DNA of 64,000 bases from assembly GCA_038746285.1 (NCBI GenBank), contig JBCDKT010000014.1, positions 1 through 64,000 on the forward strand, written 5' to 3'. The stretch comes from Bacteroidota bacterium (GTDB lineage: Bacteria; Bacteroidota; Rhodothermia; Rhodothermales; JANQRZ01). Within the stretch, counting starts at the first letter, position 1, and every line of letters starts with the position of its first letter. Of this stretch, positions 1 to 64,000 are shown one piece after another. Made by a program: the position numbers and the translations under genes. Under the pieces are notes generated by a model, which had not been told where the DNA came from, searched no databases, and saw nothing but the letters and a program-made list of their open reading frames with translations.

Positions 1-868
1 CGGACTGTACCTGGACGACCGGGCTGACCGGGTTGGAGCCGAGGAAGGCCTGGTAGAAGACCACGCCGGACTGTGCCGAGGCGGTGTTGTTGGTCACGGT
101 GTAGGTGAAGTTGGCCGTGCCGGGGGCGGTGACGGTCTGCGACTCGGGGTCGGCGTCGATCTCGAAGTTGTCACCCGTCATCATGGCGGTGTACGAGGCG
201 TTATCTGCGTCGACGAACTCCTCAGAGATGTCGCCGTCAGCAATGAGCGACGCGACTGGCACGTCGGACATGACACCGAAGAAGAACAGGTCAAAGCCAG
301 TGATCGAAACCGAGCCGAGCGTGTTGCCGCCACCGTCGACGGCGCGGAGCGTCGTTTCAGCTCCGTTCCGGTTCAGGTCCACATCGTAGCCCGCGCACTC
401 CACGGCCGGTGAGAACGAGTAGATGAGCTTATCGAAGATGGTGTTGTTTCCAACCTGAACGCCGACCGAGAAGAAGTCGCGGGCGACGAAGAGGTCGTCA
501 GGGTCTCCTGTATCCGGGTTCACGCCCGTGCTGTCGAGCGTGACTATGAGCCCAGGCTCAATGTCGCCAGGCTGGAAGATGACACCGTCCGCTGGCGGCA
601 GCGGGGCATTGATCGCCGCGAACTCGCCCGAGGGAAGGTTAGCTTCCTCAAAGTCCTCTGTCGTGAGCATGCCGCACGCGGCCTCGAAGGCGGCGCGATC
701 GGTGAAGACGGTAGCCCCGCCGCGCTCGGAGAGCACCTCGATGGACGACGGGACGCTCTTGGCCGAGAGCTGGTGCTCGGGGGAGGCCGAGCGCTGCTGA
801 GCGAGCGCGAACGGAGTGACCATCGCGAAGAGCACGGTCACAAGGAAAACACGTAGTGTGTTTGACAT
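1..868 (-). CDS. Secreted protein of unknown function, C-terminus beyond window edge
   Basis: The frame is open from an ATG to the window edge, so about 289 residues are visible and the C-terminus is missing. Residues 1-24 form a signal peptide ending ALA before QQ. After it comes a short motif, ATVFTDRAAFEAACG, then a region of about 200 residues. The last visible part contains FTYTVTNNTASAQSG, which looks like a beta-sandwich repeat. The neighbouring gene downstream of the window start encodes a shorter protein with the same two motifs, so the two are paralogues. I do not recognise a catalytic motif. The start is chosen because it gives a complete signal peptide. Function is unknown; export to periplasm or surface is inferred. 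Confidence 0.75.
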   Translation of the reverse strand, partial: MSNTLRVFLVTVLFAMVTPFALAQQRSASPEHQLSAKSVPSSIEVLSERGGATVFTDRAAFEAACGMLTTEDFEEANLPSGEFAAINAPLPPADGVIFQPGDIEPGLIVTLDSTGVNPDTGDPDDLFVARDFFSVGVQVGNNTIFDKLIYSFSPAVECAGYDVDLNRNGAETTLRAVDGGGNTLGSVSITGFDLFFFGVMSDVPVASLIADGDISEEFVDADNASYTAMMTGDNFEIDADPESQTVTAPGTANFTYTVTNNTASAQSGVVFYQAFLGSNPVSPVVQVQS

Positions 869-1077
869 AACGGGTACGGGGTTTAAGGTGAAGGACGGAG
901 AAGCAGAGTGCTACTCCGGAAGAGGCCTCTAATGAAAGAACAAAGAAGACAAAAAGCTAGCCATGACCAATTAATTTTCGCTTCTCCAACACGGATGCTC
1001 CAGAAGCGCATGCAGGATGCGCCAGAAGCGCATGATAGAGGCCGTGCCCTGGAGAGAGCGGGTGGCTGCCCGCAGCC

Positions 1078-1611
1078 CTATTCCGCGCCAGCGCCCATGA
1101 CGGTGACCGCGAGCGGGGCGGAGCAGGCAGTGCGCGCGCCGATGTCTGGGCCGATGCAGAGGAAATACGTGTAGGCTCCGGGTCGGGCGGCACGGGGCAC
1201 GGCCTGCCGGTAGACCCTGCTGATTTGCCCCGGAGCGAACGCGCCTTCCAGGATGGCGCCTTGCAGCAGGGTAGTACTGTCACGCTCGGCGTAGAAGAAC
1301 AGGCCGCCCTCCAGCGCCTGCGCTGTCTGATTCGTCACGGTGTACTTGAGCCTCGCCGAACTGCCCGGCGCGACGGTGGTGGAGCCGCGCGCGCTCAGTA
1401 TCAGCCGGAACGGCCCCTCGCTGCCGAACGACAGGTTGTCTACCGCAGCCCGTCCCGAGACCGCTGCCGTCCCGCAGGCCACGTCGAAGTCTTCCCGCGT
1501 GGTGTAAACGGACGCCCCACCGGCTGGCGCAGCGTCGCGCTGGGCAAGGGCCGGAACGGACAGGACGGCCGCGAGCGCGACAGCGCGGCAGAGCGACGAG
1601 AGAGGCAGCAT
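1078..1611 (-). CDS. Short secreted paralogue of the preceding gene, unknown function
   Basis: About 177 residues with a signal peptide (LAAVLSVPALAQ). An upstream in-frame Met would add 11 residues, but the inner Met gives the better signal peptide. The mature part has ASVYTTREDFDVACG followed by a beta-sandwich-like segment with YTVTNQTAQALEGGLFFY. Both motifs match the partial gene at the left edge, but the roughly 150-200 residues that separate them there are nearly absent here. It therefore looks like an internally deleted or minimal paralogue. Two Cys near the C-terminus may form a disulfide. No enzyme motif is seen. Confidence 0.65.
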   Translation of the reverse strand: MLPLSSLCRAVALAAVLSVPALAQRDAAPAGGASVYTTREDFDVACGTAAVSGRAAVDNLSFGSEGPFRLILSARGSTTVAPGSSARLKYTVTNQTAQALEGGLFFYAERDSTTLLQGAILEGAFAPGQISRVYRQAVPRAARPGAYTYFLCIGPDIGARTACSAPLAVTVMGAGAE

Positions 1612-1685
1612 GCGGGCAGGGCTTAGGAAGAGTGTAGGGTACAACCAAAGCAGTGTTATGTGCTCCGGCGTGCCGTGCCGCCCCG

Positions 1686-2027
1686 TTAGAAAACGGATGC
1701 GTCGCTACCTCGGGAGTCCCTCCTTGCACGCTCACCTCGCTCATCATGCGAGCTACTCCCGACTCCGCCGCCGTCGATACCGAGGCCAATGTTGCCCGTC
1801 GAAATGAGCAGCAGCTTGAACGGGAGGTCCTGGACAAGCAATGCGTCTACAAAATCAGCATCCTTCGTCACGGCGACTCGCCTCTCCTCGACGGAGCGCC
1901 GGTTGATCTCTGCGTCCGTCGTGCGGTTGCCCTCCGGGAGGTCGAGGGTATGGACGGCGTCGTGCCCGGCCTCGCGCAGGCGGTAGGCTAGGCGGCGAGG
2001 AAGCTGAGCATCGATCAGGAATCTCAC
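1686..2027 (-). CDS. DUF5615 PIN-like toxin, C-terminus abnormal
   Basis: The first 75 or so residues match the DUF5615 PIN-like family: MRFLIDAQLPRRLA at the start, then VAVTKDADFVDALL and LLLISTGNI. These proteins are thought to be the nuclease half of toxin-antitoxin pairs with DUF433 partners, acting on RNA. The ATG overlaps the end of the DUF433 gene by 4 bases, so the two are translationally coupled. After STGNI the usual helical tail is replaced by a Gly/Ser/Arg-rich stretch (GLGIDGGGVGSSSHDERGE). Neither alternative frame restores an obvious family tail, so the 3' end is probably frameshifted or replaced. The toxin may be inactive. Confidence 0.7.
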   Translation of the reverse strand: MRFLIDAQLPRRLAYRLREAGHDAVHTLDLPEGNRTTDAEINRRSVEERRVAVTKDADFVDALLVQDLPFKLLLISTGNIGLGIDGGGVGSSSHDERGERARRDSRGSDASVF

Positions 2028-2251
2028 AGCCGGACCGCTTGCACGCGCTTCGTCTGGCTCAGCCGTGCGGCGTAGTCCAGCGCGGCCAGCACATCGTCGC
2101 GCTCCAGGTCCTCGTAACCGGCCAGAATGTCGTCCGTGCTCACCCCCGAGCTGAGCAGTTCGAGGATCGTCTCCACGGGATACCGTAGCCCACGGATGCA
2201 GGGCTTTCCGTGGCAGATGGCAGGGTCAATCGTGATGCGGTCGCGGAGCAT
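2024..2251 (-). CDS. DUF433 domain antitoxin
   Basis: A 75-residue protein that is almost entirely a DUF433 domain, a winged-helix-like fold found in antitoxins. The signature ITIDPAICHGKPCIRGLRYPV is recognisable near residues 7-27, followed by ILELLSSGVSTDDILAGY. It precedes and overlaps the DUF5615 gene in the standard antitoxin-toxin order. It probably binds the toxin and the shared promoter. A TATATTCG element ends three bases before the ATG, so a nearly leaderless transcript starting between it and the exporter gene is possible. Otherwise it could be read through from the ABC gene 12 bases upstream. Confidence 0.8.
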   Translation of the reverse strand: MLRDRITIDPAICHGKPCIRGLRYPVETILELLSSGVSTDDILAGYEDLERDDVLAALDYAARLSQTKRVQAVRL

Positions 2252-2263
2252 GGGCGAATATAC

Positions 2264-4093
2264 TCAGGCTGTAGTGTGCTCCTGGTCGGCGTACTGGAGT
2301 TCGTAGAGCCGCCGGTAGAGGCCGCCCGCAGCGAGGAGGTCTTGATGCGTCCCCCGCTCGCGGACCTGTCCTTTGTGCATCACCAGGATCTGCCCGGCGT
2401 CCTGGATCGTCGAGAGGCGGTGGGCCACGACGAGCGCGCTCCGCCCGTCCATCAGTGTCCCGAGCGCCGTCTGCACCAGCTCCTCGGTCTCGGTATCTAC
2501 CGAGCTCGTCGCCTCGTCCAGGACGATGATCGCGGGGTCGTAGACGAGCGCGCGGATGAAGGAGACGAGCTGGCGCTGGCCGTGCGAGAGCGTCACCCCG
2601 CGCTCGCCGATCTCGTGCGCGAGCCCGTCCGGCAGCATGCCGATGAACCGGTCGGCACCGACGAGGTCGACGGCGCGCGCCACGTCCTGGAGGTTCTTGG
2701 CCGGGTCGCCGAGCGTGATGTTGTCGGCGAGGGAGCCGGAGAAGAGGAACACGTCCTGGAGGACGAGGCCGATGTGCCGCCGGAGGTCGGCGAGCGCGAG
2801 GTCGCGGATCGGGACACCGTCCACGCGAATCGTGCCGCGTTGCACTTCGTAGAACCGGAGCAGCAGGTTGATGATTGTCGTCTTGCCCGAGCCCGTCGCT
2901 CCCACGAGCGCGACGGTCTGCCCGGGCTCGACGGTGAACGACACGTCGCGGAGCACCCAGTTCGGCTCGTCGGAGTCGGGCAGGGTCTCGTAGGCGAACC
3001 ACACGTTCTCGAACTCGATCCGGCCCCGGCACTCGGCGAGGACGGTCGGCTCGTCGGGCTCGGCGAGCGCGGCGTCGTGGTCGAGCACGTCGAAGACGCG
3101 CTCCGAAGCCGCCATCGCGCCCTGGAGCGTGTTGTACTGGTCCGACAGGTTGCGGATGGGCTCGAAGAAGCGGCGGACGTACTGGATGAACGCGATCAGC
3201 ACGCCGACCGTCAGCGTGGCCCGCATCGCCTCGGTCCCGCCGAACCAGATCACGAGCGCGAGCGCGAGGGCCGCGATGATGTCGACGGCGGGGAAGAAGA
3301 GGGCGTAGTAGAACACGCCCTTGACCTGCGCCTCGCGGTGCGCGTCGTTGATGGCGCTGAAGCGGCGCATCTCCTCGCGCTCGCGGTTGAAGAGTTGGAC
3401 CACCTGCATCCCGGTCACATGCTCCTGGAGGAACGAGTTCAGGCGGCTGATCTGGGCGCGCGTCTCGCGGTAGACCACGCGGACCCGGCTGCGGAAGGTC
3501 ATCGTCGCCCAGAACATGAGCGGCATCACCGCCAGCGCCACGAGCGCGAGGCGCGCGTTGAGCGTGAACATGAAGTAGGTGATGAAGACGAGCTGCGAGA
3601 GGCTCCCGAGGATCGAGACGACGCCCGCCGAAAGCAGATCGGACAGCGCCTCGATGTCCGACGTCGTCCGCGTGATGAGCCGCCCGATGGGCGTCCGGTC
3701 GAAGTAGCCGAGCGGCTGACGCTGGATGTGGCGGAAGACGCGCGTGCGGAGGTCGTAGAGCGCCTGCTGCCCGACCCACTGCGTGAGGTAGCCCCCGGCG
3801 AACGACGCGATCCCCTGCCCGACGAGCACGAGCGCGAGCAGCCCGACGATCCGCAGCAGCCCCGGCACGTCGCCCTCGACGATGTGGTTGTCGATGGCGA
3901 GCTGGACGAGCTTCGGCTGGAGTGCCCCGAGGAACGCTGTCCCGAGGACGAGCACGCTGGCGACGAGTACCCGGCCTTTGTACGGCCCGAGAAACGACAT
4001 AATCCGGCGGAAGAGCCGTCCGTCGTACACGGTGGCTTCGCTGGCCCGCTCCTCGGCACTGGCCTGTCCGTTGGTACCGGTGTCTTCCGCCAT
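2264..4093 (-). CDS. ABC exporter half-transporter with catalytic Glu and variant signature
   Basis: 609 residues in the MsbA/MdlB layout: a six-helix type-1 exporter domain (about 30-340) then a nucleotide-binding domain. Walker A is GATGSGKT (about 398), the Walker B end is IIVLDEATS with catalytic Glu at about 527, and the H-loop His is near 558. The ABC signature is LSHGQ (about 502), not LSGGQ. The other half-transporter lies just upstream, beyond rnz, and has a normal LSGGQ but a degenerate Walker B. The two defects would fall in one composite ATP site, as in heterodimeric exporters such as TM287/288 and BmrCD. The substrate (drug or lipid) cannot be told from sequence. Confidence 0.9.
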   Translation of the reverse strand: MAEDTGTNGQASAEERASEATVYDGRLFRRIMSFLGPYKGRVLVASVLVLGTAFLGALQPKLVQLAIDNHIVEGDVPGLLRIVGLLALVLVGQGIASFAGGYLTQWVGQQALYDLRTRVFRHIQRQPLGYFDRTPIGRLITRTTSDIEALSDLLSAGVVSILGSLSQLVFITYFMFTLNARLALVALAVMPLMFWATMTFRSRVRVVYRETRAQISRLNSFLQEHVTGMQVVQLFNREREEMRRFSAINDAHREAQVKGVFYYALFFPAVDIIAALALALVIWFGGTEAMRATLTVGVLIAFIQYVRRFFEPIRNLSDQYNTLQGAMAASERVFDVLDHDAALAEPDEPTVLAECRGRIEFENVWFAYETLPDSDEPNWVLRDVSFTVEPGQTVALVGATGSGKTTIINLLLRFYEVQRGTIRVDGVPIRDLALADLRRHIGLVLQDVFLFSGSLADNITLGDPAKNLQDVARAVDLVGADRFIGMLPDGLAHEIGERGVTLSHGQRQLVSFIRALVYDPAIIVLDEATSSVDTETEELVQTALGTLMDGRSALVVAHRLSTIQDAGQILVMHKGQVRERGTHQDLLAAGGLYRRLYELQYADQEHTTA

Positions 4094-4153
4094 ACTTTCG
4101 TTGGGTGAGAATGGAAGATGGAGGATGGGGAATGGATTCTATTCCTCCATCGT

Positions 4154-5092
4154 CTATCCTCTCTCTTCTCCCGGCACCAGCCGGACCGTTTCTAATTCCC
4201 GAGCCGCATCCGTGTTCTGGAAGACGGCGCGCGCCTCGGCTACGAGCGCGTCCGAGGTCTCGTAGCGCGCCGAGAAGTGGGTCAGCAGGAGCCGCTTCGC
4301 CCCGGCGTCGCGGGCGACCTCGGCGGCCTGCCGGGCGGTCGAGTGCCCGGTCTCGGCGGCGCGCTCGGCGTGGGCCTCGGTAAACGTCGCCTCGTGGAGG
4401 AGAAGGTCGGCACCGTCGGCGAGGGCGCGCCCGCCGGGGCACGGGGCCGTGTCGAGAACGTAGGCGAAGACCGCCCCCGGCCGCTCCGGCCCGACGACCT
4501 CCGCCGGCTCGACGGTCCGCCCGTCGGCCGTCGTCACGGCCTCGCCCCGGACGAGCCGTCCGATGTCGGGCCCGGCGACCCCGAGCGCCGCGGCCCGCTC
4601 CGCGTCCACCCGGCCCGGCCGCGCGCGCTCGGCGAACCGGAAGCCGGCAGCGAAGACGCGGTGGTCGATGGGCCGCGCCTCGACCGTAAAGTCCTCGGTC
4701 TCGTACACGACCGCGTGCCCGAAGCCTTCGCCGAGTTCGACGTAGTCGACGTCGAACGGGAGCCAGCCGTTTTTCAGCCCGGGCAGCGATTCGAGAATGC
4801 CCTGGAGCCCTGCCGGGCCGACGAGTGTGAGCGGGTCGGTCCGCTCCAGGAGGGCCATCGTCGTGAGGATGCCCGGCAGGCCGTAGAGGTGGTCGCCGTG
4901 GAAATGGGTGAGAAAGATGGCTTCGATGCGCGAGCGCTTGACGCCGGCTTCGAGGAGCCGGTACTGCGTGCCCTCGCCGCAGTCGAAGAGCAGCACGCGG
5001 CCTCCGCGCCGGAGCGCGCACCCGGCGAGGTGTCGCCCGTGCGCCGGGATCGCGCTCGCCGTGCCGAGAGGGATGAGTTCTGTTCGATACGA
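4154..5092 (-). CDS. rnz: Ribonuclease Z (tRNA 3' processing endonuclease)
   Basis: A metallo-beta-lactamase-fold nuclease that trims the 3' end of tRNA precursors. The zinc motif THFHGDH lies at about residues 63-69 and is preceded by LLFDCGEGTQYRLLEAG, typical of RNase Z. Length is 312 residues, normal for the short bacterial form. I chose the Met of MSYRTELIPLG as start. An in-frame Met 12 codons upstream lies inside a dispersed palindrome and is unlikely to be used. The gene sits between two ABC exporter halves, all in one direction, but no functional link is known. Confidence 0.92.
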   Translation of the reverse strand, partial: SYRTELIPLGTASAIPAHGRHLAGCALRRGGRVLLFDCGEGTQYRLLEAGVKRSRIEAIFLTHFHGDHLYGLPGILTTMALLERTDPLTLVGPAGLQGILESLPGLKNGWLPFDVDYVELGEGFGHAVVYETEDFTVEARPIDHRVFAAGFRFAERARPGRVDAERAAALGVAGPDIGRLVRGEAVTTADGRTVEPAEVVGPERPGAVFAYVLDTAPCPGGRALADGADLLLHEATFTEAHAERAAETGHSTARQAAEVARDAGAKRLLLTHFSARYETSDALVAEARAVFQNTDAARELETVRLVPGEERG

Positions 5093-5108
5093 CATGGGTG
5101 ACCGTGGC

Positions 5109-5136
5109 GTAGGGGTTTGGTTAATCAAGCCCCTAC
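5109..5136. repeat. 28-bp dispersed palindrome, GTAGGGG family, ATTAAT core
   Basis: Arms GTAGGGG and CCCCTAC enclose a core TTTGGTTAATCAAG. The two halves differ at two places, and both mismatches become G-U pairs in RNA, so the hairpin is kept. It lies between the downstream end of an ABC gene and rnz. Related copies are near 22.5 and 56.6 kb. Confidence 0.85.
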
Positions 5137-5149
5137 GGGTCGGGGCAGA

Positions 5150-6964
5150 TCATACTACCCCAGCCAGTTCTTCCTCCAGCAACTGCTTCCGGTAGAGGTC
5201 GGCGTAGAGGCCGTCGTGCTCGATGAGGGTGCGGTGGTCGCCGCGCTCGGCGATCCGGCCGTCGTCGAGGACGAGGATTTGGTCGGCGTCCTGCACGGCC
5301 GAGATGCGGTGGCTCACGACGACGATCGTGCGCTCGCCGTAGTGGCTTCGGAGGTGGCCGAGGATCGTGGCCTCGGTGCGGGTGTCGACGGCCGAGAGGG
5401 CGTCGTCGAAGATGAGGATGCGCGGGGCGCGGATGAGCGCGCGGGCGATCGCGGTGCGCTGCTTCTGCCCGCCCGAGAGCGTGATCCCGCGCTCGCCGAC
5501 GCGCGTCCCGAACCCTTCGGGGAAGGCGTCGATGTTGGCCAGGAGGTCGGCTTCGAGGGCGGCCTGCTCGATCTCGGCCGGCGACGCGTCGAGCTCGCCG
5601 AAGGCGATGTTGTGGCCAACCGAGTCGGAGAACAGGAAGACCTCCTGCGGGACGGTGCCGATGTTCGAGCGCAGCGTCTCCAGCGGGATCGCCTGCACGT
5701 CGCGCCCGTCCACGCGGACTACGCCCTCAGTCGGCTCGATCAGGCGCGGGATCAGCTCGACGAGCGTCGACTTGCCGGCCCCCGTCCGCCCGACGACGCC
5801 GAGGGTCGACCCGGCGGGAACGTCGAACGAGAGGCCGTGCAGCACGTCTGGGCCGCCCGGCGTGTAGCGGTAGCGCACGCCCTCGAACGTGACCCGGCCC
5901 TCGATGGCCTCGACCTCGGCGTCGGTCCGCTCGGTGTCGAGTACGTCGGGCGGCGTGTCGAGAATTTCGAAGAGGCGGGTGGCCGAGGCGCTCGCCTGCT
6001 GGACGAGCGAGATCACGTACCCGAACGACGCCACCGGCCACGTCATGATGGCGACGTAGATGATGTACTCGGCGATGTTGCCGAGCGTGATCGTACCCTC
6101 GACGACGAGCCGCCCGCCGACCCAGACGACGAGGATCGTGCTCGCGCCGATGAGGATCTGCATGACCGGCCGGAAGGCGGCGTCGACGAGCGCGAGGTCG
6201 AGCGCCCGCCGCTTGTAGTCCCGGCTTTCGCCCTCGAACCGCTCGGCCTCGAAAATCTCCCGCGTGTAGGCCTTCACGACGCGGATGCCCGCGAGCGCCT
6301 CCTGCACCCGGCTCGTGAGCGCCGAGTACTGCCGCTGCATCGCGTCGGTGCGGGTGTGGACGAGCTTCGAGACGAAGAAGATGGCGACGGCCAGGACCGG
6401 CATGGGGAGCAGCGCCCACAGCGTCAGGACGGGCGAGATCAGCATCATCACGACGAGGACCGTGGCGACCGTCGTGACGGCGCGGACGGCGTACATGATC
6501 GCCGGGCCGACGTAGCGGCGGATCTTCTCGATGTCGCTCGTGGCGCGCGTCAGCACGTCGCCCGTCGGAGTCCGGTGGTAGAACCCGGCCGAGAGCGTCT
6601 GGAGGTGGCCGTAGAGCCGGTTGCGAAGGTCGAACTCGATGTGCCGGCTCGCGACGATCACCGTCTGCCGCGTCCAGAACGAGAACACGCCGCTGACGAC
6701 GGAGAGCCCGATGATGGCCGCCCCGATCACGACGAGCGTGTAGGCAAAGGTGCGCCACAGGAAGCCCTCGGCGGGGGTGCCCGCGTAGAGCGCGTAGACC
6801 GTCACCATCCGCGGGATCGCGTCGACGGCCTCGCGCACGACGATGGGGACGATGATCGCAAACGCCGCCGAGGTGAGCGCGGCAAGCAGGCCCGGGATCA
6901 TCAGGCCTTTGTACGTCCAGAGGTAGGAGTTGAGACGGCGGAGCGGGTGCGCGGAGGACGGCAT
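5150..6964 (-). CDS. ABC exporter half-transporter with degenerate Walker B
   Basis: 604 residues: type-1 exporter membrane domain (about 20-320) and a nucleotide-binding domain. Walker A is GRTGAGKS (about 392), the signature is canonical ITLSGGQKQR (about 494), and the Walker B region reads ILIFDDALSAVD, with Asp at the catalytic Glu position (about 521). The H-loop His is near 552. Asp at this position marks the non-hydrolysing site of heterodimeric ABC exporters. The partner is probably the half-transporter encoded after rnz, which supplies the missing Glu and a non-canonical signature. It is the first gene of this minus-strand group. Confidence 0.9.
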   Translation of the reverse strand: MPSSAHPLRRLNSYLWTYKGLMIPGLLAALTSAAFAIIVPIVVREAVDAIPRMVTVYALYAGTPAEGFLWRTFAYTLVVIGAAIIGLSVVSGVFSFWTRQTVIVASRHIEFDLRNRLYGHLQTLSAGFYHRTPTGDVLTRATSDIEKIRRYVGPAIMYAVRAVTTVATVLVVMMLISPVLTLWALLPMPVLAVAIFFVSKLVHTRTDAMQRQYSALTSRVQEALAGIRVVKAYTREIFEAERFEGESRDYKRRALDLALVDAAFRPVMQILIGASTILVVWVGGRLVVEGTITLGNIAEYIIYVAIMTWPVASFGYVISLVQQASASATRLFEILDTPPDVLDTERTDAEVEAIEGRVTFEGVRYRYTPGGPDVLHGLSFDVPAGSTLGVVGRTGAGKSTLVELIPRLIEPTEGVVRVDGRDVQAIPLETLRSNIGTVPQEVFLFSDSVGHNIAFGELDASPAEIEQAALEADLLANIDAFPEGFGTRVGERGITLSGGQKQRTAIARALIRAPRILIFDDALSAVDTRTEATILGHLRSHYGERTIVVVSHRISAVQDADQILVLDDGRIAERGDHRTLIEHDGLYADLYRKQLLEEELAGVV

Positions 6965-7025
6965 CCCTCCCGAACGCCCCGACGCGAGGGGTGATCCAGC
7001 TACAGGATCGGAAGAGCGGGGGATG

Positions 7026-7085
7026 GGAAGAGCGGAAGGGTTCAGGATTCAGCGCCGAGCCAGTCTTCCCCGCTTCCGCTCTTCC
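7026..7085. repeat. Hairpin spacer with 13-bp perfect arms (GGAAGAGCGGAAG)
   Basis: Arms GGAAGAGCGGAAG and CTTCCGCTCTTCC are exact complements separated by 34 bases. The element lies just past the stop of the AtuA-family gene and could end its transcript, although no U-run follows. The same AGAGCGGA / TCCGCTCT pairing recurs near 15.65 kb. Confidence 0.7.
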
Positions 7086-7100
7086 TTGCTTCCGTTCCTA

Positions 7101-8462
7101 TCACGTTTCGACGACCGTCACCTCAGGCGTTACGCGGTCCTTCGGGATCAGCGCGGGCCAGTAGGCGATCACCTCGCTCGGCTTCGGGCGGCCCCCGGCG
7201 AAGCCGGTGACGGCGCTCGGTCCGGTCAGGATCAGCGGGGCGATCTCGCGCCCGAACTGCTCGACGGGCGCGCGGTCGGCCGCGCGGACCGAGACGCGGA
7301 GCATCACCTCATCGAGGTCGTTCTCGCGGCGCGCGTCGTCGTCCTCGGTGAGCGCGTTCAGGCCGATCAGTTCGGCGCGGTACTCCTCGAACGACAGGCC
7401 GAGGCGGTCAAGGCGGGCCTTGAGGATGTCGGCGGCGGCGCGGGCTTTCTTGGCCGCGTCGGGCCAGGCGTAGACGAGCGTGGACGATGCCTTCCAGCCG
7501 TCGGCGTAGGCGGCGCTGACCTTGTAGAACGCGGTGTCCTCCGAGCCCGCGATGCCGTGGACGCGGACGCGGTTCTCGCCGTCGGCCTCGAGGTGGATCG
7601 AGGTGAAGTCGGCAACGCAGTCCGGGGTGATGTAGTCGGTCGGGTCGCCGATCTCGTAGAGGAGCTGCTCGGCGACGGTCGCGGTGGAGACGAGCCCGCC
7701 GGTGCCGTCGTGCTTGGTGACGGTAAACGTCCCGTCGGGACGGGCCTCGACAATCGGGAAGCCGATCCGGGCCATGTCGGGGACCGTGTCCCAGTCGGTG
7801 AAGTTGCCGCCCGACGACTGCGCGCCGCACTCGAGGATGTGTCCGGCGACCGTCCCGGCGGCCATCTTGTCCCAGTCCGCTGGATCCCAGCCGAAGGCGT
7901 GGATCATCGGGGCGAGCGTGAGGCCGGTGTCGGTCGTGCGCCCGGTGATGACCACGTCCGCGCCCTCGGCGAGGGCTTCGACGATCGGCCCGGCCCCGAG
8001 GTAGGCGTTGGCGCTCACCATCTGGTCGCGGACCGGCGCAAGCGGCTCGCCCGTCTCCATGTGCTTCAGCTCGACCCCTTCGGCGAGGAGCGTGTCGAGG
8101 TCGCCGAGCAGGTCGTCGCCGGTCACGACGGCGATGCGCACGCCCGCGATGCCGCGCGCCGCTGCGTTCGCCAGGATCGCGTCGCGGCAGCCGAGGGGGT
8201 TGACGCCGCCCGCGTTCGAGACGATCGTGAACCCCTTTTCTTTGATGTCCGGCAGCAGTTCGGTGACCACCTCGACGAAGTCGCGCGCGTAGCCGAAGGC
8301 GGGGTTGCGGAGCTTCTGCTTCTGGAGGATCGACATGGTGACCTCGGCGAGGTAGTCCATGACGAGGTAGTCGATGGGGCCGCCGCGCGCCTGGTCGATG
8401 GGGGCGCGCTGGAGGTCGCCCCAGAAGCCCTGGCCGGAGGCGATGCGAATGGTGTTTTTCAT
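7101..8462 (-). CDS. AtuA family protein (DUF1446)
   Basis: 453 residues that read as the AtuA/DUF1446 family: the opening IRIASGQGFWGDLQRAP, then YLVMDYLAEVTMSILQKQK, an N-terminal FTIVSNAGGVNPLGC segment and GADVVITGRTTDTGLTLAP. AtuA is named from acyclic terpene utilisation in Pseudomonas, where its exact reaction is not settled. No other atu genes (carboxylase, acyl-CoA dehydrogenase) are nearby, so a terpene role here is not supported. Upstream, TACCTTTC, 29 bases before the ATG, resembles the Bacteroidota -7 element. The gene stands alone between the ABC group and the sensor kinase. Confidence 0.8.
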   Translation of the reverse strand: MKNTIRIASGQGFWGDLQRAPIDQARGGPIDYLVMDYLAEVTMSILQKQKLRNPAFGYARDFVEVVTELLPDIKEKGFTIVSNAGGVNPLGCRDAILANAAARGIAGVRIAVVTGDDLLGDLDTLLAEGVELKHMETGEPLAPVRDQMVSANAYLGAGPIVEALAEGADVVITGRTTDTGLTLAPMIHAFGWDPADWDKMAAGTVAGHILECGAQSSGGNFTDWDTVPDMARIGFPIVEARPDGTFTVTKHDGTGGLVSTATVAEQLLYEIGDPTDYITPDCVADFTSIHLEADGENRVRVHGIAGSEDTAFYKVSAAYADGWKASSTLVYAWPDAAKKARAAADILKARLDRLGLSFEEYRAELIGLNALTEDDDARRENDLDEVMLRVSVRAADRAPVEQFGREIAPLILTGPSAVTGFAGGRPKPSEVIAYWPALIPKDRVTPEVTVVET

Positions 8463-8490
8463 GGGGGAGAGGCAGAAGCGGAGGGAGCCG

Positions 8491-8498
8491 GAAAGGTA
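8491..8498 (-). promoter_or_regulatory. Possible Bacteroidota-type -7 element for the AtuA-family gene
   Basis: The minus strand reads TACCTTTC, seven of eight matches to TAnnTTTG, 29 bases before the start codon. No TTG is seen at the expected upstream distance, so the call is weak. Confidence 0.35.
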
Positions 8499-8644
8499 CG
8501 GCGAGGAGGAGTGGCTCGGCGGGGAGAGGTCGTTCGGCGAGGAGGGAAAGGAGAGTATGGAGTGCAGCCGCGCTGCTACCCCTCGTCGGTTCTACCCTCC
8601 GAGCCCTTCGTACCCTCCACGCCCTGTATACCCTCTCGCCCCGG

Positions 8645-10906
8645 CTACGCCTCCGGGGTGAACCGGCAGCGGACGTACGTCCCGCCCTCGCCCCGGCGCC
8701 CGACCTCCAGCGTCCCGCCGATGCGGCGGGCGCGGTTGCGCATCGTGTGGAGGCCCATGCCGTCGCTCTCCTCGAGCGCGGCGTCGGTGATCCCGTGGCC
8801 GTCGTCGAACACGGTGAGGACGGCCTCGCCTGGGGCGGCGTGAGGGTCTGCCTCGGCGGCGAGGTCGTAGAGCGAGAGGGCGATCTCGCTCGCCTCGCCG
8901 TGGCGGACCGCGTTCGTCGTCGCCTCCTGCGCGATGCGGTAGAGGTGGGTCGCCTGGTTGAGGTCGGCCACGAGGACCGGGCGGTTGTAGACGAACGAGC
9001 ACGAGATGCCGTAGGCGGCCTCGACCGTGTCGGCGAGGTAGGCGAGCGCTTTGATCAGGCCGTCCGGCTCGGTGCTGACGGGGTGGAGGCCGTGGGCGAG
9101 GGCGCGCGCCTGCTCGACGGCCTCCTCGACGTAGGACCGGATCTGCGCGACATCTTCGAGGTGGGGCGACCCCTGCTCGCGCAGGCGGTTCTCGACGCTC
9201 GCCGTGAGGAACGAGACGCCGGTGAGCACCTGGCCGAGGCCGTCGTGGAGGTCGCTGGCGATGCGCTCCTGCTCGCGGGCCGAGATCTCGAGGACCTCCT
9301 GCTCGAGCTCGCGGCGGCGGGTGACGTCGTTCTGGGTCGCCACGTAGTGGGTGATCTCGCCGTCGGGGTTGCGGATGGGCTGGATGCTCCAGTTGAGGAC
9401 GTACTCCGAGCCGTCCTTGCGGTAGTTGACCGTCTCGCCGTGGAAGGCCTCGCCGGCTTCGAGCTGGCGGCGGAGCCGGTCGAGGAGGGCGCGGTCGGTC
9501 TTGGCCCCCTGCGTGAGGCGCGGCGTCTGGCCGACGACCTCGTCCCGCGGGTAGCCGGTCATCCCGGTGTAGGCCGGGTTGACGTAGGTCACGCGCGGCC
9601 CGGGCCGGTCGAGGTCGGCGTCGGTGATGAGGAACGGCGTCGTCGTGCTCTCCAGGGCCTGCTCCAGCATTCCCCGCGCCCGCTCGGTGCGGCGCTGCTC
9701 GGTCACGTCCTGGACGACGTACGAGAACAGCGGGAGGTCGGCTTCGTCGCCGTTGCCTTCGTGCCCGTCCCCTCCCTGGCCGGTGCCGGGGATGTGATTG
9801 AGCGCAACGGTGAGGTTGCGGACGTCCGCGCCTCGGGGGTCGCCGTCCCAGGGGTAGCACGTATCGAAGCGGACCGGCTTGCCCGAGGCGAGGGCCTCGC
9901 GGTAGTGCGCCTGCCAGCGCGCCGACTCGCCCTCGGTGTAGCCCAGGTCACGCTCGGTCTTGCCCTCGACGGCTTCGGGGGCGACGCCGTAGAACCGGCT
10001 CGCCGTCTGATTAGCCGACCGGTGGACGACGGAGCCGTCCTCGCTGAGCGTCGTGACGCCCATCATCATCGGGGCGCTGTCGTAGAACGACTGAAGCAGC
10101 GCCCCGCGGCGGCGCACGTCCTCCTGCGCCTCGACGCGGTCCGTGACGTTGTTCTGGACGCCGATGAAGTGGGTGAGGGTCCCGTCGGGGTCGAAGAGGG
10201 GGGTGACGTAGAGTTCGTTCCAGAAGAGGTCGCCGCTCTTGCTGTAGTTCCGCATCAGAACCGTCGCCGGCCGGCCGGCGTCCTGGGCATCGCGGAGCTG
10301 GTAGCGCTCGGGCTGGTCGTCGCGCGTGCCGTCCGGGAGGAACTGCAGGAAGCGGCAGTTGCGGCCGAGGACCTCGTCTTCTTCGTAGCCGGTGACTTCG
10401 AGAAAGTAGTCGTTGGCGAAGATGATGGGGTTGTCCTTGCGCCGGGCGTCGGTGATGACGACGAGGTTGTTGGCCGCGTCGAGGGCGCGCTGGAAGAGCA
10501 CGGCGGCGTCGGTGATCTCGGGCGGGGTGTCGAGCGGGCGCGCCAGGACGTAGGTCCCCTCCGGCTTCGCGCCTTCGGGCTGGCGCAGGCCGAGGCTCAT
10601 CCAGCGCGTGCCGCCGTCGCGGTCCAGCATCCGGGCGGTCCACTGCACGCCGAGGCCGCCGCCGGCCATCTGGTCCGGCAGCATCGGGCGGTCGTCCTCG
10701 TGGAAGAGGGCGAAGAAGTCCGTCCCGACAACCTCGGCCGGCTTCCAGCGGAGGAGGTCGCTGAAGCGCTCGCTGGCGTAGAGCACCTCGCCGGTCTCGG
10801 CGACGATCAGGACGGCGTCGGCGAGCGCTTCGGTCAGCGCGGTGAAGGGCGAGTTCTCGCGCATCGCCACGCCCATGCGCTGCGCGTTCGAGGAGGGGTC
10901 GGGCAT
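8645..10906 (-). CDS. Multi-PAS sensor histidine kinase with LOV blue-light domain
   Basis: 753 residues, no membrane helix. Four PAS-type domains lie at about 20-125, 135-260, 265-410 and 412-535. The second contains GRNCRFLQ (181-188), the flavin-binding LOV motif with the photoactive Cys at 184, followed by RNYSKSGDLFWNELYVTP and HFIGVQNNVT, all LOV hallmarks. The fourth is LOV-like (NYRKDGSEYVLNWSIQPI) but has GQTPRLTQG where the Cys should be. The kinase part is HisKA_3 (REQERIASDLHDGLGQ, His at about 554) with a NarL/LiaS-type ATPase domain (EATTNAVRHG, DDGHGI, GMGLHTMRNR). It is likely a cytoplasmic blue-light kinase. No response regulator is adjacent, so its partner is unknown. Confidence 0.88.
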   Translation of the reverse strand: MPDPSSNAQRMGVAMRENSPFTALTEALADAVLIVAETGEVLYASERFSDLLRWKPAEVVGTDFFALFHEDDRPMLPDQMAGGGLGVQWTARMLDRDGGTRWMSLGLRQPEGAKPEGTYVLARPLDTPPEITDAAVLFQRALDAANNLVVITDARRKDNPIIFANDYFLEVTGYEEDEVLGRNCRFLQFLPDGTRDDQPERYQLRDAQDAGRPATVLMRNYSKSGDLFWNELYVTPLFDPDGTLTHFIGVQNNVTDRVEAQEDVRRRGALLQSFYDSAPMMMGVTTLSEDGSVVHRSANQTASRFYGVAPEAVEGKTERDLGYTEGESARWQAHYREALASGKPVRFDTCYPWDGDPRGADVRNLTVALNHIPGTGQGGDGHEGNGDEADLPLFSYVVQDVTEQRRTERARGMLEQALESTTTPFLITDADLDRPGPRVTYVNPAYTGMTGYPRDEVVGQTPRLTQGAKTDRALLDRLRRQLEAGEAFHGETVNYRKDGSEYVLNWSIQPIRNPDGEITHYVATQNDVTRRRELEQEVLEISAREQERIASDLHDGLGQVLTGVSFLTASVENRLREQGSPHLEDVAQIRSYVEEAVEQARALAHGLHPVSTEPDGLIKALAYLADTVEAAYGISCSFVYNRPVLVADLNQATHLYRIAQEATTNAVRHGEASEIALSLYDLAAEADPHAAPGEAVLTVFDDGHGITDAALEESDGMGLHTMRNRARRIGGTLEVGRRGEGGTYVRCRFTPEA

Positions 10907-10956
10907 CGGTCGGTCGGGCTTGGTACGCGGGGCCGGAAGATACCGCAGCGCCCGGC

Positions 10957-12168
10957 TCAGGCATAGGGGTTTTGCCTACGCGCGGCAGCGATTTTCCCAG
11001 TGTCGATGGCGATGACCAGTTCCTCGTTCGTGGGGATCGTCCAGACCTGGACCGTGCTGGCGTCGGTTGAAATGATCGACTCCGTGCCGACGGCGGCTTC
11101 GTTGCGCGCCGGGTCGATCTCGATGCCGAGGCCCTCCAGGCCAGCGCAAATCTGCGCCCGGATCACCGGGCTGTGCTGCCCGATGCCGGCGGTGAAGACG
11201 AGCGCGTCGGCCCCGCCGAGCGCGGCGAGGTACTGCCCGACGAAGCCCTTGACGCGGTAGCAGAACACGTCGACCGCCTGGCGGCAGCGCACGTCGCCGT
11301 CGGCGGCCTCGGCCAGGAGGTCGCGCATGTCGGCGGCGTAGCCCGAGAGCCCGAGCAGCCCGCTGTACTTGTTGAGGAGCGTGTGGACCTCGGCGAGGGT
11401 CAGCTCCTCCTTCTCGACGAGGTCGAAGACGATGCTCGGGTCGAGCGTGCCGCAGCGGGTGCCCATCACGAGGCCCGCGAGCGGCGTCATGCCCATCGAG
11501 GTGTCCACGCTCTGCCCGTCGCGGATGGCGCACACCGAGCAGCCATTGCCGAGGTGGGCGGTGATGACGCGGCTGTTGGTCTTCTCGATGCCGGCGAGCC
11601 GGTAGAGCGTGCGGCTGACGTAGTAGTGGCTGGTGCCGTGGAAGCCGTAGCGCCGGATCTTGTGGCGGCGGTAGAGCCGGTTCGGGATGGCGTAGAGGTA
11701 GGCGTGCGCGGGGAGCGTCTGGTGGAAGGCCGTGTCGAAGACGGCGACGTGCGGCACGTCCGGCAGCGCGGCCTGCGCCGCCCGGATGCCACGCAGGTTG
11801 GCCGGGTTGTGGAGCGGCGCCAGGTCGAAGGCGTCGCGGATGGCCTCGATCACCTCGTCGTCGATCAGGACCGAGTCGGCAAAGTCCTCGCCGCCGTGGA
11901 CCACGCGGTGCCCGACGGCCTCGACCGCCGCGTCGAGCCTGCCCTCGCCCTCGAAGAGCGCCTTCATCACGAAGCGCAGCGCCTCGCCGTGGTCGGCCGC
12001 CTGGAGCGCCCGCCGCTGCTTCTTGCCGTCCCCGATCCTGAACGAGACCAGCGACGACACCGCGCCGATGCGCTCGACCTGCCCCTCGGCCAGCGTGACC
12101 CGCTCTTCCACGTCGAGCACGTCGAACTTGAGGGACGAGGAGCCGCAGTTGATGACGAGAACGATCAT
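10957..12168 (-). CDS. ackA: Acetate kinase
   Basis: Interconverts acetate + ATP and acetyl phosphate + ADP in the cytoplasm. The 403-residue length is normal. Family motifs are clear: VINCGSSSLKFDV (5-17), HRVVHGGEDF (87-96), FDTAFHQTLP (144-153), HLGNGCSV (205-212), MGTRCGTLDP (235-244) and FTAGIGQHS near 330. The usual partner phosphotransacetylase (pta) is not next to it. Acetyl phosphate can phosphorylate response regulators, and a sensor kinase gene follows it on the same strand after 50 bases, but this link is speculative. Confidence 0.95.
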   Translation of the reverse strand: MIVLVINCGSSSLKFDVLDVEERVTLAEGQVERIGAVSSLVSFRIGDGKKQRRALQAADHGEALRFVMKALFEGEGRLDAAVEAVGHRVVHGGEDFADSVLIDDEVIEAIRDAFDLAPLHNPANLRGIRAAQAALPDVPHVAVFDTAFHQTLPAHAYLYAIPNRLYRRHKIRRYGFHGTSHYYVSRTLYRLAGIEKTNSRVITAHLGNGCSVCAIRDGQSVDTSMGMTPLAGLVMGTRCGTLDPSIVFDLVEKEELTLAEVHTLLNKYSGLLGLSGYAADMRDLLAEAADGDVRCRQAVDVFCYRVKGFVGQYLAALGGADALVFTAGIGQHSPVIRAQICAGLEGLGIEIDPARNEAAVGTESIISTDASTVQVWTIPTNEELVIAIDTGKIAAARRQNPYA

Positions 12169-12240
12169 GCCGGATGACAGTAGACAGAAGACGGTGGACA
12201 GAAGGTACTGTCCCCACCCTCGTCACCTATCTCCTTTCTC

Positions 12241-12474
12241 GTGGAGCTGAGCGACCTCGACAACGTCTACTGGGTCATCGCCGGAGCCACCCTCGGCTTC
12301 TTCTTTCTGGCCTTCATCTTGCTCTTCCCCGTCTACCGGTTCATCAACCGCGAGGAGGAGTCGAGCCGCTCGTGGACGCCCGGCGAGATCGCCCGCCGCG
12401 GGCCGCGCGGCGACGGCAGCCTCGGTCCGCACGGAGAGCCGCCCGATCCGCCCGAGGTCACGCCGCGCCGCTGA
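12241..12474 (+). CDS. Small single-pass membrane protein, unknown
   Basis: 77 residues from a GTG start. One hydrophobic helix (about 11-33, VIAGATLGFFFLAFILLFPV) follows a short acidic N-terminus (MELSDLDNVY). The C-terminal 40 residues are charged, Pro/Gly-rich and probably disordered. Codon use matches the surrounding genes. It is encoded divergently from ackA and converges on the helix-hairpin-helix gene, two bases apart. I do not recognise the family. Confidence 0.55.
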   Translation: MELSDLDNVYWVIAGATLGFFFLAFILLFPVYRFINREEESSRSWTPGEIARRGPRGDGSLGPHGEPPDPPEVTPRR

Positions 12475-12476
12475 CC

Positions 12477-13010
12477 CTACTCCTCACCGTCGGCGACAAA
12501 CAGGTACGGCTCCAGCTTCTCGAACGTCTTCGGGCCGATGCCTTTGACACGGACGAGGTGCCCCGGCTGGGCGAAGTCCCCGTGCTGGCTGCGGTAAGTA
12601 GTGATCCGCCCGGCAAGGGCAGGGCCGATGCCGGGCAGGCGCTGGAGCAAGCGCTCGGAGGCAGTGTTGAGGTTCATCCGCACGGGCCCCAACGCGCTCC
12701 GCCGTGCCGAACGGGAGGCCCACGCCGAGGCCGCTACGACAGGCAACGCCGCGTGCGGGGCTACGTCCTTCGCCCGGATAGAATCGGAGGCTGCGACAGC
12801 CGCCGTGTCGCTGCCGGTGCGAAGCGCGACGGCCCGCGCGTCGAGGGCGGCGTCGAGGGCGGCGTAGTAGTCGGGCGCATAAGGGACCGTGTGGTTCTGG
12901 TAGTAGCGGACGCCCAGGCCGGCGAGGAGCACGCCCGCGACGAAGAGGAGCGCGGCGGCCTCGGGGGCGGTGATGGCGAGGCGCTGCTGGAGGCGGTAGA
13001 GCGAAGGCAT
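12477..13010 (-). CDS. ComEA-like helix-hairpin-helix DNA-binding protein
   Basis: 177 residues: a membrane anchor (about 13-35, AALLFVAGVLLAGLGV), a linker of about 65 residues, then two helix-hairpin-helix motifs near the C-terminus, NLNTASERLLQRLPGIGPALAGRI and VKGIGPKTFEKLEPYL (about 108-170). This is the ComEA layout, in which the anchored HhH domain binds incoming double-stranded DNA during natural transformation. Similar proteins occur widely without proven competence, and no other com gene is nearby. So DNA binding outside the membrane is well supported, competence less so. Confidence 0.8.
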   Translation of the reverse strand: MPSLYRLQQRLAITAPEAAALLFVAGVLLAGLGVRYYQNHTVPYAPDYYAALDAALDARAVALRTGSDTAAVAASDSIRAKDVAPHAALPVVAASAWASRSARRSALGPVRMNLNTASERLLQRLPGIGPALAGRITTYRSQHGDFAQPGHLVRVKGIGPKTFEKLEPYLFVADGEE

Positions 13011-13181
13011 CGCGGAGAAGCGGGGGAGTGAGACGGCGGCCCGGACAGTGGTCTAGACGCTGGGCGCGGCAATCCATAACCCCCGCGCTGACTTTTTCGG
13101 CACCAGGGCGCGGCCGGGGCGTTGACCGTGACGGACCGCTGGCAGCGAAGCCAGGTAGTTTCGGGCGAGGCGCAGCGACCC

Positions 13182-13201
13182 GGGCGAGGCATGCCTCGCC
13201 C
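13182..13201. repeat. 20-bp palindrome, GCATGC-core member of the GTAGGGG family
   Basis: GGGCGAGGCA followed by its exact complement TGCCTCGCCC. The right side continues into CTAC, as in the full 28-bp copies, but the left GTAG arm is missing. It lies upstream of recO. The core resembles the copies near 17.15 and 22.50 kb. Confidence 0.8.
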
Positions 13202-13247
13202 CTACGATTGCCTGTCACCCGGCCCAGAACCCTCGCCCTGACTCCTC

Positions 13248-14015
13248 ATGATTGTTCGCACCGACGCTGTCGTGCTCCGCGCCATCGAGTACGGCGAGAC
13301 GAGCCTGATCGTCACGCTCTTCACGCGGCGGCACGGGCAGGTCACCGTCATGGCGAAGGGGGCGCGGCGGCCCAAGTCCCGCTTCGGCTCGGCGCTCCAG
13401 CCGATGGGGTACGTGCAGGTCGTCTACTACTACAAGCCGGGGCGCGGCCTCCAGACCCTCAAGGAGAGCGCACACGTCCAGGTGCTCCACGGCGTCGCGG
13501 CGGACATCGAGAAGATCACCGTCGGCCTCCGCCTCGTCGAACTCGTGCGGGCGCTGACTGAGGACCAGGAGGAGAACCCGCTCCTCTTCACGCTCCTCGT
13601 GCAAGCGCTCCTCGAACTCGACGGGGCCGCGGAGCGCGCTGCGAACGTGCTCCCGCACTTCCAACTCCGCATGGCGACGGTGCTTGGGTTCGCGCCGGAC
13701 GTGCAGCGGGGCGACGTGCTCGCGCTCCCCGACGAGGGCGGCGTCCTCGCGCTCGACACCGGGGCCGTCCTCCCGCTTGCCGCCGCCCCGAAGGCCGGGG
13801 CGCGGGTGGGGCGGCAAGCCCTCCGCGCCTTCGCCGTCTTCGCCCGCGCCGACCTCGCTACGGCCATGCGGATGGCGCTCTCGGCAGACCTCCGCGATGA
13901 GGTCCAGCGGCTCGTCGACGCCTACCTGCGCTACCACGTCGAGGAGGCCTACCCCGACCGGGTCCGAAAGGTGGCAGGGCAACTCACCCCGCCGCCGAGC
14001 GCGCCTCCGGCGTAG
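13248..14015 (+). CDS. recO: DNA repair protein RecO
   Basis: 255 residues. The N-terminal OB fold starts IVRTDAVVLRAIEYGETSLIVTLFT and continues with GQVTVMAKGARRPKSRFGSALQP, both typical of RecO. The rest is the helical domain. RecO works with RecR and RecF to displace SSB and load RecA at single-strand gaps. The four zinc Cys of some RecO proteins are absent, as is common. It is monocistronic here; the next gene is 300 bases away. Confidence 0.93.
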   Translation: MIVRTDAVVLRAIEYGETSLIVTLFTRRHGQVTVMAKGARRPKSRFGSALQPMGYVQVVYYYKPGRGLQTLKESAHVQVLHGVAADIEKITVGLRLVELVRALTEDQEENPLLFTLLVQALLELDGAAERAANVLPHFQLRMATVLGFAPDVQRGDVLALPDEGGVLALDTGAVLPLAAAPKAGARVGRQALRAFAVFARADLATAMRMALSADLRDEVQRLVDAYLRYHVEEAYPDRVRKVAGQLTPPPSAPPA

Positions 14016-14150
14016 GGCGCGCTGACAGCGAGCACGTCCGGTAGGTGCTCTGCCGTTGCCTGCCGGGCACCCAGGCTAGCGGCGTGGAGCCCAGGGCGGA
14101 ACGCTAGGGGAAGGCCCCATCATGGGCGCGCGGGTACGCCTGGGTGAGCG

Positions 14151-14169
14151 TATCCGGTACGACCGGATA
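14151..14169. promoter_or_regulatory. Perfect inverted repeat TATCCGG-N5-CCGGATA, possible operator
   Basis: Seven-base arms match exactly around a 5-base spacer. It lies about 85 bases upstream of the promoter of the LexA-like gene. Binding by that protein or another regulator is a guess. Confidence 0.45.
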
Positions 14170-14196
14170 AACACCGGGGGGCTGTCCTCGTGTGCG

Positions 14197-14212
14197 TTAT
14201 GTTGTGACATAA
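14197..14212. promoter_or_regulatory. Perfect inverted repeat TTATGT-N4-ACATAA, possible operator
   Basis: Six-base arms match exactly around TGTG. This AT-rich site stands out in GC-rich DNA, 23 bases before the promoter of the LexA-like gene. It could be the site of that regulator (autoregulation) or of another helix-turn-helix protein. Confidence 0.5.
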
Positions 14213-14234
14213 TCAGGTTGGTAAGGATCGGGGC

Positions 14235-14265
14235 TTGACTTATAGACAGGCGCTCGGTTAGTTTG
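14235..14265 (+). promoter_or_regulatory. Bacteroidota-type promoter of the LexA-like gene
   Basis: TTGACT is followed, 20 bases after the TTG, by TTAGTTTG, seven of eight matches to the TAnnTTTG element. The start codon is about 50 bases downstream. No other promoter candidate is as good in this region. Confidence 0.55.
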
Positions 14266-14316
14266 CGGAGTCAAGCGTTGCTCAGGCTTAGGCCCTTCTG
14301 AAACCCCTCATCCATC

Positions 14317-14973
14317 ATGAGCCGCAAGCAACTCACCTCCAAGCAGCACACCTTTCTCCAGTTCCTCGCCGACCACGTACGCCGGCAGAAGGTCTGGCCA
14401 ACGTACCGCGAGATCGTTGAGGAGTTTGGGTATCGCTCCCCCAACTCCGTTACGCAGAACCTCCAGGCCCTCGCTAAGAAAGGCTACCTCACGCGCGACC
14501 AGAACGGCTACCGGCTCCTCGGGCAGCGCGCAGGCCTGAACCCCGGCGGCTTCCCGGTCCAGGGCGTGCTCGAGGACGAGGAGTTCAAGGTCAGCCTCAG
14601 CATCGACGAGATCACGCTCAAGGACCTCTTCCCCGGCCTCGACAGGACCTTCGCCGTGGCTACCAACGGACACCTGGTGCGCGGGCTCGACGACATAGCC
14701 GGTGGCTACCTGCTGCTCCAGGAAGGAAGCATCGGCGACGGGCATGTGTCGACCGTGATCTGCGAAGGGACAGTGGCGCTCTGCCGCGTCTACCACGAGT
14801 CAGACGGGCTCTGCCTCCAGTACCTCGACGGTGACGAGGAGCACGTCCGCAGCGACCAGGTGAAGCTCCTGGGGCGCTACGCCGGGCACATCAACGACCG
14901 CGGCCTGTTCCGCGCGCCCAGCGCGGTCTACAACGGGCACGCGCTCAACGGCGAGACCGTCACCACGACCTGA
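14317..14973 (+). CDS. LexA-like repressor lacking self-cleavage residues
   Basis: 218 residues. The N-terminal 70 residues are a LexA winged-helix domain: LTSKQHTFLQFLADHV, PTYREIVEEFGYRSPNSVTQ and LQALAKKGYLTRD. The C-terminal half aligns loosely with the S24 domain, but the Ala-Gly cleavage site is replaced (FPVQGVLEDEE, about 79-89), the Ser-Met motif by NGHL (about 117-120), and the catalytic Lys by Ala in EGTVALCRV (about 150-158). RecA-stimulated self-cleavage should therefore be impossible. It may be a constitutive or ligand-controlled repressor, like the non-cleavable LexA of some cyanobacteria. A true lexA may exist elsewhere. Confidence 0.8.
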   Translation: MSRKQLTSKQHTFLQFLADHVRRQKVWPTYREIVEEFGYRSPNSVTQNLQALAKKGYLTRDQNGYRLLGQRAGLNPGGFPVQGVLEDEEFKVSLSIDEITLKDLFPGLDRTFAVATNGHLVRGLDDIAGGYLLLQEGSIGDGHVSTVICEGTVALCRVYHESDGLCLQYLDGDEEHVRSDQVKLLGRYAGHINDRGLFRAPSAVYNGHALNGETVTTT

Positions 14974-14988
14974 CGCGGCGCGCGCGCC

Positions 14989-15642
14989 ATGCAGGAGCAC
15001 ACGCTCTCGGTCTACCGCACCGCGCGCTACTGCACGCTCGGCGAGCCGTCGGATCCGGTGGACGAGGTATGGATGGTGTGCCACGGCTACGGGCAACTAG
15101 CGCCCTACTTCCTCCGGTCTTTCCGGGCGGTCGAGGCTCCGCATCGCCTGGTCGTGGCTCCCGAAGGGCTGTCCCGCTTCTACGGGGTCGACCATAAGTA
15201 CGTCGGGGCGTCGTGGATGACGCGCGAGGCGCGGGAGGATGAGATCGAGGACTACGTGCGCCTCCTGGACACGGTCCACACCGACGTGCTGACCCGGGCG
15301 CGCCGACCTCGGGTTCGGCTCGTGGCCCTCGGCTTCTCGCAGGGCGGGGCGACCGTCACCCGGTGGCTCGCCCGCAGCCCCATGCTCGGCGATCCGCCGG
15401 CCGACCGGCTCGTCCTCTGGGGCTCGGTGCTCCCGCACGACCTCGACCTGGATGAGCACGGCGCTTGGCTGCGGCGCGTCGGGCTCACGCTCGTGGTTGG
15501 AGACGCGGACACGTACGCCACGCCGGAGCGCATCGCGGAGCAGGAGCGCCGGCTGCGCGAGGCCCAAGTCCCGTTCGAGTCCGTCCGCTTCGACGGCGAG
15601 CACCGCCTCGACGCCGACGTGCTGCGCGGCCTGGCCGGATAG
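14989..15642 (+). CDS. Phospholipase/carboxylesterase-type alpha/beta hydrolase
   Basis: 217 residues, the size of the short esterase (Abhydrolase_2) family. The nucleophile elbow is GFSQGG with Ser at about 117. The acid is likely Asp in VVGDADTY (about 172-174) and the His lies in DGEHRLD (about 205). CHGYGQLAPYF (31-41) fits the oxyanion loop. No signal peptide, so it is cytoplasmic. Substrate unknown. It starts 15 bases after the LexA-like gene and is probably cotranscribed with it. Confidence 0.85.
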   Translation: MQEHTLSVYRTARYCTLGEPSDPVDEVWMVCHGYGQLAPYFLRSFRAVEAPHRLVVAPEGLSRFYGVDHKYVGASWMTREAREDEIEDYVRLLDTVHTDVLTRARRPRVRLVALGFSQGGATVTRWLARSPMLGDPPADRLVLWGSVLPHDLDLDEHGAWLRRVGLTLVVGDADTYATPERIAEQERRLREAQVPFESVRFDGEHRLDADVLRGLAG

Positions 15643-15647
15643 GGCGG

Positions 15648-15743
15648 GGAAGAGCGGAAGCCAGGCTCAGCGCTGACTCCCAGAATCCTCCGCTCTTCCG
15701 ATCCTCCGCTCTTCCGATCCTCCGCTCTTCCGATCCTCCGCTC
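15648..15743. repeat. Hairpin spacer with 16-bp tandem repeat
   Basis: GGAAGAGCGGA near the left end pairs with TCCGCTCTTCC 30 bases later. From 15687 the unit CCTCCGCTCTTCCGAT is repeated three times exactly, with a partial fourth copy, so several alternative hairpins can form. It sits between the esterase stop and the DUF4398 lipoprotein gene. Confidence 0.85.
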
Positions 15744-15805
15744 CTGAAGCCCGCCTCCGTATATTCCCACTGCCCCTCTTACCGCTCATCCTACGAGGTC
15801 TCACT

Positions 15806-16189
15806 GTGAAACACCCCGCCCGCTCTGTGCCGAGTCTCGTCCTCGCGCTCGCCCTTGTCACCGCCGGTTGCGCCGGGAGCAAGCTGCCGCCGCCCAACCT
15901 TTCCACGGCGCAGAACGCCATCGCGGAGGCCGACGAGTCCGGCGCGAGCGAGGCCGCCCCGCTCGCGCTGCGCAACGCCCGCCAGAAGCTCGACCAGGCC
16001 GAGCAGGCCGTCGAGCGGGAGGACTACGGGCAGGCGCGCTACCTCGCCGACCAGGCCCAGGTGGACGCCGAACTCGCCGAGGCGAGGGCGCGCTCGGCTA
16101 CCGCGATGGCGGCCGTGGACGAACTCCGCGAGAGCATCCGCGTGCTCCGCGAGGAGATCAACCGCAGCCGCCGGACCGGCGACCGGTGA
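15806..16189 (+). CDS. DUF4398 lipoprotein
   Basis: 127 residues with a lipoprotein signal peptide (LALALVTAGC, Cys at about 22). The mature part is a long amphipathic helix pair: STAQNAIAEADESGASEAAP, LALRNARQKLDQAEQAV and YGQARYLADQAQVDAELAEA, the DUF4398 pattern. It is probably anchored in the outer membrane facing the periplasm. The next gene encodes a second DUF4398-type segment joined to an OmpA domain, 47 bases on, so the two likely form an envelope unit. A TATATTCC element 30-40 bases upstream may be its promoter. Confidence 0.82.
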   Translation: MKHPARSVPSLVLALALVTAGCAGSKLPPPNLSTAQNAIAEADESGASEAAPLALRNARQKLDQAEQAVEREDYGQARYLADQAQVDAELAEARARSATAMAAVDELRESIRVLREEINRSRRTGDR

Positions 16190-16236
16190 GCGCGCAGCGT
16201 CTCCGCTCTGCTTCCCCCACCCTGACTTCTTTCGCC

Positions 16237-17112
16237 ATGCCCCGATTCTGTTTCCTCCCCGCCCTCGCCCTGAGCGCGCTGCTCGTCGCCGGGTGCGGTG
16301 GGCCGCCCGCGGCCAACCCCGCCCTCGCCGACGCCCGCCAGGCCTACACCGACGCCTCCAACGACCCGACCATCGTCTCCAACGCGCCGGTAGCGCTGCA
16401 GGAGGCCGAGGAGGCCCTGCGCCGCGCCGTCTCGGTGTGGGAGGCCAAAGAGGGCACCGACGACGTGAACCACTACGCCTACCTCGCGCACCAGCGGGTC
16501 CGCATCGCCGAGGAGAAGGCGAAGCAGCGCGCCGCCGAGAAGGAGATCGAGAACGTCCGCAACGAGCGGCAGGCGGTCGTGCTCGAAGCTCGCGCCGCCG
16601 AGGCCGCCGCCGCCGAGCGCCGCGCCGCCGCGGAGCGGATGCGCGCCGAGGCCGCCCGCGCCGAAGCCGAAGCCGCCCTCGCCCGCGCCAACGAGCTCGC
16701 CGCCCAGGTCAACGAGCTCGAAGCCGAACTGACCAAGCGCGGCCTCGTCCTCACCCTCGGCGACGTGCTCTTCGACACGGGGCAGGCGACGCTCAAGCCG
16801 GGCGCGGCCCGCACCACGGCCGCCCTCGTCACGTTCCTCAACGAGAACCCCGAGCGCAACGTGATGATCGAGGGCTTCACCGACAGCGTCGGCTCCGAGT
16901 CGATGAACCTCGGCCTGTCGCAGCGCCGCGCCGACGCGGTGCGCGCCTCGCTCGTCGAGGCGGGCATCGCCGGAACGCGCATCCGCACCCAGGGCTTCGG
17001 CGAGGCCTACCCGGTGGCGGACAACGCCTCGAACGCCGGCCGCCAGCAGAACCGCCGCGTCGAGATCGTGATCTCGGACGCCGACGGGACGATCCCGGCG
17101 CGCACCCCGTAA
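16237..17112 (+). CDS. DUF4398-OmpA envelope lipoprotein
   Basis: 291 residues. A lipobox (ALLVAGC, Cys near 18) is followed by a DUF4398-like helical part (ADARQAYTDASNDPTI), an Ala/Glu/Arg-rich coiled coil (about 85-170) and an OmpA C-terminal domain. The OmpA part shows LGDVLFDTGQATLKPGA, IEGFTDSVGSESMNLGLSQRRA and NRRVEIVI, the peptidoglycan-binding signature. It probably ties the outer membrane to the cell wall. The start is the Met giving the lipoprotein signal; a longer in-frame reading overlaps the previous gene and is not credible. Confidence 0.88.
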   Translation: MPRFCFLPALALSALLVAGCGGPPAANPALADARQAYTDASNDPTIVSNAPVALQEAEEALRRAVSVWEAKEGTDDVNHYAYLAHQRVRIAEEKAKQRAAEKEIENVRNERQAVVLEARAAEAAAAERRAAAERMRAEAARAEAEAALARANELAAQVNELEAELTKRGLVLTLGDVLFDTGQATLKPGAARTTAALVTFLNENPERNVMIEGFTDSVGSESMNLGLSQRRADAVRASLVEAGIAGTRIRTQGFGEAYPVADNASNAGRQQNRRVEIVISDADGTIPARTP

Positions 17113-17137
17113 GCCTCTCGCTTCTTACCCGGTGCTC

Positions 17138-17165
17138 GTAGGGGCGTAGCATGCTACGCCCCTAC
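17138..17165. terminator. 28-bp perfect palindrome between convergent genes, likely bidirectional terminator
   Basis: GTAGGGG and CCCCTAC arms around the core CGTAGCATGCTACG, with no mismatch. It lies between the stops of the OmpA gene (plus) and fliA (minus), where a hairpin could end both transcripts. No U-run is evident, so Rho-independent action is uncertain. It is also a member of the dispersed palindrome family. Confidence 0.65.
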
Positions 17166-17201
17166 AACGGTGCCGTCAGCCGCAGCAACCGGTAGGCCGC
17201 G

Positions 17202-17981
17202 TCAGGCGGCGGGGCGCATCGTGCCCGGTGGCTGGGTCGCGGTGAGGAGGTTGCGCAGCTTGAGCAGCGTCTTGCCCAGGATCTGCGAGATGCGCGCGTC
17301 GCTGACGCCGAGGATCTCGCCGACCTCGCGCAGCGTGAGGTCCTCGATGTAGTAGAGCGCCAGGATCGTGCGCTCGCGCTCGGGCAGCGCCGGGATGATC
17401 TTTTCGAGCGCAGCCAGCTCGGACCGGGCCTCGACGGCCTCGAACCCTTCGAGGGCAGCGTCCAGGGTGATCGTGTCGCCGATGCGCTGCCCCTGCTCCT
17501 CGCCGATCGGCTGGTCCATCGACAGCGTGAACCGGTGCTGCGCCTCGGAGAGCAGGTTCTGGTAGTCGGCCAGCGTGATGCCGAGGTAGTCGGCCACGTC
17601 CTCGTCGCTGGGCTCGCCGCCGAGCATCTGGGCGAGCGTACCGAGGGCGCGCTGGGCCTCGGCCATGAGCTGGCGCTTGTCGCGCGAGAGCACGTCGATG
17701 GACCGGAGGTAGTCCACGAGCGCCCCCTGCACGCGGCGGTAGGCGTGGGTCGAGAACTGCGCGCCACGCTCGGGGTCGTAGCTGTCGAGCGCCTGCATCA
17801 GCCCGAGCAGGCCCGCCCCTTCGAGGTCGTCCCACGACGCGAGCGGGTGGTTGGGCAGCGTCAGCTTGCCGACGAGCGAGCGCACCAGCGGCAGGGCCGC
17901 CAGCACGACCGCCTCGCGGTGGCGCGGCGTCGGGTCGGAGGTGTAGCGTAGTGCGTGCGTCTGGAGGTCGTCCGCCTTCAT
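17202..17981 (-). CDS. fliA: Flagellar sigma factor 28
   Basis: 259 residues. Sigma region 2 is seen in LEGAGLLGLMQALDSYDPER and FSTHAYRRVQGALVDYLRS, region 3 follows, and region 4 has LTLREVGEILGVSDARISQI near residues 215-235. FliA directs RNA polymerase to late flagellar promoters and is held by FlgM until the hook is complete. Four matching promoters are visible elsewhere in the window. It is the last gene of the motA-to-fliA run, 2 bases after a small membrane protein gene. Confidence 0.95.
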   Translation of the reverse strand: MKADDLQTHALRYTSDPTPRHREAVVLAALPLVRSLVGKLTLPNHPLASWDDLEGAGLLGLMQALDSYDPERGAQFSTHAYRRVQGALVDYLRSIDVLSRDKRQLMAEAQRALGTLAQMLGGEPSDEDVADYLGITLADYQNLLSEAQHRFTLSMDQPIGEEQGQRIGDTITLDAALEGFEAVEARSELAALEKIIPALPERERTILALYYIEDLTLREVGEILGVSDARISQILGKTLLKLRNLLTATQPPGTMRPAA

Positions 17982-17983
17982 AG

Positions 17984-18238
17984 TCAGGAGGTAGCGTTCG
18001 TGGACGAGGTCGGGTCGGGCGGCGGGGTGGCGGGTTCAGGGGTGGGCGGGGGCGCGTCCTCGCTCGCCGCCACGAGGTACCGGGTGACGGTGCGGCCCAC
18101 GAGCAGGACCGCGTAGACGGCCCCGCCGGCCACGAGGGTGACCACGAGGGCGCGCTCGAGCGAGGCGTAGCGCCAGAGCTGGCTCAGCAGCACGAGCAGC
18201 GCGCTGATGCTGCTGACCTGGAGGAGGAGAGATCGCAT
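17984..18238 (-). CDS. Small two-helix membrane protein in flhG-fliA operon (orf84)
   Basis: 84 residues. Two hydrophobic helices (about 4-20 and 31-52, ALVVTLVAGGAVYAVLLVG) are followed by an acidic, Pro/Thr-rich tail that looks disordered. It is packed between flhG (9 bases) and fliA (2 bases), so it is almost certainly cotranslated with them. I do not recognise the family. Its place suggests a role near the flagellar export gate or pole, but this is only context. Confidence 0.7.
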   Translation of the reverse strand: MRSLLLQVSSISALLVLLSQLWRYASLERALVVTLVAGGAVYAVLLVGRTVTRYLVAASEDAPPPTPEPATPPPDPTSSTNATS

Positions 18239-18247
18239 AGGACAGGC

Positions 18248-19024
18248 TCAGAGGCCGAGGGGGAAGCGCTCGCTCTGCCGCTCACCGAGGGCGGCCGCGA
18301 CCGCGCCGAAGGCCTGGCGCATCGAGCCGGGCGCACGGACGGCCGGCGTCTGCGCCCGAACGGCGCGGCGCATCTCGGCCGCGTAGGGCACCCAGCCGAG
18401 GTAGTCCGGGCAGCGCCCGGTGAAGCGCTCGGTGATGGCCCCGAAGCGCTCGCTCACGCTCCGGGCGTCGTCCTCGGTGTCGGCCAGGTTGACGACGGCG
18501 CAGAGCGCGTAGCCAGGGTCGCTCTCCCAGACGAGCCGAGCGAGGCGGTAGGCGTCGGCCACAGCCGTCGGCTCGCCCGCGAGGACGAGCAGACCGAGGT
18601 CGGCCGCGTCGAGCGCCCACCGGACGGGGCCGTCGAGCCCAGCGGGCGCGTCGAGGAGGACGTAGTCGTGGTTCGCCCGGAGCGCGGTCACGACCCGGTC
18701 GAGGTCGGCCAGCAGGGAGGCGGTTTCGCGGAGCGGGAGGGGACCGGCCGCACCCTGGACGAGTGTCACGCCGGCAGCGGTGCGGAGGCAGAGGTCGGCC
18801 ACCGGCCCACGCCGCTTCGACCACTCGTAGACGGTCGAGGCCGGCGTCTCGTTGACGAGGACCGCGCATGCGCCCTGCCCGAAGTCGACGTCCACGAGCG
18901 CTACGCGGGCCCCCGTCTCGGCGAGCGTCTCGGCGAGGTTGACGGCGACTACGCTCTTGCCGACGCCGCCTTTCCCGCTGACGATGGCAATCGTGGTCGG
19001 GCCTTTGGGTCGGACTAGCTCCAT
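18248..19024 (-). CDS. flhG: Flagellar number regulator FlhG (MinD/ParA ATPase)
   Basis: 258 residues. The deviant Walker A GKGGVGKS is at 17-24, followed by VALVDVDFGQG and YVLLDAPAGL. This is the MinD-like FlhG/FleN group, which limits flagellar number and position and, in several bacteria, restrains the sigma54 activator FleQ/FlrA. The start overlaps the flhF end by 10 bases. A long upstream extension in the same frame lies within flhF and is rejected. The presence of an NtrC-type activator in the same island makes the regulatory link plausible. Confidence 0.92.
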   Translation of the reverse strand: MELVRPKGPTTIAIVSGKGGVGKSVVAVNLAETLAETGARVALVDVDFGQGACAVLVNETPASTVYEWSKRRGPVADLCLRTAAGVTLVQGAAGPLPLRETASLLADLDRVVTALRANHDYVLLDAPAGLDGPVRWALDAADLGLLVLAGEPTAVADAYRLARLVWESDPGYALCAVVNLADTEDDARSVSERFGAITERFTGRCPDYLGWVPYAAEMRRAVRAQTPAVRAPGSMRQAFGAVAAALGERQSERFPLGL

Positions 19025-20280
19025 GCGGTCAGCCCTCCGGTCTCGGCGGCCCGGCCGTCCGCGATCTGCTCGACGAACCAGCCCGGCGTGAACGTCCGCA
19101 CGCCGTCGGCCAGGCGCGGGCTCGTCGAGACGAACTGCACCGGCAGGCTGAGCGCGAGCAGCCACTCGGCCACGCGCCCCCAGCCCCGGGTCTCGTCGAG
19201 CCGGGTGAGCGAGGCGGCTGTCGGGCGAAGGGTGAGGCTGCGCAGGTAGGCGTCGTCGAAGCCTTCGAGCGCCCGCGTCGCGTCGAGGACGAGGTGCACG
19301 TCGAACGCGTCGACCTCGCTGAGGAGATCGTTCAGCCACATCGTCCCCTGCCGAGCCAGACGCGGGTTCGCCGGGAGCGAGGGCGTATCGACGAGGACCT
19401 GGTCGAAGGCGGCGGTGCGGGCGAGGGCCTGGCGGACCTCGTCGGGCGTGCGCGCGGTCTGGACCGGAAGTCCGTGGCGGCGGTAGAGGTCGGTCGGACT
19501 CTGGTGGAGGTGGTCGGTATGCTCGGGAACGAGGACGAGGGCCGCGGTCCGGCGCCGCCCGTAGAAGCTCGGGTGGAGGGCAAGCTTGAGCAGGAGCGAG
19601 GTCTTGCCGGCCCCGCTCGGCCCGAGGAGGACGAGCGTGCCCGCCGTGTCGTGCGAGGCGGCGGGGCGGTGGAGGAGTTCGCGCAGCTCTTGCATCAGCG
19701 CCCACCGCATCTCGCCGAGCATCTGCGGGCTGCGGTCGGCGGCGCGGAAGCCGCGCTGGGCGACGGCCTGAAAGAGCCGGTCGGCCGTGTCGGGCCGGAG
19801 GCCGGAGGCGAGGAGGTCGCCGTAGAGCGGGTGGACGAGCCACTGCCGGCCGAGTCCGGGCCGGTCAGCGTCGAAGGCGCGCAGCCGGTCGAGGAGGTCT
19901 CCGAACCGCCCGTCGAGGAGCGACGCAATAGCCGCGAAATCGGTAACGGGAGCGACCGGTTCGGGCTCGAACAGGGGGCGTGCCGGAGGGGGCGGCGCGG
20001 AAGAAAGTGCGGTCGCGGCAGCGGCAGGTTTTTCCGCTTGCACGAAGGCGGCCTGCGCGCCATAGCCGTAGCCTACCGGCTCAGCGACGGCTGGGGCGGG
20101 CTCGGCGGCGGGCGCTGCATGCGGGACGGCGGCCACGCTGTCCACCATCACCGTGACGCGCGCCGGCTCGGACTCGGTCGCCGCGACGGACTCCAGCAGC
20201 AGCACCTCGTCCCCGAGCAGGCGGCGCGCCTCGGCGAGCGCGGACTGGATGCTGGAGCCGGTCAGGGTCTTGATGTTCAT
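19015..20280 (-). CDS. flhF: Flagellar biosynthesis protein FlhF, diverged GTPase
   Basis: 421 residues: N-terminal B domain (MNIKTLTGSSIQSALAEARR), a Pro/Ala-rich linker (50-115), N domain, and an SRP-type G domain with the P-loop GPSGAGKT at 220-227. FlhF marks the pole where the flagellum is built and acts as a GTP-dependent dimer. Here several G motifs are unusual: the expected DTAG is DTPS in LVDTPSLPANP, TKLD is TRLD, and the DTYR-EQL stretch is not recognisable (VPEHTDHLHQSPTDL). GTP hydrolysis may be weak or lost. It lies between flhA and flhG, the normal order. Confidence 0.88.
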   Translation of the reverse strand: MNIKTLTGSSIQSALAEARRLLGDEVLLLESVAATESEPARVTVMVDSVAAVPHAAPAAEPAPAVAEPVGYGYGAQAAFVQAEKPAAAATALSSAPPPPARPLFEPEPVAPVTDFAAIASLLDGRFGDLLDRLRAFDADRPGLGRQWLVHPLYGDLLASGLRPDTADRLFQAVAQRGFRAADRSPQMLGEMRWALMQELRELLHRPAASHDTAGTLVLLGPSGAGKTSLLLKLALHPSFYGRRRTAALVLVPEHTDHLHQSPTDLYRRHGLPVQTARTPDEVRQALARTAAFDQVLVDTPSLPANPRLARQGTMWLNDLLSEVDAFDVHLVLDATRALEGFDDAYLRSLTLRPTAASLTRLDETRGWGRVAEWLLALSLPVQFVSTSPRLADGVRTFTPGWFVEQIADGRAAETGGLTAWS

Positions 20281-20365
20281 AGCTACGGGCTGGTGGCTGT
20301 TAGCTGGTAGTTGCGTTCTATCCTGCTGGTAGCCAATAGCTAAGAGCTAAAAGCCAGGAGCTCCG
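20281..20365. repeat. Spacer of TAGCT/AGCCA words with quasi-palindromes
   Basis: GGCTGTTAGCTGGTAG and GCCAATAGCTAAGAGC form an imperfect hairpin between flhA and flhF. A similar spacer (ATAGCTGAAAGCCGGC) lies between flgG and flgA. These look like one degenerate intergenic repeat family. Confidence 0.5.
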
Positions 20366-22453
20366 TCAGACGATCTTGAGCTGGTCGTCCACGTCCACGG
20401 CAGCGTCGGGGACGAGGTCATTGTAGGAGAGCACGGTGAGGTCCGAGAGCATGGGCGAGAGGAACCCGAAGAGGGCCGCGCGGAGCACCGGCGAGGTGAG
20501 CAGGACCGGCGGGTAGCCATGCCCGAGCAGCGCCTTCGTGAGCCGGCTCGCTTCGGCGACGAACGTCTCGGCGCGGCCGGGGTCGAGGCCGAGGGTGTTC
20601 GGGTTGAGCGTGCCAGCTTCTGCCTGGTCCAACAAGTGCTGTTCCAAGACCGGGTCGAGGACGAAGCAGTGGACGCTCCCGTCCTGGGCAAACTGCTGTG
20701 TGATCGTCGGGGCCAGCGCGGCGCGGACGTACTCGGTGAGCACGTCGAGATTCTTGGTCTGCGGGGCGTAGTCGGCGAGGGCTTCAAGGATCGTGACGAG
20801 GTCGCGGATCGGGATGCGCTCCTGGAGGAGGCGGGCGAGCACCCGCCGCACGTCGCCGACCGAGAGCACGTTCGGCACGAGCTCCTCGACGAGCGCCGGG
20901 GCGGTCTCCTTCACCTTGTCGATCAGCTTCTTCGTCTCCTGGCGGTCGAGGAGTTTGTAGGCGTGCCCGCGGAGCACTTCGAGGAGGTGCGTCGTGATGA
21001 CGGCGGCGGCCTCGACCACGGTCAGGCCGAGCCGCTCGGCTTCGCCCAGGTTGCGCTCGGCCACCCACACGGCGGGGAGGCCGAACGTCGGGTCCTCGCA
21101 GCGGACGCCCGGCGGTACGCCGCTCGCGTCGTCGGGCAACAGCGCGAGGTGGTAGCCCGGCATCACCTCGCCCTCGGCGATCGCGTTGCCGCGCAGCTTG
21201 ATGACGTAGGTGTTGGCCCCGACCCCGACGTTGTCGCGGATGCGGACGGGCGGGATCACGACCCCGAGCTCGACCGCGAGCTGGTGCCGGAGCATCTTGA
21301 CGCGCTCCAGGAGGTCGCCCTGCTGGTTCGGGTCGACGACCGAGATCAGCGAGTAGCCGATCTCCAGTTCGAGCGGGTCGACGAGGAGGAGGTCGGCCGG
21401 GGCGGTTTCCGTATCGGCCTCGGCGGCGGCGGCCTCGCGCAGTTCGGCCTCGTGGACCTCGATGGCTTCGGCGTGCTCCGCCTCGCTCCGCGACTTGCCG
21501 AGCAGGAGCGTCCCGCCGGCGAGCATCCAGAACGGGAGCAGCGGGAGCCCCGGCATCAGTCCGAGGAGCACGAGGAAGCCGCCGGTCAGCAGGATCGGCT
21601 GCGACTTCGTGAAGAGCTGGCCCTTGAGTTCGCCCGCGAGGTTGCCCTCGCCCGAGGCGCGGCTGACGATGATCCCCGCCGCGGTCGAGATCAGGAGGGC
21701 CGGAATCTGGCTGACGAGGCCGTCGCCAATCGAGAGGAGCGTGAACGTCTGCGCGGCCTCGCTGAGCGTCATCCCGTACTGCGCCGCACCGATCAGGAGG
21801 CCGCCGATGATGTTGACGGCGGTGATGATGAGGCCGGCGATGGCGTCGCCCCGGACGAACTTCGAGGCCCCGTCCATCGCGCCGTAGAAGTCGGCCTCGC
21901 GCGAGACGTCCTCGCGGCGCTGCCGCGCCTCGGCCTCGCCGATCAGCCCGGCGTTGAGGTCGGCGTCGATCGCCATCTGCTTGCCGGGGAGCGCGTCGAG
22001 CGTGAAGCGCGCCCCGACCTCGGCGATGCGCCCCGACCCCTTCGTGATGACGACGAAGTTGATGAGGACGAGGACCAGGAAGACGATCCCGCCGACGACG
22101 AAGTTGCCGGCCACGACGAAGTCGCCGAAGGCGGCGATGAGCGCGCCGGCCTTGGCCTCGCTCAGGATCAGCCGCGTGCTCGCCACGTTGAGCGACAGCC
22201 GGAAGAGCGTCGTCATCAGGAGCAGGCCCGGGAAGATGGCGAAGTCGAGCGGCCGGTTGGCGTAGAACGCCGTCAGCAGCACCGCGAGGCTGATCGCGAT
22301 GTTGGTCGCCAGCAGGAGGTCCAGCAGGAACCCCGGCAGCGGCACGACGAGCACGAACAGTACGAACACGACGCTGCCGGCGACCACCATGTCGGTCCCG
22401 ACGCGGAACGTCGGCGGCGCGGGCGGTGGGGCCGGAGCGGGAAGGTTGGACAC
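20366..22453 (-). CDS. flhA: Flagellar export gate protein FlhA
   Basis: 695 residues, normal for FlhA. About eight membrane helices occupy the first 330 residues. The family signature lies in NFVVITKGSGRIAEVGARFT and LDALPGKQMAIDADLNAGLI. The C-terminal cytoplasmic domain (about 360-695) forms the ring that docks export chaperones and FliI. FlhA uses the proton gradient to drive export of flagellar parts. It follows flhB after 114 bases that hold two family palindromes. Confidence 0.96.
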   Translation of the reverse strand: MSNLPAPAPPPAPPTFRVGTDMVVAGSVVFVLFVLVVPLPGFLLDLLLATNIAISLAVLLTAFYANRPLDFAIFPGLLLMTTLFRLSLNVASTRLILSEAKAGALIAAFGDFVVAGNFVVGGIVFLVLVLINFVVITKGSGRIAEVGARFTLDALPGKQMAIDADLNAGLIGEAEARQRREDVSREADFYGAMDGASKFVRGDAIAGLIITAVNIIGGLLIGAAQYGMTLSEAAQTFTLLSIGDGLVSQIPALLISTAAGIIVSRASGEGNLAGELKGQLFTKSQPILLTGGFLVLLGLMPGLPLLPFWMLAGGTLLLGKSRSEAEHAEAIEVHEAELREAAAAEADTETAPADLLLVDPLELEIGYSLISVVDPNQQGDLLERVKMLRHQLAVELGVVIPPVRIRDNVGVGANTYVIKLRGNAIAEGEVMPGYHLALLPDDASGVPPGVRCEDPTFGLPAVWVAERNLGEAERLGLTVVEAAAVITTHLLEVLRGHAYKLLDRQETKKLIDKVKETAPALVEELVPNVLSVGDVRRVLARLLQERIPIRDLVTILEALADYAPQTKNLDVLTEYVRAALAPTITQQFAQDGSVHCFVLDPVLEQHLLDQAEAGTLNPNTLGLDPGRAETFVAEASRLTKALLGHGYPPVLLTSPVLRAALFGFLSPMLSDLTVLSYNDLVPDAAVDVDDQLKIV

Positions 22454-22494
22454 GGCGGTTCAGCGAGCAGAAGGCAGAGGGCAGCGAGCAGAAG

Positions 22495-22514
22495 GGGCGC
22501 AGCATGCTGCGCCC
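22495..22514. repeat. 20-bp perfect palindrome, GCATGC core
   Basis: GGGCGCAGCA followed by its exact complement TGCTGCGCCC, in the flhB-flhA spacer. The core is of the same type as the copies near 13.19 and 17.15 kb, and it lies only 17 bases from an ATTAAT-core copy. Confidence 0.8.
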
Positions 22515-22531
22515 GGGTCAGGCGTGGCGGC

Positions 22532-22579
22532 GTAGGGGCTTGATTAATCAAGCCCCTACCGTTGTAATCAAGCTCCTAC
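22532..22579. repeat. 28-bp perfect palindrome plus an adjacent half-copy
   Basis: The full copy (first 28 bases) has GTAGGGG/CCCCTAC arms and the core CTTGATTAATCAAG. It is followed at once by TAATCAAGCTCCTAC, a degraded right half of another copy. It lies just downstream of the flhB stop. Confidence 0.85.
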
Positions 22580-23647
22580 CGTTGCATCACGTTGGCGGTA
22601 GACTTCGGCGAGGACGGCGGCGACGGCGGGGTAGAGGTCCTCGGCGATCTCGTGGCCCTCGTCGACCGTCGCGTGGAGCGCCCGCGCCAGCGGCCGGTCC
22701 TCGACGGTCGGGGTGCCGAGGTCGGCGGCGAGTTCTTTGATGCGGAGGGCGCGCTTGCGGACGCCTTTGGCGAGGACGCGCGGCGCGCTGCCGGTGAGCG
22801 GGTCGTAGGCGAGCGCGACGGCGTAGTGCGTCGGGTTGGTGACGACGACGTCGGCCTGCATCACGGCGTGGTCGAGGCGCGGGCGGCGGGCCATCTCGCG
22901 GGCGAGTTGCCGGCGCTTGCCCTTGAGGAGCGGGTCGCCGTCCTGGTTTTTGGCCTCGTCCTTCAGCTCCCGGTCGGTCATCTTGAGGTCTTGCTTGTAC
23001 TTCCACTTCTCGAACGAGAAGTCGGCGGCGGAGAGCACCGCGAGGGCGGCGAGCATCTGGACGAGCAGGAGCGCGATCCACCCGGCGGCCATCGTGAAGA
23101 TGCCCTCGAGCGGGACCGTGTGCAGCGACAGGATCTGCGGCAGATGGCTCCGGATGGCGAGAAACGCGAGCGGCCCCACGACGGCGATCTTGACCAGCGA
23201 CTTGGCCGTCTCGAACAGCCCCTTCGACGAGAACATGCGCTTGAAGCCCTGGAGCGGCGAGATGCGGTTGGCCTTCGGCACGAGCGGCTTGACGGAGACG
23301 TTCCAGCCGGTCTGGGCGACGCTGAGCCCGGCCCCGGCCACGAGGAGGGCGGCGAAGAACGGCGCGAGCACGAGCGTCACCTGCCAGCCGATGTCCGCGA
23401 CGAGGCCCTGCACGCTCGCCGTCGTGAACTCCATCGTCGGGGCCCCGAGGAACAGCCGCGCCGTCAGGTGCTGCAGCGCGCCGAACGCCGCTGGCATGCC
23501 CAGGATGAGGAGCGCCGCGCTGACGGCCAGCAGCCCCACCGACGACATCTCCTTCGAGCGAAACAGGTTGCCCTCCTCGCGCGCCTTCTTCAGGCGCGTC
23601 GGGGTCGGGTCGTGAATCTTTTCCTGTCGGTCGGGCTGGTCGCTCAC
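22568..23647 (-). CDS. flhB: Flagellar export specificity switch FlhB
   Basis: 359 residues. Four membrane helices lie in the first 220 or so residues. The autocleavage motif NPTH is at 271-274 in VVTNPTHYAVAL, followed by the conserved C-terminal domain. Cleavage and contact with FliK switch export from rod/hook to filament proteins. The N-terminus (QEKIHDPTPTRLKKAREEG) is typical. Upstream of it, 174 bases separate it from fliR. Confidence 0.96.
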   Translation of the reverse strand: MSDQPDRQEKIHDPTPTRLKKAREEGNLFRSKEMSSVGLLAVSAALLILGMPAAFGALQHLTARLFLGAPTMEFTTASVQGLVADIGWQVTLVLAPFFAALLVAGAGLSVAQTGWNVSVKPLVPKANRISPLQGFKRMFSSKGLFETAKSLVKIAVVGPLAFLAIRSHLPQILSLHTVPLEGIFTMAAGWIALLLVQMLAALAVLSAADFSFEKWKYKQDLKMTDRELKDEAKNQDGDPLLKGKRRQLAREMARRPRLDHAVMQADVVVTNPTHYAVALAYDPLTGSAPRVLAKGVRKRALRIKELAADLGTPTVEDRPLARALHATVDEGHEIAEDLYPAVAAVLAEVYRQRDATVGA

Positions 23648-23821
23648 GGCTCGGCGTGGGGATTCCGCCGTGCCATGTCAACGAGCGTGCCAGCGCGTCA
23701 ACGACGCGTAGAACCATGCTGACGCTTGCGGAGGGCTTAGCTTCTGGAAGCCCACGCCGTCTGTTCAGGAAAGCCTTTCCCTACACTCCCAGAGCCTCAC
23801 CCCCCACACGCCCAACCCCAC

Positions 23822-24592
23822 CTAGCCGCCGAGCACGCCGAGGAGCTGCGCTACGTCCTCGACCATCCGCGCGACGAGGTCCGGGGCGACGGGGCCGAAC
23901 TGCTGGACGAAGAGCGCGAAGAGGCTCAGCCCGGCGAGGATCTTGAGCGGCAGGCCCAGCGAGAACAGGTCGGCCTGCGGGACCACGCGGGCGAAGACGC
24001 CGAGCGCGACGTCGATCAGGAAGAGCGTCACCATGAACGGGGCGGCGAGGCGGAGGGCCGTCGTGAAAAACGCCCCCGTCCACTGGAGCAGCAGCGGCCC
24101 GCCCGCCGCGAGGTCGGCCCCGGCCAGCGGCACCACCTGGAACGACGAGACGAGCGCCAGAACGAGCTGCTGCGGCCCGCCGAGCAGGATGAAGAGCAGC
24201 ATGAACCCCAGCGTGAGCACGCGCCCGAGCGGGTTCGACGGCTCGCCGCTGATCGGGTTGTAGATCTGCGCGAGGCTCAGGCTCATCTGGAACCCGATCA
24301 CGTCGCCCGCGAACTGCACGGCGTAGAACACGAACTGCGCCGCGAACCCGAGCAGCGCTCCCGTCAGCGCCTCGACAGCGAGGGCCACGACGAAGCCGAC
24401 CGGGTGCGTAACGCCCGGCGGGAGCGCGCCGCCGACGAGCCCGGCGAGGCTGAACGCGAGGACGGCTGCCAGCATCACCTTGACCTGCACTGGAATCAGC
24501 CGCTGCCCGAAGAACGGCGCCGCCACAAACAGCCCGCCGACGCGGACGAAGACGAGCAGCGCGCGCAGCAGGTGGTCGGGGTCGAGGAGCAC
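23822..24592 (-). CDS. fliR: Flagellar export gate protein FliR
   Basis: 256 residues, a multi-pass membrane protein opening LLDPDHLLRALLVFVRVGGL and containing AAPFFGQRLIPVQVKVMLA and FQMSLSLAQIYNPISGE, FliR signatures. With FliP and FliQ it forms the core of the type III export gate inside the MS ring. It is preceded by fliQ and followed by flhB in the usual order. Confidence 0.95.
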   Translation of the reverse strand: MLLDPDHLLRALLVFVRVGGLFVAAPFFGQRLIPVQVKVMLAAVLAFSLAGLVGGALPPGVTHPVGFVVALAVEALTGALLGFAAQFVFYAVQFAGDVIGFQMSLSLAQIYNPISGEPSNPLGRVLTLGFMLLFILLGGPQQLVLALVSSFQVVPLAGADLAAGGPLLLQWTGAFFTTALRLAAPFMVTLFLIDVALGVFARVVPQADLFSLGLPLKILAGLSLFALFVQQFGPVAPDLVARMVEDVAQLLGVLGG

Positions 24593-24724
24593 GGCGAGGG
24601 ATTGTTCGGCGTGGAGGGAATGGAAGGAGAGGAGGGTGGAAAGGAGGAGGCTGCGAGGTGGGAGGAGGCGGTCGGCATCAGGCCCTCCACGCTCTCCCTG
24701 CCCTCCACGCCCTTCGTTCCGAAC
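24593..24724. repeat. Purine/pyrimidine quasi-palindromic spacer between fliQ and fliR
   Basis: A G/A-rich half (GGCGTGGAGGGAATGGAAGG and similar) is followed by a C/T-rich half (CCCTCCACGCTCTCCCTGCC), so a long imperfect hairpin can form. Spacers with the same style occur near 4.13 and 8.6 kb. No gene is seen in it. Confidence 0.5.
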
Positions 24725-24994
24725 TCACCGCGAGACGTTCGGGATGAACGAGAACGCCTGCGCGGCGAAGTCGGTCAGCATCTCCAGCATCCACGGGGCA
24801 AGGAGCAGGAGCATGAGGGCGATCGCGAGGATTTTCGGGATGTAGCTCAGCGTCATCTCCTGCATCGAGGTCACCGCCTGGAAGAGGCTCACCAGGAGAC
24901 CGACCGCGAGCGCGACGCCGAGCATCGGGGCCGTCACGAGGACCGCGAGCTGCATCGCCTCGCGCATCCAGAACAGGGCTACGTCGGTGTTCAT
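24725..24994 (-). CDS. fliQ: Flagellar export gate protein FliQ
   Basis: 89 residues, the normal size, with two membrane helices (about 15-40 and 50-72). MREAMQLAVLVTAPMLGVAL and TSMQEMTLSYIPKILAI are typical of FliQ. It packs around the FliP-FliR core of the flagellar type III gate. It lies between fliP and fliR. Confidence 0.95.
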   Translation of the reverse strand: MNTDVALFWMREAMQLAVLVTAPMLGVALAVGLLVSLFQAVTSMQEMTLSYIPKILAIALMLLLLAPWMLEMLTDFAAQAFSFIPNVSR

Positions 24995-25070
24995 ACGGTT
25001 GGGAATTCTCAGATTTTAGATTCTGGATTCTCTCTCCATTCCCTCCTTTCCTCCCGTTCCCCCCACGCCC

Positions 25071-25895
25071 TCATCCTCCCAGATACCCGCGCACGACAGA
25101 CTCGACGATCAGGTACCACCCGTCGGTGAGGACGAACAGCAGGAGCTTGATCGGGAGCGAGATCATCACCGGCGGGAGCATCATCATGCCCATCGACATC
25201 AGCACGCTCGCCACGATCAGGTCGACCACGAGGAACGGCAGGAACAGCATGAACCCGATCTGGAAGGCGATCCGAAGCTCCGAGATCACGAACGCCGGGA
25301 CGAGGACGTGCAGCGGCACCTCGGACACGTCGGCGAACCCGTCGATGCCGGCCATGTCCATGAACAGCATGAGGTCCTTGTCGCGCGTCTGCTCCAGCAT
25401 GAACGCCTTCGTCGGCGCGGCGGCGAGCGCGAGGGCGTCGGCCTGGGTAATCTTGTCGGCGAGGTAGGGTTGGAGCGCGTTCGTGTTGGCCTCCTCGATC
25501 ACCGGGGACATGATGAAGAAGGTCAGGAAGAGCGCCAGCCCGATGATGATCTGCGTCGGCGGCGACTGCTGCATCCCGAGCGCGGTCCGCAGGATGCTGA
25601 AGATGACCACGAGCCGCGTGAAGCTGGTCATCAGGATGATGATCGACGGCGCGAGCGTGAGCACCGTCAGCAGCAGCAGGAGTTGGATCGGGAGGGCGAG
25701 GTCCTCGCCGCCGCCGGTGACGGAGACGCCGGGGAGCGGAGTGAGCACGCTGCCTGATCCACCACCCGCTGCACTGCCCGTCGCCGTTGCCTCGGTAGCG
25801 AGGTCTGGCGACGTCTCCTGCGCCGCGGCCCCCGGCGCGAAACCGACCAGCAGCAGGGCGAGCAGGAGGAGGCGGACCGGGCGGGCGTTACGCAT
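25071..25895 (-). CDS. fliP: Flagellar export gate protein FliP
   Basis: 274 residues. A cleavable signal peptide (LLLLALLLVGFAPGAAAQ) precedes a variable linker and the FliP core with four helices: SIIILMTSFTRLVVIFSIL, LRTALGMQQSPPTQIIIGLA, and SELRIAFQIGFMLFLPFLV. Five or six copies form the entry of the export channel. The ATG overlaps the fliO end by 8 bases. A longer reading in the same frame lies within fliO and is rejected. Confidence 0.96.
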   Translation of the reverse strand: MRNARPVRLLLLALLLVGFAPGAAAQETSPDLATEATATGSAAGGGSGSVLTPLPGVSVTGGGEDLALPIQLLLLLTVLTLAPSIIILMTSFTRLVVIFSILRTALGMQQSPPTQIIIGLALFLTFFIMSPVIEEANTNALQPYLADKITQADALALAAAPTKAFMLEQTRDKDLMLFMDMAGIDGFADVSEVPLHVLVPAFVISELRIAFQIGFMLFLPFLVVDLIVASVLMSMGMMMLPPVMISLPIKLLLFVLTDGWYLIVESVVRGYLGG

Positions 25896-26418
25896 GCGTG
25901 GGTCGCCCGAGGCTAGTGCGGAGAAGCTCGGCGAAGCCCGGTGGCATCGGAGCATCTTCCGCGAGGTCGGGAGCACGCTCCGCACCGAATGCCTCGATGT
26001 CGAACGCCTCGGCGTCGTAGCGCCGCAGGAGCGTGATCTGCCCGCTCGCCACGCCGAGCAGCAGCACCTCGCCGCCGCAGCGGACGAGCCGGAGCTGCTG
26101 CCCCGCCGCCAGCTGCATCTGCCCGACCGGCTCCAGCAGCGCCGGCGCGTGCCCGGCCGAAGCCGCACGCTTGCGGAGGTGGAGCGCCCACGCCCCGCCG
26201 CCCGCCAGGAGAGCGAGGGCAAGCAGATTGCCCGCGCTCAGGAGGCGGGGCCCGGCGCGGGCCGTCTCGGACGCAGGGGCGAGGTGGACGACGAGGAAGA
26301 GCAGGAGCAGGCCCCCGGCGAAGAGCAGCGCGCGGCGGAGCGGGCGCGGCGTGGCGAGGCCGGGGCGGAGGCGGAAGCGCATCAGAGGGCGGATGGAGTC
26401 TGCGCCGGCCAGCGCCAA
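25888..26418 (-). CDS. fliO: Flagellar protein FliO
   Basis: 176 residues. Two hydrophobic helices (about 29-46 and 60-80) come before a small cytoplasmic domain with ALLEPVGQMQLAAGQQLRLV and LLLGVASGQITLLRRYD, the FliO pattern. FliO helps assemble FliP and is poorly conserved, so the call rests partly on its place directly before fliP, which it overlaps. A second Met 12 codons in is an equally good start. Most FliO have one helix; two is a small oddity. Confidence 0.8.
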   Translation of the reverse strand: MALAGADSIRPLMRFRLRPGLATPRPLRRALLFAGGLLLLFLVVHLAPASETARAGPRLLSAGNLLALALLAGGGAWALHLRKRAASAGHAPALLEPVGQMQLAAGQQLRLVRCGGEVLLLGVASGQITLLRRYDAEAFDIEAFGAERAPDLAEDAPMPPGFAELLRTSLGRPTHA

Positions 26419-26552
26419 AAACGGTGCCGCCCGGCTCGGCCTCCGGGCAGCGCCGTCCCTGGCGACGCCTGCCGCTCGGAGCCGGGCGGAGCGGAAAAGC
26501 TTTCGTCCCGCCGGGGGAACGCCTTGCGGTACACAGCTCCGCCCGTGCGCCG

Positions 26553-27359
26553 TCAGAACAGCGTCTTCTGCTGCCGCTGACGGGCGGCGAGGCTCGTCAC
26601 GCGCACGCCGAATTGCTCGTCGATCACGACGGCTTCGCCCTCAGCGACCAGCCGGCCGTTCGCGTAGATGTCCAGCGGCTGCCCGACGAGCTTGTCTAGT
26701 TCGACGATGCTGCCTGTGGTGAGGCGGAGCACGTCGGCAAGCGGCAACCGGCGGCGGCCGAGCTCGACGGTCACCTCGAGCTCTACGTCGGAGAGCATGT
26801 CCAGATTGCCAGCCTCGCCGCCGCCGAGGCGCTCGCTGCCCAGGTCCTCGAAGGAGGGTCGGGCAATGCCTGGGATGGCTTCGGCCGCGGGTCCGGGCGG
26901 AGGCGGGGAAGCCGCACGGTCTGGAAAAAGCAGATAGCCGGCCAGCGAGGCGTCGTCCTGCGCCCACTCGAAGGCGACGGCCTGCCCCGGCGTCGGCAGC
27001 GCAGGAGCCGATGCTGCCACGGCGAAGACGGCCTCCGGCACCGCCAGCCCTGCCGTCTTCGCTTGGTCCAGGAGCCCGCTGTAGATCCGGGAGGCGAGGT
27101 CCAGCAGGAGATCGTCCGTCTCGGCCGGGGCTTCGCCTGGCAGGGCTTCGGAGAGCGCAGGTACCCACCCGGCGTCGAGGGCCACCGTAAAGAGCAGCTC
27201 GCCCGCCTCCGAGCTCGCTGTCAGCTTATGACGTTCTGCCGCCACGTCGTCGGGTGCCTCGGTGGGCTGAGCAGTGAGCTGGACCTCGCGGCCGAGGAGG
27301 CTGGAGAGCACGGTGCGTACCGCGCCGAGGAGGTCCTGCATGGAGAGAGAGACACTCAT
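26553..27359 (-). CDS. fliN: Flagellar switch protein FliN, extended form
   Basis: 268 residues, about twice the size of E. coli FliN. The C-terminal SpoA domain (about 185-262) shows DVELEVTVELGRRRLPLADV, LTTGSIVELDKLVGQPLDIY and GVRV. The N-terminal part (20-140) is a separate alpha/beta domain (LLDLASRIYSGLLDQAK) that resembles the chemotaxis-phosphatase-like region of FliY, although I see no clear catalytic motif. FliN/FliY sits at the base of the C-ring and binds the FliH export complex. It follows fliM after 5 bases. Confidence 0.88.
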   Translation of the reverse strand: MSVSLSMQDLLGAVRTVLSSLLGREVQLTAQPTEAPDDVAAERHKLTASSEAGELLFTVALDAGWVPALSEALPGEAPAETDDLLLDLASRIYSGLLDQAKTAGLAVPEAVFAVAASAPALPTPGQAVAFEWAQDDASLAGYLLFPDRAASPPPPGPAAEAIPGIARPSFEDLGSERLGGGEAGNLDMLSDVELEVTVELGRRRLPLADVLRLTTGSIVELDKLVGQPLDIYANGRLVAEGEAVVIDEQFGVRVTSLAARQRQQKTLF

Positions 27360-27364
27360 GGTCT

Positions 27365-28444
27365 TCAGGCAGTAGGAGGGAACGCCGCCGGCTGTGCAAC
27401 GTCGAGGATGCGGAGGGCGCGCTGCTGTCCAGCATGACCGGCGACGGCGCTGAACTTCTCGTGCTCCCCGATGAACACCTGGACGGGCTCCTGCGTCCGG
27501 CGCTGAAGCGGGATGACGTCCCCTTCCTGGAGGGTCGTCAGGTCATGGATCGACAGGCGCGTCCGGCCGAGCTCGGCGCGGAGCTCCACGTCCATCGTGC
27601 GGAGGGCGCGCTCGTAGCGGGCGCGGGTCTCGGGAGGCACGGCGGTCACCTTGCTCGACATCCAGCGCTGCATGCCCGCGTGCCCCATCATGTGCTCCAG
27701 CATGAGGTAGGGGTAGCAGAGCTTGACGAACGAGACGTGGCCCTGCACCTGGAGGTCGAAGGCGGCGACCAGGACGGGCTCCATGCTCGGGAGGATCTGG
27801 ACGAACTCCGCGTTCGACTCGAACGCGACCTCGCGAAGTTTGATCTCCTGAAGGCGCTCCCACGACGTCTCCAACTCGTCGAACGCGCGGCGGACAACCC
27901 GGCCTATGATACGCTGCTCGATCTGGGAGGCCTCCTGCGTTGCCGCAGGGAACTGCCCCGGCCCGCCGAAGAGCTTCTCTATCATGTAGATGCCAAACCG
28001 GGAGTCCAGCTCGAGGATGAACTGGTGCTCCAGGCGCTGGCCCCTCGCCTCGCCGATGTAGAGCGCCGAGGGCGCGACGCTCGAGGCGACGTACTCCGAA
28101 TAGAGGAGCTGCTGCACAGCGGACAGGGTGATCTCGACCATCGTGCGGAGCTGGGCCGAGAGGTAGACCGACAGGTCGCGGGCGAACGACTCGTGGACGT
28201 ACTGGAGAACCCGTGTCTGGTCCAGGGAGAACAGGCGCGGCCGCCTGAAGTCGTAGGTGACGGCCTGATGCCTCTTCGACTCTGCCAACTCGTCCAGCAG
28301 GTTGAAATCGATAGGGGCACTGTCCACGCCTATCGCGGAGCGCATCTGCAGCAGCGCATCGATCTCGTCCTCCCCAAGCGTCTCGTGCAAGAGGTCGAGG
28401 TCCGTCGGGTCGAGGGGGAGAGGCTGGTCGGGAGCGTCCGGCAT
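27365..28444 (-). CDS. fliM: Flagellar switch protein FliM
   Basis: 359 residues. The N-terminus carries LGEDEIDALL (about 23-32), the CheY-P docking motif. The middle domain follows, and the end has a SpoA domain (DVELRAELGRTRLSIHDLTT). FliM links FliG and FliN in the C-ring and sets rotation direction. A kept CheY-binding site implies that chemotaxis genes exist elsewhere, as none are in the window. fliL is 12 bases upstream. Confidence 0.95.
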   Translation of the reverse strand: MPDAPDQPLPLDPTDLDLLHETLGEDEIDALLQMRSAIGVDSAPIDFNLLDELAESKRHQAVTYDFRRPRLFSLDQTRVLQYVHESFARDLSVYLSAQLRTMVEITLSAVQQLLYSEYVASSVAPSALYIGEARGQRLEHQFILELDSRFGIYMIEKLFGGPGQFPAATQEASQIEQRIIGRVVRRAFDELETSWERLQEIKLREVAFESNAEFVQILPSMEPVLVAAFDLQVQGHVSFVKLCYPYLMLEHMMGHAGMQRWMSSKVTAVPPETRARYERALRTMDVELRAELGRTRLSIHDLTTLQEGDVIPLQRRTQEPVQVFIGEHEKFSAVAGHAGQQRALRILDVAQPAAFPPTA

Positions 28445-28456
28445 CGGGGCTGTGAG

Positions 28457-28969
28457 CTACTGGAGCATGAACTGGGTGAAGTAGAGCCTGTCGACGGTGC
28501 CTTCGCTGAGGAGGCCGTTGACGAGCGTGCGGATCTCCTCCTTGATGGCCTCGCGGCTGCCGACGTCCCCGAGGGTGCCGACGGTCTTCTGGCTGAGGGC
28601 GTAGTTGATGGCATCGCGGACGACGACGTCTTTCAGCGCGACCTCTTCGAGCACAGCAGCCTCGGCACTCTCCAGCGCTACGCTCACCATGAGGAAGCGG
28701 GCCCCGCCGGTCTCGGCCGGGTTGACGACGAGCGGCTCGAGCTGCATGAACTCCCCGTATTCCACAGGCGGTACGTCCTCGGGGTCGTCCTGCTGCGCGT
28801 TCACAATGCGGTCGACCGCTCCGAACTGGCTGTAGGCCACGGTGGCTCCGAGGCCGGCCGCAGCTAGCAGGGCGGCCGCCAGGATGACCCGGCCGCGCCC
28901 GCGACCGCCTTCAGGGGCCGGTGCCGCGCCGTCGGGGTGCTCAGCTTCAGGGGTAGGGTCAGCTGCCAT
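28457..28969 (-). CDS. fliL: Flagellar basal body-associated protein FliL
   Basis: 170 residues. One membrane helix (about 28-47, VILAAALLAAAGLGATVAY) anchors a periplasmic domain with MQLEPLVVNPAETGGARFLM and VSVALESAEAAVLEEVALKD, typical of FliL. It surrounds the stator units and stabilises them. The start overlaps motB by 11 bases. Confidence 0.93.
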   Translation of the reverse strand: MAADPTPEAEHPDGAAPAPEGGRGRGRVILAAALLAAAGLGATVAYSQFGAVDRIVNAQQDDPEDVPPVEYGEFMQLEPLVVNPAETGGARFLMVSVALESAEAAVLEEVALKDVVVRDAINYALSQKTVGTLGDVGSREAIKEEIRTLVNGLLSEGTVDRLYFTQFMLQ

Positions 28970-29753
28970 CGGAAGGGCGCGGTGCGCGCGCAGAGATCGG
29001 GGTCGGAAGCCGGGGCCTGTCGACTGAGCCGGGGACAGGGGAGGAGGCCCCCGCGGGCTCTGCCGCGCCCCCCCACTCGAACAGGATCTCGACGCGCCGG
29101 TTGCGAGCGCGTCGGGCCGCGTCCTCGTTGGGGGCGAGGGGACGGTGCTCGGCGTGCCCGGTGGCCGTGTAGCGTGCCGGGTCGAGCGCGTGCTCCTGGC
29201 CGAGCAGGTAGCGCACTACCGAGGTAGCGCGCGCCGCCGACAACTCCCAGTTGGACGGGAAGCGAGGGGTTCGGATGGGGCGGTCGTCGGTGTGGCCCTC
29301 CACGAGCACGGCTTCGAGGCCGCCCGACCCGAGGATGCCGGAGAGCTTGCTCAGGAGCCGCCGCGAGGGCTCGAGCAGGTCGGCCTCGCCGGACCGGAAC
29401 ATGACGGAGTCCGTGATGATGACGTGCAACCCCTCGTCGGTGAGGTGAACGGTGACGGCGTCTTCCAGGTCGTTGTCCTTGAGGTACTGGAGCAGCTTCT
29501 CGTACCGCTCCGACCGTGTGCGCCTCCTGGTCATCTCCTCGGGCGACATGCGGCGAGAGGGGGTTGCGGCCCGGTGGTTCATCGGGCCCGTGCCACCGCT
29601 GAAGTAGCTCAGCGCCTCCTCGAACTTCTTGACCTCCACCTCGGACATCGCCACGATCATCACGAAGAAGGCCAAGAGCAGCGTCACCATGTCGCTGAAC
29701 GTCGCCATCCAGAATGGCGCGGTGGGCATGCCGTTGTCTTCTTCCTCTTCCAT
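28959..29753 (-). CDS. motB: Stator protein MotB
   Basis: 264 residues. A short acidic N-terminus leads into the single helix PFWMATFSDMVTLLLAFFVM with the ion-carrying Asp at about 21. The plug and linker follow, then an OmpA-type peptidoglycan-binding domain (VEGHTDDRPIRTPRFPSNWE, LSAARATSVVRYL). With MotA it forms the ion-driven stator. Whether the ion is H+ or Na+ cannot be decided from this sequence alone. Confidence 0.95.
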   Translation of the reverse strand: MEEEEDNGMPTAPFWMATFSDMVTLLLAFFVMIVAMSEVEVKKFEEALSYFSGGTGPMNHRAATPSRRMSPEEMTRRRTRSERYEKLLQYLKDNDLEDAVTVHLTDEGLHVIITDSVMFRSGEADLLEPSRRLLSKLSGILGSGGLEAVLVEGHTDDRPIRTPRFPSNWELSAARATSVVRYLLGQEHALDPARYTATGHAEHRPLAPNEDAARRARNRRVEILFEWGGAAEPAGASSPVPGSVDRPRLPTPISARAPRPSDGS

Positions 29754-29791
29754 ACCAGGTTTAGTCCGTGAGGGGTCAGGCGCGCGCCGGG

Positions 29792-30586
29792 TCAGGCCGC
29801 TTGGGCGAGGGCGGGGGCGGAGTCGTCAGCGGCCGCCGGGTCCTCCTCGCCCCCGACGAAGGCCCGCAGGCGCTTCTCGAGGAAGTTGGGACTGTCGCCG
29901 CGGGCGAGGCCGAGGACGCCGGTCAGCAGCAGGTGGCCCTCCTGCGCCATCACCGCCCGCTGCTTCTTCGACTTGTTGGCCAGCGGGAGGAAGATGAGGT
30001 TGGCGACGAACGCGCCGTAGAAGGTGGTGATCATGGCGACGGCCATCGCGGGGCCGATGGCGCTGGGGTCGTTGAGGTTCTGGAGCATCTGGATGAGACC
30101 AATCAGCGTGCCAATCATGCCGAAGGCCGGGGCGTAGAGCCCGGCCGTGTCGCAGACGCGCGAAAAGAGGTGGGGCGTCCGGAGCCCCTCCTCCAACTGG
30201 GCGCGCATCAGCTCCTCGATCTCCTGCGGCTCCACCCCGTCGACCATCATCTCGAGCCCGAGCCGGAGCAGTTCGTTCTCGGTCTCGCCGAGGCGGCGGT
30301 CCAGGGCGAGCAGGCCCTCGCGCCGTGCCAGCCGGGCGAGGTCTGCCAGTTCGTCGACGTGGGCGCGCAGGTCGGGCTCCTGGAAGGCCAGGAACGCCTT
30401 GAGGGCGGGGAGCACGCCCATCATCTCCTGCATCGAGAAGGCCACGAACAGCGCCGCGGTCATCCCCCCGAGCACGATCAGCAGCGAGCCCGGGTCCAGG
30501 AACGTCGTCCAGCCGTCGCCCATGAGGATCGTCCCGAAGATGAGGACGAAACCCACGCCGAGACCGATGGGAGTTGACTTCTCCAT
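29792..30586 (-). CDS. motA: Stator protein MotA
   Basis: 264 residues from the Met of MEKSTPIGLGVGFVLIFGTI. A Met 15 codons upstream would add an unlikely Pro-rich tail. Four membrane helices are seen. PGSLLIVLGGMTAALFVAFS and AFGMIGTLIGLIQMLQNLN are MotA/PomA signatures, and the cytoplasmic loop is charged. It is the first gene of the run to fliA and has its own sigma28-type promoter about 130 bases upstream. Confidence 0.95.
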   Translation of the reverse strand: MEKSTPIGLGVGFVLIFGTILMGDGWTTFLDPGSLLIVLGGMTAALFVAFSMQEMMGVLPALKAFLAFQEPDLRAHVDELADLARLARREGLLALDRRLGETENELLRLGLEMMVDGVEPQEIEELMRAQLEEGLRTPHLFSRVCDTAGLYAPAFGMIGTLIGLIQMLQNLNDPSAIGPAMAVAMITTFYGAFVANLIFLPLANKSKKQRAVMAQEGHLLLTGVLGLARGDSPNFLEKRLRAFVGGEEDPAAADDSAPALAQAA

Positions 30587-30715
30587 AACAGGCGGAGGGG
30601 GAAAGAGGGTAGGCGTGCAGCGGAAAATCATGCCGCTGCGCCCGTCGCGCTGCCAGGGCCACGCGCGTGACGCCTCGGCAGCCCAGGGGTGCGGCAGGGG
30701 GTAGGCTCGGTCTTT

Positions 30716-30742
30716 TTATCGACCCCGGCAAGGCGCTGCTAA
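30716..30742 (-). promoter_or_regulatory. Sigma28 (FliA) promoter of motA
   Basis: The minus strand reads TTAGCAGC-N11-GTCGATAA. The spacing and CGATAA box match the FliA consensus, and the layout equals the promoters of fliC, fliS and flgM in this window. Confidence 0.75.
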
Positions 30743-30777
30743 GCGGAGGCCCGATGGCCCGCGCCAAACCTGGGGCA

Positions 30778-30905
30778 CGTTCGGAAACGCAGGGGGCTGC
30801 CATCCCGGACCCCGGTCCGGGACCTCGCCGAGCCCGAGGCGTACCCGAGACCCTGAGGCGGGTTCGGGGTGACGCCAGAGGGAGAGTCCAGACAGAGCCT
30901 AGAAG
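30778..30905. repeat. About 125-bp intergenic repeat (copy 1)
   Basis: Shares long stretches with a copy near 50.8 kb: GTTCGGAA at one end, then CCTCGCCGAGCC, GAGGCG, and a TGACGC-N-AGAGGG end. Inside is the palindrome CCCGGACCCCGGTCCGGG. It lies next to the motA sigma28 promoter, as the other copy lies near that of fliC. Confidence 0.75.
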
Positions 30906-30906
30906 C

Positions 30907-30942
30907 GCCGCGCCCGTCGACTAGAGGGTCGACGGGCGCGGC
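30907..30942 (-). terminator. Terminator-like hairpin after flgE
   Basis: A perfect 15-bp stem (GCCGCGCCCGTCGAC and its complement) with a 6-base loop lies 27 bases past the flgE stop. A long U-run is absent. Confidence 0.75.
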
Positions 30943-30969
30943 TCGTGCCAGGGCTGCGAGGAGCGGGGC

Positions 30970-32232
30970 CTACCGCTTGAGCTGGACGACCTCCTGCAGC
31001 AGCTCGTCCGAGGTGGTGATGACCCGGGCCGAGGCCTGGTAGCCCCGCTGCGTCACGATCATCTCGGTGAACTCGGTGGCGAGGTCCACGTTGCTCGCCT
31101 CGAGGGCCCCGGCCACGACCGAGGTGACCACCTCCTGCCCCGCGCGCCCGATCAGCAGGTCGCCCGAGACGCTGGTCGCGCCGTAGAAGTTCTCGCCGAG
31201 CTGCTCCAGGCCCCCCGGGTTGTTGACCGTACCGATGGCGAGCTGGGCGATCGAGCGCTGCTCGCCGTTCGAGAACCCGACGGTGAGGATGCCCGAGGGG
31301 TTGATGCCGTAGCTGATGACGCGGCCCGCGGCCTGCCCGTCCTGCTCGCTCACGGCCGCTGTCGTCGAGCCGCCGTACTGGGTGAGGTCGCCGATGTCGA
31401 GCGTGATCGCGACGTCGTCCCCGGCGGAGTCCGGGAAGGTGCCGGTGATGTCGAACGTCGCCGGGTCCGGCGCGACGAGGTTGCCGTCGGTGTCGAACTC
31501 GATCGTGCCGGCCGAGACGGTGAGCGCCGTCGGTGGGACGGGCGGCTCCGCGTCAGGGTCGCCAGCGATCTCGACGGAGGCGATCTCCCACTCGTCGACG
31601 TCGGTCTTGCGCATCGTCATGACGAGCGTATGGGCCTTGCCCTGCGCGTCGTGGATGACCGACGTGCGCGTCACCTCGTTGTCGTCCGAGGTGGCGTCGA
31701 TGTCGGCGGAGAGGTTGCCGCTGAGCCTGACGTTGGCCGTCTCCACGGGCGAGGCGGTCGCGTCGAGGTCGAGGTAGATGTCCTGGAGCTGGCCCGTGTT
31801 GAGCGTGCCGTCCTCGGCGAAGGCCCAGCCCTGGACGGCGAGGCCGCCCGAGGTAACGAGGTTGCCGGCGGCGTTGAAGCGGAAGTTGCCGGCGCGCGTG
31901 AGCACGTTCCCCTCGATCCCTTCGGCGATGAAGAACCCGTCGCCGGCCAGGGCGAGGTCGGTGCCGATGCTCGTGTTCTCGAACGACCCGACGTTCCAGT
32001 CCTGGTCGATGGAGGCCACGGCGACGCCGTTGCCGACGGTGGCGGGGTTGACGCCCTGGCCGCCCGCCGAGCGGCCGAGGCCGAGCAGCTTCTGCCCGAG
32101 CAGCTCGTTGAAGGCCACGCGGCTGCGCTTGAAGGCGACCGTGTTGACGTTGGCGATGTTGTTACCGATGACGTCCATGCGGACTTGGTGGTTGCGCAGG
32201 CCGGAGATGCCGGTGCGGAGAGAGCGAATCAT
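30970..32232 (-). CDS. flgE: Flagellar hook protein FlgE
   Basis: 420 residues. The N-terminal rod/hook motif is RSLRTGISGLRNHQVRMDVI, GNNIANVNTVAFKRSRVAF; the C-terminus ends TQRGYQASARVITTSDELLQ. The middle is a FlgE D2-like region. It polymerises into the hook with FlgD as the cap. It is the last gene of the fliJ-to-flgE run and is followed by a strong hairpin. A 148-base spacer separates it from the gene upstream. Confidence 0.93.
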   Translation of the reverse strand: MIRSLRTGISGLRNHQVRMDVIGNNIANVNTVAFKRSRVAFNELLGQKLLGLGRSAGGQGVNPATVGNGVAVASIDQDWNVGSFENTSIGTDLALAGDGFFIAEGIEGNVLTRAGNFRFNAAGNLVTSGGLAVQGWAFAEDGTLNTGQLQDIYLDLDATASPVETANVRLSGNLSADIDATSDDNEVTRTSVIHDAQGKAHTLVMTMRKTDVDEWEIASVEIAGDPDAEPPVPPTALTVSAGTIEFDTDGNLVAPDPATFDITGTFPDSAGDDVAITLDIGDLTQYGGSTTAAVSEQDGQAAGRVISYGINPSGILTVGFSNGEQRSIAQLAIGTVNNPGGLEQLGENFYGATSVSGDLLIGRAGQEVVTSVVAGALEASNVDLATEFTEMIVTQRGYQASARVITTSDELLQEVVQLKR

Positions 32233-32380
32233 AGGAGGGTCCTGTGGTTAGGGTGGTCCGCAGCGTCGGTCGGTCAGCTACGGTCCGGCCTCCCGGTGCG
32301 GCGCGCCGAAGCTCCTGCGCGCAGCGGTGGGGCCAGCCGGTGGTACGTGGTTAGTGAAACGGGAGGGTTGCGGGGCGGGA

Positions 32381-32758
32381 TCAGAGCACGAAGGCGCTGT
32401 CGATCCCGGTGAAGACGCGGTCTTTGAGGTCCTGCTGCCCGAGCGCCGTCACGACCGTCCGGTTGGGGACGTTGACGACGAAGGCGGCGTCGGTGCGGAG
32501 CAGGAGGGCGTCGCGTGCGCCCTTGGCGTCGAGGTGCTGCATCGCCTCCGTGATCGAGGCGCGGTCGGCCTGGCTCAGCGAGATGCCGCGCTGCGCGATC
32601 CGGCCGGCGGCGTGGGCCGAGACGGTGAGGTCCGGCCCCTGGGCTCGCCGCAGCGTCTCGGCGAACGCCTCGCCCGGAGGCGCGGGGCGCGGTGCCGGCG
32701 ACGGCCCCGCCGGCAGGCCGGGCGCGTCGACGCGGGAGGCGAGGTGACGGACGTTCAC
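32381..32758 (-). CDS. TIGR02530-type flagellar operon protein
   Basis: 125 residues. After a Pro-rich N-terminus come FAETLRRAQGPDLTVSAHAA, RIAQRGISLSQADRASITEA and NRTVVTALGQQDLKDRVFTG, matching the flagellar operon protein of TIGR02530, found next to flgD and flgE in many phyla. Its job is not established; a role in hook assembly is assumed from this constant neighbourhood. It is placed between flgD (30 bases) and flgE. Confidence 0.85.
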   Translation of the reverse strand: MNVRHLASRVDAPGLPAGPSPAPRPAPPGEAFAETLRRAQGPDLTVSAHAAGRIAQRGISLSQADRASITEAMQHLDAKGARDALLLRTDAAFVVNVPNRTVVTALGQQDLKDRVFTGIDSAFVL

Positions 32759-32788
32759 GGGAGGTCGGGTTGGTGAGCAGAAACAGGG

Positions 32789-33517
32789 CTAGGGGATGAC
32801 GCTGATCACGTCGTCGAGCGCCAGCGCGAACGGCCCGATCCAGAGCCTCGGCCCGTCCTCGTCGATGCTGATCCGGTCCACGCGTCCGCGCGTAAACGTG
32901 GTTGCCTCGACGGCCTCGCCGTCGGTGTCCGTGGCCTTGACTTCGAAGGTGTAGGCGCCGGGCTCCACGGGGTCGCCTTTGTCGTCCAGGCCGTCCCAGG
33001 TCGGGACGTGCGCGCCCTCGCCGAGATGGCCCGGGCTGACCGTCCGGACGACGGCCCCGCTAGCGTCGCGGATCGTGATCGTCACGTCGGACGCCGGGGC
33101 GGCGAGCGAGAAGGAGAGTGCCGACGGGTCGGTGCCGTTGAAAACGGTCGTGTTGCCCTCGGCCTCGACCGTCTGCCCGATGAGCGCGGTGGCCGCGGTG
33201 AGCGTCGTCCGGTCGTTGATGGCGCTCGCCAGCGCGATCTGCTGGCCTGCCGCCGCCGCCGTGCCTTCGGAGAGGATCGCGAGTTGCTCGGAGTGGACCG
33301 CGAGCGTGCCGCTGATGTTGGCGAGCTGCTCGACGGACGAGAACTGCGCGAGCTGCGCGGCAAACTCGTGCCCTTCCTGGGGATTGGTCGGGTCCTGGTT
33401 GGCGAGCTGCGCCACGAGCAGTTGCAGGAAGTCGTCCCGGTCGAGGTCGGCCGAGCGGTCCGAGGTCGGGAAGGGGTTCTGCCCTTGCGAGACGTCGGAA
33501 ATGGGGAATAGCTCCAT
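32789..33517 (-). CDS. flgD: Hook cap protein FlgD
   Basis: 242 residues. The N-terminal motif [20 protein letters not shown] and [20 protein letters not shown] are the FlgD signature. The C-terminal part holds the FlgD Ig-like domain ([37 protein letters not shown]). It caps the growing hook and helps insert FlgE. It lies between fliK and the TIGR02530 gene. Confidence 0.94.
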
Positions 33518-33542
33518 AGGGTTGGGGGTTCAGGTGAGGGCC

Positions 33543-35582
33543 TTAGCCTACCCACTCGTTGCGGCCTAGGGGACGAGCGGGACGGTCCGTGCGTGCGGAC
33601 TCGGCAGCCTCCGTGGCGGTCGGGGATGCGGGCGAATGAAGAGCAGGAGCAGGCTCCGGAGTCCCCTCCTGCGAGGGACGGCCCTCGTCCTGGGCGAACG
33701 AGAGGTCCACGTCGGCGTCGTACCGGCTTTCGAGAGCGCCTTGGAGCCGGTCGACGTGCTCGGCGGCAAGGGTGCGGAGGCGGGGGTCGCTGAACTGGAC
33801 CGCGACGGAGACCCGGTCCTCGTCGCGCCGCGTGCTGACGGTGAGCTCACCGTCGGCACCGCCTAGCGCGAGGCGCACCGTCTGCCACGCTCCGGCGACG
33901 GCGCGCGGGGCCATCTCGCCGAGACGCTGGAGCCACGCTGCCGAGAGGATCGGGCGCGGCAGCAGCGCGGCCGGCTCGCTCTTGCCCGAGGGTACCGGTG
34001 CGGAGGCGCGTTCGGAAGCGGCAAGTTGGACGGGTTCAGCCTCGGGCAGCACCGCTTCGGCCGCCGAGGCGTCGGGGGCCGCATGCGGGCTCGGCACAGG
34101 TGGAGGCTCCGGGTTCGCCTCCGAAGGGGTCTCGGCAGCCGACAGCGAGTCGAGGGCTACGGGGCGAGGCTCGCTCGGCTGGCGCGGGTCCGTGGTCAGA
34201 CGCTCGGCGGTCTGCGGCGTCGCGGCGCGCGCCGGAGGTGACCCAGCCTGGGGCGTGCTGGCGAGACCCAGCGGCCGGCCCGGGGGCGAGACAAACTCTG
34301 GGGCAGTGATGGCCGGGCGCGGGATGTCAGGGGCCGGGTGCGGTTCGGCACCCACCTGCGGTACGCCCGGCCGCTGAAGCGCGGGAGCGTCAGGCCCTAG
34401 GGCCGGCGCACGAGGCGCTGCGCGCTGAAGCATCGGCACCCCGGCACGCCCAGCGGGAGCCGGTGCAGGGAGCGCGACGGCCAGAGGCGACAGGGCAGCA
34501 GGCGGGTCATCGCTCGCGGCAACCCTTGCGGCCTCTGGTGCTGGGGGAGGCTCCGCAGGAACCCGGCGCGGGGCCTCGGCGGGAGCAGGCGGTGCGTTCG
34601 GAGGAGTGAGCAGCGCAGCCCGCGGCGGCGGCTCCGAAGCTAGGCGAACAGGTAGCGTAGAACTAGGCCTCACAGCGCCGGCAGCGTCCGGTGCCTCAGC
34701 TTCTGCAGCGCTTGCGTTTGCAGCGAGCGGATCGGCGGGGAGCGCCTGGGCCGGGGACGGCTGAGCTGGCCGCGCGCCAGCCGCGCCGCGGGCGCGCGCC
34801 AAGCCCTGGTGCGGCGCGAGGGCAGGTGCCGGCGCACCGGCAGTGCGTTCCTCCACCGGACGCTCTGGCCGAGCCGGTGCCGAGCGCTCGGGCACCGGGG
34901 GTACCGGCGCTGAGAACGTGGACGCCGAAGGAGCCGGTCTCGGAGATGCAGGTGCCGAGGGCATGCGCGCGAAGGGGTAGGCAGGCTCTGCCCGAGTCGC
35001 CTCCGCCAGAGACGGCGGCCTACCGGTCTGGAGGGTACCGGCAGGTGCAGGCGAGGCACCGAGTGGCTCTGCGTCAGGTGCGGGCAGGCCCTCGCCGGGC
35101 TGCGCAGGAGGCAGGGTGCTCTCCGAGGTCGAGGGTGCAGCCTGCTGCCGTAGCACCGACCGCCGGTCGCTGGGCTGGCGCAGCGCCGCTGCACCGGCGG
35201 GTTCGGTCGCACCGACACCGAGTGCCGGCTCTACGTCCGACTCTGGCTCTGCACCGGGTGCCGGCTCTGTGTTAGGCTCCTCCGACAGCGGGTTGGGTCC
35301 AGAGAGGGGCAACGCGTCCACCGGGTCTGCCTCCGCAGCAGCTCCGGAACCCGCTTCGAGGCCGGTGGCGAGCGGCTTACTGGCTGGCAGGGTAGAGGCC
35401 GCCGCAGCGACAGGGCCAGGGCGCGGAGCCTCCGTGCCTGGGAGCGGAGAGGCGGAAGCGAGAGAGGCCAGAGCGCGGCCGAGCGCCTCGCCGAACCCCA
35501 GGCGGGCGTCTGTCCCCGCAAGGGGCTGAGGGGTGTCCGAGGCAAGTGCCTCCGGGGAAGCAGGGAGGAGAGGGATCAGCAC
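33543..35582 (-). CDS. fliK: Hook-length control protein FliK
   Basis: About 679 residues, starting at a GTG 10 bases after the motE stop; the exact start is uncertain. Residues 1-550 are low-complexity Pro/Ala/Glu-rich sequence of the kind used as a molecular ruler. The C-terminal Flg_hook domain (about 570-640) is seen in VRLALGGADGELTVSTRRDE, SVAVQFSDPRLRTLAAEHVD and RLQGALESR. It measures the hook and triggers FlhB switching. The protein is longer than E. coli FliK (405). The place between motE and flgD is standard. Confidence 0.82.
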   Translation of the reverse strand: MLIPLLPASPEALASDTPQPLAGTDARLGFGEALGRALASLASASPLPGTEAPRPGPVAAAASTLPASKPLATGLEAGSGAAAEADPVDALPLSGPNPLSEEPNTEPAPGAEPESDVEPALGVGATEPAGAAALRQPSDRRSVLRQQAAPSTSESTLPPAQPGEGLPAPDAEPLGASPAPAGTLQTGRPPSLAEATRAEPAYPFARMPSAPASPRPAPSASTFSAPVPPVPERSAPARPERPVEERTAGAPAPALAPHQGLARARGAAGARPAQPSPAQALPADPLAANASAAEAEAPDAAGAVRPSSTLPVRLASEPPPRAALLTPPNAPPAPAEAPRRVPAEPPPAPEAARVAASDDPPAALSPLAVALPAPAPAGRAGVPMLQRAAPRAPALGPDAPALQRPGVPQVGAEPHPAPDIPRPAITAPEFVSPPGRPLGLASTPQAGSPPARAATPQTAERLTTDPRQPSEPRPVALDSLSAAETPSEANPEPPPVPSPHAAPDASAAEAVLPEAEPVQLAASERASAPVPSGKSEPAALLPRPILSAAWLQRLGEMAPRAVAGAWQTVRLALGGADGELTVSTRRDEDRVSVAVQFSDPRLRTLAAEHVDRLQGALESRYDADVDLSFAQDEGRPSQEGTPEPAPALHSPASPTATEAAESARTDRPARPLGRNEWVG

Positions 35583-35592
35583 GGTGGAAGCG

Positions 35593-36120
35593 TCAGCTGG
35601 AAATGGCCGTGCCCTGGCCGGGCTGTGAAGCGAGGCGGCGTACGAACATCGCTGTCCGGGAGGGCTCGAGGGCGGCAAGCAGGCGCGTCCGGTCGCGCGC
35701 CGACGCCTCCGCGTAGAGGAGCGCCAGGACATCGAAGTCGAGGCGTGCGAGGACGGCGGAGAGGTCGTCGCGCTCGAGTTTGATCAGGGTGGCTATGAGG
35801 TCCCGAGCCTGGGCCTGCTGTGCCTTCGTCGTCCCGATCTCCGTCTGGAGCGCGCCGATCTGGGCCTCGTACTCCGCTAGGCGCCGCTGCAGGGCCGCGA
35901 GCGAGTCCGCCGAGGCCGGAGTGGGCGCCTCAGTTTCGGCAACGAGAGCAGCAGCCTCCAGGCTGTCGGCTGCGAGGCTGTCGGCCGCGAGGCTGTCGGC
36001 CACCATGCGCTCGGCGGCGACGAAGTCGGGGGCCACGATGGGCATCAGGACGTACGTCCCCGCGAGGCCAGCGACGAAGGCGGCGACGGAGCCGAGCGCG
36101 ATGAAGAGAATGCTGCGCAT
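35593..36120 (-). CDS. MotE-like protein with MgtE N-terminal-type domain
   Basis: 175 residues. An N-terminal membrane helix (about 3-28, FIALGSVAAFVAGLAGTYVL) is followed by a repeat of the residues ADSLA (three copies, encoded by a 15-bp tandem repeat), a coiled coil (about 70-105) and an MgtE-N-like helical domain (LIKLERDDLSAVLARLDFDV). This is the MotE layout, a periplasmic chaperone of the motor protein MotC in some bacteria and a common fliJ-fliK neighbour. fliJ is 4 bases upstream. Confidence 0.78.
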   Translation of the reverse strand: MRSILFIALGSVAAFVAGLAGTYVLMPIVAPDFVAAERMVADSLAADSLAADSLEAAALVAETEAPTPASADSLAALQRRLAEYEAQIGALQTEIGTTKAQQAQARDLIATLIKLERDDLSAVLARLDFDVLALLYAEASARDRTRLLAALEPSRTAMFVRRLASQPGQGTAISS

Positions 36121-36124
36121 AGAG

Positions 36125-36583
36125 TCAGGAGTGCGGGACGGGACGGATGCGCCGGCGGTGCCTGGTCGAGGCCTGCTCGTCGAGAAAGTCGGCTTCGGCT
36201 TTGGCCTGGGCGCGCCGGTGGGCGCTCGCTTCCTGATCGCGGAGCACCCTGAGCGCCTCTTCCGGTTGGCGACGCGCGGTGAGCGCGCACCGCGCCTCGG
36301 TCTCCTGCTCCCGGACCACGTCGAGGCGTCGGGCAGCTTCGGCCTCAGCGCTGCGGAGGTCGCCGAGGAAGCCGGCGCGGCGGCGGAGCACGGTCGGGTC
36401 GATGGGGCCGTCCGGCATAGCGGCGTGGGCCTCGGCGCGCTTCCGGCGGGTGGCAGCGAGGTGCTCCTCGCGCTCCCGGCGCTCCTGCACGGCGCGGCCC
36501 AGGGCGTGCTCCGCCTCCTCAACCTCGCGGCGGCGGAGGTCGAGAACGCTTTGCAGCGAGAAACGGAAGGTCTTTCCGGCCAT
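36125..36583 (-). CDS. fliJ: Flagellar export chaperone FliJ
   Basis: 152 residues, nearly all coiled coil. The opening KTFRFSLQSVLDLRRREVEE is the FliJ signature. FliJ fits in the centre of the FliI hexamer and connects it with FlhA. A sigma54-like promoter lies about 50 bases upstream, in the gap after fliI, so fliJ appears to start a separate transcript. Confidence 0.9.
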   Translation of the reverse strand: MAGKTFRFSLQSVLDLRRREVEEAEHALGRAVQERREREEHLAATRRKRAEAHAAMPDGPIDPTVLRRRAGFLGDLRSAEAEAARRLDVVREQETEARCALTARRQPEEALRVLRDQEASAHRRAQAKAEADFLDEQASTRHRRRIRPVPHS

Positions 36584-36634
36584 AGCTGTGCAGAGGGTGG
36601 TTCGAGGGGAGCGGGCGGCAGTCCTGGTACTGTG

Positions 36635-36649
36635 GCAAGCCCTGCGCCA
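36635..36649 (-). promoter_or_regulatory. Sigma54-type promoter of fliJ operon
   Basis: The minus strand reads TGGCGCAGGGCTTGC. It has GG and GC exactly 10 bases apart and differs from TGGCAC-N5-TTGC at one position. It lies between the fliI stop and fliJ. The site before flgB shares the core CAGGGCTTG. Confidence 0.7.
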
Positions 36650-36654
36650 AAGGG

Positions 36655-37980
36655 CTAGGCGGGCACGTCGCTGAGCACCCGGCGGAGCGTGGCGGCAGGG
36701 TCCGGGTCTGAGGGCTCGTCCGTGCGCTGGCGGAGGAAGGCGGTGAGCGCGCCGTGCGCGTCGAGGGCGCGGTCGGCCTGCGGGTCCTGGCCGCGCTCGT
36801 AGGCGCCGACCCGGACGAGGTCTTCGATCTCGCGGTGGGCGGTGAGCAGGCTGCGGGCCTCGGCCGCTGCCGCGCGGGCCTCAGGCGAGGTCACGCGCTC
36901 CATCACCCGGCTCACGCTCTGGAGCACGTCGATGGCGGGGAAGTGGCCCGCGTGCGCCAGCTTGCGCGCGAGCACGACGTGTCCGTCGAGGATGCCGCGC
37001 GCGGCGTCGCCCACGGGCTCGTCCATGTCGTCGCCGTCGACGAGCACGGTGAAGAGGCCCGTGATGGTCCCGACCGCCCCCGGCCCGGCCCGCTCCAGCA
37101 GGCGGGGGAGGAGCGCGAACACGCTCGGGGTGTAGCCCCGCGTCGTCGGCGGCTCGCCGACGGCGAGGCCGATCTCGCGCTGCGCCATCGCCACGCGCGT
37201 GACCGAGTCCATCATCAGGAGGACGTCCCGGCCCTCGTCCCGGAAGTGCTCGGCGATGGCGAGGGCGGCCGTGGCCGCCTTGACCCGGGTCATCGCGGCC
37301 TGGTCGCCCGTCGCCGCAATCACGACGGAGCGCTGCAAGCCCTCCTCGCCGAGCGTGTCGTGGACGAACTCGCGCACCTCGCGGCTACGCTCGCCGATGA
37401 GGGCGATGACGTTGACGTCGGCCTCGGTCTGCCGCGCCATCATGCCGAGGAGCGTGCTCTTGCCGACGCCCGACCCGGCGAAGATGCCGATGCGCTGGCC
37501 CCTGCCAAGCGCAGTGAACGCATCGACCGCGCGGACGCCCGTCAGCAGCGGCGTGTCGACGAGCTGCCGCTCCATCGCGGGCGGGGGCGGGGCCTGCACG
37601 GGGCGCTCGTCCGCCAGCACGAGCGGGCCAGCCCCGTCGATGGGGCGTCCGTTCGCGTCGATCACCCGGCCCAGCAGGCCAGAGCCGACGCGGACCGAGA
37701 GGGGGAGGTGCGAGCGCTGGACAAGGCTGCCGGCTCGCAGGCCGTGGGTCTCCTCGAGCGGCATCAGCACCGCCGCCCCGGCTCGGACACCGACCACCTC
37801 AGCCTTGATGCGCCGCCCGCTCGGCCGGGTGCCCTCGTAGACGTAGCACAGCTCGCCGACAGCGGCGCTCAGCCCGGTGGCCTCGACGAGGAGCCCGACG
37901 ATCGAGCGCACCTTGCCGTAGGCGACCGGGCCGCGAGGCAGGGCGCGGGCCTGCTGGAGCGCGTGCGCGAGGGCGGTCAT
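36655..37980 (-). CDS. fliI: Flagellar export ATPase FliI
   Basis: 441 residues. Walker A is GSGVGKS (169-175), Walker B is in DVLLMMDSVTRVAMAQREIG, and PPTTRGYTPSVFALLPRLLE follows, all typical of FliI. The hexamer unfolds and delivers export substrates. The start is the Met that overlaps the fliH stop by 4 bases (ATGA); a longer reading in the same frame lies within fliH. Confidence 0.96.
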   Translation of the reverse strand: MTALAHALQQARALPRGPVAYGKVRSIVGLLVEATGLSAAVGELCYVYEGTRPSGRRIKAEVVGVRAGAAVLMPLEETHGLRAGSLVQRSHLPLSVRVGSGLLGRVIDANGRPIDGAGPLVLADERPVQAPPPPAMERQLVDTPLLTGVRAVDAFTALGRGQRIGIFAGSGVGKSTLLGMMARQTEADVNVIALIGERSREVREFVHDTLGEEGLQRSVVIAATGDQAAMTRVKAATAALAIAEHFRDEGRDVLLMMDSVTRVAMAQREIGLAVGEPPTTRGYTPSVFALLPRLLERAGPGAVGTITGLFTVLVDGDDMDEPVGDAARGILDGHVVLARKLAHAGHFPAIDVLQSVSRVMERVTSPEARAAAAEARSLLTAHREIEDLVRVGAYERGQDPQADRALDAHGALTAFLRQRTDEPSDPDPAATLRRVLSDVPA

Positions 37981-38771
37981 GGGGCGCTGTCGGGCGGCGG
38001 GTCCGGCGCGAGGCCGAGACGGCGGCGCAGGTCGGAGAGTACCTCGGCACGGACGTGGCGCACGGCCTCGCCATCGGCGTCGAGGGTCCAGTCGCCCTCG
38101 GCGAGGCCCGCGTCCGGCACCCAGCGCAGGCCGGGGTGCGCGGCCGTGAGCGCCTCGGCCATCCCGGTCTCCTGCAGGCGGAGCTGGTCTACGGGGTGAA
38201 GCGCGACGACGAGCGGCGGCCGGTCGGCAAGCCGCTCTACCGCCGCCGTCACAGCGGCGGTCATGGCACCGTGCGACGCCTCGTCGGGCGGACGGCCCAG
38301 CACCGCCTCTGCCACCTCCACGGCGAGGCCGACGAGCAGCGGGTCGGCGCGCTCCAGGTGTGCCTGCCACAGACCGTGGAGGCTGGCCGCGTCACGGGCG
38401 AAGGCCTCGCGCTCGGCCTCGCGCTCGGCGCGGCACGCGTCGCGGGCGGCGGCGAAGCCGGCGGCATAGGCCTCCTCGCGGACGGCCGCGGCGTGGGCGT
38501 CGCGCTCGGCTTCGGCCTGCTGCGTCCACTCGGCCTCCCAGGCCTCGCGTAGGGCGGCGAGGTCCGGTGCCTCCGGCGCGGACTCGGGAGACGCAGGAGG
38601 CGCAGACAGGTCCGGCCCGTGCAGCAGGCACGGGCGCACGGTGAGGCCGCCCGCCCGCCGCGTGCCCGCGCCGCGGATGACGCCGCTGACGAACGGGGCC
38701 TGGTCGGGCGACGCCTCGCCGACCGGTACCGGTCGGGCGGCGTTTCTCGGCGCGGGAGCACGGGGAACCAT
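37977..38771 (-). CDS. fliH: Flagellar export regulator FliH
   Basis: 264 residues. An Ala/Glu-rich coiled coil (about 70-135, REEAYAAGFAAARDACRAER) is followed by a C-terminal domain with LAVEVAEAVLGRPPDE and LHPVDQL, typical of FliH and related to ATPase stator subunits. It binds FliI and the C-ring. fliI overlaps it by 4 bases, and fliG is 6 bases upstream. Confidence 0.9.
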   Translation of the reverse strand: MVPRAPAPRNAARPVPVGEASPDQAPFVSGVIRGAGTRRAGGLTVRPCLLHGPDLSAPPASPESAPEAPDLAALREAWEAEWTQQAEAERDAHAAAVREEAYAAGFAAARDACRAEREAEREAFARDAASLHGLWQAHLERADPLLVGLAVEVAEAVLGRPPDEASHGAMTAAVTAAVERLADRPPLVVALHPVDQLRLQETGMAEALTAAHPGLRWVPDAGLAEGDWTLDADGEAVRHVRAEVLSDLRRRLGLAPDPPPDSAP

Positions 38772-38777
38772 GAGCGG

Positions 38778-39833
38778 CTAGAGCATCTCCTCCTGGCTGT
38801 CGGGGTCGAGCGAGATCTCCTCAGACTCCTCCAGCTCCTGCGCGCGCTCCAAGATGACCTGCTGCGCCTCCTCGACGTCCGCGATGCGGACAGGCCCGAG
38901 CAGGTCGAGCTCTTCCTTGATGGTCTCCGCCACGCGCTCGCTGACGTTCTCGAGGACCCGGTCGGTAAAGGCGTCCGACGCCCCTTTGAGGGCGAGCACG
39001 AGGCTCTGCTGTTCCACCTCGACCAGCAGCCGCTGGAGATCGCGCCCGCTGATGTGGATGAGGTCGTCGAAGACGAACATGAGGTTTTTGACGGCCGTGG
39101 CGAGGTCGGGGTCGCGCTCGCGGAGCCCGTTCATGATCTCGCGTTCGGCGGCGCGGGGTGCGCCGTTGAGGATCTGTGCCACCTGGTTGACGCCGCCCGT
39201 CGCGCGCTCGCTCGCCGCGAAGACCGACCCGATCTGCTGGCGGATGACCTCCTCGATGTCGCGCAGCAGCTCGGGCGAGGTCTGGCCCATGGTCGCGAGG
39301 CGGTAGACGACCTCGCCCCGCTGAGGCTCGGCGAGCTCGGCGAGGATTTCGCTGGACTTGCGCGGGTTGAGGTGCGCTAGGATGAGCGCAGCCGTCTGGG
39401 GGTGCTCGCGCTCGACGAACCGCGTGAGCCGCCCGATCTCGACGGTCTGGAGGAGGTGGAAGGCCGAGACCTCGACGGCCGCTTCCACGCGCATCATCAC
39501 GTCCTCGGCCCGGTTGGCCCCGAGCGTGCTCTCGAGCACTTCGCGGGCGTAGCTGATCCCCCCCTGCGCGACGTGCTCCCGGGCGAGCGCCATGTCGTGG
39601 TAGTCGAAGAGCAGTTCGTCGACGATCTCGCTGGGCACGTTTCGGAGGCGGGCGATCTCCACGGATACCCGCTCGAGGTATTCGGCGGGGAGGAGCGCGA
39701 GGACTTTGGAGGCCGTCTCGACGCCGAGGAGGATGAGGAAGGAGGCCGCGCGCTGCGACCCCGTGAGAGCAGCACTCGGCGACGGCTCGGGAGCGGCCGT
39801 GGCGGGAGCCTGGAAGGTGGCGGTTTCGGACAT
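38778..39833 (-). CDS. fliG: Flagellar switch protein FliG
   Basis: 351 residues. N-terminal FliF-binding domain (SQRAASFLILLGVETASKVL), the EHPQ motif (143-146), and a C-terminal domain with LMFVFDDLIHISGRDLQRLL and the charged torque helix (FTDRVLENVSERVAETIKEE). FliG turns stator work into rotation. It follows fliF after 12 bases. Confidence 0.96.
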   Translation of the reverse strand: MSETATFQAPATAAPEPSPSAALTGSQRAASFLILLGVETASKVLALLPAEYLERVSVEIARLRNVPSEIVDELLFDYHDMALAREHVAQGGISYAREVLESTLGANRAEDVMMRVEAAVEVSAFHLLQTVEIGRLTRFVEREHPQTAALILAHLNPRKSSEILAELAEPQRGEVVYRLATMGQTSPELLRDIEEVIRQQIGSVFAASERATGGVNQVAQILNGAPRAAEREIMNGLRERDPDLATAVKNLMFVFDDLIHISGRDLQRLLVEVEQQSLVLALKGASDAFTDRVLENVSERVAETIKEELDLLGPVRIADVEEAQQVILERAQELEESEEISLDPDSQEEML

Positions 39834-39845
39834 CGTCAGGCGGGG

Positions 39846-41480
39846 TCAGGAGGCGGCGTGTTCTTCCCGGAAGAGGTCCTCCGCGATCCACGTCTTGAGC
39901 AGCTCGGCGGCCTCCTCGGGCTGGCCGAGGATGCTCTGCTTGACTTCCTCGTAGATCTCGCTGCGCGCGCTGAGCCGGGCTTTTGCCTCGTCCGACAGCT
40001 TGCTCGTGTAGAGGTCGTCTGCCGAGAGCGGCGCGTCGGCACCCTCGGTGCCGGTCGCGAGGAGGGCCTGGTCGGCCTCGGCCCGCTCCGCGAGCTCGCC
40101 CGCGGTGCGGCGGCCGGTGAGCGAAGCCGGGTCCTCGCCCGCGATCAGGGCGAGCGGGTCGCTGCCGGCACCGGCTACGCTGCTGACGGTGGAGCGGATG
40201 AGAAACGCCGCAAGCCCGAGCGCGAGCGCCATCAGGCCGTAGCGTAGGTAGGACTGGAGCCGCTCGCTGCGCCCGGCCGCGTCCATCTCCTCGGCCAGCC
40301 GGTCGTCGGCCGACGTGTCGAAGCGGGCCTGGTGAATCGCGAAGCGGTCGCCGCGCGCCGCGTCGAAGCCGACAGCGTTCTTGACGAGGTTCTCGATCTC
40401 CCGGACCTGCTGCGGGGCGTACGGCTCCGGCTCGGGGAGGGGCGCGTCTTCGTCGGCCACGGCTTGGACGGGCAGCTTGTAGTCGAGGACGACGGAGACG
40501 GTGAGCACCTCGACGGCTCCAGCGGTGCGCTCGGTGCGCTCGCGCTTGCGGCTGAGCTCGTAGTTGCGGACGGTCGCGTTGGAGGCGTCGGCGGCGGCCT
40601 GCTCCTCGAGCCGCTCCTCGCTGATGACGGTGGCGCTCTCCGGGTCGATGGCGTCGCTCTCCTCGACGGTCCGGCTGAAGTCGAGCTTGGCGGCGACGCG
40701 GACGACGGCCCGGCCCGGCCCGAGCATCCGGTCCAGCATCGACTGCCCGCTCTGGGCGAGGTGCTCCTCTACGGCGTGCTGGGTGCGGAGCTGGTTCGAG
40801 GTGAGCGTGACGTCAGGGTTGCCCGCGTCAGGGTTGGAGAGGAGCGTGCCGCGCGTGTCGAGCACGGTGACGTCGGCCACGCTCATCCCCTCGACGGCCC
40901 CGGCGACGAGCGACGCGACGCCCTCGATCTGTCCCGGGGCCAGGCCGCCGCCGCCGCCGAGCTGGAGGACCACGCTCGCGCTCGGCCGCGTCTGGCGGTC
41001 GCGGAACGGGCTGCGCTCGGGGAGGACGAGGTGGACGCGCGCCTGCGCCACCTGGCGGATGTTCGAGACCGTCCGGGAGAGCTCGCCCTCGAGCGCGCGC
41101 TTGTAGTTGAGCTTCTGCATGAAGTCCGTCATCCCGATCGTGCCGCTGTTGAAGAGCTCGTAGCCCACCGGGCCCTCGGAGACGACGCCCTCGCCCGCGA
41201 ACCGGAGGCGAAGGTCGTAGACCTGCTGGCGCGGGACGTAGATCGCGCCGCCGCCCTCTTCGAGCTTGTAAGGGACGCCCTCGGCGCGCAGCGTCTCCAC
41301 GACCCGGCTCGCGTCGGTCGCTTCGAGGCGGCCGAAGAGGAGGGTGTAGTCGGGCTGCCCCGCCCAGTAGGCGATCCCGCCGAGGACCGCGAGGCCGCCG
41401 ACGAGCACCGCCCCGAGGAGGAACCGCTGCCCCGGCGCGAGGCGCAGCACGAACTGCCGAACGTTCTGGAAGAAAGACAT
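39846..41480 (-). CDS. fliF: MS-ring protein FliF
   Basis: 544 residues. First helix at about 17-40 (FLLGAVLVGGLAVLGGIAYW), then ring-building motifs (LFGRLEATDASRVVETL, ARVHLVLPERSPFRD, ASVVLQLGGG), and a second helix near 430-450. The C-terminal tail (EAAELLKTWIAEDL) binds FliG. FliF forms the membrane base of the motor. Its length is normal. Confidence 0.96.
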   Translation of the reverse strand: MSFFQNVRQFVLRLAPGQRFLLGAVLVGGLAVLGGIAYWAGQPDYTLLFGRLEATDASRVVETLRAEGVPYKLEEGGGAIYVPRQQVYDLRLRFAGEGVVSEGPVGYELFNSGTIGMTDFMQKLNYKRALEGELSRTVSNIRQVAQARVHLVLPERSPFRDRQTRPSASVVLQLGGGGGLAPGQIEGVASLVAGAVEGMSVADVTVLDTRGTLLSNPDAGNPDVTLTSNQLRTQHAVEEHLAQSGQSMLDRMLGPGRAVVRVAAKLDFSRTVEESDAIDPESATVISEERLEEQAAADASNATVRNYELSRKRERTERTAGAVEVLTVSVVLDYKLPVQAVADEDAPLPEPEPYAPQQVREIENLVKNAVGFDAARGDRFAIHQARFDTSADDRLAEEMDAAGRSERLQSYLRYGLMALALGLAAFLIRSTVSSVAGAGSDPLALIAGEDPASLTGRRTAGELAERAEADQALLATGTEGADAPLSADDLYTSKLSDEAKARLSARSEIYEEVKQSILGQPEEAAELLKTWIAEDLFREEHAAS

Positions 41481-41557
41481 TCGAGTGGCGAGTTGCGAGC
41501 GACGAACGACGAGGGGGTGCAGGTGCTCGGCGCTCGTCGCTCGTCATTCGTCGTTGG
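41481..41557. repeat. GAGTTGCGAGCGACGAAC spacer with quasi-palindrome
   Basis: GACGAACGACGAG on the left pairs loosely with CTCGTCATTCGTCGTT on the right. The words GAGTTGCGA, GAGCGACGAAC and CAGGTGCT recur in the same order between flgF and flgG, so this is a dispersed spacer family. Confidence 0.6.
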
Positions 41558-41869
41558 TTAGACTTGCATGCGCATCAGCTCCTGGTAGGTCTCCAGCATC
41601 CGGTTGCGGACCTCGGTCATGAGCTGGAAGTGCGTCTTGGCCTCGTTCATCGAGATCATCACCTCGTGGACGTTCTCCTGCTCGCCCGCGATGAACGCCT
41701 CGACGTTCTCGTCGGCCACTTTTTGCGCCGTGTCCACCTCGCCGATGGCCGCCGCGAGCGTGTCGCTGAAGCGCGTGTCCTCGGCCTCGCCCCCGAAGGG
41801 CACGCGCGGGAAGGCGTCGTTCCCGGCGGGCGCGACCTGGCGCAGGCGCTGGAGTTCGGAGACGGTCAT
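41558..41869 (-). CDS. fliE: Rod-MS ring junction protein FliE
   Basis: 103 residues. DTAQKVADENVEAFIAGEQE, NVHEVMISMNEAKTHFQLMT and VRNRMLETYQELMRMQV are the FliE pattern. It joins the MS ring to the rod and is the first exported part. It lies upstream of fliF, with a 117-base gap to the small gene before it. Confidence 0.93.
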   Translation of the reverse strand: MTVSELQRLRQVAPAGNDAFPRVPFGGEAEDTRFSDTLAAAIGEVDTAQKVADENVEAFIAGEQENVHEVMISMNEAKTHFQLMTEVRNRMLETYQELMRMQV

Positions 41870-41986
41870 CGGGGGAACGGGCGGGTGGGAGGAGTGGGGG
41901 AGGAGCGCGGCTTCGGGGGCTGTGGTGCGGCCCCTGCGCCCGCGTCCGCTCGGCCGTCAGGCGCGGCGTCGCTGAGCACTGCGGCG

Positions 41987-42277
41987 TCAGGCGCTGAGGT
42001 CGAGGCGGCCGCCGAGGGCGCCGGGGCTGACGGTCTGCGCCTCGCGGCCGGGGCCGTAGAGGCGGAGCGTCATCTCCGGCCTCGGCGGGAAGTACCGGTC
42101 GATCATCTGCTGCTCGGCGATGGAGAGGCCACCGGTCCGGGCCGGCGTGCCGGCGGCGGGCGGAGCCTCGGTCGCCGCCTTCGCCTCACCGGGCGGTGCG
42201 GGCGGGGCCGCCTGCGCGGGCGGCGTCTGGACGCGAGTGTACGCGGCGGCGGCAGTCTGCTGAGAGGGGATCTTCAT
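41987..42277 (-). CDS. Small unknown protein in flgC-fliE interval (orf96)
   Basis: 96 residues. The N-terminal half is Ala/Pro-rich and probably disordered. The C-terminal part, LSIAEQQMIDRYFPPRPEMT and LRLYGPGREA, looks like a short folded motif. It starts 4 bases after the flgC stop and precedes fliE, so it is part of the flgB operon. I do not recognise the family. The IAEQQMIDRYFP pattern (a short helix, then an aromatic-Pro pair) could be a binding peptide for a flagellar partner; this is inference. Confidence 0.7.
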   Translation of the reverse strand: MKIPSQQTAAAAYTRVQTPPAQAAPPAPPGEAKAATEAPPAAGTPARTGGLSIAEQQMIDRYFPPRPEMTLRLYGPGREAQTVSPGALGGRLDLSA

Positions 42278-42281
42278 AGCG

Positions 42282-42782
42282 TCAAATCTCTAGCGTGCGT
42301 TTGAGCATTTCCTTCACGGCCTCGACGGTCGTGAGGTTGGCCTCGTAGATGCGGTTGGCCGAGATCATGTGCGCCATCTCCTCGGCCACGTTGACGTCGG
42401 GGTAGGTGACGTAGCCGTCGAGGTCGGCGTGCGGGTGGTCCGGGTCGTACTCGAAGCGCTCGTCGTTGACCTCCTCGATCTCGGTGGCGGGCCCGGCGTC
42501 GGCGTCGCGGAAGCGGCCGAGGAGGCGGCCGTTGGGGAAGTGGCGGGCGTCGGTGCGCTGGAGGTCCGTCTTGGCCTCGGTCAGCAGGCGGCCGAAGCGG
42601 CGGGGCTCGTCGGCCACGGTGACGGCGCGCTTGATGGCGTAGGCGTTGCCGTCCTCGGCCCGCGACGAGGTGGCGTTGGCGATGTTGTCCGTGGCTGCGC
42701 CCAGGGCGCGGCGCTGAGCTTCGAGCCCGCGCGCGGCGGTGCGGAAGATGGAGAGCGACGGCGTGTTGCGGATGATCGGCAT
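42282..42782 (-). CDS. flgC: Proximal rod protein FlgC
   Basis: 166 residues from the Met of MPIIRNTPSLSIFRTAARGL. The N-terminal motif EAQRRALGAATDNIANATSS and the C-terminal VTYPDVNVAEEMAHMISANR, IYEANLTTVEAVKEMLKRTL are typical of FlgC. It forms part of the rod with FlgB and FlgF. A longer reading in the same frame crosses flgB and is rejected. Confidence 0.94.
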   Translation of the reverse strand: MPIIRNTPSLSIFRTAARGLEAQRRALGAATDNIANATSSRAEDGNAYAIKRAVTVADEPRRFGRLLTEAKTDLQRTDARHFPNGRLLGRFRDADAGPATEIEEVNDERFEYDPDHPHADLDGYVTYPDVNVAEEMAHMISANRIYEANLTTVEAVKEMLKRTLEI

Positions 42783-42811
42783 GGCGCAGTGGGGGGAGCC
42801 GGTGCGGTGGA

Positions 42812-43150
42812 TTAGCCGGTACGGCCGGTGATGCCGGTGCGGAGCAGGTCGAAGTGCTCGCGGAGGGCGCGCGTTGTGAGCTGGGTCCGCATCTGCGTGT
42901 CGGCGAGGCTCATCATCTCGTCTTCGAGCAGCGCGGGTGCGTCCTCGCGGGCGTAGCGGGCCTGGACGTCCTCGGGGGTGCGGTGGCCGGGCGTGCTGCG
43001 GCGGCGGGCCTGGAGCTCGGCCTCGAAGCGGACCGTCTCGCGCTGGTAGTCGGGCGTGTCCAGGTTGGCGATGTTGCCGGCCAGCGCCTGGGTCCGCATC
43101 GCGTAGGCCTGCATGGCGTGGCGGAGAACGGAGAGCTTGGGCGTGTCCAT
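42812..43150 (-). CDS. flgB: Proximal rod protein FlgB
   Basis: 112 residues from the Met of MDTPKLSVLRHAMQAYAMRT. NIANLDTPDYQRE and the C-terminal MRTQLTTRALREHFDLLRTG match FlgB. It is the first gene of the flgB-to-fliI run and has a sigma54-like site 35-50 bases upstream. It is divergent from the histidine kinase gene. Confidence 0.93.
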   Translation of the reverse strand: MDTPKLSVLRHAMQAYAMRTQALAGNIANLDTPDYQRETVRFEAELQARRRSTPGHRTPEDVQARYAREDAPALLEDEMMSLADTQMRTQLTTRALREHFDLLRTGITGRTG

Positions 43151-43184
43151 AGCGCGGTAGGGCTGCGTGGTGTTCTGCCCTGGG

Positions 43185-43199
43185 ACAAGCCCTGTGCCG
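43185..43199 (-). promoter_or_regulatory. Sigma54-type promoter of flgB operon
   Basis: The minus strand reads CGGCACAGGGCTTGT. It matches TGGCAC-N5-TTGC except the first and last bases; GG and GT are 10 bases apart. The CAGGGCTTG core is shared with the fliJ site. Confidence 0.6.
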
Positions 43200-43439
43200 C
43201 CGCGCCGCGTGCCGCCGCGCCGAGGCACGCGCCGCCGCGCCGAGGCACATGCGGCTGCAGCAGAAAGGGCCTGGTTTGTGCCTGAATGGGCTCCTGCAGC
43301 CCCGTCCCCCACGCTGGGCAGCCTAGACCAGGCCCTGCGGCGGGACGCTGAAGTCCCGGGAACAGGCTCCCGCCCGCCTTCGGAAAAACTTGCCGTCGCC
43401 GACAACAGACACCGCCCATCGCCAACCGCCTCGCACACT

Positions 43440-44177
43440 ATGTCTCATTTCCCTGCGCCCTCCGGCGCTGCGCCCGCGGAACACGACCTGATCGCCGACC
43501 TCGCCCAGGTGCTGGCCCACCGCATGCGGGGACCACTCACGAGCATCCAGTGCTACACCGAGCTGCTGGCCGACAGCGTCGGCCCTTACGAGGAGCGCGA
43601 CATGGTGCTCCGCATCTTCGAGAGCGTGTCCTCGCTCGAGAAGACGCTCGCCGACCTGAACCGCTACAGCGTCACCGCCAGCCCGATGCCGCGCGTGCTC
43701 GACGCCGGCCAGCTGATGGCGGACGTGCTCACCGGCCTGGGCGAGACGCAGGCCGAGGTGGCGGTGGAGGTGGAGCCGGGCACGCGCGTCCAGGGCGACC
43801 CGCTGCTGATCCAGCAAGCCCTCCTCATCCTGCTCGAAAACGCCCTCGACGCCGCCGCGGACGTGCCCGCCTGCGCGCCGGGCGTCCGGTGCTCCGTGCG
43901 GCGGACCCCGGCCGAGGCGGCGGACCCGGCCATGACGCGCTTCGAGGTGTGGAACGCCGGAGGCGTGGGCGGACTCCGAGAGGCCCAAATGTTCTCGCCG
44001 TTCTTCACCACCAAGTCGAGCAACCTCGGTATCGGTCTGCCGATCGCGCGGCGCATCGCCGAGGCACACCGGGGCCGCCTGGAGCTCGCGGGGCAAGAGG
44101 CCGCTATCGGAGAAAACGGTGTCACCTTTACCCTTCTGCTACCGTCCGCTGGTAATTACACCAACATCGCGCAATAG
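43440..44177 (+). CDS. Soluble histidine kinase, probable partner of the NtrC-type regulator
   Basis: 245 residues from the Met of MSHFPAPSG, without a membrane helix or a recognisable sensory domain. The phospho-acceptor His is at 27 in LAHRMRGPLTSIQCYTELL. The ATPase domain has LILLENALDAAAD (N box), FSPFFTTKSSNLGIGLPIA (F and G boxes). It is a small NtrB/FleS/AtoS-like kinase. The NtrC-type gene follows on the same strand after 191 bases. The pair interrupts the minus-strand flagellar genes, so it probably controls them, like FleSR of Pseudomonas or FlrBC of Vibrio. Confidence 0.85.
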   Translation: MSHFPAPSGAAPAEHDLIADLAQVLAHRMRGPLTSIQCYTELLADSVGPYEERDMVLRIFESVSSLEKTLADLNRYSVTASPMPRVLDAGQLMADVLTGLGETQAEVAVEVEPGTRVQGDPLLIQQALLILLENALDAAADVPACAPGVRCSVRRTPAEAADPAMTRFEVWNAGGVGGLREAQMFSPFFTTKSSNLGIGLPIARRIAEAHRGRLELAGQEAAIGENGVTFTLLLPSAGNYTNIAQ

Positions 44178-44190
44178 GCGCGGGACTAGA

Positions 44191-44219
44191 TGAACATATA
44201 AAACATAGGTTTATGTTCA
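44191..44219. promoter_or_regulatory. Inverted repeat TGAACATA-N13-TATGTTCA before the NtrC gene
   Basis: Eight-base arms match exactly around 13 bases. The repeat opens an AT-rich stretch of about 140 bases, unusual for this genome, before the NtrC-type gene. It could be an operator or a terminator of the kinase gene. Confidence 0.45.
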
Positions 44220-44368
44220 GGGGACGGATTTAGGTATGGCGTTTGATAACGATTGGTCGAATTAAAAAGGTCGTTCGTCGATAGATTTATACCGTCTGTC
44301 GAATAACAGAGACATGTGAACGATCCCTTTTGGCTCACACCGCCACCCCTTATACGTCCGTGCCCCCC

Positions 44369-45805
44369 ATGCCACCTTCTGCCAAGCAGGACCGCCAGCC
44401 CCACATCCTCGTCGTCGACGACGAACACCTGCTCCACGGCGTGCTAGAGCGCCTGCTGACGCGCCACGGGATGCGCGTCACGAGCTGCCACGGCGCGACC
44501 GACGCGCTGGGCGTGCTGGGACGCGAGGCCGTGGACCTGGTCATCACCGACTTCCAGATGCCGGGCATGAACGGGTTCGAACTGCTGGCGCATGTGCGCG
44601 AGGGCTACCCGAGCGTCGGGGTCATCATGATCACGGGCCACGCCAACATCCAGCACGCCGTGCAGGCCATGGCAAACGGGGCGGTGGACTACCTCCCGAA
44701 GCCGTTCTCGACGTCGGCACTGCTGGAGCGCGTGCAGGAACAGCTAGCGCGCCTGGGCACGACCGACGCCGCGCCGCGCGCGACCTCGCCCTCCGCGCGT
44801 TCGGGCCGCGCCGCCGCCGCGCAGACCACCTTCGTCGGCGAGCACCCGAGCATCGAATCGCTCCGCGCCCTCGTCGGCCGTGTGGCGCAGAGCCTCGCCC
44901 CGATCTTTGTCCACGGCGAGAGCGGGACGGGCAAGGAGGTCGTCTCCCGCCTCGTCCACGAGCAGAGCGACCGCGCCGCCGGCCCGTTCATCGCGATTAA
45001 CTGCGCCAACTTGCCGCGCGAGCTCGTCGAGAGCCACCTCTTTGGGCACCGGAAAGGCGCCTTCACCGGGGCCGTGGACGACGTCGTCGGGGCGTTCGAG
45101 CAGGCCGAGGGCGGGACACTGCTGCTGGACGAGGTGACCGAGGTCGAGCCCTCGGTGCAGGCCAAGCTGCTCCGCGTGCTCCAGGAGCAGGAGTACCGCC
45201 GCGTCGGCGACCCGAAGCCGCGCCGGACCAACGTCCGCATCATCGCCACGAGCAACCGCGACCTGCAGGCGGCTGTAGCCGAGGGCATTTTCCGCGAGGA
45301 CCTCTATCACCGGCTCGCGGTGTTCCCCGTGACGCTCCCCCCGCTGCGCGCCCGTCGCTCGGACGTCCCGCTCCTAGCTGCACAGTTCGCGAAGAAGTAC
45401 AGCCTCCTCTACGGCCTGCCGATGAAGACGCTCGCGCCGGACCTACTGCAGCGGTTCCAGGCCCACCCCTGGCCCGGCAATGTCCGCGAGCTGGAGAACA
45501 TGATCCACCGCGGCGTCGTGATGGCGGCCGAGTCGGACACGATCGCGGCCGACGACGTGATGAACGCGTTCTTCTCGGGAGCCCCCGCGGCGTCGGCCCC
45601 GGCCGGGGTCTCGTTCACCACCACCGACGGCGAGACGCTGACGATCGAGGAGATGGAGCGCCACATGATCCTCGAAGCCCTGGCGGCCTCAGGCAACAAC
45701 CAGCGCGAGGCCGCCGAGAAGCTCGGCATCTGCGCGCGGACGATCCGCAACAAGCTCAAGAAGTACCGCCAGGAAGGGCACGCCGAGATGAGCCTCTCGC
45801 TCTAG
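44369..45805 (+). CDS. NtrC-type sigma54-dependent response regulator, likely flagellar activator
   Basis: 478 residues from the Met of MPPSAKQDRQP; earlier GTG and TTG starts are possible. Receiver domain with phospho-Asp 61 (VITDFQMPGMNG) and Lys 111. AAA+ domain: Walker A GESGTGKE (183-190), the sigma54-contact loop GAFTGA (230-235), Walker B LLLDE (251-255). The end has a Fis-type helix-turn-helix (NQREAAEKLGICARTIRNKL). This is the FleR/FlrC/FlbD type. Sigma54-like sites occur before flgB and fliJ, so it is the likely activator of hook-basal-body genes. rpoN is not in the window. Confidence 0.92.
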   Translation: MPPSAKQDRQPHILVVDDEHLLHGVLERLLTRHGMRVTSCHGATDALGVLGREAVDLVITDFQMPGMNGFELLAHVREGYPSVGVIMITGHANIQHAVQAMANGAVDYLPKPFSTSALLERVQEQLARLGTTDAAPRATSPSARSGRAAAAQTTFVGEHPSIESLRALVGRVAQSLAPIFVHGESGTGKEVVSRLVHEQSDRAAGPFIAINCANLPRELVESHLFGHRKGAFTGAVDDVVGAFEQAEGGTLLLDEVTEVEPSVQAKLLRVLQEQEYRRVGDPKPRRTNVRIIATSNRDLQAAVAEGIFREDLYHRLAVFPVTLPPLRARRSDVPLLAAQFAKKYSLLYGLPMKTLAPDLLQRFQAHPWPGNVRELENMIHRGVVMAAESDTIAADDVMNAFFSGAPAASAPAGVSFTTTDGETLTIEEMERHMILEALAASGNNQREAAEKLGICARTIRNKLKKYRQEGHAEMSLSL

Positions 45806-45823
45806 CGGAGGTGTCCTGGTGCT

Positions 45824-46207
45824 CTAGGGCTTCGGACCCTGAGCGTCGAGCGGCTGCTCGGTCAGGTCGGCGTAGAGGCGCTCGGCTACCTGCTTGACCG
45901 ATTCCGGTGCCTCGTAGACGCCCTGCTCTAGGCGGGACAAGATCATCTCCATGCGTTCGGGGTCGAGGCTCGGCCAGTCGCGGAGAAGCTGGCTTGCCTG
46001 CTCGGACACCGGGTCTTGCGCGCCGTCCGCGCGCGCGCGGGCTGCGTCGGAGAGCTCGATCCGGTCTGCGTCGGCAGGGGCTGCGTCGGCAGGGGCCGGG
46101 GTGGATAGCTCGGCGGGAGAGGCTTGGGGAGCGCGCGCAGGGTTAGCAGCCTCCGCAGCCTTCGGATCCAGGCCCATCGGGCCGGAGCGCGTAGGTTGGA
46201 TGTTCAT
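45824..46207 (-). CDS. flgM: Anti-sigma28 factor FlgM
   Basis: 127 residues. The N-terminus is Ala/Pro-rich and disordered, as usual for FlgM. ADRIELSDAARARADGA and the helices RMEMILSRLEQGVYEAPESV and KQVAERLYADL fit the sigma28-binding part. FlgM blocks FliA and is exported once the hook is complete. It has its own sigma28 promoter 50-75 bases upstream, the usual feedback loop. It converges on the NtrC-type gene. Confidence 0.85.
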   Translation of the reverse strand: MNIQPTRSGPMGLDPKAAEAANPARAPQASPAELSTPAPADAAPADADRIELSDAARARADGAQDPVSEQASQLLRDWPSLDPERMEMILSRLEQGVYEAPESVKQVAERLYADLTEQPLDAQGPKP

Positions 46208-46255
46208 GGTAGAAGCTGTGCAGGACGGTGGGTGGTCAGGGTGGTGCTGGCCTGG

Positions 46256-46282
46256 TTATCGGCAGCGCCAGGAGAGCACTAA
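46256..46282 (-). promoter_or_regulatory. Sigma28 (FliA) promoter of flgM
   Basis: The minus strand reads TTAGTGCT-N11-GCCGATAA. The -10 part is a perfect match to the FliA consensus. Confidence 0.85.
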
Positions 46283-46322
46283 GGCCCCTGAGCAGCACGA
46301 CCCCTGAATAGTACGAAGCAGG

Positions 46323-46652
46323 CTATCCGTGGACTGCGCGAAGTACGCTCGGACGGGACGGGGGGGCGTGGTAAGACGCGTGTGCCCGCCGGTGCTGCCT
46401 AGAGGTAGCGAACGCGCTGCGCAGCGTGCCCTCCTGCGTGTTCAGCAGCCCGGTAAGCGCGCGGTGCTGTGCCGTAAGTGCCCTCCGGTCCTCCTCCGTG
46501 TGCATCGCCGGCGTCGTTTCGGCCAGGAGGCGGTCCATGAGCACGCCGCGCGCCGCCGCGAGTTCGGCGGTGCGCCCGAAGTCTTCGGTCTGGATCGCCG
46601 CGAGCAGGCGCTCGCCGGCTGCGAGAGTGGCGTCGATCAGGGGAGAGGGCAT
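46323..46652 (-). CDS. fliT: FliT-like filament cap chaperone
   Basis: About 109 residues from the inner Met (MPSPLIDATLAAGERLL); an upstream Met would add 15 residues. The sequence is mostly helical (ERLLAAIQTEDFGRTAELAA, DRRALTAQHRALTGLLNTQE). FliT/FlgN-type chaperones are short, helical and poorly conserved, so the call rests on its place after fliS-fliD. The Arg/His-rich tail is odd. 157 bases separate it from fliD. Confidence 0.6.
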   Translation of the reverse strand: MPSPLIDATLAAGERLLAAIQTEDFGRTAELAAARGVLMDRLLAETTPAMHTEEDRRALTAQHRALTGLLNTQEGTLRSAFATSRQHRRAHASYHAPPSRPSVLRAVHG

Positions 46653-46809
46653 GAGGCTGTTTGGCGTGGTGGGCGAGCGCGTCGGCGTGGAGGGCAAAGA
46701 GGAAGGAAGGGGCGGGCTCCCGTGAGAAGAGGCTGACCAGCCTTCCGGCGTCTGCTCCCCCCTCCGCCTCGCGCCCTGGTTCTCCCAGCGTGTTGCTGCA
46801 GACCTGGGA

Positions 46810-48642
46810 TCAGGTGTAGAACGAGACCAGGGAGTTCTGCTGGCCCTCCAGAAGCGCGAGGGTTTCCTGGAGCGAGGCGTACTGAGCGCGCAGCTGATCC
46901 TCGCGCAGCGAGAGCCGCTCGTCCCACCGGTCGATCTGCGTGTCGAGGCGCCGGATGCGGGAGTCTATGGTGTCGGTCCGGTTGTCGAGAATGCCGTCCG
47001 TGCCGAGGAACGTGTCGAGGCGGGCCTGGAGCCGGGTGGCGAGCCCGTCCTCCGCTGCGAAGAACGACTGTACGCCGTCGGGGTCTGCCTGAGCGGCCGC
47101 GACGAGTTTGTCCTCGTCGGCGAGCCGGAGCGCGCCGTCGTCGTCGAACTCGATCCCGAGGTCGGCCAGCAGGGTGGGTGTCCCGGCAGGCTGGCTCCCG
47201 ACGGCGAGGAGGCTGTCGTTCCGCATCCCGAACCGGAGCCCGGCGATCGCCGCGTCTCCGGCGAAGTCGCCGCGCGTGCCCGCCTCGGGGTCCACGGTGG
47301 AGCGCTGCTTGATGAAGGAGAGGACGTCGTTGTACGCTTTGATGAAGCTCTTGACCTCGCCAGCGACGCTTTCGCCGTCGGCCCCGACTGTGAAGGTGGT
47401 CAGGTCCCCGGCGCTGCCGAGCGAGAGGGTGAGGCCTTCGACCGCGTCGGTGATCTCGTTGGTGCCGCGGTAGAGGGTCAGGCCGTCGAGTTGGAAGCGG
47501 CTGTTGAGCAGGCTGTCGGTCTCGCCCGTGCCGATGGCGGTGACCTGGCCGCCGGTGCCTTCGGTCTGCGTGGTCGTCGCCTCATCGGTCCCCGTGACGG
47601 GCGAGGCCATGACCTCGAGGCCGAAGTCTTCGGCGAGGCTCCCGCCCGTGACCTGGAGCGAGGCGGCCGACCCGGTGGCGGCCGTCGTGAACTGCAACGC
47701 GCCGCCCGCGACCTCGACCTCCACGTCGGCCCCGAGCTCGTTGCTCAGCGTGGCCGCGATGTCCTCGGCGGTGTAGGTGCCCGCGCCGAACGAGACGGTG
47801 GTCGCCGCGCCGTTGACTTCGATCTCCAGGTCGCCCCCGAACAGGCCCACCGAGACCGGCGCGTCGAGGGCGTCGCCGGTAAGCGAGGCGGCCGTCGCGG
47901 GGGTCGTCGTGGTGACGGGGTCGCCGACGAGGCCGTCGGCGTTGACCTGGAGGAAGCCGAGCAGGCCGTCGCTGGAGTCGGTGAACGAGAGGCGGCTGGC
48001 GAAGCCGGTCTCGCCGCTGCGCAGCGAGAGGCGGGCCGTCCCCGAGGTCTCGTTCACGATCGAAGCCGCGGCCCCGTCGCCGCGCTGGATGGTGCCCGCG
48101 TCGGCGGCGGCGTCCATCGCCTCGTCAATGGCGGCGCTGATCTCGCCGAGGACCTCGGCGTCGGTGTCGCCGGTGGGGTTCACGGTGACCTCGACCCCGA
48201 CGCGCGCGTCGGGGTCGTCCTCGGTCGGGCTGGCGACCTCGACGGTGAAGGTCTGCGCGCCGTTGGCGTCGAAAAACGAGCGGAGCGTGCCGCCGTCCTG
48301 GGCAAACTGCTTCGAGAGGCGGCTGTCGGCCGTGGCGAGGCGCTCCACCTGGAGCGTGCGCGGGCCAGGCGCTGCACTGTCGGAGGCCAGAACGCTGAAG
48401 CCTGCGCCTTCGGGGACCGTGGCGGTGAGCGCGCCGAACGGGTTGGCGAGCAGGTCCGTCATGCGGCCCAGCGAGGCGTCGAGGGCCGAGAGCGTGCTGT
48501 CGAAATCGCTCAGGACAGCTTTGAAGATCGTCTGCTCGCTCTTCTTCTGCTGAAGGGCGAACTGCGGCTGGCGCTCGATCTGGATGATCTGCGCGATGAG
48601 CAGTTCGTAGGGATCGCCGCCGTTGAGAGAGGAAATGGTCAT
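46810..48642 (-). CDS. fliD: Filament cap protein FliD
   Basis: 610 residues from the Met of MTISSLNGGDPYELLIAQII. N-terminal FliD_N features (IIQIERQPQFALQQKKSEQT), a Thr/Asp-rich central region, and the FliD_C domain (KSFIKAYNDVLSFIKQRSTV) ending in a coiled coil (RWDERLSLREDQLRAQYASL). It caps the filament and folds flagellin at the tip. It follows fliS after 26 bases. Confidence 0.93.
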   Translation of the reverse strand: MTISSLNGGDPYELLIAQIIQIERQPQFALQQKKSEQTIFKAVLSDFDSTLSALDASLGRMTDLLANPFGALTATVPEGAGFSVLASDSAAPGPRTLQVERLATADSRLSKQFAQDGGTLRSFFDANGAQTFTVEVASPTEDDPDARVGVEVTVNPTGDTDAEVLGEISAAIDEAMDAAADAGTIQRGDGAAASIVNETSGTARLSLRSGETGFASRLSFTDSSDGLLGFLQVNADGLVGDPVTTTTPATAASLTGDALDAPVSVGLFGGDLEIEVNGAATTVSFGAGTYTAEDIAATLSNELGADVEVEVAGGALQFTTAATGSAASLQVTGGSLAEDFGLEVMASPVTGTDEATTTQTEGTGGQVTAIGTGETDSLLNSRFQLDGLTLYRGTNEITDAVEGLTLSLGSAGDLTTFTVGADGESVAGEVKSFIKAYNDVLSFIKQRSTVDPEAGTRGDFAGDAAIAGLRFGMRNDSLLAVGSQPAGTPTLLADLGIEFDDDGALRLADEDKLVAAAQADPDGVQSFFAAEDGLATRLQARLDTFLGTDGILDNRTDTIDSRIRRLDTQIDRWDERLSLREDQLRAQYASLQETLALLEGQQNSLVSFYT

Positions 48643-48668
48643 CGTTCCAGTCGGCTGGTGGAGAAGGG

Positions 48669-48986
48669 CTAGGCAGCGCGGCTCAGGACGCCGTCCTGCC
48701 ACGCTTCGCGGAGGCCGCCGAGGAGGTCCGCCACAACGGCGAGGTCGCCGCGGGCGCTCTCGTCGAGGCAGAAGACGTAGAGCCCGTAGAGCCGGGCGGC
48801 CAAGTCGCCGCCCTGCTCATGGTCGAGCGCCGACATCAACTCGACGAGGACCGCGCGGGTCTTCGCGCGGTCGCCCCGGTAGCAGGCCGCGATGCCGAGG
48901 TCGTAGAGCTTCACGACGAGGCGCTCGGGCGAGGAGGTCGTGACGTCCTGCTGCTGGTACTGGCGCATCCGAGAGGCAGCATGCAT
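48669..48986 (-). CDS. fliS: Flagellin chaperone FliS
   Basis: 105 residues. MRQYQQQDVTTSSPERLVVK, LYDLGIAACYRG and LDHEQGGDLAARLYGLYVFC match FliS, a four-helix protein that keeps flagellin unfolded until export. It has a sigma28 promoter 40-70 bases upstream and starts the fliS-fliD-fliT group. Confidence 0.93.
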   Translation of the reverse strand: MHAASRMRQYQQQDVTTSSPERLVVKLYDLGIAACYRGDRAKTRAVLVELMSALDHEQGGDLAARLYGLYVFCLDESARGDLAVVADLLGGLREAWQDGVLSRAA

Positions 48987-49026
48987 GGGAATAGGGGGGA
49001 GGAAGTAAGGAGTGGGTCTGCTCTGG

Positions 49027-49053
49027 TTATCGGGTCTGAGTAGGCACCACTAA
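49027..49053 (-). promoter_or_regulatory. Sigma28 (FliA) promoter of fliS-fliD
   Basis: The minus strand reads TTAGTGGT-N11-CCCGATAA. It lies between the flagellin terminator and fliS, so the chaperone and cap genes are expressed with flagellin but separately. Confidence 0.85.
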
Positions 49054-49078
49054 GCGCCGCCGGCCTGGCCCAATGAGC

Positions 49079-49110
49079 GAGCCGCCGCCTCCCGGGGGAA
49101 GCGGCGGCTC
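49079..49110 (-). terminator. Terminator-like hairpin after fliC
   Basis: The 10-bp stem GAGCCGCCGC with its complement and a 12-base loop lies 40 bases past the flagellin stop and just upstream of the fliS promoter. Confidence 0.75.
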
Positions 49111-49149
49111 AGCCTGCGTGCGACCTGCTGCCGGTCTACTGATCCCGGC

Positions 49150-50571
49150 TTAGCCGAGGAGCGAGAGGATCGACTGCGGGGCCGCGTTGGACTGGGCCAG
49201 CGAGGCGATGCCGGTCTGCTGGAGGATCTGGAGCTTCACGATCTCCATCTGCTCCTTGGCGAAGTCCGCGTCCTCGATCCGGCTCCGGGCCGCCTCGTTG
49301 TTGGTCATCGCCGTCTGGAGGTTGTCCAGCTTGAACGAGAGCCGCGACTGGCTGTCGCCGATCGAGCCGAGCTGATCCGAGAGCGCCTGGATGGCGGTCT
49401 CGATTGTATCGATCGAGTCCCGGGCGGCGTCGTTGGAGGTGACGTTGACGCCGCCGGTGTCGGCCGAGACGGAGAACGTGTCGCTGGCGGCGGCGCCGGC
49501 GAAGTCGCCGCTGAACTGGAGGAGGCCATCGTTGGACGTATACGTCCCCGTGGCTCCGTTGTACGCCACTCCACCGTCACCGTCGGTCAGGCCGCCCGTG
49601 GTCAGTGAAAAGGTGAATCCGTCGGCGATCGTGCCTTCGTCGGTGCCGTCAGCGGCGTCGGTGATGTCGAACGACAGGCCGTTGAGGCCGACCGTGACGT
49701 CGCCCGCGCCATCGCTGAGGTCGATGTCGTCGAAGCCAGAGACGGTTTCAAACTCACCGTCCGCGTTCTTGATCTCGAGGCGCATGCTCGCAGCCTTTTG
49801 CGCGTCGGTGGCGCTACCAACCTCATTGGTGACGGCGCGGAACTCGACCGTCTCGCCGACGGCGAACGAGGTGGCCCCGGGCGTGAACGTGGCACCCGCC
49901 GCGATCCGGTTCTCGGTGTCGGCGGCTTCGTCCACTGTGGTGTCGAGCGTGACGGTGTAGTCCTTCGCCGAGGTGCCGTTGTAGGCCCGCACGGTGACGT
50001 CGCCGGCGGTGAGGCCGGAGGTGTCAACGCTCGATCCGTTGCCGATCAGCGCCTTCTTGCTGGTGCGCCCGATGTTGACGTCGAAGCTGTCGCCCTTGTC
50101 GGAGCCGACGTGGAACGAGAGGTCGGTGCCGGCGGCGGCGTCGGTGAAGAGGTCCTTGCCGTTGAACTCGGCCGTCTCGAGGATGTCCGTGATCTCGCTC
50201 GAGAGGGCGTCGATCTGGTTCTGGATGGCGTTGCGCTCGGAGTCGCCGAGCGAGTCGTTGGCGGCCTGGACGGACTTCTCCTTCATCGTCTGGAGGATGT
50301 CCATCACGTTGCCGAGCGCGCCTTCGGCGACGGTGAGCATGCTCTTGGCGTCGCCGACGTTGGACATGGCCTGGGCCTGCCCGCGCACCCGGCTCTCGAG
50401 CTTCTTGGCGATCGCGTAGCCGGCCGAGTCGTCCTCGGCGCGGTTGATCCGCATGCCAGTCGAGAGGCGGAGCTGGCGCATGCCGAGCATGTCATTGGTC
50501 TTGTTGAACGAGCCCAGCGCCTGGAGCGACTGGACGTTGGAGTTGATCCTGTTGAGGTCTCCGATACCCAT
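49150..50571 (-). CDS. fliC: Flagellin
   Basis: 473 residues. Conserved N-terminal D0/D1 (NRINSNVQSLQALGSFNKTN, LRLSTGMRINRAEDDSAGYA) and C-terminal D1/D0 (SRIEDADFAKEQMEIVKLQI, QQTGIASLAQSNAAPQSILS). The middle (about 170-390) is variable, Thr/Asp-rich and surface-exposed. It is the only flagellin gene in the window. A sigma28 promoter about 50 bases upstream gives late expression, and a hairpin follows the gene. Confidence 0.97.
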   Translation of the reverse strand: MGIGDLNRINSNVQSLQALGSFNKTNDMLGMRQLRLSTGMRINRAEDDSAGYAIAKKLESRVRGQAQAMSNVGDAKSMLTVAEGALGNVMDILQTMKEKSVQAANDSLGDSERNAIQNQIDALSSEITDILETAEFNGKDLFTDAAAGTDLSFHVGSDKGDSFDVNIGRTSKKALIGNGSSVDTSGLTAGDVTVRAYNGTSAKDYTVTLDTTVDEAADTENRIAAGATFTPGATSFAVGETVEFRAVTNEVGSATDAQKAASMRLEIKNADGEFETVSGFDDIDLSDGAGDVTVGLNGLSFDITDAADGTDEGTIADGFTFSLTTGGLTDGDGGVAYNGATGTYTSNDGLLQFSGDFAGAAASDTFSVSADTGGVNVTSNDAARDSIDTIETAIQALSDQLGSIGDSQSRLSFKLDNLQTAMTNNEAARSRIEDADFAKEQMEIVKLQILQQTGIASLAQSNAAPQSILSLLG

Positions 50572-50628
50572 GATGGTGTACCTATTGGTGTGTGGCTGGG
50601 GGTAGGATGGTTCGTGATGTTGGTCCAG

Positions 50629-50655
50629 TTATCGAGTCCCCGTCAGCCGCACTAA
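50629..50655 (-). promoter_or_regulatory. Sigma28 (FliA) promoter of fliC
   Basis: The minus strand reads TTAGTGCG-N11-CTCGATAA, about 58 bases before the flagellin start codon. Spacing equals the other three sites. Confidence 0.85.
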
Positions 50656-50799
50656 GCGCGGCACCAGAAAATCTCGGCTAAGTAGCTATGCAGGCAGGAT
50701 ATAGGATCGTTCCTGTGCCCGGACGCCCACGCAAAAGGGGGGGCGCTGGCGTTCGGCGCTGCCCCTGACCGGCGCGGCGTTGGGGGCTCGTCTAGGGCG

Positions 50800-51050
50800 C
50801 GTTCGGAAGCACAGGAGGGCCGTCGTGCCCGGTCCTGGGGCCTCGCCGAGCCTGAGGCGCACGCCCGAGGTCCCGAAGCGAGTTCAGGATGACGCTAGAG
50901 GGTGAAAACAAAGCCTTAGTCCTCTGGCACGTTGAGACGGACAGGCTTTCTTCTTTGTCATCCCGGACCCCGATCCGGGATCTGGGGCGTGGCCCGTAGA
51001 TGGGCTGCGCCGCTGCTGCGCGGTCTGAACCACGTTCAGGACGACATACC
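50800..51050. repeat. About 125-bp intergenic repeat (copy 2) plus related segment
   Basis: The first 125 bases match the repeat upstream of motA (GTTCGGAA, CCTCGCCGAGCC, GAGGCGCAC, GTTCAGGATGACGC). The following part has the palindromic GGACCCCGATCCGGGATC and again ends in GTTCAGGACGACA, so it looks like a second, diverged unit. Confidence 0.7.
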
Positions 51051-51076
51051 TGTCAACGGGAGCTTGTCGCAGCACG

Positions 51077-51309
51077 TAGGCCGTGTGGACGTCTGCCCAG
51101 ATCGTCTCTCACGGGCCGGATTCCACCCTCGCTGCGTTGCACTTCCTTCGACTCCGCTCAGGACAGGCTCTGCCCGATGCTGCGGCATCTGGGTGGAGTC
51201 GCTTCGCTCCTCGAGGCTTCGCATTCTTGTGCGCCTTGCGAGGTCGAGATCGCGAGGTCGAGATCGTGACCGCGTGCGAACCTGACCCTGCAACTGTCCA
51301 CACGACCTA
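51077..51309. mobile_element. MITE-like element, copy A, with terminal inverted repeats
   Basis: Ends TAGGCCGTGTGGAC and GTCCACACGACCTA are inverted repeats. The inside matches the reverse complement of copy B near 52.3 kb over nearly its full length (GGAGTCGCTTCGCTCCTCGA, TTGTGCGCCTTGCGAGG). Copy A has about 35 extra bases, including CTTCGACTCCGCTCAGGACA. The right end contains the stop codon of the first HDOD gene. No transposase is encoded. Confidence 0.75.
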
Positions 51310-52236
51310 GGCCATACTCGGTGGGGAGAACGACTGGACCTGCTGGTCGAGGTGCTCCTTCAGCGCGAAGACCGCGTCGGCTAGCTGCTCCGGGGCACCG
51401 ATGGCCGCCGGCGCGAAGGGGAGGTAGTGGGCCCACATGGGGTCGGCCCTGCACGTCTCCTGCGAGCAGGGGGCGGTGAAGGCGTAGCCCAGGGCGCGCG
51501 CGGCGAGGTCGGCCAGCGACGAGGTGGCGACGAGGTGGCGCATGGCGGCGTCGCCCGGCACCTGGCTCGGACGGTGGTGGAAGTGGATGACCTGGGCGAG
51601 CATGTCGGGGAAGTCGAGCTCGTTTGCGGCGAAGACGCCGGCCTCGGTGTGGTCGCAGCCGAAGAGGTGGCGCTCGCGCTCCTGGAGCGCCGCCACGTCG
51701 GTCTCGGTGAGGCCGTACTGGTCGTAGAGCGGGACGGCCTTGTCGGGGAAGTTGTAGACGAGGACGATCTTGCCGAAGTCGTGCAGCAGCCCCGCCGTCA
51801 TCCCGACCCCCTTGAGGCTCGCCTTCGGGGCCGCGCCGTGCTGGGCCGGCAGCTCCTCGACCAGGAAGCGCGCGAGGTGGCCCGCCGCCACGCTGTGGCG
51901 GATGAGCCGGTTGAAGCTCGGTCCGGCGGGGCCGCTGAGCGCGGAGCGGAGCCTGAGCATGCTCATGCCCACGACGAGGCCGAGCACCTGCATCGGGCCG
52001 AGCATGAGCACGGCGCGCTCCGGCGTGCTGATACCCCGGCGGAGGCCGTGCAGCGACGAGTTGGCCATCTTGAGCAGCCAGGCTACGGCCAGCGGATCTT
52101 TCTGCAGCATCGCCGTGACGCTCGCCGGCGTGACCCGGTCGGGCTGTTTCGAGAGGGTGAGCGCTTCGAGGAGGGTCTCGGGCATCGGGGGGCAGCGAAG
52201 CTCGAGGCCGCTGAGGGCAGAGGGGGAGGCAGGCAT
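51307..52236 (-). CDS. HDOD domain signalling protein 1
   Basis: 309 residues. One HDOD domain: LELRCPPMPETLLEAL, VTAMLQKDPLAVAWLLKMAN, ISTPERAVLMLGPMQVLGLV. Residues LLHDFGKIVLVYN and CDHTEAGVFAANEL keep part of the HD metal motif, which many HDOD proteins lose. HDOD proteins act in signalling, often with cyclic-di-GMP, chemotaxis or motility, but the reaction is unknown. A close paralogue lies just upstream. Both sit between flgL and fliC. The stop codon falls in the end of a mobile-element-like repeat. Confidence 0.88.
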   Translation of the reverse strand: MPASPSALSGLELRCPPMPETLLEALTLSKQPDRVTPASVTAMLQKDPLAVAWLLKMANSSLHGLRRGISTPERAVLMLGPMQVLGLVVGMSMLRLRSALSGPAGPSFNRLIRHSVAAGHLARFLVEELPAQHGAAPKASLKGVGMTAGLLHDFGKIVLVYNFPDKAVPLYDQYGLTETDVAALQERERHLFGCDHTEAGVFAANELDFPDMLAQVIHFHHRPSQVPGDAAMRHLVATSSLADLAARALGYAFTAPCSQETCRADPMWAHYLPFAPAAIGAPEQLADAVFALKEHLDQQVQSFSPPSMA

Positions 52237-52258
52237 AGTGGGGCCGCGGTAGGTGGAC

Positions 52259-52453
52259 TAGGGCGTGTGGACAATTGCAAGACTAGGCTCGCGCGAGGTC
52301 ACGATTGCGGCCTCGCAAGGCGCACGAGAATGCGCAGCATCGAGGAGCGAAGCGACTCCACGTCGATGCCATAGCATCGGGCGACGAGTGCAACGCCGCG
52401 AGGATGGAATCTGGCCCGTGAGAGCCGGTTCGGGTGAATGTTCACACGCCCTA
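52259..52453. mobile_element. MITE-like element, copy B, with terminal inverted repeats
   Basis: About 195 bases between CTAGGGCGTGTGGACA and TGTTCACACGCCCTAG. CTAG at both ends may be the target duplication typical of IS5-type insertion (YTAR), with inverted repeats starting GGGCGTGTG. It is inverted relative to copy A and fills the gap between the two HDOD genes, with its right end forming the stop codon of the second HDOD gene. No open frame is seen, so it would need a transposase in trans. Confidence 0.78.
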
Positions 52454-53383
52454 GGGGGTGGGCATGGTGAAGGAGCGGACGTACTCGTCCAGGTCGGTCT
52501 GCTTCGCGGCCAGCAGGTCGGTCAGCGCCTCGGGCGTGCAGGGCGGGGCATGCTCCGCATAGAGCGCCCACACTGGGTCGGCCGTGCAGGCCTCCCACGA
52601 GCGGGCCTCGGTGAAGCCGTAGCCCATCGCGCCGGCAGCCAGGTTGGCCACGGCCACGGCGCGGACGAGCGGGGCCGCTTCGGGATCGGCCTGCTCCGGG
52701 GCATGGTGGTGCCGGGCGACGTGGGCGAGCGGGTCCGGGAACCGGAGCTTGCGAGCGGCGAACGCGCCGGCCTCCGTATGGTCGGACCCGAACAGGAGGC
52801 TCTCCATCTCGCATGCGCTCTCGGCGCGCACCGAGAGCGAGCCCTCGTCGTAGAGCGCGACCGCCTTGTCGGGGACGTTGTAGACGAGGATAATCTTGCC
52901 GAAGTCGTGGAGGAGGCCTGCGGTGTAGCCCGACCCGGTCCGCGTCCGGCCGGCGGGCGGGGTCACACACGGGCTCTGGTCCTTCGTCAGAGAGTCGGCG
53001 AGGTAGGCCGTGGCGATGCTGTGGAGGATGAGCCGCGAGAAGCAGTCGCTGGCGGGGCCCTCGAGCACGGAGCGCAGCCGAAGCATGCTCATCCCCACGA
53101 TAATCCCCACGACGGCCACCGGCCCGAGCATGACGACGGCCCGCTCGGGGCTGCTGATGGTGCGCGGGAGGCCGTAGTACGCCGAGTTGACTGTCTGGAG
53201 CAGCCGGGCGATCACGAGCGGGTCGCGCTCGAGCAGCGACGTCACGGTCTTGGTGTTGATCTGCGCCGGGTTGTCGACGAGGTTGAGGGCCTCGACGAGC
53301 GTGTGCGGCAGTGGTGGGCACCGGAGCTCCAGGCTCCCGAGCGAACTGGCCGGACTAGGGGATGGGCGCGTGGCGGGGGTCAT
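52451..53383 (-). CDS. HDOD domain signalling protein 2
   Basis: 310 residues, a clear paralogue of the neighbouring HDOD protein (shared LELRCPP, SPERAVVMLGP, VGMSMLRLRS). It also keeps AGLLHDFGKIILVYNVPDKA and SDHTEAGAFAARKL. Compared with the neighbour it has a different loop rich in charged residues (CVTPPAGRTRTGSG). It follows flgL after 29 bases and so may be cotranscribed with hook-filament genes. The likely role is signalling linked to motility, inferred from context. Confidence 0.88.
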   Translation of the reverse strand: MTPATRPSPSPASSLGSLELRCPPLPHTLVEALNLVDNPAQINTKTVTSLLERDPLVIARLLQTVNSAYYGLPRTISSPERAVVMLGPVAVVGIIVGMSMLRLRSVLEGPASDCFSRLILHSIATAYLADSLTKDQSPCVTPPAGRTRTGSGYTAGLLHDFGKIILVYNVPDKAVALYDEGSLSVRAESACEMESLLFGSDHTEAGAFAARKLRFPDPLAHVARHHHAPEQADPEAAPLVRAVAVANLAAGAMGYGFTEARSWEACTADPVWALYAEHAPPCTPEALTDLLAAKQTDLDEYVRSFTMPTP

Positions 53384-53412
53384 GGGGCACGGTCAGACTA
53401 GGGGCATGCCGG

Positions 53413-54333
53413 CTAGCGGAGGTAGTCGAGCAGGGTAGTCTGAGTGATAGACGCGGTGGTGGCGAGGGCGGCCTCGAGGGTGGTCTGGGCCTGCTGAAAC
53501 GCCGTGACGGTCTCGAAGTAGTCGGCGTCCTCGAGTTCGGAGCGGCGGCGCTCGGTCTCGATGGAGGCGTTCTGGAGCTGGTACTCGGCCGTCGTCAGGC
53601 GCCGCGCCGTGGCACCCAGCGCGGCCCCGAGGTCGATGAGGTGGTCGCGCGCTGTGCCCACCTGCCCGACGGCCTCGGCCAGGTCCGACGGCTCGTCGCC
53701 CGGCACGCCGATGTCGGCGCCGCGCAAGGCGTCGGCGAGGTTCTGCAGGCTCTCGACGATCGTAAAGCCTTCGCCAGGATCGAGCACCTGCTCGCCGGAG
53801 ATGTTGATCGCAAGCTCGGTGTTCGGGCCGATCTGCCGGTTGCGCGCCCCGCTCAGGTCGCCGGTGGGAGCCCCGTCCTCGTCGAACGGCGCGGTCGTGG
53901 TGCGCGTCCCGGCGAAGAGGTACTCGCTGCCGGACTGGGCGTTCAGGCCGTCGATCACCTCGTCCAGCAGTGCCTCGACGCGGCCGGCGATGGCCTCGCG
54001 GTCGCCTTCGTTGAGGGTGTCGTTGAGCGCCTGCAAGCCTTCCTCGTAGGCCTCGGCGAAGCGCTCGGTGAGGTTGCTGAGTTCGTCCGACGTTCGGTTG
54101 ACCCAGAGCCGCGACGAGTCGATCGTGCGGCCGTACTGGGCGTAGCGCTCGTCGAGGGATTCTAGCATCCGCGCCTGGGCGAACGCCACCGGGTCGTCCG
54201 ACGGCCGGTTGACCCGGCGCCCGGTGATGAGCTGCTCCTGAAAGCCGGCGAGGTCGCGCCGGATCCCGGGGATGGCAGAGTTCGCGTACGAGACGTAGAG
54301 GCTCTCCTGGCGCGCAATGCGGGATGAGATCAT
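53413..54333 (-). CDS. flgL: Hook-filament junction protein FlgL
   Basis: 306 residues from the Met of MISSRIARQESLYVSYANSA. Flagellin-like N-terminus (QEQLITGRRVNRPSDDPVAF) and C-terminus (YFETVTAFQQAQTTLEAALA, TTLLDYLR). NAQSGSEYLFAGTRT is a FlgL hallmark. With FlgK it joins hook and filament. A longer reading in the same frame lies within flgK and is rejected. flgK is 20 bases upstream. Confidence 0.94.
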   Translation of the reverse strand: MISSRIARQESLYVSYANSAIPGIRRDLAGFQEQLITGRRVNRPSDDPVAFAQARMLESLDERYAQYGRTIDSSRLWVNRTSDELSNLTERFAEAYEEGLQALNDTLNEGDREAIAGRVEALLDEVIDGLNAQSGSEYLFAGTRTTTAPFDEDGAPTGDLSGARNRQIGPNTELAINISGEQVLDPGEGFTIVESLQNLADALRGADIGVPGDEPSDLAEAVGQVGTARDHLIDLGAALGATARRLTTAEYQLQNASIETERRRSELEDADYFETVTAFQQAQTTLEAALATTASITQTTLLDYLR

Positions 54334-54353
54334 GGGAGGGTAGGGTTCGAGAG

Positions 54354-55706
54354 CTACAGGGCTAGAAGCGTATCCATCATCTCCTCGGCGGTGTTGATGA
54401 TGCGGGCGGCGGCGGCGAAGGCTTGCTGCGCTTCGAGGAGATAGGTCATCTCCTCGTCGATGGAGACGCCGGAGACGCCCCGCGCCATCGCGTCGAGGTG
54501 GGACACCACGGAGGCGTGCCCGTTGGCCGCCGTCTGGGCGGCCCGGAGCTGGGTCCCGACGCCCGAGACGAGGTCGACGACCTGCTGGTCGAAGCCCTCG
54601 CGGAGCTTGGCGAGCGCGAGCGCTACGTCGGAGTTGCCGAGCTCGCCCAGCACACCGGAGGCGGCGATCTTCGCAGGATCGTCCAGGTCGCTGGAGAGCT
54701 GGATGGACCCGGCGGTGAGGCCAGCCGGGTCGAAGAAGTTGAGCCCCGTGCTGCCGTCGAGCCCGAAGCCGGCGGCGTGCTTTGCGTTGACCTCGGTGAC
54801 GAGCGCCTCGGTGAAGCTGTTGAGCGCGTCGCGGGTGCCGGGGATGGTCTCGTTGAGCGTGCGAAGCTGGGCTCCGACCTTGCCGTCGGAGGCCGAGAAG
54901 GCGACGGTGGTACCCTCGAACCGGACGCTGGCGGGCTCCCCAGGTGCCGTGTCGAGCGTGAGGCCGAGCGCTTGGTCGCCCTGCACGGCGATCATGCCGT
55001 CGATGGTGACCGCGTAGCCGTCGGACTCCTCGGAGACGCTGACGGGGACGTAGGCCGAGAGGGCGGCGACGGCAGCGTCGCGCCGGTCCTCCGCCGCGAG
55101 GTCCGGCGAGCCGGCCGCCTGCGCGGCGCGGATCTGGGTGTTGAGCGCGGCGATCTCGTCGAGCAGCCCGTTGACTTCGCCCACGCTCTCGCCGAGCGCG
55201 GTCTGGGTCTCGCCCGCGAGCCGGTTGAGGTTGCTGTCGAGGTCGTTGAGCGTTCCGGCGACGGTCTCGGCCTGGCTGAGCAGCGAAGTGCGCACGCCGG
55301 TGTCCGTGGGGTTGCCCGCGAGGTCGCTCCACGCGTTCCAGAAGTCGCCCATCGTGTCCTGCAGCGAGGCCCCGCTGCCGACCCCGAACAAGCCCTCGAC
55401 CGCGCCCAGCAGGCGCGCTTCCTCGTCGGCACCGCCGAACCGGGTGCGGGCGTCGTCCGCCGCCGACACCAGCAGCCCGTCGCGCATCCGCTCCAGGCGC
55501 TCAGCCGACACACCGACGCCGACGGTTGGGAACGAGGAGCCGAACTGCGGCCCTCGCCCCGGCGGGCCGATGGTGGCGAGGGTGAGGCGGCGGCGCGAGT
55601 AGCCTGGCGTCGCGGCGTTGGCGATGTTCTGCCCCGCGATGTTCATCTGGGCGCTGAACACGCCGAACGAGTGCTGGCCCAACCGGTAGAGGTTCTGGAT
55701 GCTCAT
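54354..55706 (-). CDS. flgK: Hook-filament junction protein FlgK
   Basis: 450 residues. N-terminal LGQHSFGVFSAQMNIAGQNI, ANAATPGYSRRRLTL and the C-terminal SGVSIDEEMTYLLEAQQAFA, AARIINTAEEMMDTLLAL are typical of FlgK. The length is a little below the E. coli protein (547). It lies 3 bases after the chaperone gene flgN. Confidence 0.95.
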   Translation of the reverse strand: MSIQNLYRLGQHSFGVFSAQMNIAGQNIANAATPGYSRRRLTLATIGPPGRGPQFGSSFPTVGVGVSAERLERMRDGLLVSAADDARTRFGGADEEARLLGAVEGLFGVGSGASLQDTMGDFWNAWSDLAGNPTDTGVRTSLLSQAETVAGTLNDLDSNLNRLAGETQTALGESVGEVNGLLDEIAALNTQIRAAQAAGSPDLAAEDRRDAAVAALSAYVPVSVSEESDGYAVTIDGMIAVQGDQALGLTLDTAPGEPASVRFEGTTVAFSASDGKVGAQLRTLNETIPGTRDALNSFTEALVTEVNAKHAAGFGLDGSTGLNFFDPAGLTAGSIQLSSDLDDPAKIAASGVLGELGNSDVALALAKLREGFDQQVVDLVSGVGTQLRAAQTAANGHASVVSHLDAMARGVSGVSIDEEMTYLLEAQQAFAAAARIINTAEEMMDTLLAL

Positions 55707-55709
55707 GGC

Positions 55710-56249
55710 TCACCCGAGGTGGTTGACGAAGGGGCGGGGCGGCGTAACGTCGGACCCCGTGCCGCCCGCAGTGTAGACCCGGCTCGGGGCCTCGGCGTGC
55801 TGCCAAGCGAGGAGCATCTCGCGCCCGATGTGGGCGGCGACGTGGAGTGCGAAGGCGAGCTCGTCGGACTGCTCCCGCGTGGCGTGCACACGCGCTCGCA
55901 GGGCCTCGTGGGCCGTCCGGAGCCGGTCTGCGAGCGGCTGGCTGTGGGTGGCCAGGGCCTCGGCCAGTTCGCCGGAGCTAGAGGCCTTTACGTGGAGAAG
56001 ACGCGCCAGGAGGCGGGTCTGGCGCTCCCGCACCTGGCGCAGGCGGTGCATCTCGCTGACGGCGCGGCTGGCCTCGTCGGTGGCGTCCATGAGCGTCTCC
56101 TGGTGGTTCGTCTGGAGGGCGGCGAGCTGCTCGCCGAGGGCTTCGGCGAGCCGCTCGACCGCTTCGCCTTCCTGGTCTAGCGTCTTGAGCAGCGACTCTA
56201 CCGCAGGCTGCGGTCGTACGGTAGCGGGTACGTTTTCGGAGGAGGACAT
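55710..56249 (-). CDS. flgN: FlgN-like chaperone of FlgK and FlgL
   Basis: About 179 residues (a Met three codons upstream is possible), nearly all helical. LLKTLDQEGEAVERLAEALG, EQLAALQTNHQETLMDATDE and SEMHRLRQVRERQTRLLARL fit the FlgN pattern of a long coiled coil. Position directly before flgK-flgL supports this. FlgN keeps the junction proteins ready for export. Confidence 0.75.
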   Translation of the reverse strand: MSSSENVPATVRPQPAVESLLKTLDQEGEAVERLAEALGEQLAALQTNHQETLMDATDEASRAVSEMHRLRQVRERQTRLLARLLHVKASSSGELAEALATHSQPLADRLRTAHEALRARVHATREQSDELAFALHVAAHIGREMLLAWQHAEAPSRVYTAGGTGSDVTPPRPFVNHLG

Positions 56250-56270
56250 AGCAGGCAAAGGCAGGGTGGA

Positions 56271-56585
56271 TTAGTCGGCGGTGGGGTCGTGGTTGTGTGA
56301 CCACTGGCGCAGGAGAAGGTCGGAGAGCGAGAGCGCCCCGCCACGGACGAGGTGGTCGGTGAGGGCATCGGTGAGCACGTCGCGCTGCGTGTCGGCGTGG
56401 CCGCTGGCGAGCCCGCCCTCGCCGGAGAGCGAGTGCTCGAACAGGTTCTTGGTCATCGCCTGCACGAACTGGCGCACGAGGACTGCCTCGAACTGCTCGG
56501 CTGCCTCGGCGCGGGTGCGGGGTTTGTCAGGCGTGGGCGACGCCTGCGCGGGTGCGAGCGTGACAGTGACGGGAGGACCAGTCAT
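56271..56585 (-). CDS. flgJ: Rod-binding protein, FlgJ N-terminal domain only
   Basis: 104 residues. AAEQFEAVLVRQFVQAMTKN and a following Gly-rich stretch (SLSGEGGLASGHADTQRDVL) with the end DHLVRGGALSLSDLLLRQW match the rod-binding domain of FlgJ. The muramidase domain of enterobacterial FlgJ is absent, as in many phyla, so another enzyme must open the cell wall. It is followed by flgI after 45 bases holding a palindrome. Confidence 0.88.
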   Translation of the reverse strand: MTGPPVTVTLAPAQASPTPDKPRTRAEAAEQFEAVLVRQFVQAMTKNLFEHSLSGEGGLASGHADTQRDVLTDALTDHLVRGGALSLSDLLLRQWSHNHDPTAD

Positions 56586-56600
56586 GTTGGAAGGAGAGGC

Positions 56601-56628
56601 GTAGGGGTTTGATTAATCAAACCCCTAC
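56601..56628. repeat. 28-bp perfect palindrome, ATTAAT core
   Basis: GTAGGGG/CCCCTAC arms and the core TTTGATTAATCAAA, perfectly symmetrical, between flgI and flgJ. It nearly touches the flgI stop. Confidence 0.85.
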
Positions 56629-56630
56629 CG

Positions 56631-57746
56631 TCACAGAATCACCAGTTCGCCTTGTAGCGCGCCGGCACGGTCGATGGCTTGGAAGATGGAGATCACGTCG
56701 CGCGCGGCGAGGCCGAGCTCGTTGAGCGCCGCGGCGAGCTCGGCGACGTCGGTGTTGGGCTGGAGGACGACGCTGCGGGCGACTTCCTGCTCGATCCCGG
56801 CGCGGCCCACCTCGCCCGCGACCGTCTGGCCGTTCGAGAGCGGGGCGGGTTGCGAGACGAAGGGCTCGGTCTCGGTCGAGATCACGAGGCCGCCGTAGGT
56901 CACCATGACCTCGCTGATGCGGACGTTGCCGCCGGCGACGATCGTCCCAGTCCGCTCGTTGATCACGATGCGCGCCGGCACGTCGACCGTCACGCTGAGC
57001 GCTTCGAGCTTTGCCATCAGGCCGACCGCACCGCCCTCGTCGCCGGAGGCGTCCACGCGCACCAGCCCGGCGTGGGTGACGGTCGCGGCTCCCGGCAGGA
57101 GGCTGTTGACCGCCTCGGCGACGGCCGTCGCGTTCGTGAAGTCGGGCTGCTTGAGGACGAGGCCGAGGTCGGTGCCCGCCACCGACGCCGACGTGCCGAC
57201 GACGACGAGGCCGCCGCCGGGGACGCGCCCGGTGTTGGTCGGACCCGTGCGGGCGCTCGCGCCGAGGTTGGCCGCCACCACGGTGCCCGTCGAGACCGGC
57301 CCCTGGGCCATGACGTGGAGCTGGGACCGCATCGGGTCGAGCAGCGGGGTCTGGAGGAGCACGCCGCCGGAGAGCGAGCGCGCGTCGCCGAGCGCGGAGA
57401 CCGTCACGTCGAGTTGGCCGCCGGGGCCGCTGAACGGGTCCATCGTCGCGGTCACCATCACCGCCGCCGCGTTGCGCGCCGAGAGCAGGGCCGGGTCGAC
57501 GGTGATCCCGAAGGCTTGGAGCATGTTGGTGATGCTCTGCACCGTGTGGGGCGCGCCGCGCCGCCCGCGCACCCGGTCGCCCGTCCGGTCGAGGCCGACG
57601 ACGAGCCCGTAGCCGGTGAGCTGGACCGGGGCGGCCCCTTCGAGCACGACGAGGTCCTTGAGCCGGGCCGTGCCGGTGCTCTGGGCGAGGGCGTCGCCGC
57701 CGAGCAGCAGGAGGATGGCGAGGATGGGGAGGAAGCGTCGAGGCAT
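56631..57746 (-). CDS. flgI: P-ring protein FlgI
   Basis: 371 residues from the Met of MPRRFLPILAILLLLGGDAL, which gives a signal peptide cut after ALA. TARLKDLVVLEGAAPVQLTG, YGLVVGLDRTGDRV and IFQAIDRAGALQGELVIL are FlgI hallmarks. It forms the periplasmic ring around the rod. A longer reading in the same frame lies in flgH. Confidence 0.96.
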   Translation of the reverse strand: MPRRFLPILAILLLLGGDALAQSTGTARLKDLVVLEGAAPVQLTGYGLVVGLDRTGDRVRGRRGAPHTVQSITNMLQAFGITVDPALLSARNAAAVMVTATMDPFSGPGGQLDVTVSALGDARSLSGGVLLQTPLLDPMRSQLHVMAQGPVSTGTVVAANLGASARTGPTNTGRVPGGGLVVVGTSASVAGTDLGLVLKQPDFTNATAVAEAVNSLLPGAATVTHAGLVRVDASGDEGGAVGLMAKLEALSVTVDVPARIVINERTGTIVAGGNVRISEVMVTYGGLVISTETEPFVSQPAPLSNGQTVAGEVGRAGIEQEVARSVVLQPNTDVAELAAALNELGLAARDVISIFQAIDRAGALQGELVIL

Positions 57747-57751
57747 CGGGG

Positions 57752-58333
57752 TCACTGGCTGCTGAGGGCGATGGCGGCCCCGACGAGCGCGGCGGCTCCG
57801 ATCTTGAGGATCGTGCCGGGGCGGAAGAACTTGTGGCGCAGCCCCTTCTGGCGGTAGTCCACGCTCGCGTTGGCGATCTGGAAGGAGAGGACCGTGTTGT
57901 TGTAGGTCACGTCGAGCGGGCGCACTGTGCCCTCGACCCTCATCAGATGCGTGACGCCGTTGACGTGGAGCGAGCGCTCGCCCGCGATCTGCAGGTTGCC
58001 CGTGCTGTCGACCGACACGACGAGGGCGGTGATGGTCCCACTGAGGAGGTCGCGCTGGACGGCCTGGCTCTCGGCCTCCTGGTCCTGGCTCATGTTCGTC
58101 CCAAGCGCGAACTGCCCGGTGATGCTGCCACCGTTGACGTTGGCGTTGCCGCTGAGCCTGGCCTGCGAGCGGTCCTCGAACTGGCTCACGCTGGAGGCCG
58201 ACGTCCGCTCGGCGAGAACGATCGTGATCGGGTCGCCGGGCTGCGACGCCTTCGGGTCGGCGAAGAGGGACTGGGCTGCGGCGGCAGGCCCGAGGCTGAG
58301 CAGGAGCGCGACGATGATGAGGCGGATGGGCAT
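57752..58333 (-). CDS. flgH: L-ring protein FlgH without lipobox
   Basis: 193 residues from the Met of MPIRLIIVALLLSLGPAAAA. SLFADPKASQPGDPITIVLA, ERTSASSVSQFED and TGNLQIAGERSLHVNG match FlgH. Usual FlgH is a lipoprotein, with a Cys after the signal peptide; here the signal ends AAAAQS and there is no Cys, so it should be cut by signal peptidase I. A hydrophobic stretch (ILKIGAAALVGAAIAL) near the C-terminus may help membrane insertion. It forms the outer-membrane ring. Confidence 0.9.
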   Translation of the reverse strand: MPIRLIIVALLLSLGPAAAAQSLFADPKASQPGDPITIVLAERTSASSVSQFEDRSQARLSGNANVNGGSITGQFALGTNMSQDQEAESQAVQRDLLSGTITALVVSVDSTGNLQIAGERSLHVNGVTHLMRVEGTVRPLDVTYNNTVLSFQIANASVDYRQKGLRHKFFRPGTILKIGAAALVGAAIALSSQ

Positions 58334-58344
58334 GGGCTTGGAGG

Positions 58345-59028
58345 TTAGAGCGTGGCGATCCACGAAGCCTCGCCGGGCGCGGTGAGGCGGGCGCGGTAGG
58401 TGGTGCCGGTAGACGGCGAGAAGAGGCGGACGGCGTCGCCGACGGCACCGGGCGCGCGGGCGTGGCAGGGGACCGAGAAGGCAACCCCGCCGCGCCGGTA
58501 GTGCATCGTCACGGTGTCGCCCGTGTCGGCGGCGTAGGCCGGGCGGAGGTCGCCCCGGCGGAGCGCCCGGCCCTCGCGCAGCGTCCGGCCGGCGAAAAGG
58601 TCACCGTCGAAGGTGCGGAGGTCGGCTGCGCGCAGTGGCTCGCCGTGGAACGCTGTCGTCTCCAGCCACGCCGTGCCGAGGTCGGCCGTCGCCACGGCCT
58701 CGCCGCGCCGCACCGTGCGCCGGGCCACGACGACCGAGTCGAAGTGGGCGATGCGGAGAAGGGCCCACCCGGTCTTCTGCCAGCCGTCCGGCGTGCTGGT
58801 CAGCACATCGACCTGGGTGTGCCCGCGCGGCAGGCCCGACCCAGCAGGGAGCGTGATGCGGAGCGGCGGGGCGCTCACGTCGCCGCCGGTGCGGAGGACG
58901 CGGACGCGGAGCTGCTCGGCGTCTGCAGGAAACTGCTCGGCGAGGGCGCGCTCGACCACGGCCTGCAGGCCTGGCGGATCACCGGGCGCGGCGAGCGCGG
59001 TCAGCAGCAGGGCAAGCCAGAGGACCAT
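58345..59028 (-). CDS. flgA: P-ring assembly chaperone FlgA
   Basis: 227 residues with a short signal sequence (VLWLALLLTALAAPG). A C-terminal SAF domain is seen in VVVARRTVRRGEAVATADLG and LREGRALRRGDLRP, followed by VRLFSPSTGTTYRARLTAPG. FlgA helps FlgI to assemble in the periplasm. It lies before flgH and flgI. Confidence 0.9.
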   Translation of the reverse strand: MVLWLALLLTALAAPGDPPGLQAVVERALAEQFPADAEQLRVRVLRTGGDVSAPPLRITLPAGSGLPRGHTQVDVLTSTPDGWQKTGWALLRIAHFDSVVVARRTVRRGEAVATADLGTAWLETTAFHGEPLRAADLRTFDGDLFAGRTLREGRALRRGDLRPAYAADTGDTVTMHYRRGGVAFSVPCHARAPGAVGDAVRLFSPSTGTTYRARLTAPGEASWIATL

Positions 59029-59110
59029 AGCGGTAGGCAGCGTGAGGATCAGAGAGCCAGCAGCCGAGAGCCAACAGCCGATAGCTGAAAGCCGGCAGCC
59101 GACAGCCTCC
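59029..59110. repeat. Spacer of AGCCGA/GATAGCTG words between flgG and flgA
   Basis: The short words CAGCCGA, GCCAACAGCC and GATAGCTGAAAGCCGG recur with small changes. The style matches the flhA-flhF spacer. Imperfect hairpins are possible. Confidence 0.45.
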
Positions 59111-59893
59111 TCATCGTTTGACGTTGTTGGCGATCTGGAGCATCTCCTCGCTCGTCGTGACCATCTTCGAGTTCAGCTCGTAGGCCCGCTGCGCGGTGAT
59201 GAGGTTGACCATCTCCTGGACCACCTCCACGTTGGCCGTCTCCAGGAAGCCCTGGCTCAGCATCCCGAGGCCGTCCTCGCCGGGGAGGCCGATCGTCGGC
59301 TCGCCGCTGGCGTCGGTCTGCTCGAAGAGGTTGCCGCCGAGGCTGCCCAGCCCGCCGGGGTTGGCGAACCGCGCCAGCTCGAGCTGCCCGAGTTCGACCG
59401 GCTCCGGCTCGCCCGCGAGGCGCGCCGTCACGATGCCGTCCTGGCTGACGTTGATGCGGGACGCCTCGGGCGGAACCGAGATGTCGGGTTCGATCAGGAG
59501 GCCGTTCTGGGTGACGAGTTCGCCGTCGGCGCTGAGCGCGAACGTGCCGTCGCGCGTGAAGGCGATCTGGCCGTCGGGCTTGCGGACCTGGAAGAAGCCG
59601 TCGCCGTTGACGGCGAGGTCGAGCGGGTTGCCGGTCTCGGCGAGGCTGCCCTGGACGAAGTTGCGGACCGTCGCCACGGCCGTCGCGCCGTGCCCCATCT
59701 GCATCGAGGCGGGGTCGGCCCCGCCGGCTTCCTCGCCGCCCATGCGGACGTTCTGGTAGAGGAGGTCGTGGAAGACGACCGACGAGCGCTTGTAGCCGGT
59801 CGTGTTGGCGTTGGCGAGGTTGTTCGCGGTGTTGTCCACGCCGCGCTGCTGGGCGCTCATCCCGAGGGCGGCCGTGCGGAGGGCTCGAAGCAT
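59111..59893 (-). CDS. flgG: Distal rod protein FlgG
   Basis: 260 residues from the Met of MLRALRTAALGMSAQQRGVD. NTANNLANANTTGYKRSSVV and the C-terminal LETANVEVVQEMVNLITAQR, AYELNSKMVTTSEEMLQIAN are typical. It forms the distal rod. An in-frame upstream extension crosses the spacer repeat and is rejected. Confidence 0.95.
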   Translation of the reverse strand: MLRALRTAALGMSAQQRGVDNTANNLANANTTGYKRSSVVFHDLLYQNVRMGGEEAGGADPASMQMGHGATAVATVRNFVQGSLAETGNPLDLAVNGDGFFQVRKPDGQIAFTRDGTFALSADGELVTQNGLLIEPDISVPPEASRINVSQDGIVTARLAGEPEPVELGQLELARFANPGGLGSLGGNLFEQTDASGEPTIGLPGEDGLGMLSQGFLETANVEVVQEMVNLITAQRAYELNSKMVTTSEEMLQIANNVKR

Positions 59894-59983
59894 GAGGAGA
59901 GGGTCGAGTTGCGAATGTCGAGCGACGAACAGGTGCTGAGTGCCGAGGGAATTCGCCCTTCGACACTCGCACCTCGTCACTCG
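59894..59983. repeat. GAGTTGCGA spacer between flgF and flgG
   Basis: Contains GAGTTGCGAATGTCGAGC, GACGAACAGGTGCT, then CGACACTCGCACCTCGTC, which pairs loosely with the left part. It matches the fliF-fliE spacer word for word in places. Confidence 0.6.
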
Positions 59984-60700
59984 CTAGAACTTTCCGAGGT
60001 CGCGGGTGACGAGGCCGAGGGCCTGGTCGGTGGTCTGGAGCATCTTCTGCTGCGACTCGAAGAGGCGGAAGTGGGTGATCATGTCGGTCATCTCGGCCAT
60101 CGGGTTGACGTTGCTCGTCTCGACGACCCCGTGGCGGACGTCGGGCGCGTCGAGCGCTTCCGGCTCGGCGTCGGTCCCGAACGTGGCCCCGTCGAAGCGC
60201 TCGAAGGCGGTGCCCTCGGCGAAGCGCACCGTGCGGAGCGCCCCGATGTCCTGCTCGCCCGCGCGGACCGCGCCGTCGGCGGAGACCGTAACGGGGCCGG
60301 CGTCGGGCGGGAGCCGGAGCGGGCCGTCGGTGCCCTGGATCGTGAAGCCGTCCGGCGTCATCAGGGTGCCGTCTGGGGTCGGCTGGAGGCGTCCGGCGCG
60401 GGTGTAGCGCGTCTGGCCCGCCGCGTCGGTGACGACGAAGAAGCCCTCGCCGCCGAGCGCCACGTCGAGCGGGTTGCCCGTCGCCTCGAAGGCCCCGCGC
60501 TGCGGGTCGCTCCAAGGCGTAATAGTGCGCTGGCTGGTGGGGTTGTCCTCGTCGTCGACGAGCCGGCTGATGACGTCGGTGAACGTCCGGTCGCGCTGGA
60601 AGCCGACCGTGTTGGCGTTGGCGAGGTTGTTCGCGGTGCGTTCCTGCTGCCGGTTCATCTCCGACATGGAGGCGGCAGCGTTGCGAAGTCGAAAGAGCAT
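59984..60700 (-). CDS. flgF: Proximal rod protein FlgF
   Basis: 238 residues. NRQQERTANNLANANTVGFQ, RDRTFTDVISRL at the N-terminus and VETSNVNPMAEMTDMITHFR, LFESQQKMLQTTDQALGLVT at the C-terminus place it in the FlgF/FlgG rod group. It is the first gene of the flgF-to-flgL run. I find no clear sigma28, sigma54 or Bacteroidota-type promoter in the 290 bases upstream. Confidence 0.92.
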   Translation of the reverse strand: MLFRLRNAAASMSEMNRQQERTANNLANANTVGFQRDRTFTDVISRLVDDEDNPTSQRTITPWSDPQRGAFEATGNPLDVALGGEGFFVVTDAAGQTRYTRAGRLQPTPDGTLMTPDGFTIQGTDGPLRLPPDAGPVTVSADGAVRAGEQDIGALRTVRFAEGTAFERFDGATFGTDAEPEALDAPDVRHGVVETSNVNPMAEMTDMITHFRLFESQQKMLQTTDQALGLVTRDLGKF

Positions 60701-60912
60701 GGCGTTCGGTGTGGGACCGGCGGCCGTCTCTCAAAGGCGAGGCCAAGCGCAGAGAGCCGGCTTGGAGCAGAACAGGCCGGGCGAGGCGGCACAATTTTCC
60801 TTCGCTGCGGCGGTATGAATTGCCGAAACGGACCCCCCAAGACCGGTCGGGCGGCCTCCTGTCGCATAGTGGCACCCCCTATGCGAAGAAAGGGGCGATT
60901 CCCGTTGATAGG

Positions 60913-60944
60913 TTGACGCGGACCCGCTCCGCGCCCTACCTTCG
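60913..60944 (+). promoter_or_regulatory. Bacteroidota-type promoter of the T9SS-exported protein gene
   Basis: TTGACG, then TACCTTCG 21 bases after the TTG, seven of eight matches to TAnnTTTG. The start codon lies about 50 bases downstream. Confidence 0.55.
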
Positions 60945-60992
60945 GAGCCGCTTCGCCGCGGCGGAGCCCTGTTTCGGCCACCACATGCTCTC

Positions 60993-62657
60993 TTGGACGC
61001 GATACGCTTTTTCGTTACGCGCTGCCTTTGTCTTCTCGCTCTGCTCCCGGCTTCGGCCGCGTGGGCGCAGTTGGAGACTGATAGGACGGTCCACGCCCTG
61101 GACGCGGAGCAGCAGGTCAACGCGTTTTTCCACTGGCCCGGCAGCGAGCCCATCGAAGGGCTCCAGCTAGAGCTTCCGCCGGAGTGGACGGTGGAGCGCG
61201 TGCAGGCGGTCTACGCCCGCGCCTCCGTCCCGGTCGAGGCCGAGGTGCAAGCACCCGCCGGAACCCGGCCGCGCGCCGTGACGGCCGAGCCGCTACGCGG
61301 CGCGCAGACCTTCGTCGTCAGCCTGACGGTAGGTGCAAGGCTCGGGTACCAGGAGGTCCGCGTCGCCCCTCTCCTGCCGGGGCGTGCTGAGCGCGCCGCC
61401 GCTATCCCGTGGCAGGCCTACGTGCGCGAGGCGCTCCCAGTGGGCCGCAACCGCGCCTTCCACCTCGACGGCGAGACGCCGCCGGTCGCGCTGCGCCGCC
61501 GCGCCCTTCCCTCGCTCGACCCGCGCGAGCCCCTCACGATGGAGTTCTGGCTGCGCACGCTGGGCGTGCACGAGACGGTGCTCTCGACGTGGGACGGAGA
61601 CGAGGACCGGCCCTACCCGCTGGAGTTCGTCGTGGACGGGCACGGCCGCCTCGCGGTGTACCGAGGCCGCCCGGGCCACCATGAGAAGATGCAATCAGAC
61701 GCGCCCGTGGCTGACGGAGCGTGGCACCACGTCGCCCTCGTGAACGACCCGCTGGCTGAGCGCGCCCGGCTGTTCGTAGACGGGCTACGCGTGGATTCCC
61801 TGCAGAGCAGCGAGCAGGCGGGGATGCTCAACACGATGTCGCTCGCCCTCGGAGGACGCCCGGAGCGGCCGGGGGCCATGTCGTCCCGCCGCTTCTCGGG
61901 CTACCTCGACGAGTTCCGCCTGTGGAGCGCGGCCCGCCCGGCCGTCGACATCCGGCGCACGATGCGCGTCCCGCTGGAGGAAGCTGCGGCCGGTGTGTTC
62001 CGCCTCGGATTCGACGCGCCGCTCCCGGCCGACGTGCTGGTAACCGTCCCCGACGCCGTCCTCCGCGTGCCCTCGAACCTGTCGTTCACCTTCCCCGTCG
62101 AGGCGCTCGAAGCGTCCGTGCAGCAGGGGATCGTCACGCTGACCTGGCAGACCAAGAACCGCCGGGCCACCGAGTTCCAGGTCGAGCGCTCGTCCGACGG
62201 GCAGCGCTTCGAGGCAGTCGGGACGGTGCGGGCCGCCGAGTCCGTCGGCGAGAGCGTCGACGGCAGCGTCCGCTTCGCCCACACCGACCTGCCGCCGGAG
62301 GGGCGGGTGCTCTACTACCGCGTCCGGCAGGTGACGCCGGGCGAGCCGGAGCGCGTCTCGGGGGCCTTCAAGCTCGGCCTCGGGGCCGAGGCCGCCACCG
62401 CCCTCATCGTCGGCAACTCGCCCAACCCGTTCCAGGCCAGCACCACGATCACGTACGAACTCGCGCGCTCCGTGCCGGTCCGGCTCTCGGTGTGGGACGT
62501 GGCCGGCACGCGCGTCGCCTCGCTCGTCGACGAGACGCTCCCCGCCGGGCGCCACGAGTACCGCTTCACGGCGGACGGCTTGCCGAGTGGCATCTACTTC
62601 GTCCGCCTGGAGACCCCCGACGGCAGCGCCGCCCACAAGCTGACGCTGACGCGGTAG
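60993..62657 (+). CDS. LamG-like secreted protein with T9SS C-terminal sorting domain
   Basis: 554 residues from a TTG start, with a signal peptide (LCLLALLPASAAWAQ). A LamG/concanavalin-like domain lies at about 150-330 (LTMEFWLRTLGVHETVLSTW, DGAWHHVALVNDPLAERARL, FSGYLDEFRLWSAARP). A fibronectin-like part (about 385-465) precedes the sorting domain at 475-554: NSPNPFQASTTITYEL, LSVWDVAGTRV and GLPSGIYFVRLE. It would be exported across the outer membrane by the type IX system and attached to the surface. Ligand unknown. This gene is the main marker of Bacteroidota-type affiliation. Confidence 0.88.
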   Translation: MDAIRFFVTRCLCLLALLPASAAWAQLETDRTVHALDAEQQVNAFFHWPGSEPIEGLQLELPPEWTVERVQAVYARASVPVEAEVQAPAGTRPRAVTAEPLRGAQTFVVSLTVGARLGYQEVRVAPLLPGRAERAAAIPWQAYVREALPVGRNRAFHLDGETPPVALRRRALPSLDPREPLTMEFWLRTLGVHETVLSTWDGDEDRPYPLEFVVDGHGRLAVYRGRPGHHEKMQSDAPVADGAWHHVALVNDPLAERARLFVDGLRVDSLQSSEQAGMLNTMSLALGGRPERPGAMSSRRFSGYLDEFRLWSAARPAVDIRRTMRVPLEEAAAGVFRLGFDAPLPADVLVTVPDAVLRVPSNLSFTFPVEALEASVQQGIVTLTWQTKNRRATEFQVERSSDGQRFEAVGTVRAAESVGESVDGSVRFAHTDLPPEGRVLYYRVRQVTPGEPERVSGAFKLGLGAEAATALIVGNSPNPFQASTTITYELARSVPVRLSVWDVAGTRVASLVDETLPAGRHEYRFTADGLPSGIYFVRLETPDGSAAHKLTLTR

Positions 62658-62766
62658 AGCGGTTTTAGGTTTTGGATTGACGGTTTTGGATTGGGGTAGT
62701 GTCCCCTATTTTGGAGACGCACGTCGAGCAGCCTCTCAAATCCCCGATCGCAAATCCAACATCGAG

Positions 62767-63471
62767 ATGACCCTCACCTACTACGGCCACGCCGCCTTCC
62801 AGATCGAGACCGGCGGTTTGGACGGGGCCTCGCCCGTCACGCTGCTCTTCGACCCTTTCATCTCCGGCAACGGCCACGCCGAAGGCATCGTCGCGGCGGA
62901 CGACCTCGCGCCCGACGTGGTCCTCCTGACCCACGCCCACGGCGACCACTGGGGCGACGCGCCGAGCATTCTTCAGCGCACGAATGCGCTCCTCGTCGCC
63001 AACTATGAGATCGTGACCTACGCCGGCCGCGAGCACGGGCACGAGAACGCGCAGCCGATGAATACCGGCGGTGCGTTCGACTTCGGGTGGGGCCGCGTGG
63101 TCCAGACCTACGCCCGGCACTCGTCGTCCTTCCCTGACGGCACCTACGGCGGCAACCCGAACGGCTACATCCTGGAGATCGGGGGCAAGACGGTCTACAT
63201 CACCGGCGACACCTGCTACTTCGGCGAGATGGCGCGCATCGGCGAGGCCTACGACATCGACCTCTGCATCCTGCCCGTCGGCGACGTGGTGACGATGGGG
63301 CCGGACGAGGCGGTGGCCTGCGTCGAGGTCCTGAAGCCGGCGCTGTCGCTGCCGGTCCACTACGGCACATTCCCGTTCCTGACGGGCACGCCGGACGCGT
63401 TCGCCGAGAAAGCGCGCGCGGCCGGGTTCGAGGCGCGTTCGCTGAAGCCCGGGGAAACGCTTACCTTGTAG
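62767..63471 (+). CDS. UPF0173 metal-dependent hydrolase
   Basis: 234 residues from the Met of MTLTYYGHAAFQIETGG. The beta-lactamase-fold motif THAHGDHWGD lies at 55-64, followed by NTGGAFDFGWGRVVQTYARH and ITGDTCYFGEM. This is the UPF0173 (YtkL-like) family, whose substrate is not known. The start at MTLTYYG is the family start; an earlier in-frame ATG would add an unlikely tail. It is 109 bases after the LamG-like gene. Confidence 0.9.
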   Translation: MTLTYYGHAAFQIETGGLDGASPVTLLFDPFISGNGHAEGIVAADDLAPDVVLLTHAHGDHWGDAPSILQRTNALLVANYEIVTYAGREHGHENAQPMNTGGAFDFGWGRVVQTYARHSSSFPDGTYGGNPNGYILEIGGKTVYITGDTCYFGEMARIGEAYDIDLCILPVGDVVTMGPDEAVACVEVLKPALSLPVHYGTFPFLTGTPDAFAEKARAAGFEARSLKPGETLTL

Positions 63472-63508
63472 GCCCGTACCCACCCCGTCACCGGACGGAG
63501 GGCCGATC

Positions 63509-64000
63509 ATGGTTTCCTGCTCTTTCCAGGTTCTCGCGCGTCGCAGCCGGGTGCTGCTCGCGGCCCTGCTCGGCCTCGCGCTGCTGCCGGGGCTCGCCCT
63601 CGCGCAGCGGCCGTTCGATGTGCTCGACCCGTTCTACCAGGAAGAGTCGGCGCGGCGGGCCTTCTACGACGGGTTCGCGCTCTCCGGCGAGATCGGCTAC
63701 CGCTCGTCCGGCCCCTTCCAGCGCTCGTCCGACGCCGACCCGCGCGGCCCGCTCGCGCTCTCGTTCCAGCTCGACTACGCCCTCGCCTCGCAGCTCGACG
63801 TGAGCGCGGTCTTCGACGCGAGCGGCGGCCTGGTGAGCCAACTCGGCGGCGGGCCCGTCCGGCTGAGCTGGATCGTCCTCAAGCCCTACTGGCACAACGA
63901 GGGCACAGACTACGCCGTGCGCATCGCCGTCGACCCGGCGAGCGAGGGCGGGCTGGGTTTCCGGCAGACCGACATCGCGTTCGTCTCCACCTCCAACCTC
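63509..64000 (+). CDS. Secreted or outer-membrane protein, C-terminus beyond window
   Basis: The frame runs open from an ATG to the window end, giving 164 visible residues. A signal peptide (VLLAALLGLALLPGLALAQ) is followed by alternating aromatic and polar stretches (FALSGEIGYRSSGPFQ, LALSFQLDYALASQLDVSAV), which suggest outer-membrane beta strands. I do not recognise the family. Confidence 0.7.
   Translation, partial: MVSCSFQVLARRSRVLLAALLGLALLPGLALAQRPFDVLDPFYQEESARRAFYDGFALSGEIGYRSSGPFQRSSDADPRGPLALSFQLDYALASQLDVSAVFDASGGLVSQLGGGPVRLSWIVLKPYWHNEGTDYAVRIAVDPASEGGLGFRQTDIAFVSTSNL

Follow-up and report, generated by a model that had tools for sequence, protein, structure and literature searches.

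The HDOD Locus and Its Repeats

Two paralogous genes lie in tandem on the minus strand of the window (i.e., the whole 64,000-nucleotide stretch of DNA analysed), beside flagellar genes. HDOD2 (52451..53383, minus strand; 310 aa; Pfam HDOD, E 3e-35) is upstream of HDOD1 (51307..52236, minus strand; 309 aa; Pfam HDOD, E 1e-31), an HDOD domain protein with which it shares 52% amino-acid identity. Behind each stop codon sits a short element, the two in opposite orientations: copy A (51079..51307, minus strand; 229 bp) abuts the stop of HDOD1, and copy B (52261..52451, plus strand; 191 bp) abuts the stop of HDOD2 and occupies the gap between HDOD2 and HDOD1. Both were delimited by inverted arms, terminal repeats and their alignment to each other, with lengths counted from the duplicated TA. 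The inverted arms (I1–I3) pair 51070–51314 with 52254–52460 at 78–84%, and the elements are 83% identical over ~191 aligned bases, with two blocks in A (14 and ~24 bp) that are absent from B. The copies are reverse complements of one another, as the initial annotation had described (there at 233 and 195 bp). Their common terminal repeats, GG(G/T)CGTGTGGACA, measure 13–16 bases; B ends in CTAGGGCGTGTGGACA and TGTTCACACGCCCTAG, and A in CTAGGTCGTGTGGACA and (G)TAGGCCGTGTGGACG. Neither contains a transposase gene, for which 191 and 229 bp are too short.

The junctions locate the target. B is flanked by CTAG at both ends, as previously read, with TA target copies at 52259..52260 (left, CTAG context) and 52452..52453 (right, belonging to the HDOD2 stop TAG). 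A meets HDOD1 in a CTAG, where the TA at 51308..51309 and the terminal base of the element together form the TAG stop; on its outer side it meets a second repeat, R2, in a GTAG whose TA (51077..51078) is common to the R2 end, and because this side is GTAG and tangled with R2, the original target of A is not readable exactly. The element ends do coincide with the TAG of both HDOD genes, at 51307 and 52451, and in each stop the target provides the TA and the terminal base of the element provides the G. The initial description of the elements as supplying the stop codons therefore holds for this third base, but not for the TA, which is target-derived, nor for HDOD1 as a whole, given that its TAG is present in an element-free genome of the same genus. 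A role for the elements in HDOD expression is unneeded and not supported.

R2 (50917..51076, plus strand), a MITE-like repeat of roughly 160 bp that abuts A, is unrelated to the A/B family. Its ends are GTGCTGCGACAAGCTC and GTCCTCTGGCACGTTGAGACGGACAGG, it contains an internal palindrome, CCGGACCCCGATCCGG, and it is present in 17 near full-length genome copies (16 further copies, L072–L087). Its target is CTAG or CTNAG, frequently at stop codons, and at five or more places it lies directly against another MITE; no R2 transposase was found. A further repeat of ~115 bp occurs at 50792–50903 and 30770–30885 (76% identical; the first copy starts (C)TAGGGCGCGTTCGGAA), and the matching intergenic region of the sister species, at 217 vs. 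735 bp, is too short for it.

Family, Source, and Target

Comparison with relatives points to the family. In a genome of the same family (G002), an IS with ends CTAGGTCGTGTGGACA and TGTCCACACGACCTAG shares the first of these, 16 bases long, identically with the HDOD1-side end of A. The copies of this IS are cut at contig ends, with the middle outside view, and its transposase matches Pfam DUF4096 and DDE_Tnp_1 and NCBIfam transpos_IS5_3 (E 2.8e-26 for the C-terminal part and 3.4e-19 for the N-terminal part against NF033580, each part below the whole-protein cut-off). Another family of the order (G025) has a similarly ended, complete IS of 860 bp, with TTAG at its left junction and CTAG at its right; the flanking letters themselves, TTA and TAG respectively, share only TA, which is therefore what was duplicated. 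Each junction CTAG is thus composite, the outside C or G coming from the target and the inside G or C from the element, and the TA duplication lies mostly in CTAG context (e.g., at the flanks of B). Because their ends match those of an IS5-family IS and TA is duplicated, A and B are, judged by sequence, IS5-type MITEs, a known kind of element. The initial annotation fared well here: it had proposed MITE-like elements with an IS5-like source sharing their terminal repeats, now represented by the G002 IS, and CTAG as the target context, borne out by the flanks of B and the TA duplication of the G025 IS. Its proposed search for a source IS succeeded in this relative but not in the fragmented assembly of the source genome itself (4.1 Mb in 134 contigs, where IS copies break contigs), in which neither the transposase piece nor the family model retrieved an IS with an A/B-type end. 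The IS5_3 member of that genome carries other ends, GAAGCTGTTTGG.

TA duplication and a preference for CTAG are also typical of IS630, and as elements of the A/B type show both, we considered whether they could be IS630/Tc1-mariner-type MITEs. The transposase carrying the very end of A, that of G002, is however of the IS5 family, and no IS630-type transposase gene with GGGCGTGTGGACA ends was seen; an IS630 origin is accordingly rejected as very improbable.

The middle of A and B, ~85 bases (e.g., 52315–52400), recurs in about ten other MITEs of the source genome and in one of the same-genus genome G001 (L004–L018, L101), at about 77–89% identity over the matched parts. These core-bearing MITEs have at least six IS5-type ends other than those of A and B, namely GA(A/G)ACTGTTTGG, GAGCCTGTATTCG, GAAGCTGTTCGG, GGGCTTATCCGA, GGCTCTG(T/C)CTGGA and GAGGGCGTTGAG, and in three of them (L005, L008, and L010) the core lies inside elements with unlike ends on the two sides. 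To judge from these alignments, one core is carried by different IS5-type ends.

History and Dispersal of the Insertions

The same-genus genome G001 has an orthologue of each HDOD gene at the corresponding position beside flagellin (76 and 83% amino-acid identity) and lacks both elements. Its HDOD1 stop lies within an intact CTAG, and its HDOD2–HDOD1 spacer, without B, is about 56 bp. A third insertion, at a LuxR gene, is similarly missing from G001 and G002, with an intact CTAG stop in G002. Since G001 has both paralogues without elements, the HDOD duplication is older than the insertions. This bears directly on an alternative favoured by the equivalent placement of A and B in tandem paralogues, and raised in the initial annotation, i.e., that the ancestral HDOD gene already bore an element at its stop, that gene and element were duplicated together, and that recombination between the inverted ends later turned one of the copies round. 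That history would need the precise loss of both elements in G001, and it sits badly with non-coding elements that are 83% identical beside proteins that are 52% identical; with the orthologous sites empty, we reject it as scarcely credible. A shared history of duplication and insertion is no longer required for the HDOD genes.

Nor is the element confined to this site, as the initial annotation had allowed it might be. Further copies or fragments lie on contigs C20, C27, and C48 of the source genome, and similarly ended elements occur across the order; matches on C26 (L037) and several with 2 mismatches lie in ordinary sequence and are apparently due to chance. A and B are the only full-length copies found, 1 kb apart, which would fit an origin of one from its neighbour, whether by hopping locally or by inverted duplication in place. 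Yet the similarity of A to B (83%) is equalled by its similarity to a copy dispersed on contig 48 (L003, 84%), its end agrees with a contig 27 copy (L027) in 38 of 40 bases, and A and B each sit precisely at the TA of their own site. The equal distances and the contig 27 match favour separate arrivals over local copying, which we regard as quite unlikely; inverted duplication without any transposition is likewise unlikely, with dispersed copies elsewhere.

Position Relative to Stop Codons

How surprising two landings on stop codons are depends on the supply of sites. In 1.26 Mb of stretches of the source genome (69% GC), CTAG occurs 818 times: at 136 stops, 367 coding positions, and 315 intergenic positions. 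(This is ~4 times rarer than base composition predicts, about 3,600 sites being expected by a hand calculation for 69% GC and 1.26 Mb.) Genes were called by a simple script and the main ones checked with Pfam, two R2-linked genes having no Pfam match. Stop codons thus make up 17% of all CTAG sites and 30% of those outside coding sequence, the latter serving as a lenient null from which coding sites were left out because selection would remove insertions there. The chance that both A and B landed on stops is 0.03 to 0.09. With 17 or 30% of CTAG sites being stops, two such landings are unsurprising, and the earlier view that the double landing was unlikely by chance was overstated.

The wider set of copies is more suggestive. 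All four own-genome copies that keep a CTAG end lie on a TAG stop (HDOD1, HDOD2, a LuxR response regulator, and a methyltransferase), while the degenerate contig 48 copy is away from any stop. In the R2 family, 9 of 17 copies are on stops, giving 13 of 22 for both families together with the degenerate contig 48 copy included (p about 8e-6 against 17% and a modest 0.005, approximately, against 30%). Elements with other MITE ends were represented by few copies only in the 1.26-Mb sample. As these counts were made after the pattern had been seen, and as some copies are adjacent and hence non-independent, the excess at stops is a lead and no proof of active targeting; in this sense the initial suggestion of a preference for the stop context is right. 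Similarly ended elements in other families of the order likewise abut stops, those of clpX, ruvC, two SDR genes, and an ABC transporter gene, cited here as bare occurrences. One element (L198/L217; G006 contig 6, 20679–20951) lies between a convergent ruvC and DUF4290 gene with a TAG stop at each end, and a single TA may originally have been part of both stops.

Position at gene ends could also reflect retention for a function, e.g., as a transcription terminator or as a hairpin protecting the mRNA end. The terminal repeats of B fold into a long hairpin (z = -5.2), and the frequency of stop positions in two unrelated families exceeds the lenient null. By contrast, A folds only weakly better than its shuffles (z = -1.9), neither a terminator-like stem with a T run nor an Rfam match was found, and the same genes of the sister species do without the elements. 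A T-run terminator or known RNA family is therefore rejected, and because accumulation at safe sites accounts for the position without any function, we consider retention for function unlikely.

Discussion

The observed ends, the IS with the same end in a relative, the TA duplication, the empty sites, and the repeated stop positions are consistent with a single conceptual model, which we hold to be highly probable: A and B are separately acquired, transposase-less insertions of the IS5 family at TA/CTAG that pile up at stop codons. Specifically, a transposase of the IS5 family (IS5_3 type) would recognise GG(G/T)CGTGTGGACA ends, and one of the G002 type would presumably move GGGCGTGTG-ended elements in trans. 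The element would enter at TA, preferably inside CTAG, and the TA would be duplicated. As either strand of the element starts with G, a gene read into either end would meet TA plus G, i.e., TAG; an insertion at the TA of a TAG or TAA stop would for this reason always keep the stop and leave the protein unchanged. In a GC-rich genome, CTAG sites are scarce and stops would make up many of those at which an insertion is tolerated; copies would then accumulate at gene ends, with purifying selection the probable main cause.

A stronger proposition is that IS5-type elements whose ends start with G have a general niche in stop codons, i.e., that these elements prefer stops beyond what selection against other sites would produce. 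We put this forward as a tentative and rather doubtful extension. If it were true, TA and TNA targets would represent stops on one strand or the other, the ends would rebuild a stop either way, and gene ends would act as self-repairing safe harbours in which unrelated MITE families accumulate and stack.

The elements themselves are ordinary, and what novelty there is appears mild: stops as self-repairing safe sites, and one core common to differently ended MITEs. The former offers a simple mechanical reason why an element on a stop may be harmless (target TA plus element G gives TAG), yields a prediction, testable in thousands of genomes, of the sites at which a GC-rich genome retains MITEs that target TA or TNA, and could aid the annotation of gene ends; harmless landing on a stop codon is itself a testable point. 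A literature text search, with most subscription journals outside its coverage, returned no paper on the insertion of IS5-type MITEs at stop codons.

Several known systems share parts of this picture. IS5 of Escherichia coli and ISMysh01 have CTAG or CTAA flanks (PMC11677980, PMC9241763) and, unlike A and B, are full IS with a transposase, about 1.2 kb in the case of IS5. The G002 IS, of transpos_IS5_3 type, resembles A and B in its 16-base end and in its insertion at CTAG/TA, whereas A and B lack a transposase gene and, between their terminal repeats, have no sequence in common with it. MITEPsy1 of Pseudomonas syringae, for which a text search of PMC3189936 found no mention of stop-codon insertion, differs in its ends (GGAAGGTCTGAAAAAGCC), its length of 100 bp, and a reported duplication of 4 bp (PMC3189936); like A and B, it is a short IS5-related MITE that inserts at CTAG, in its case also at YTAA, and it has been shown to move (PMC3189936).
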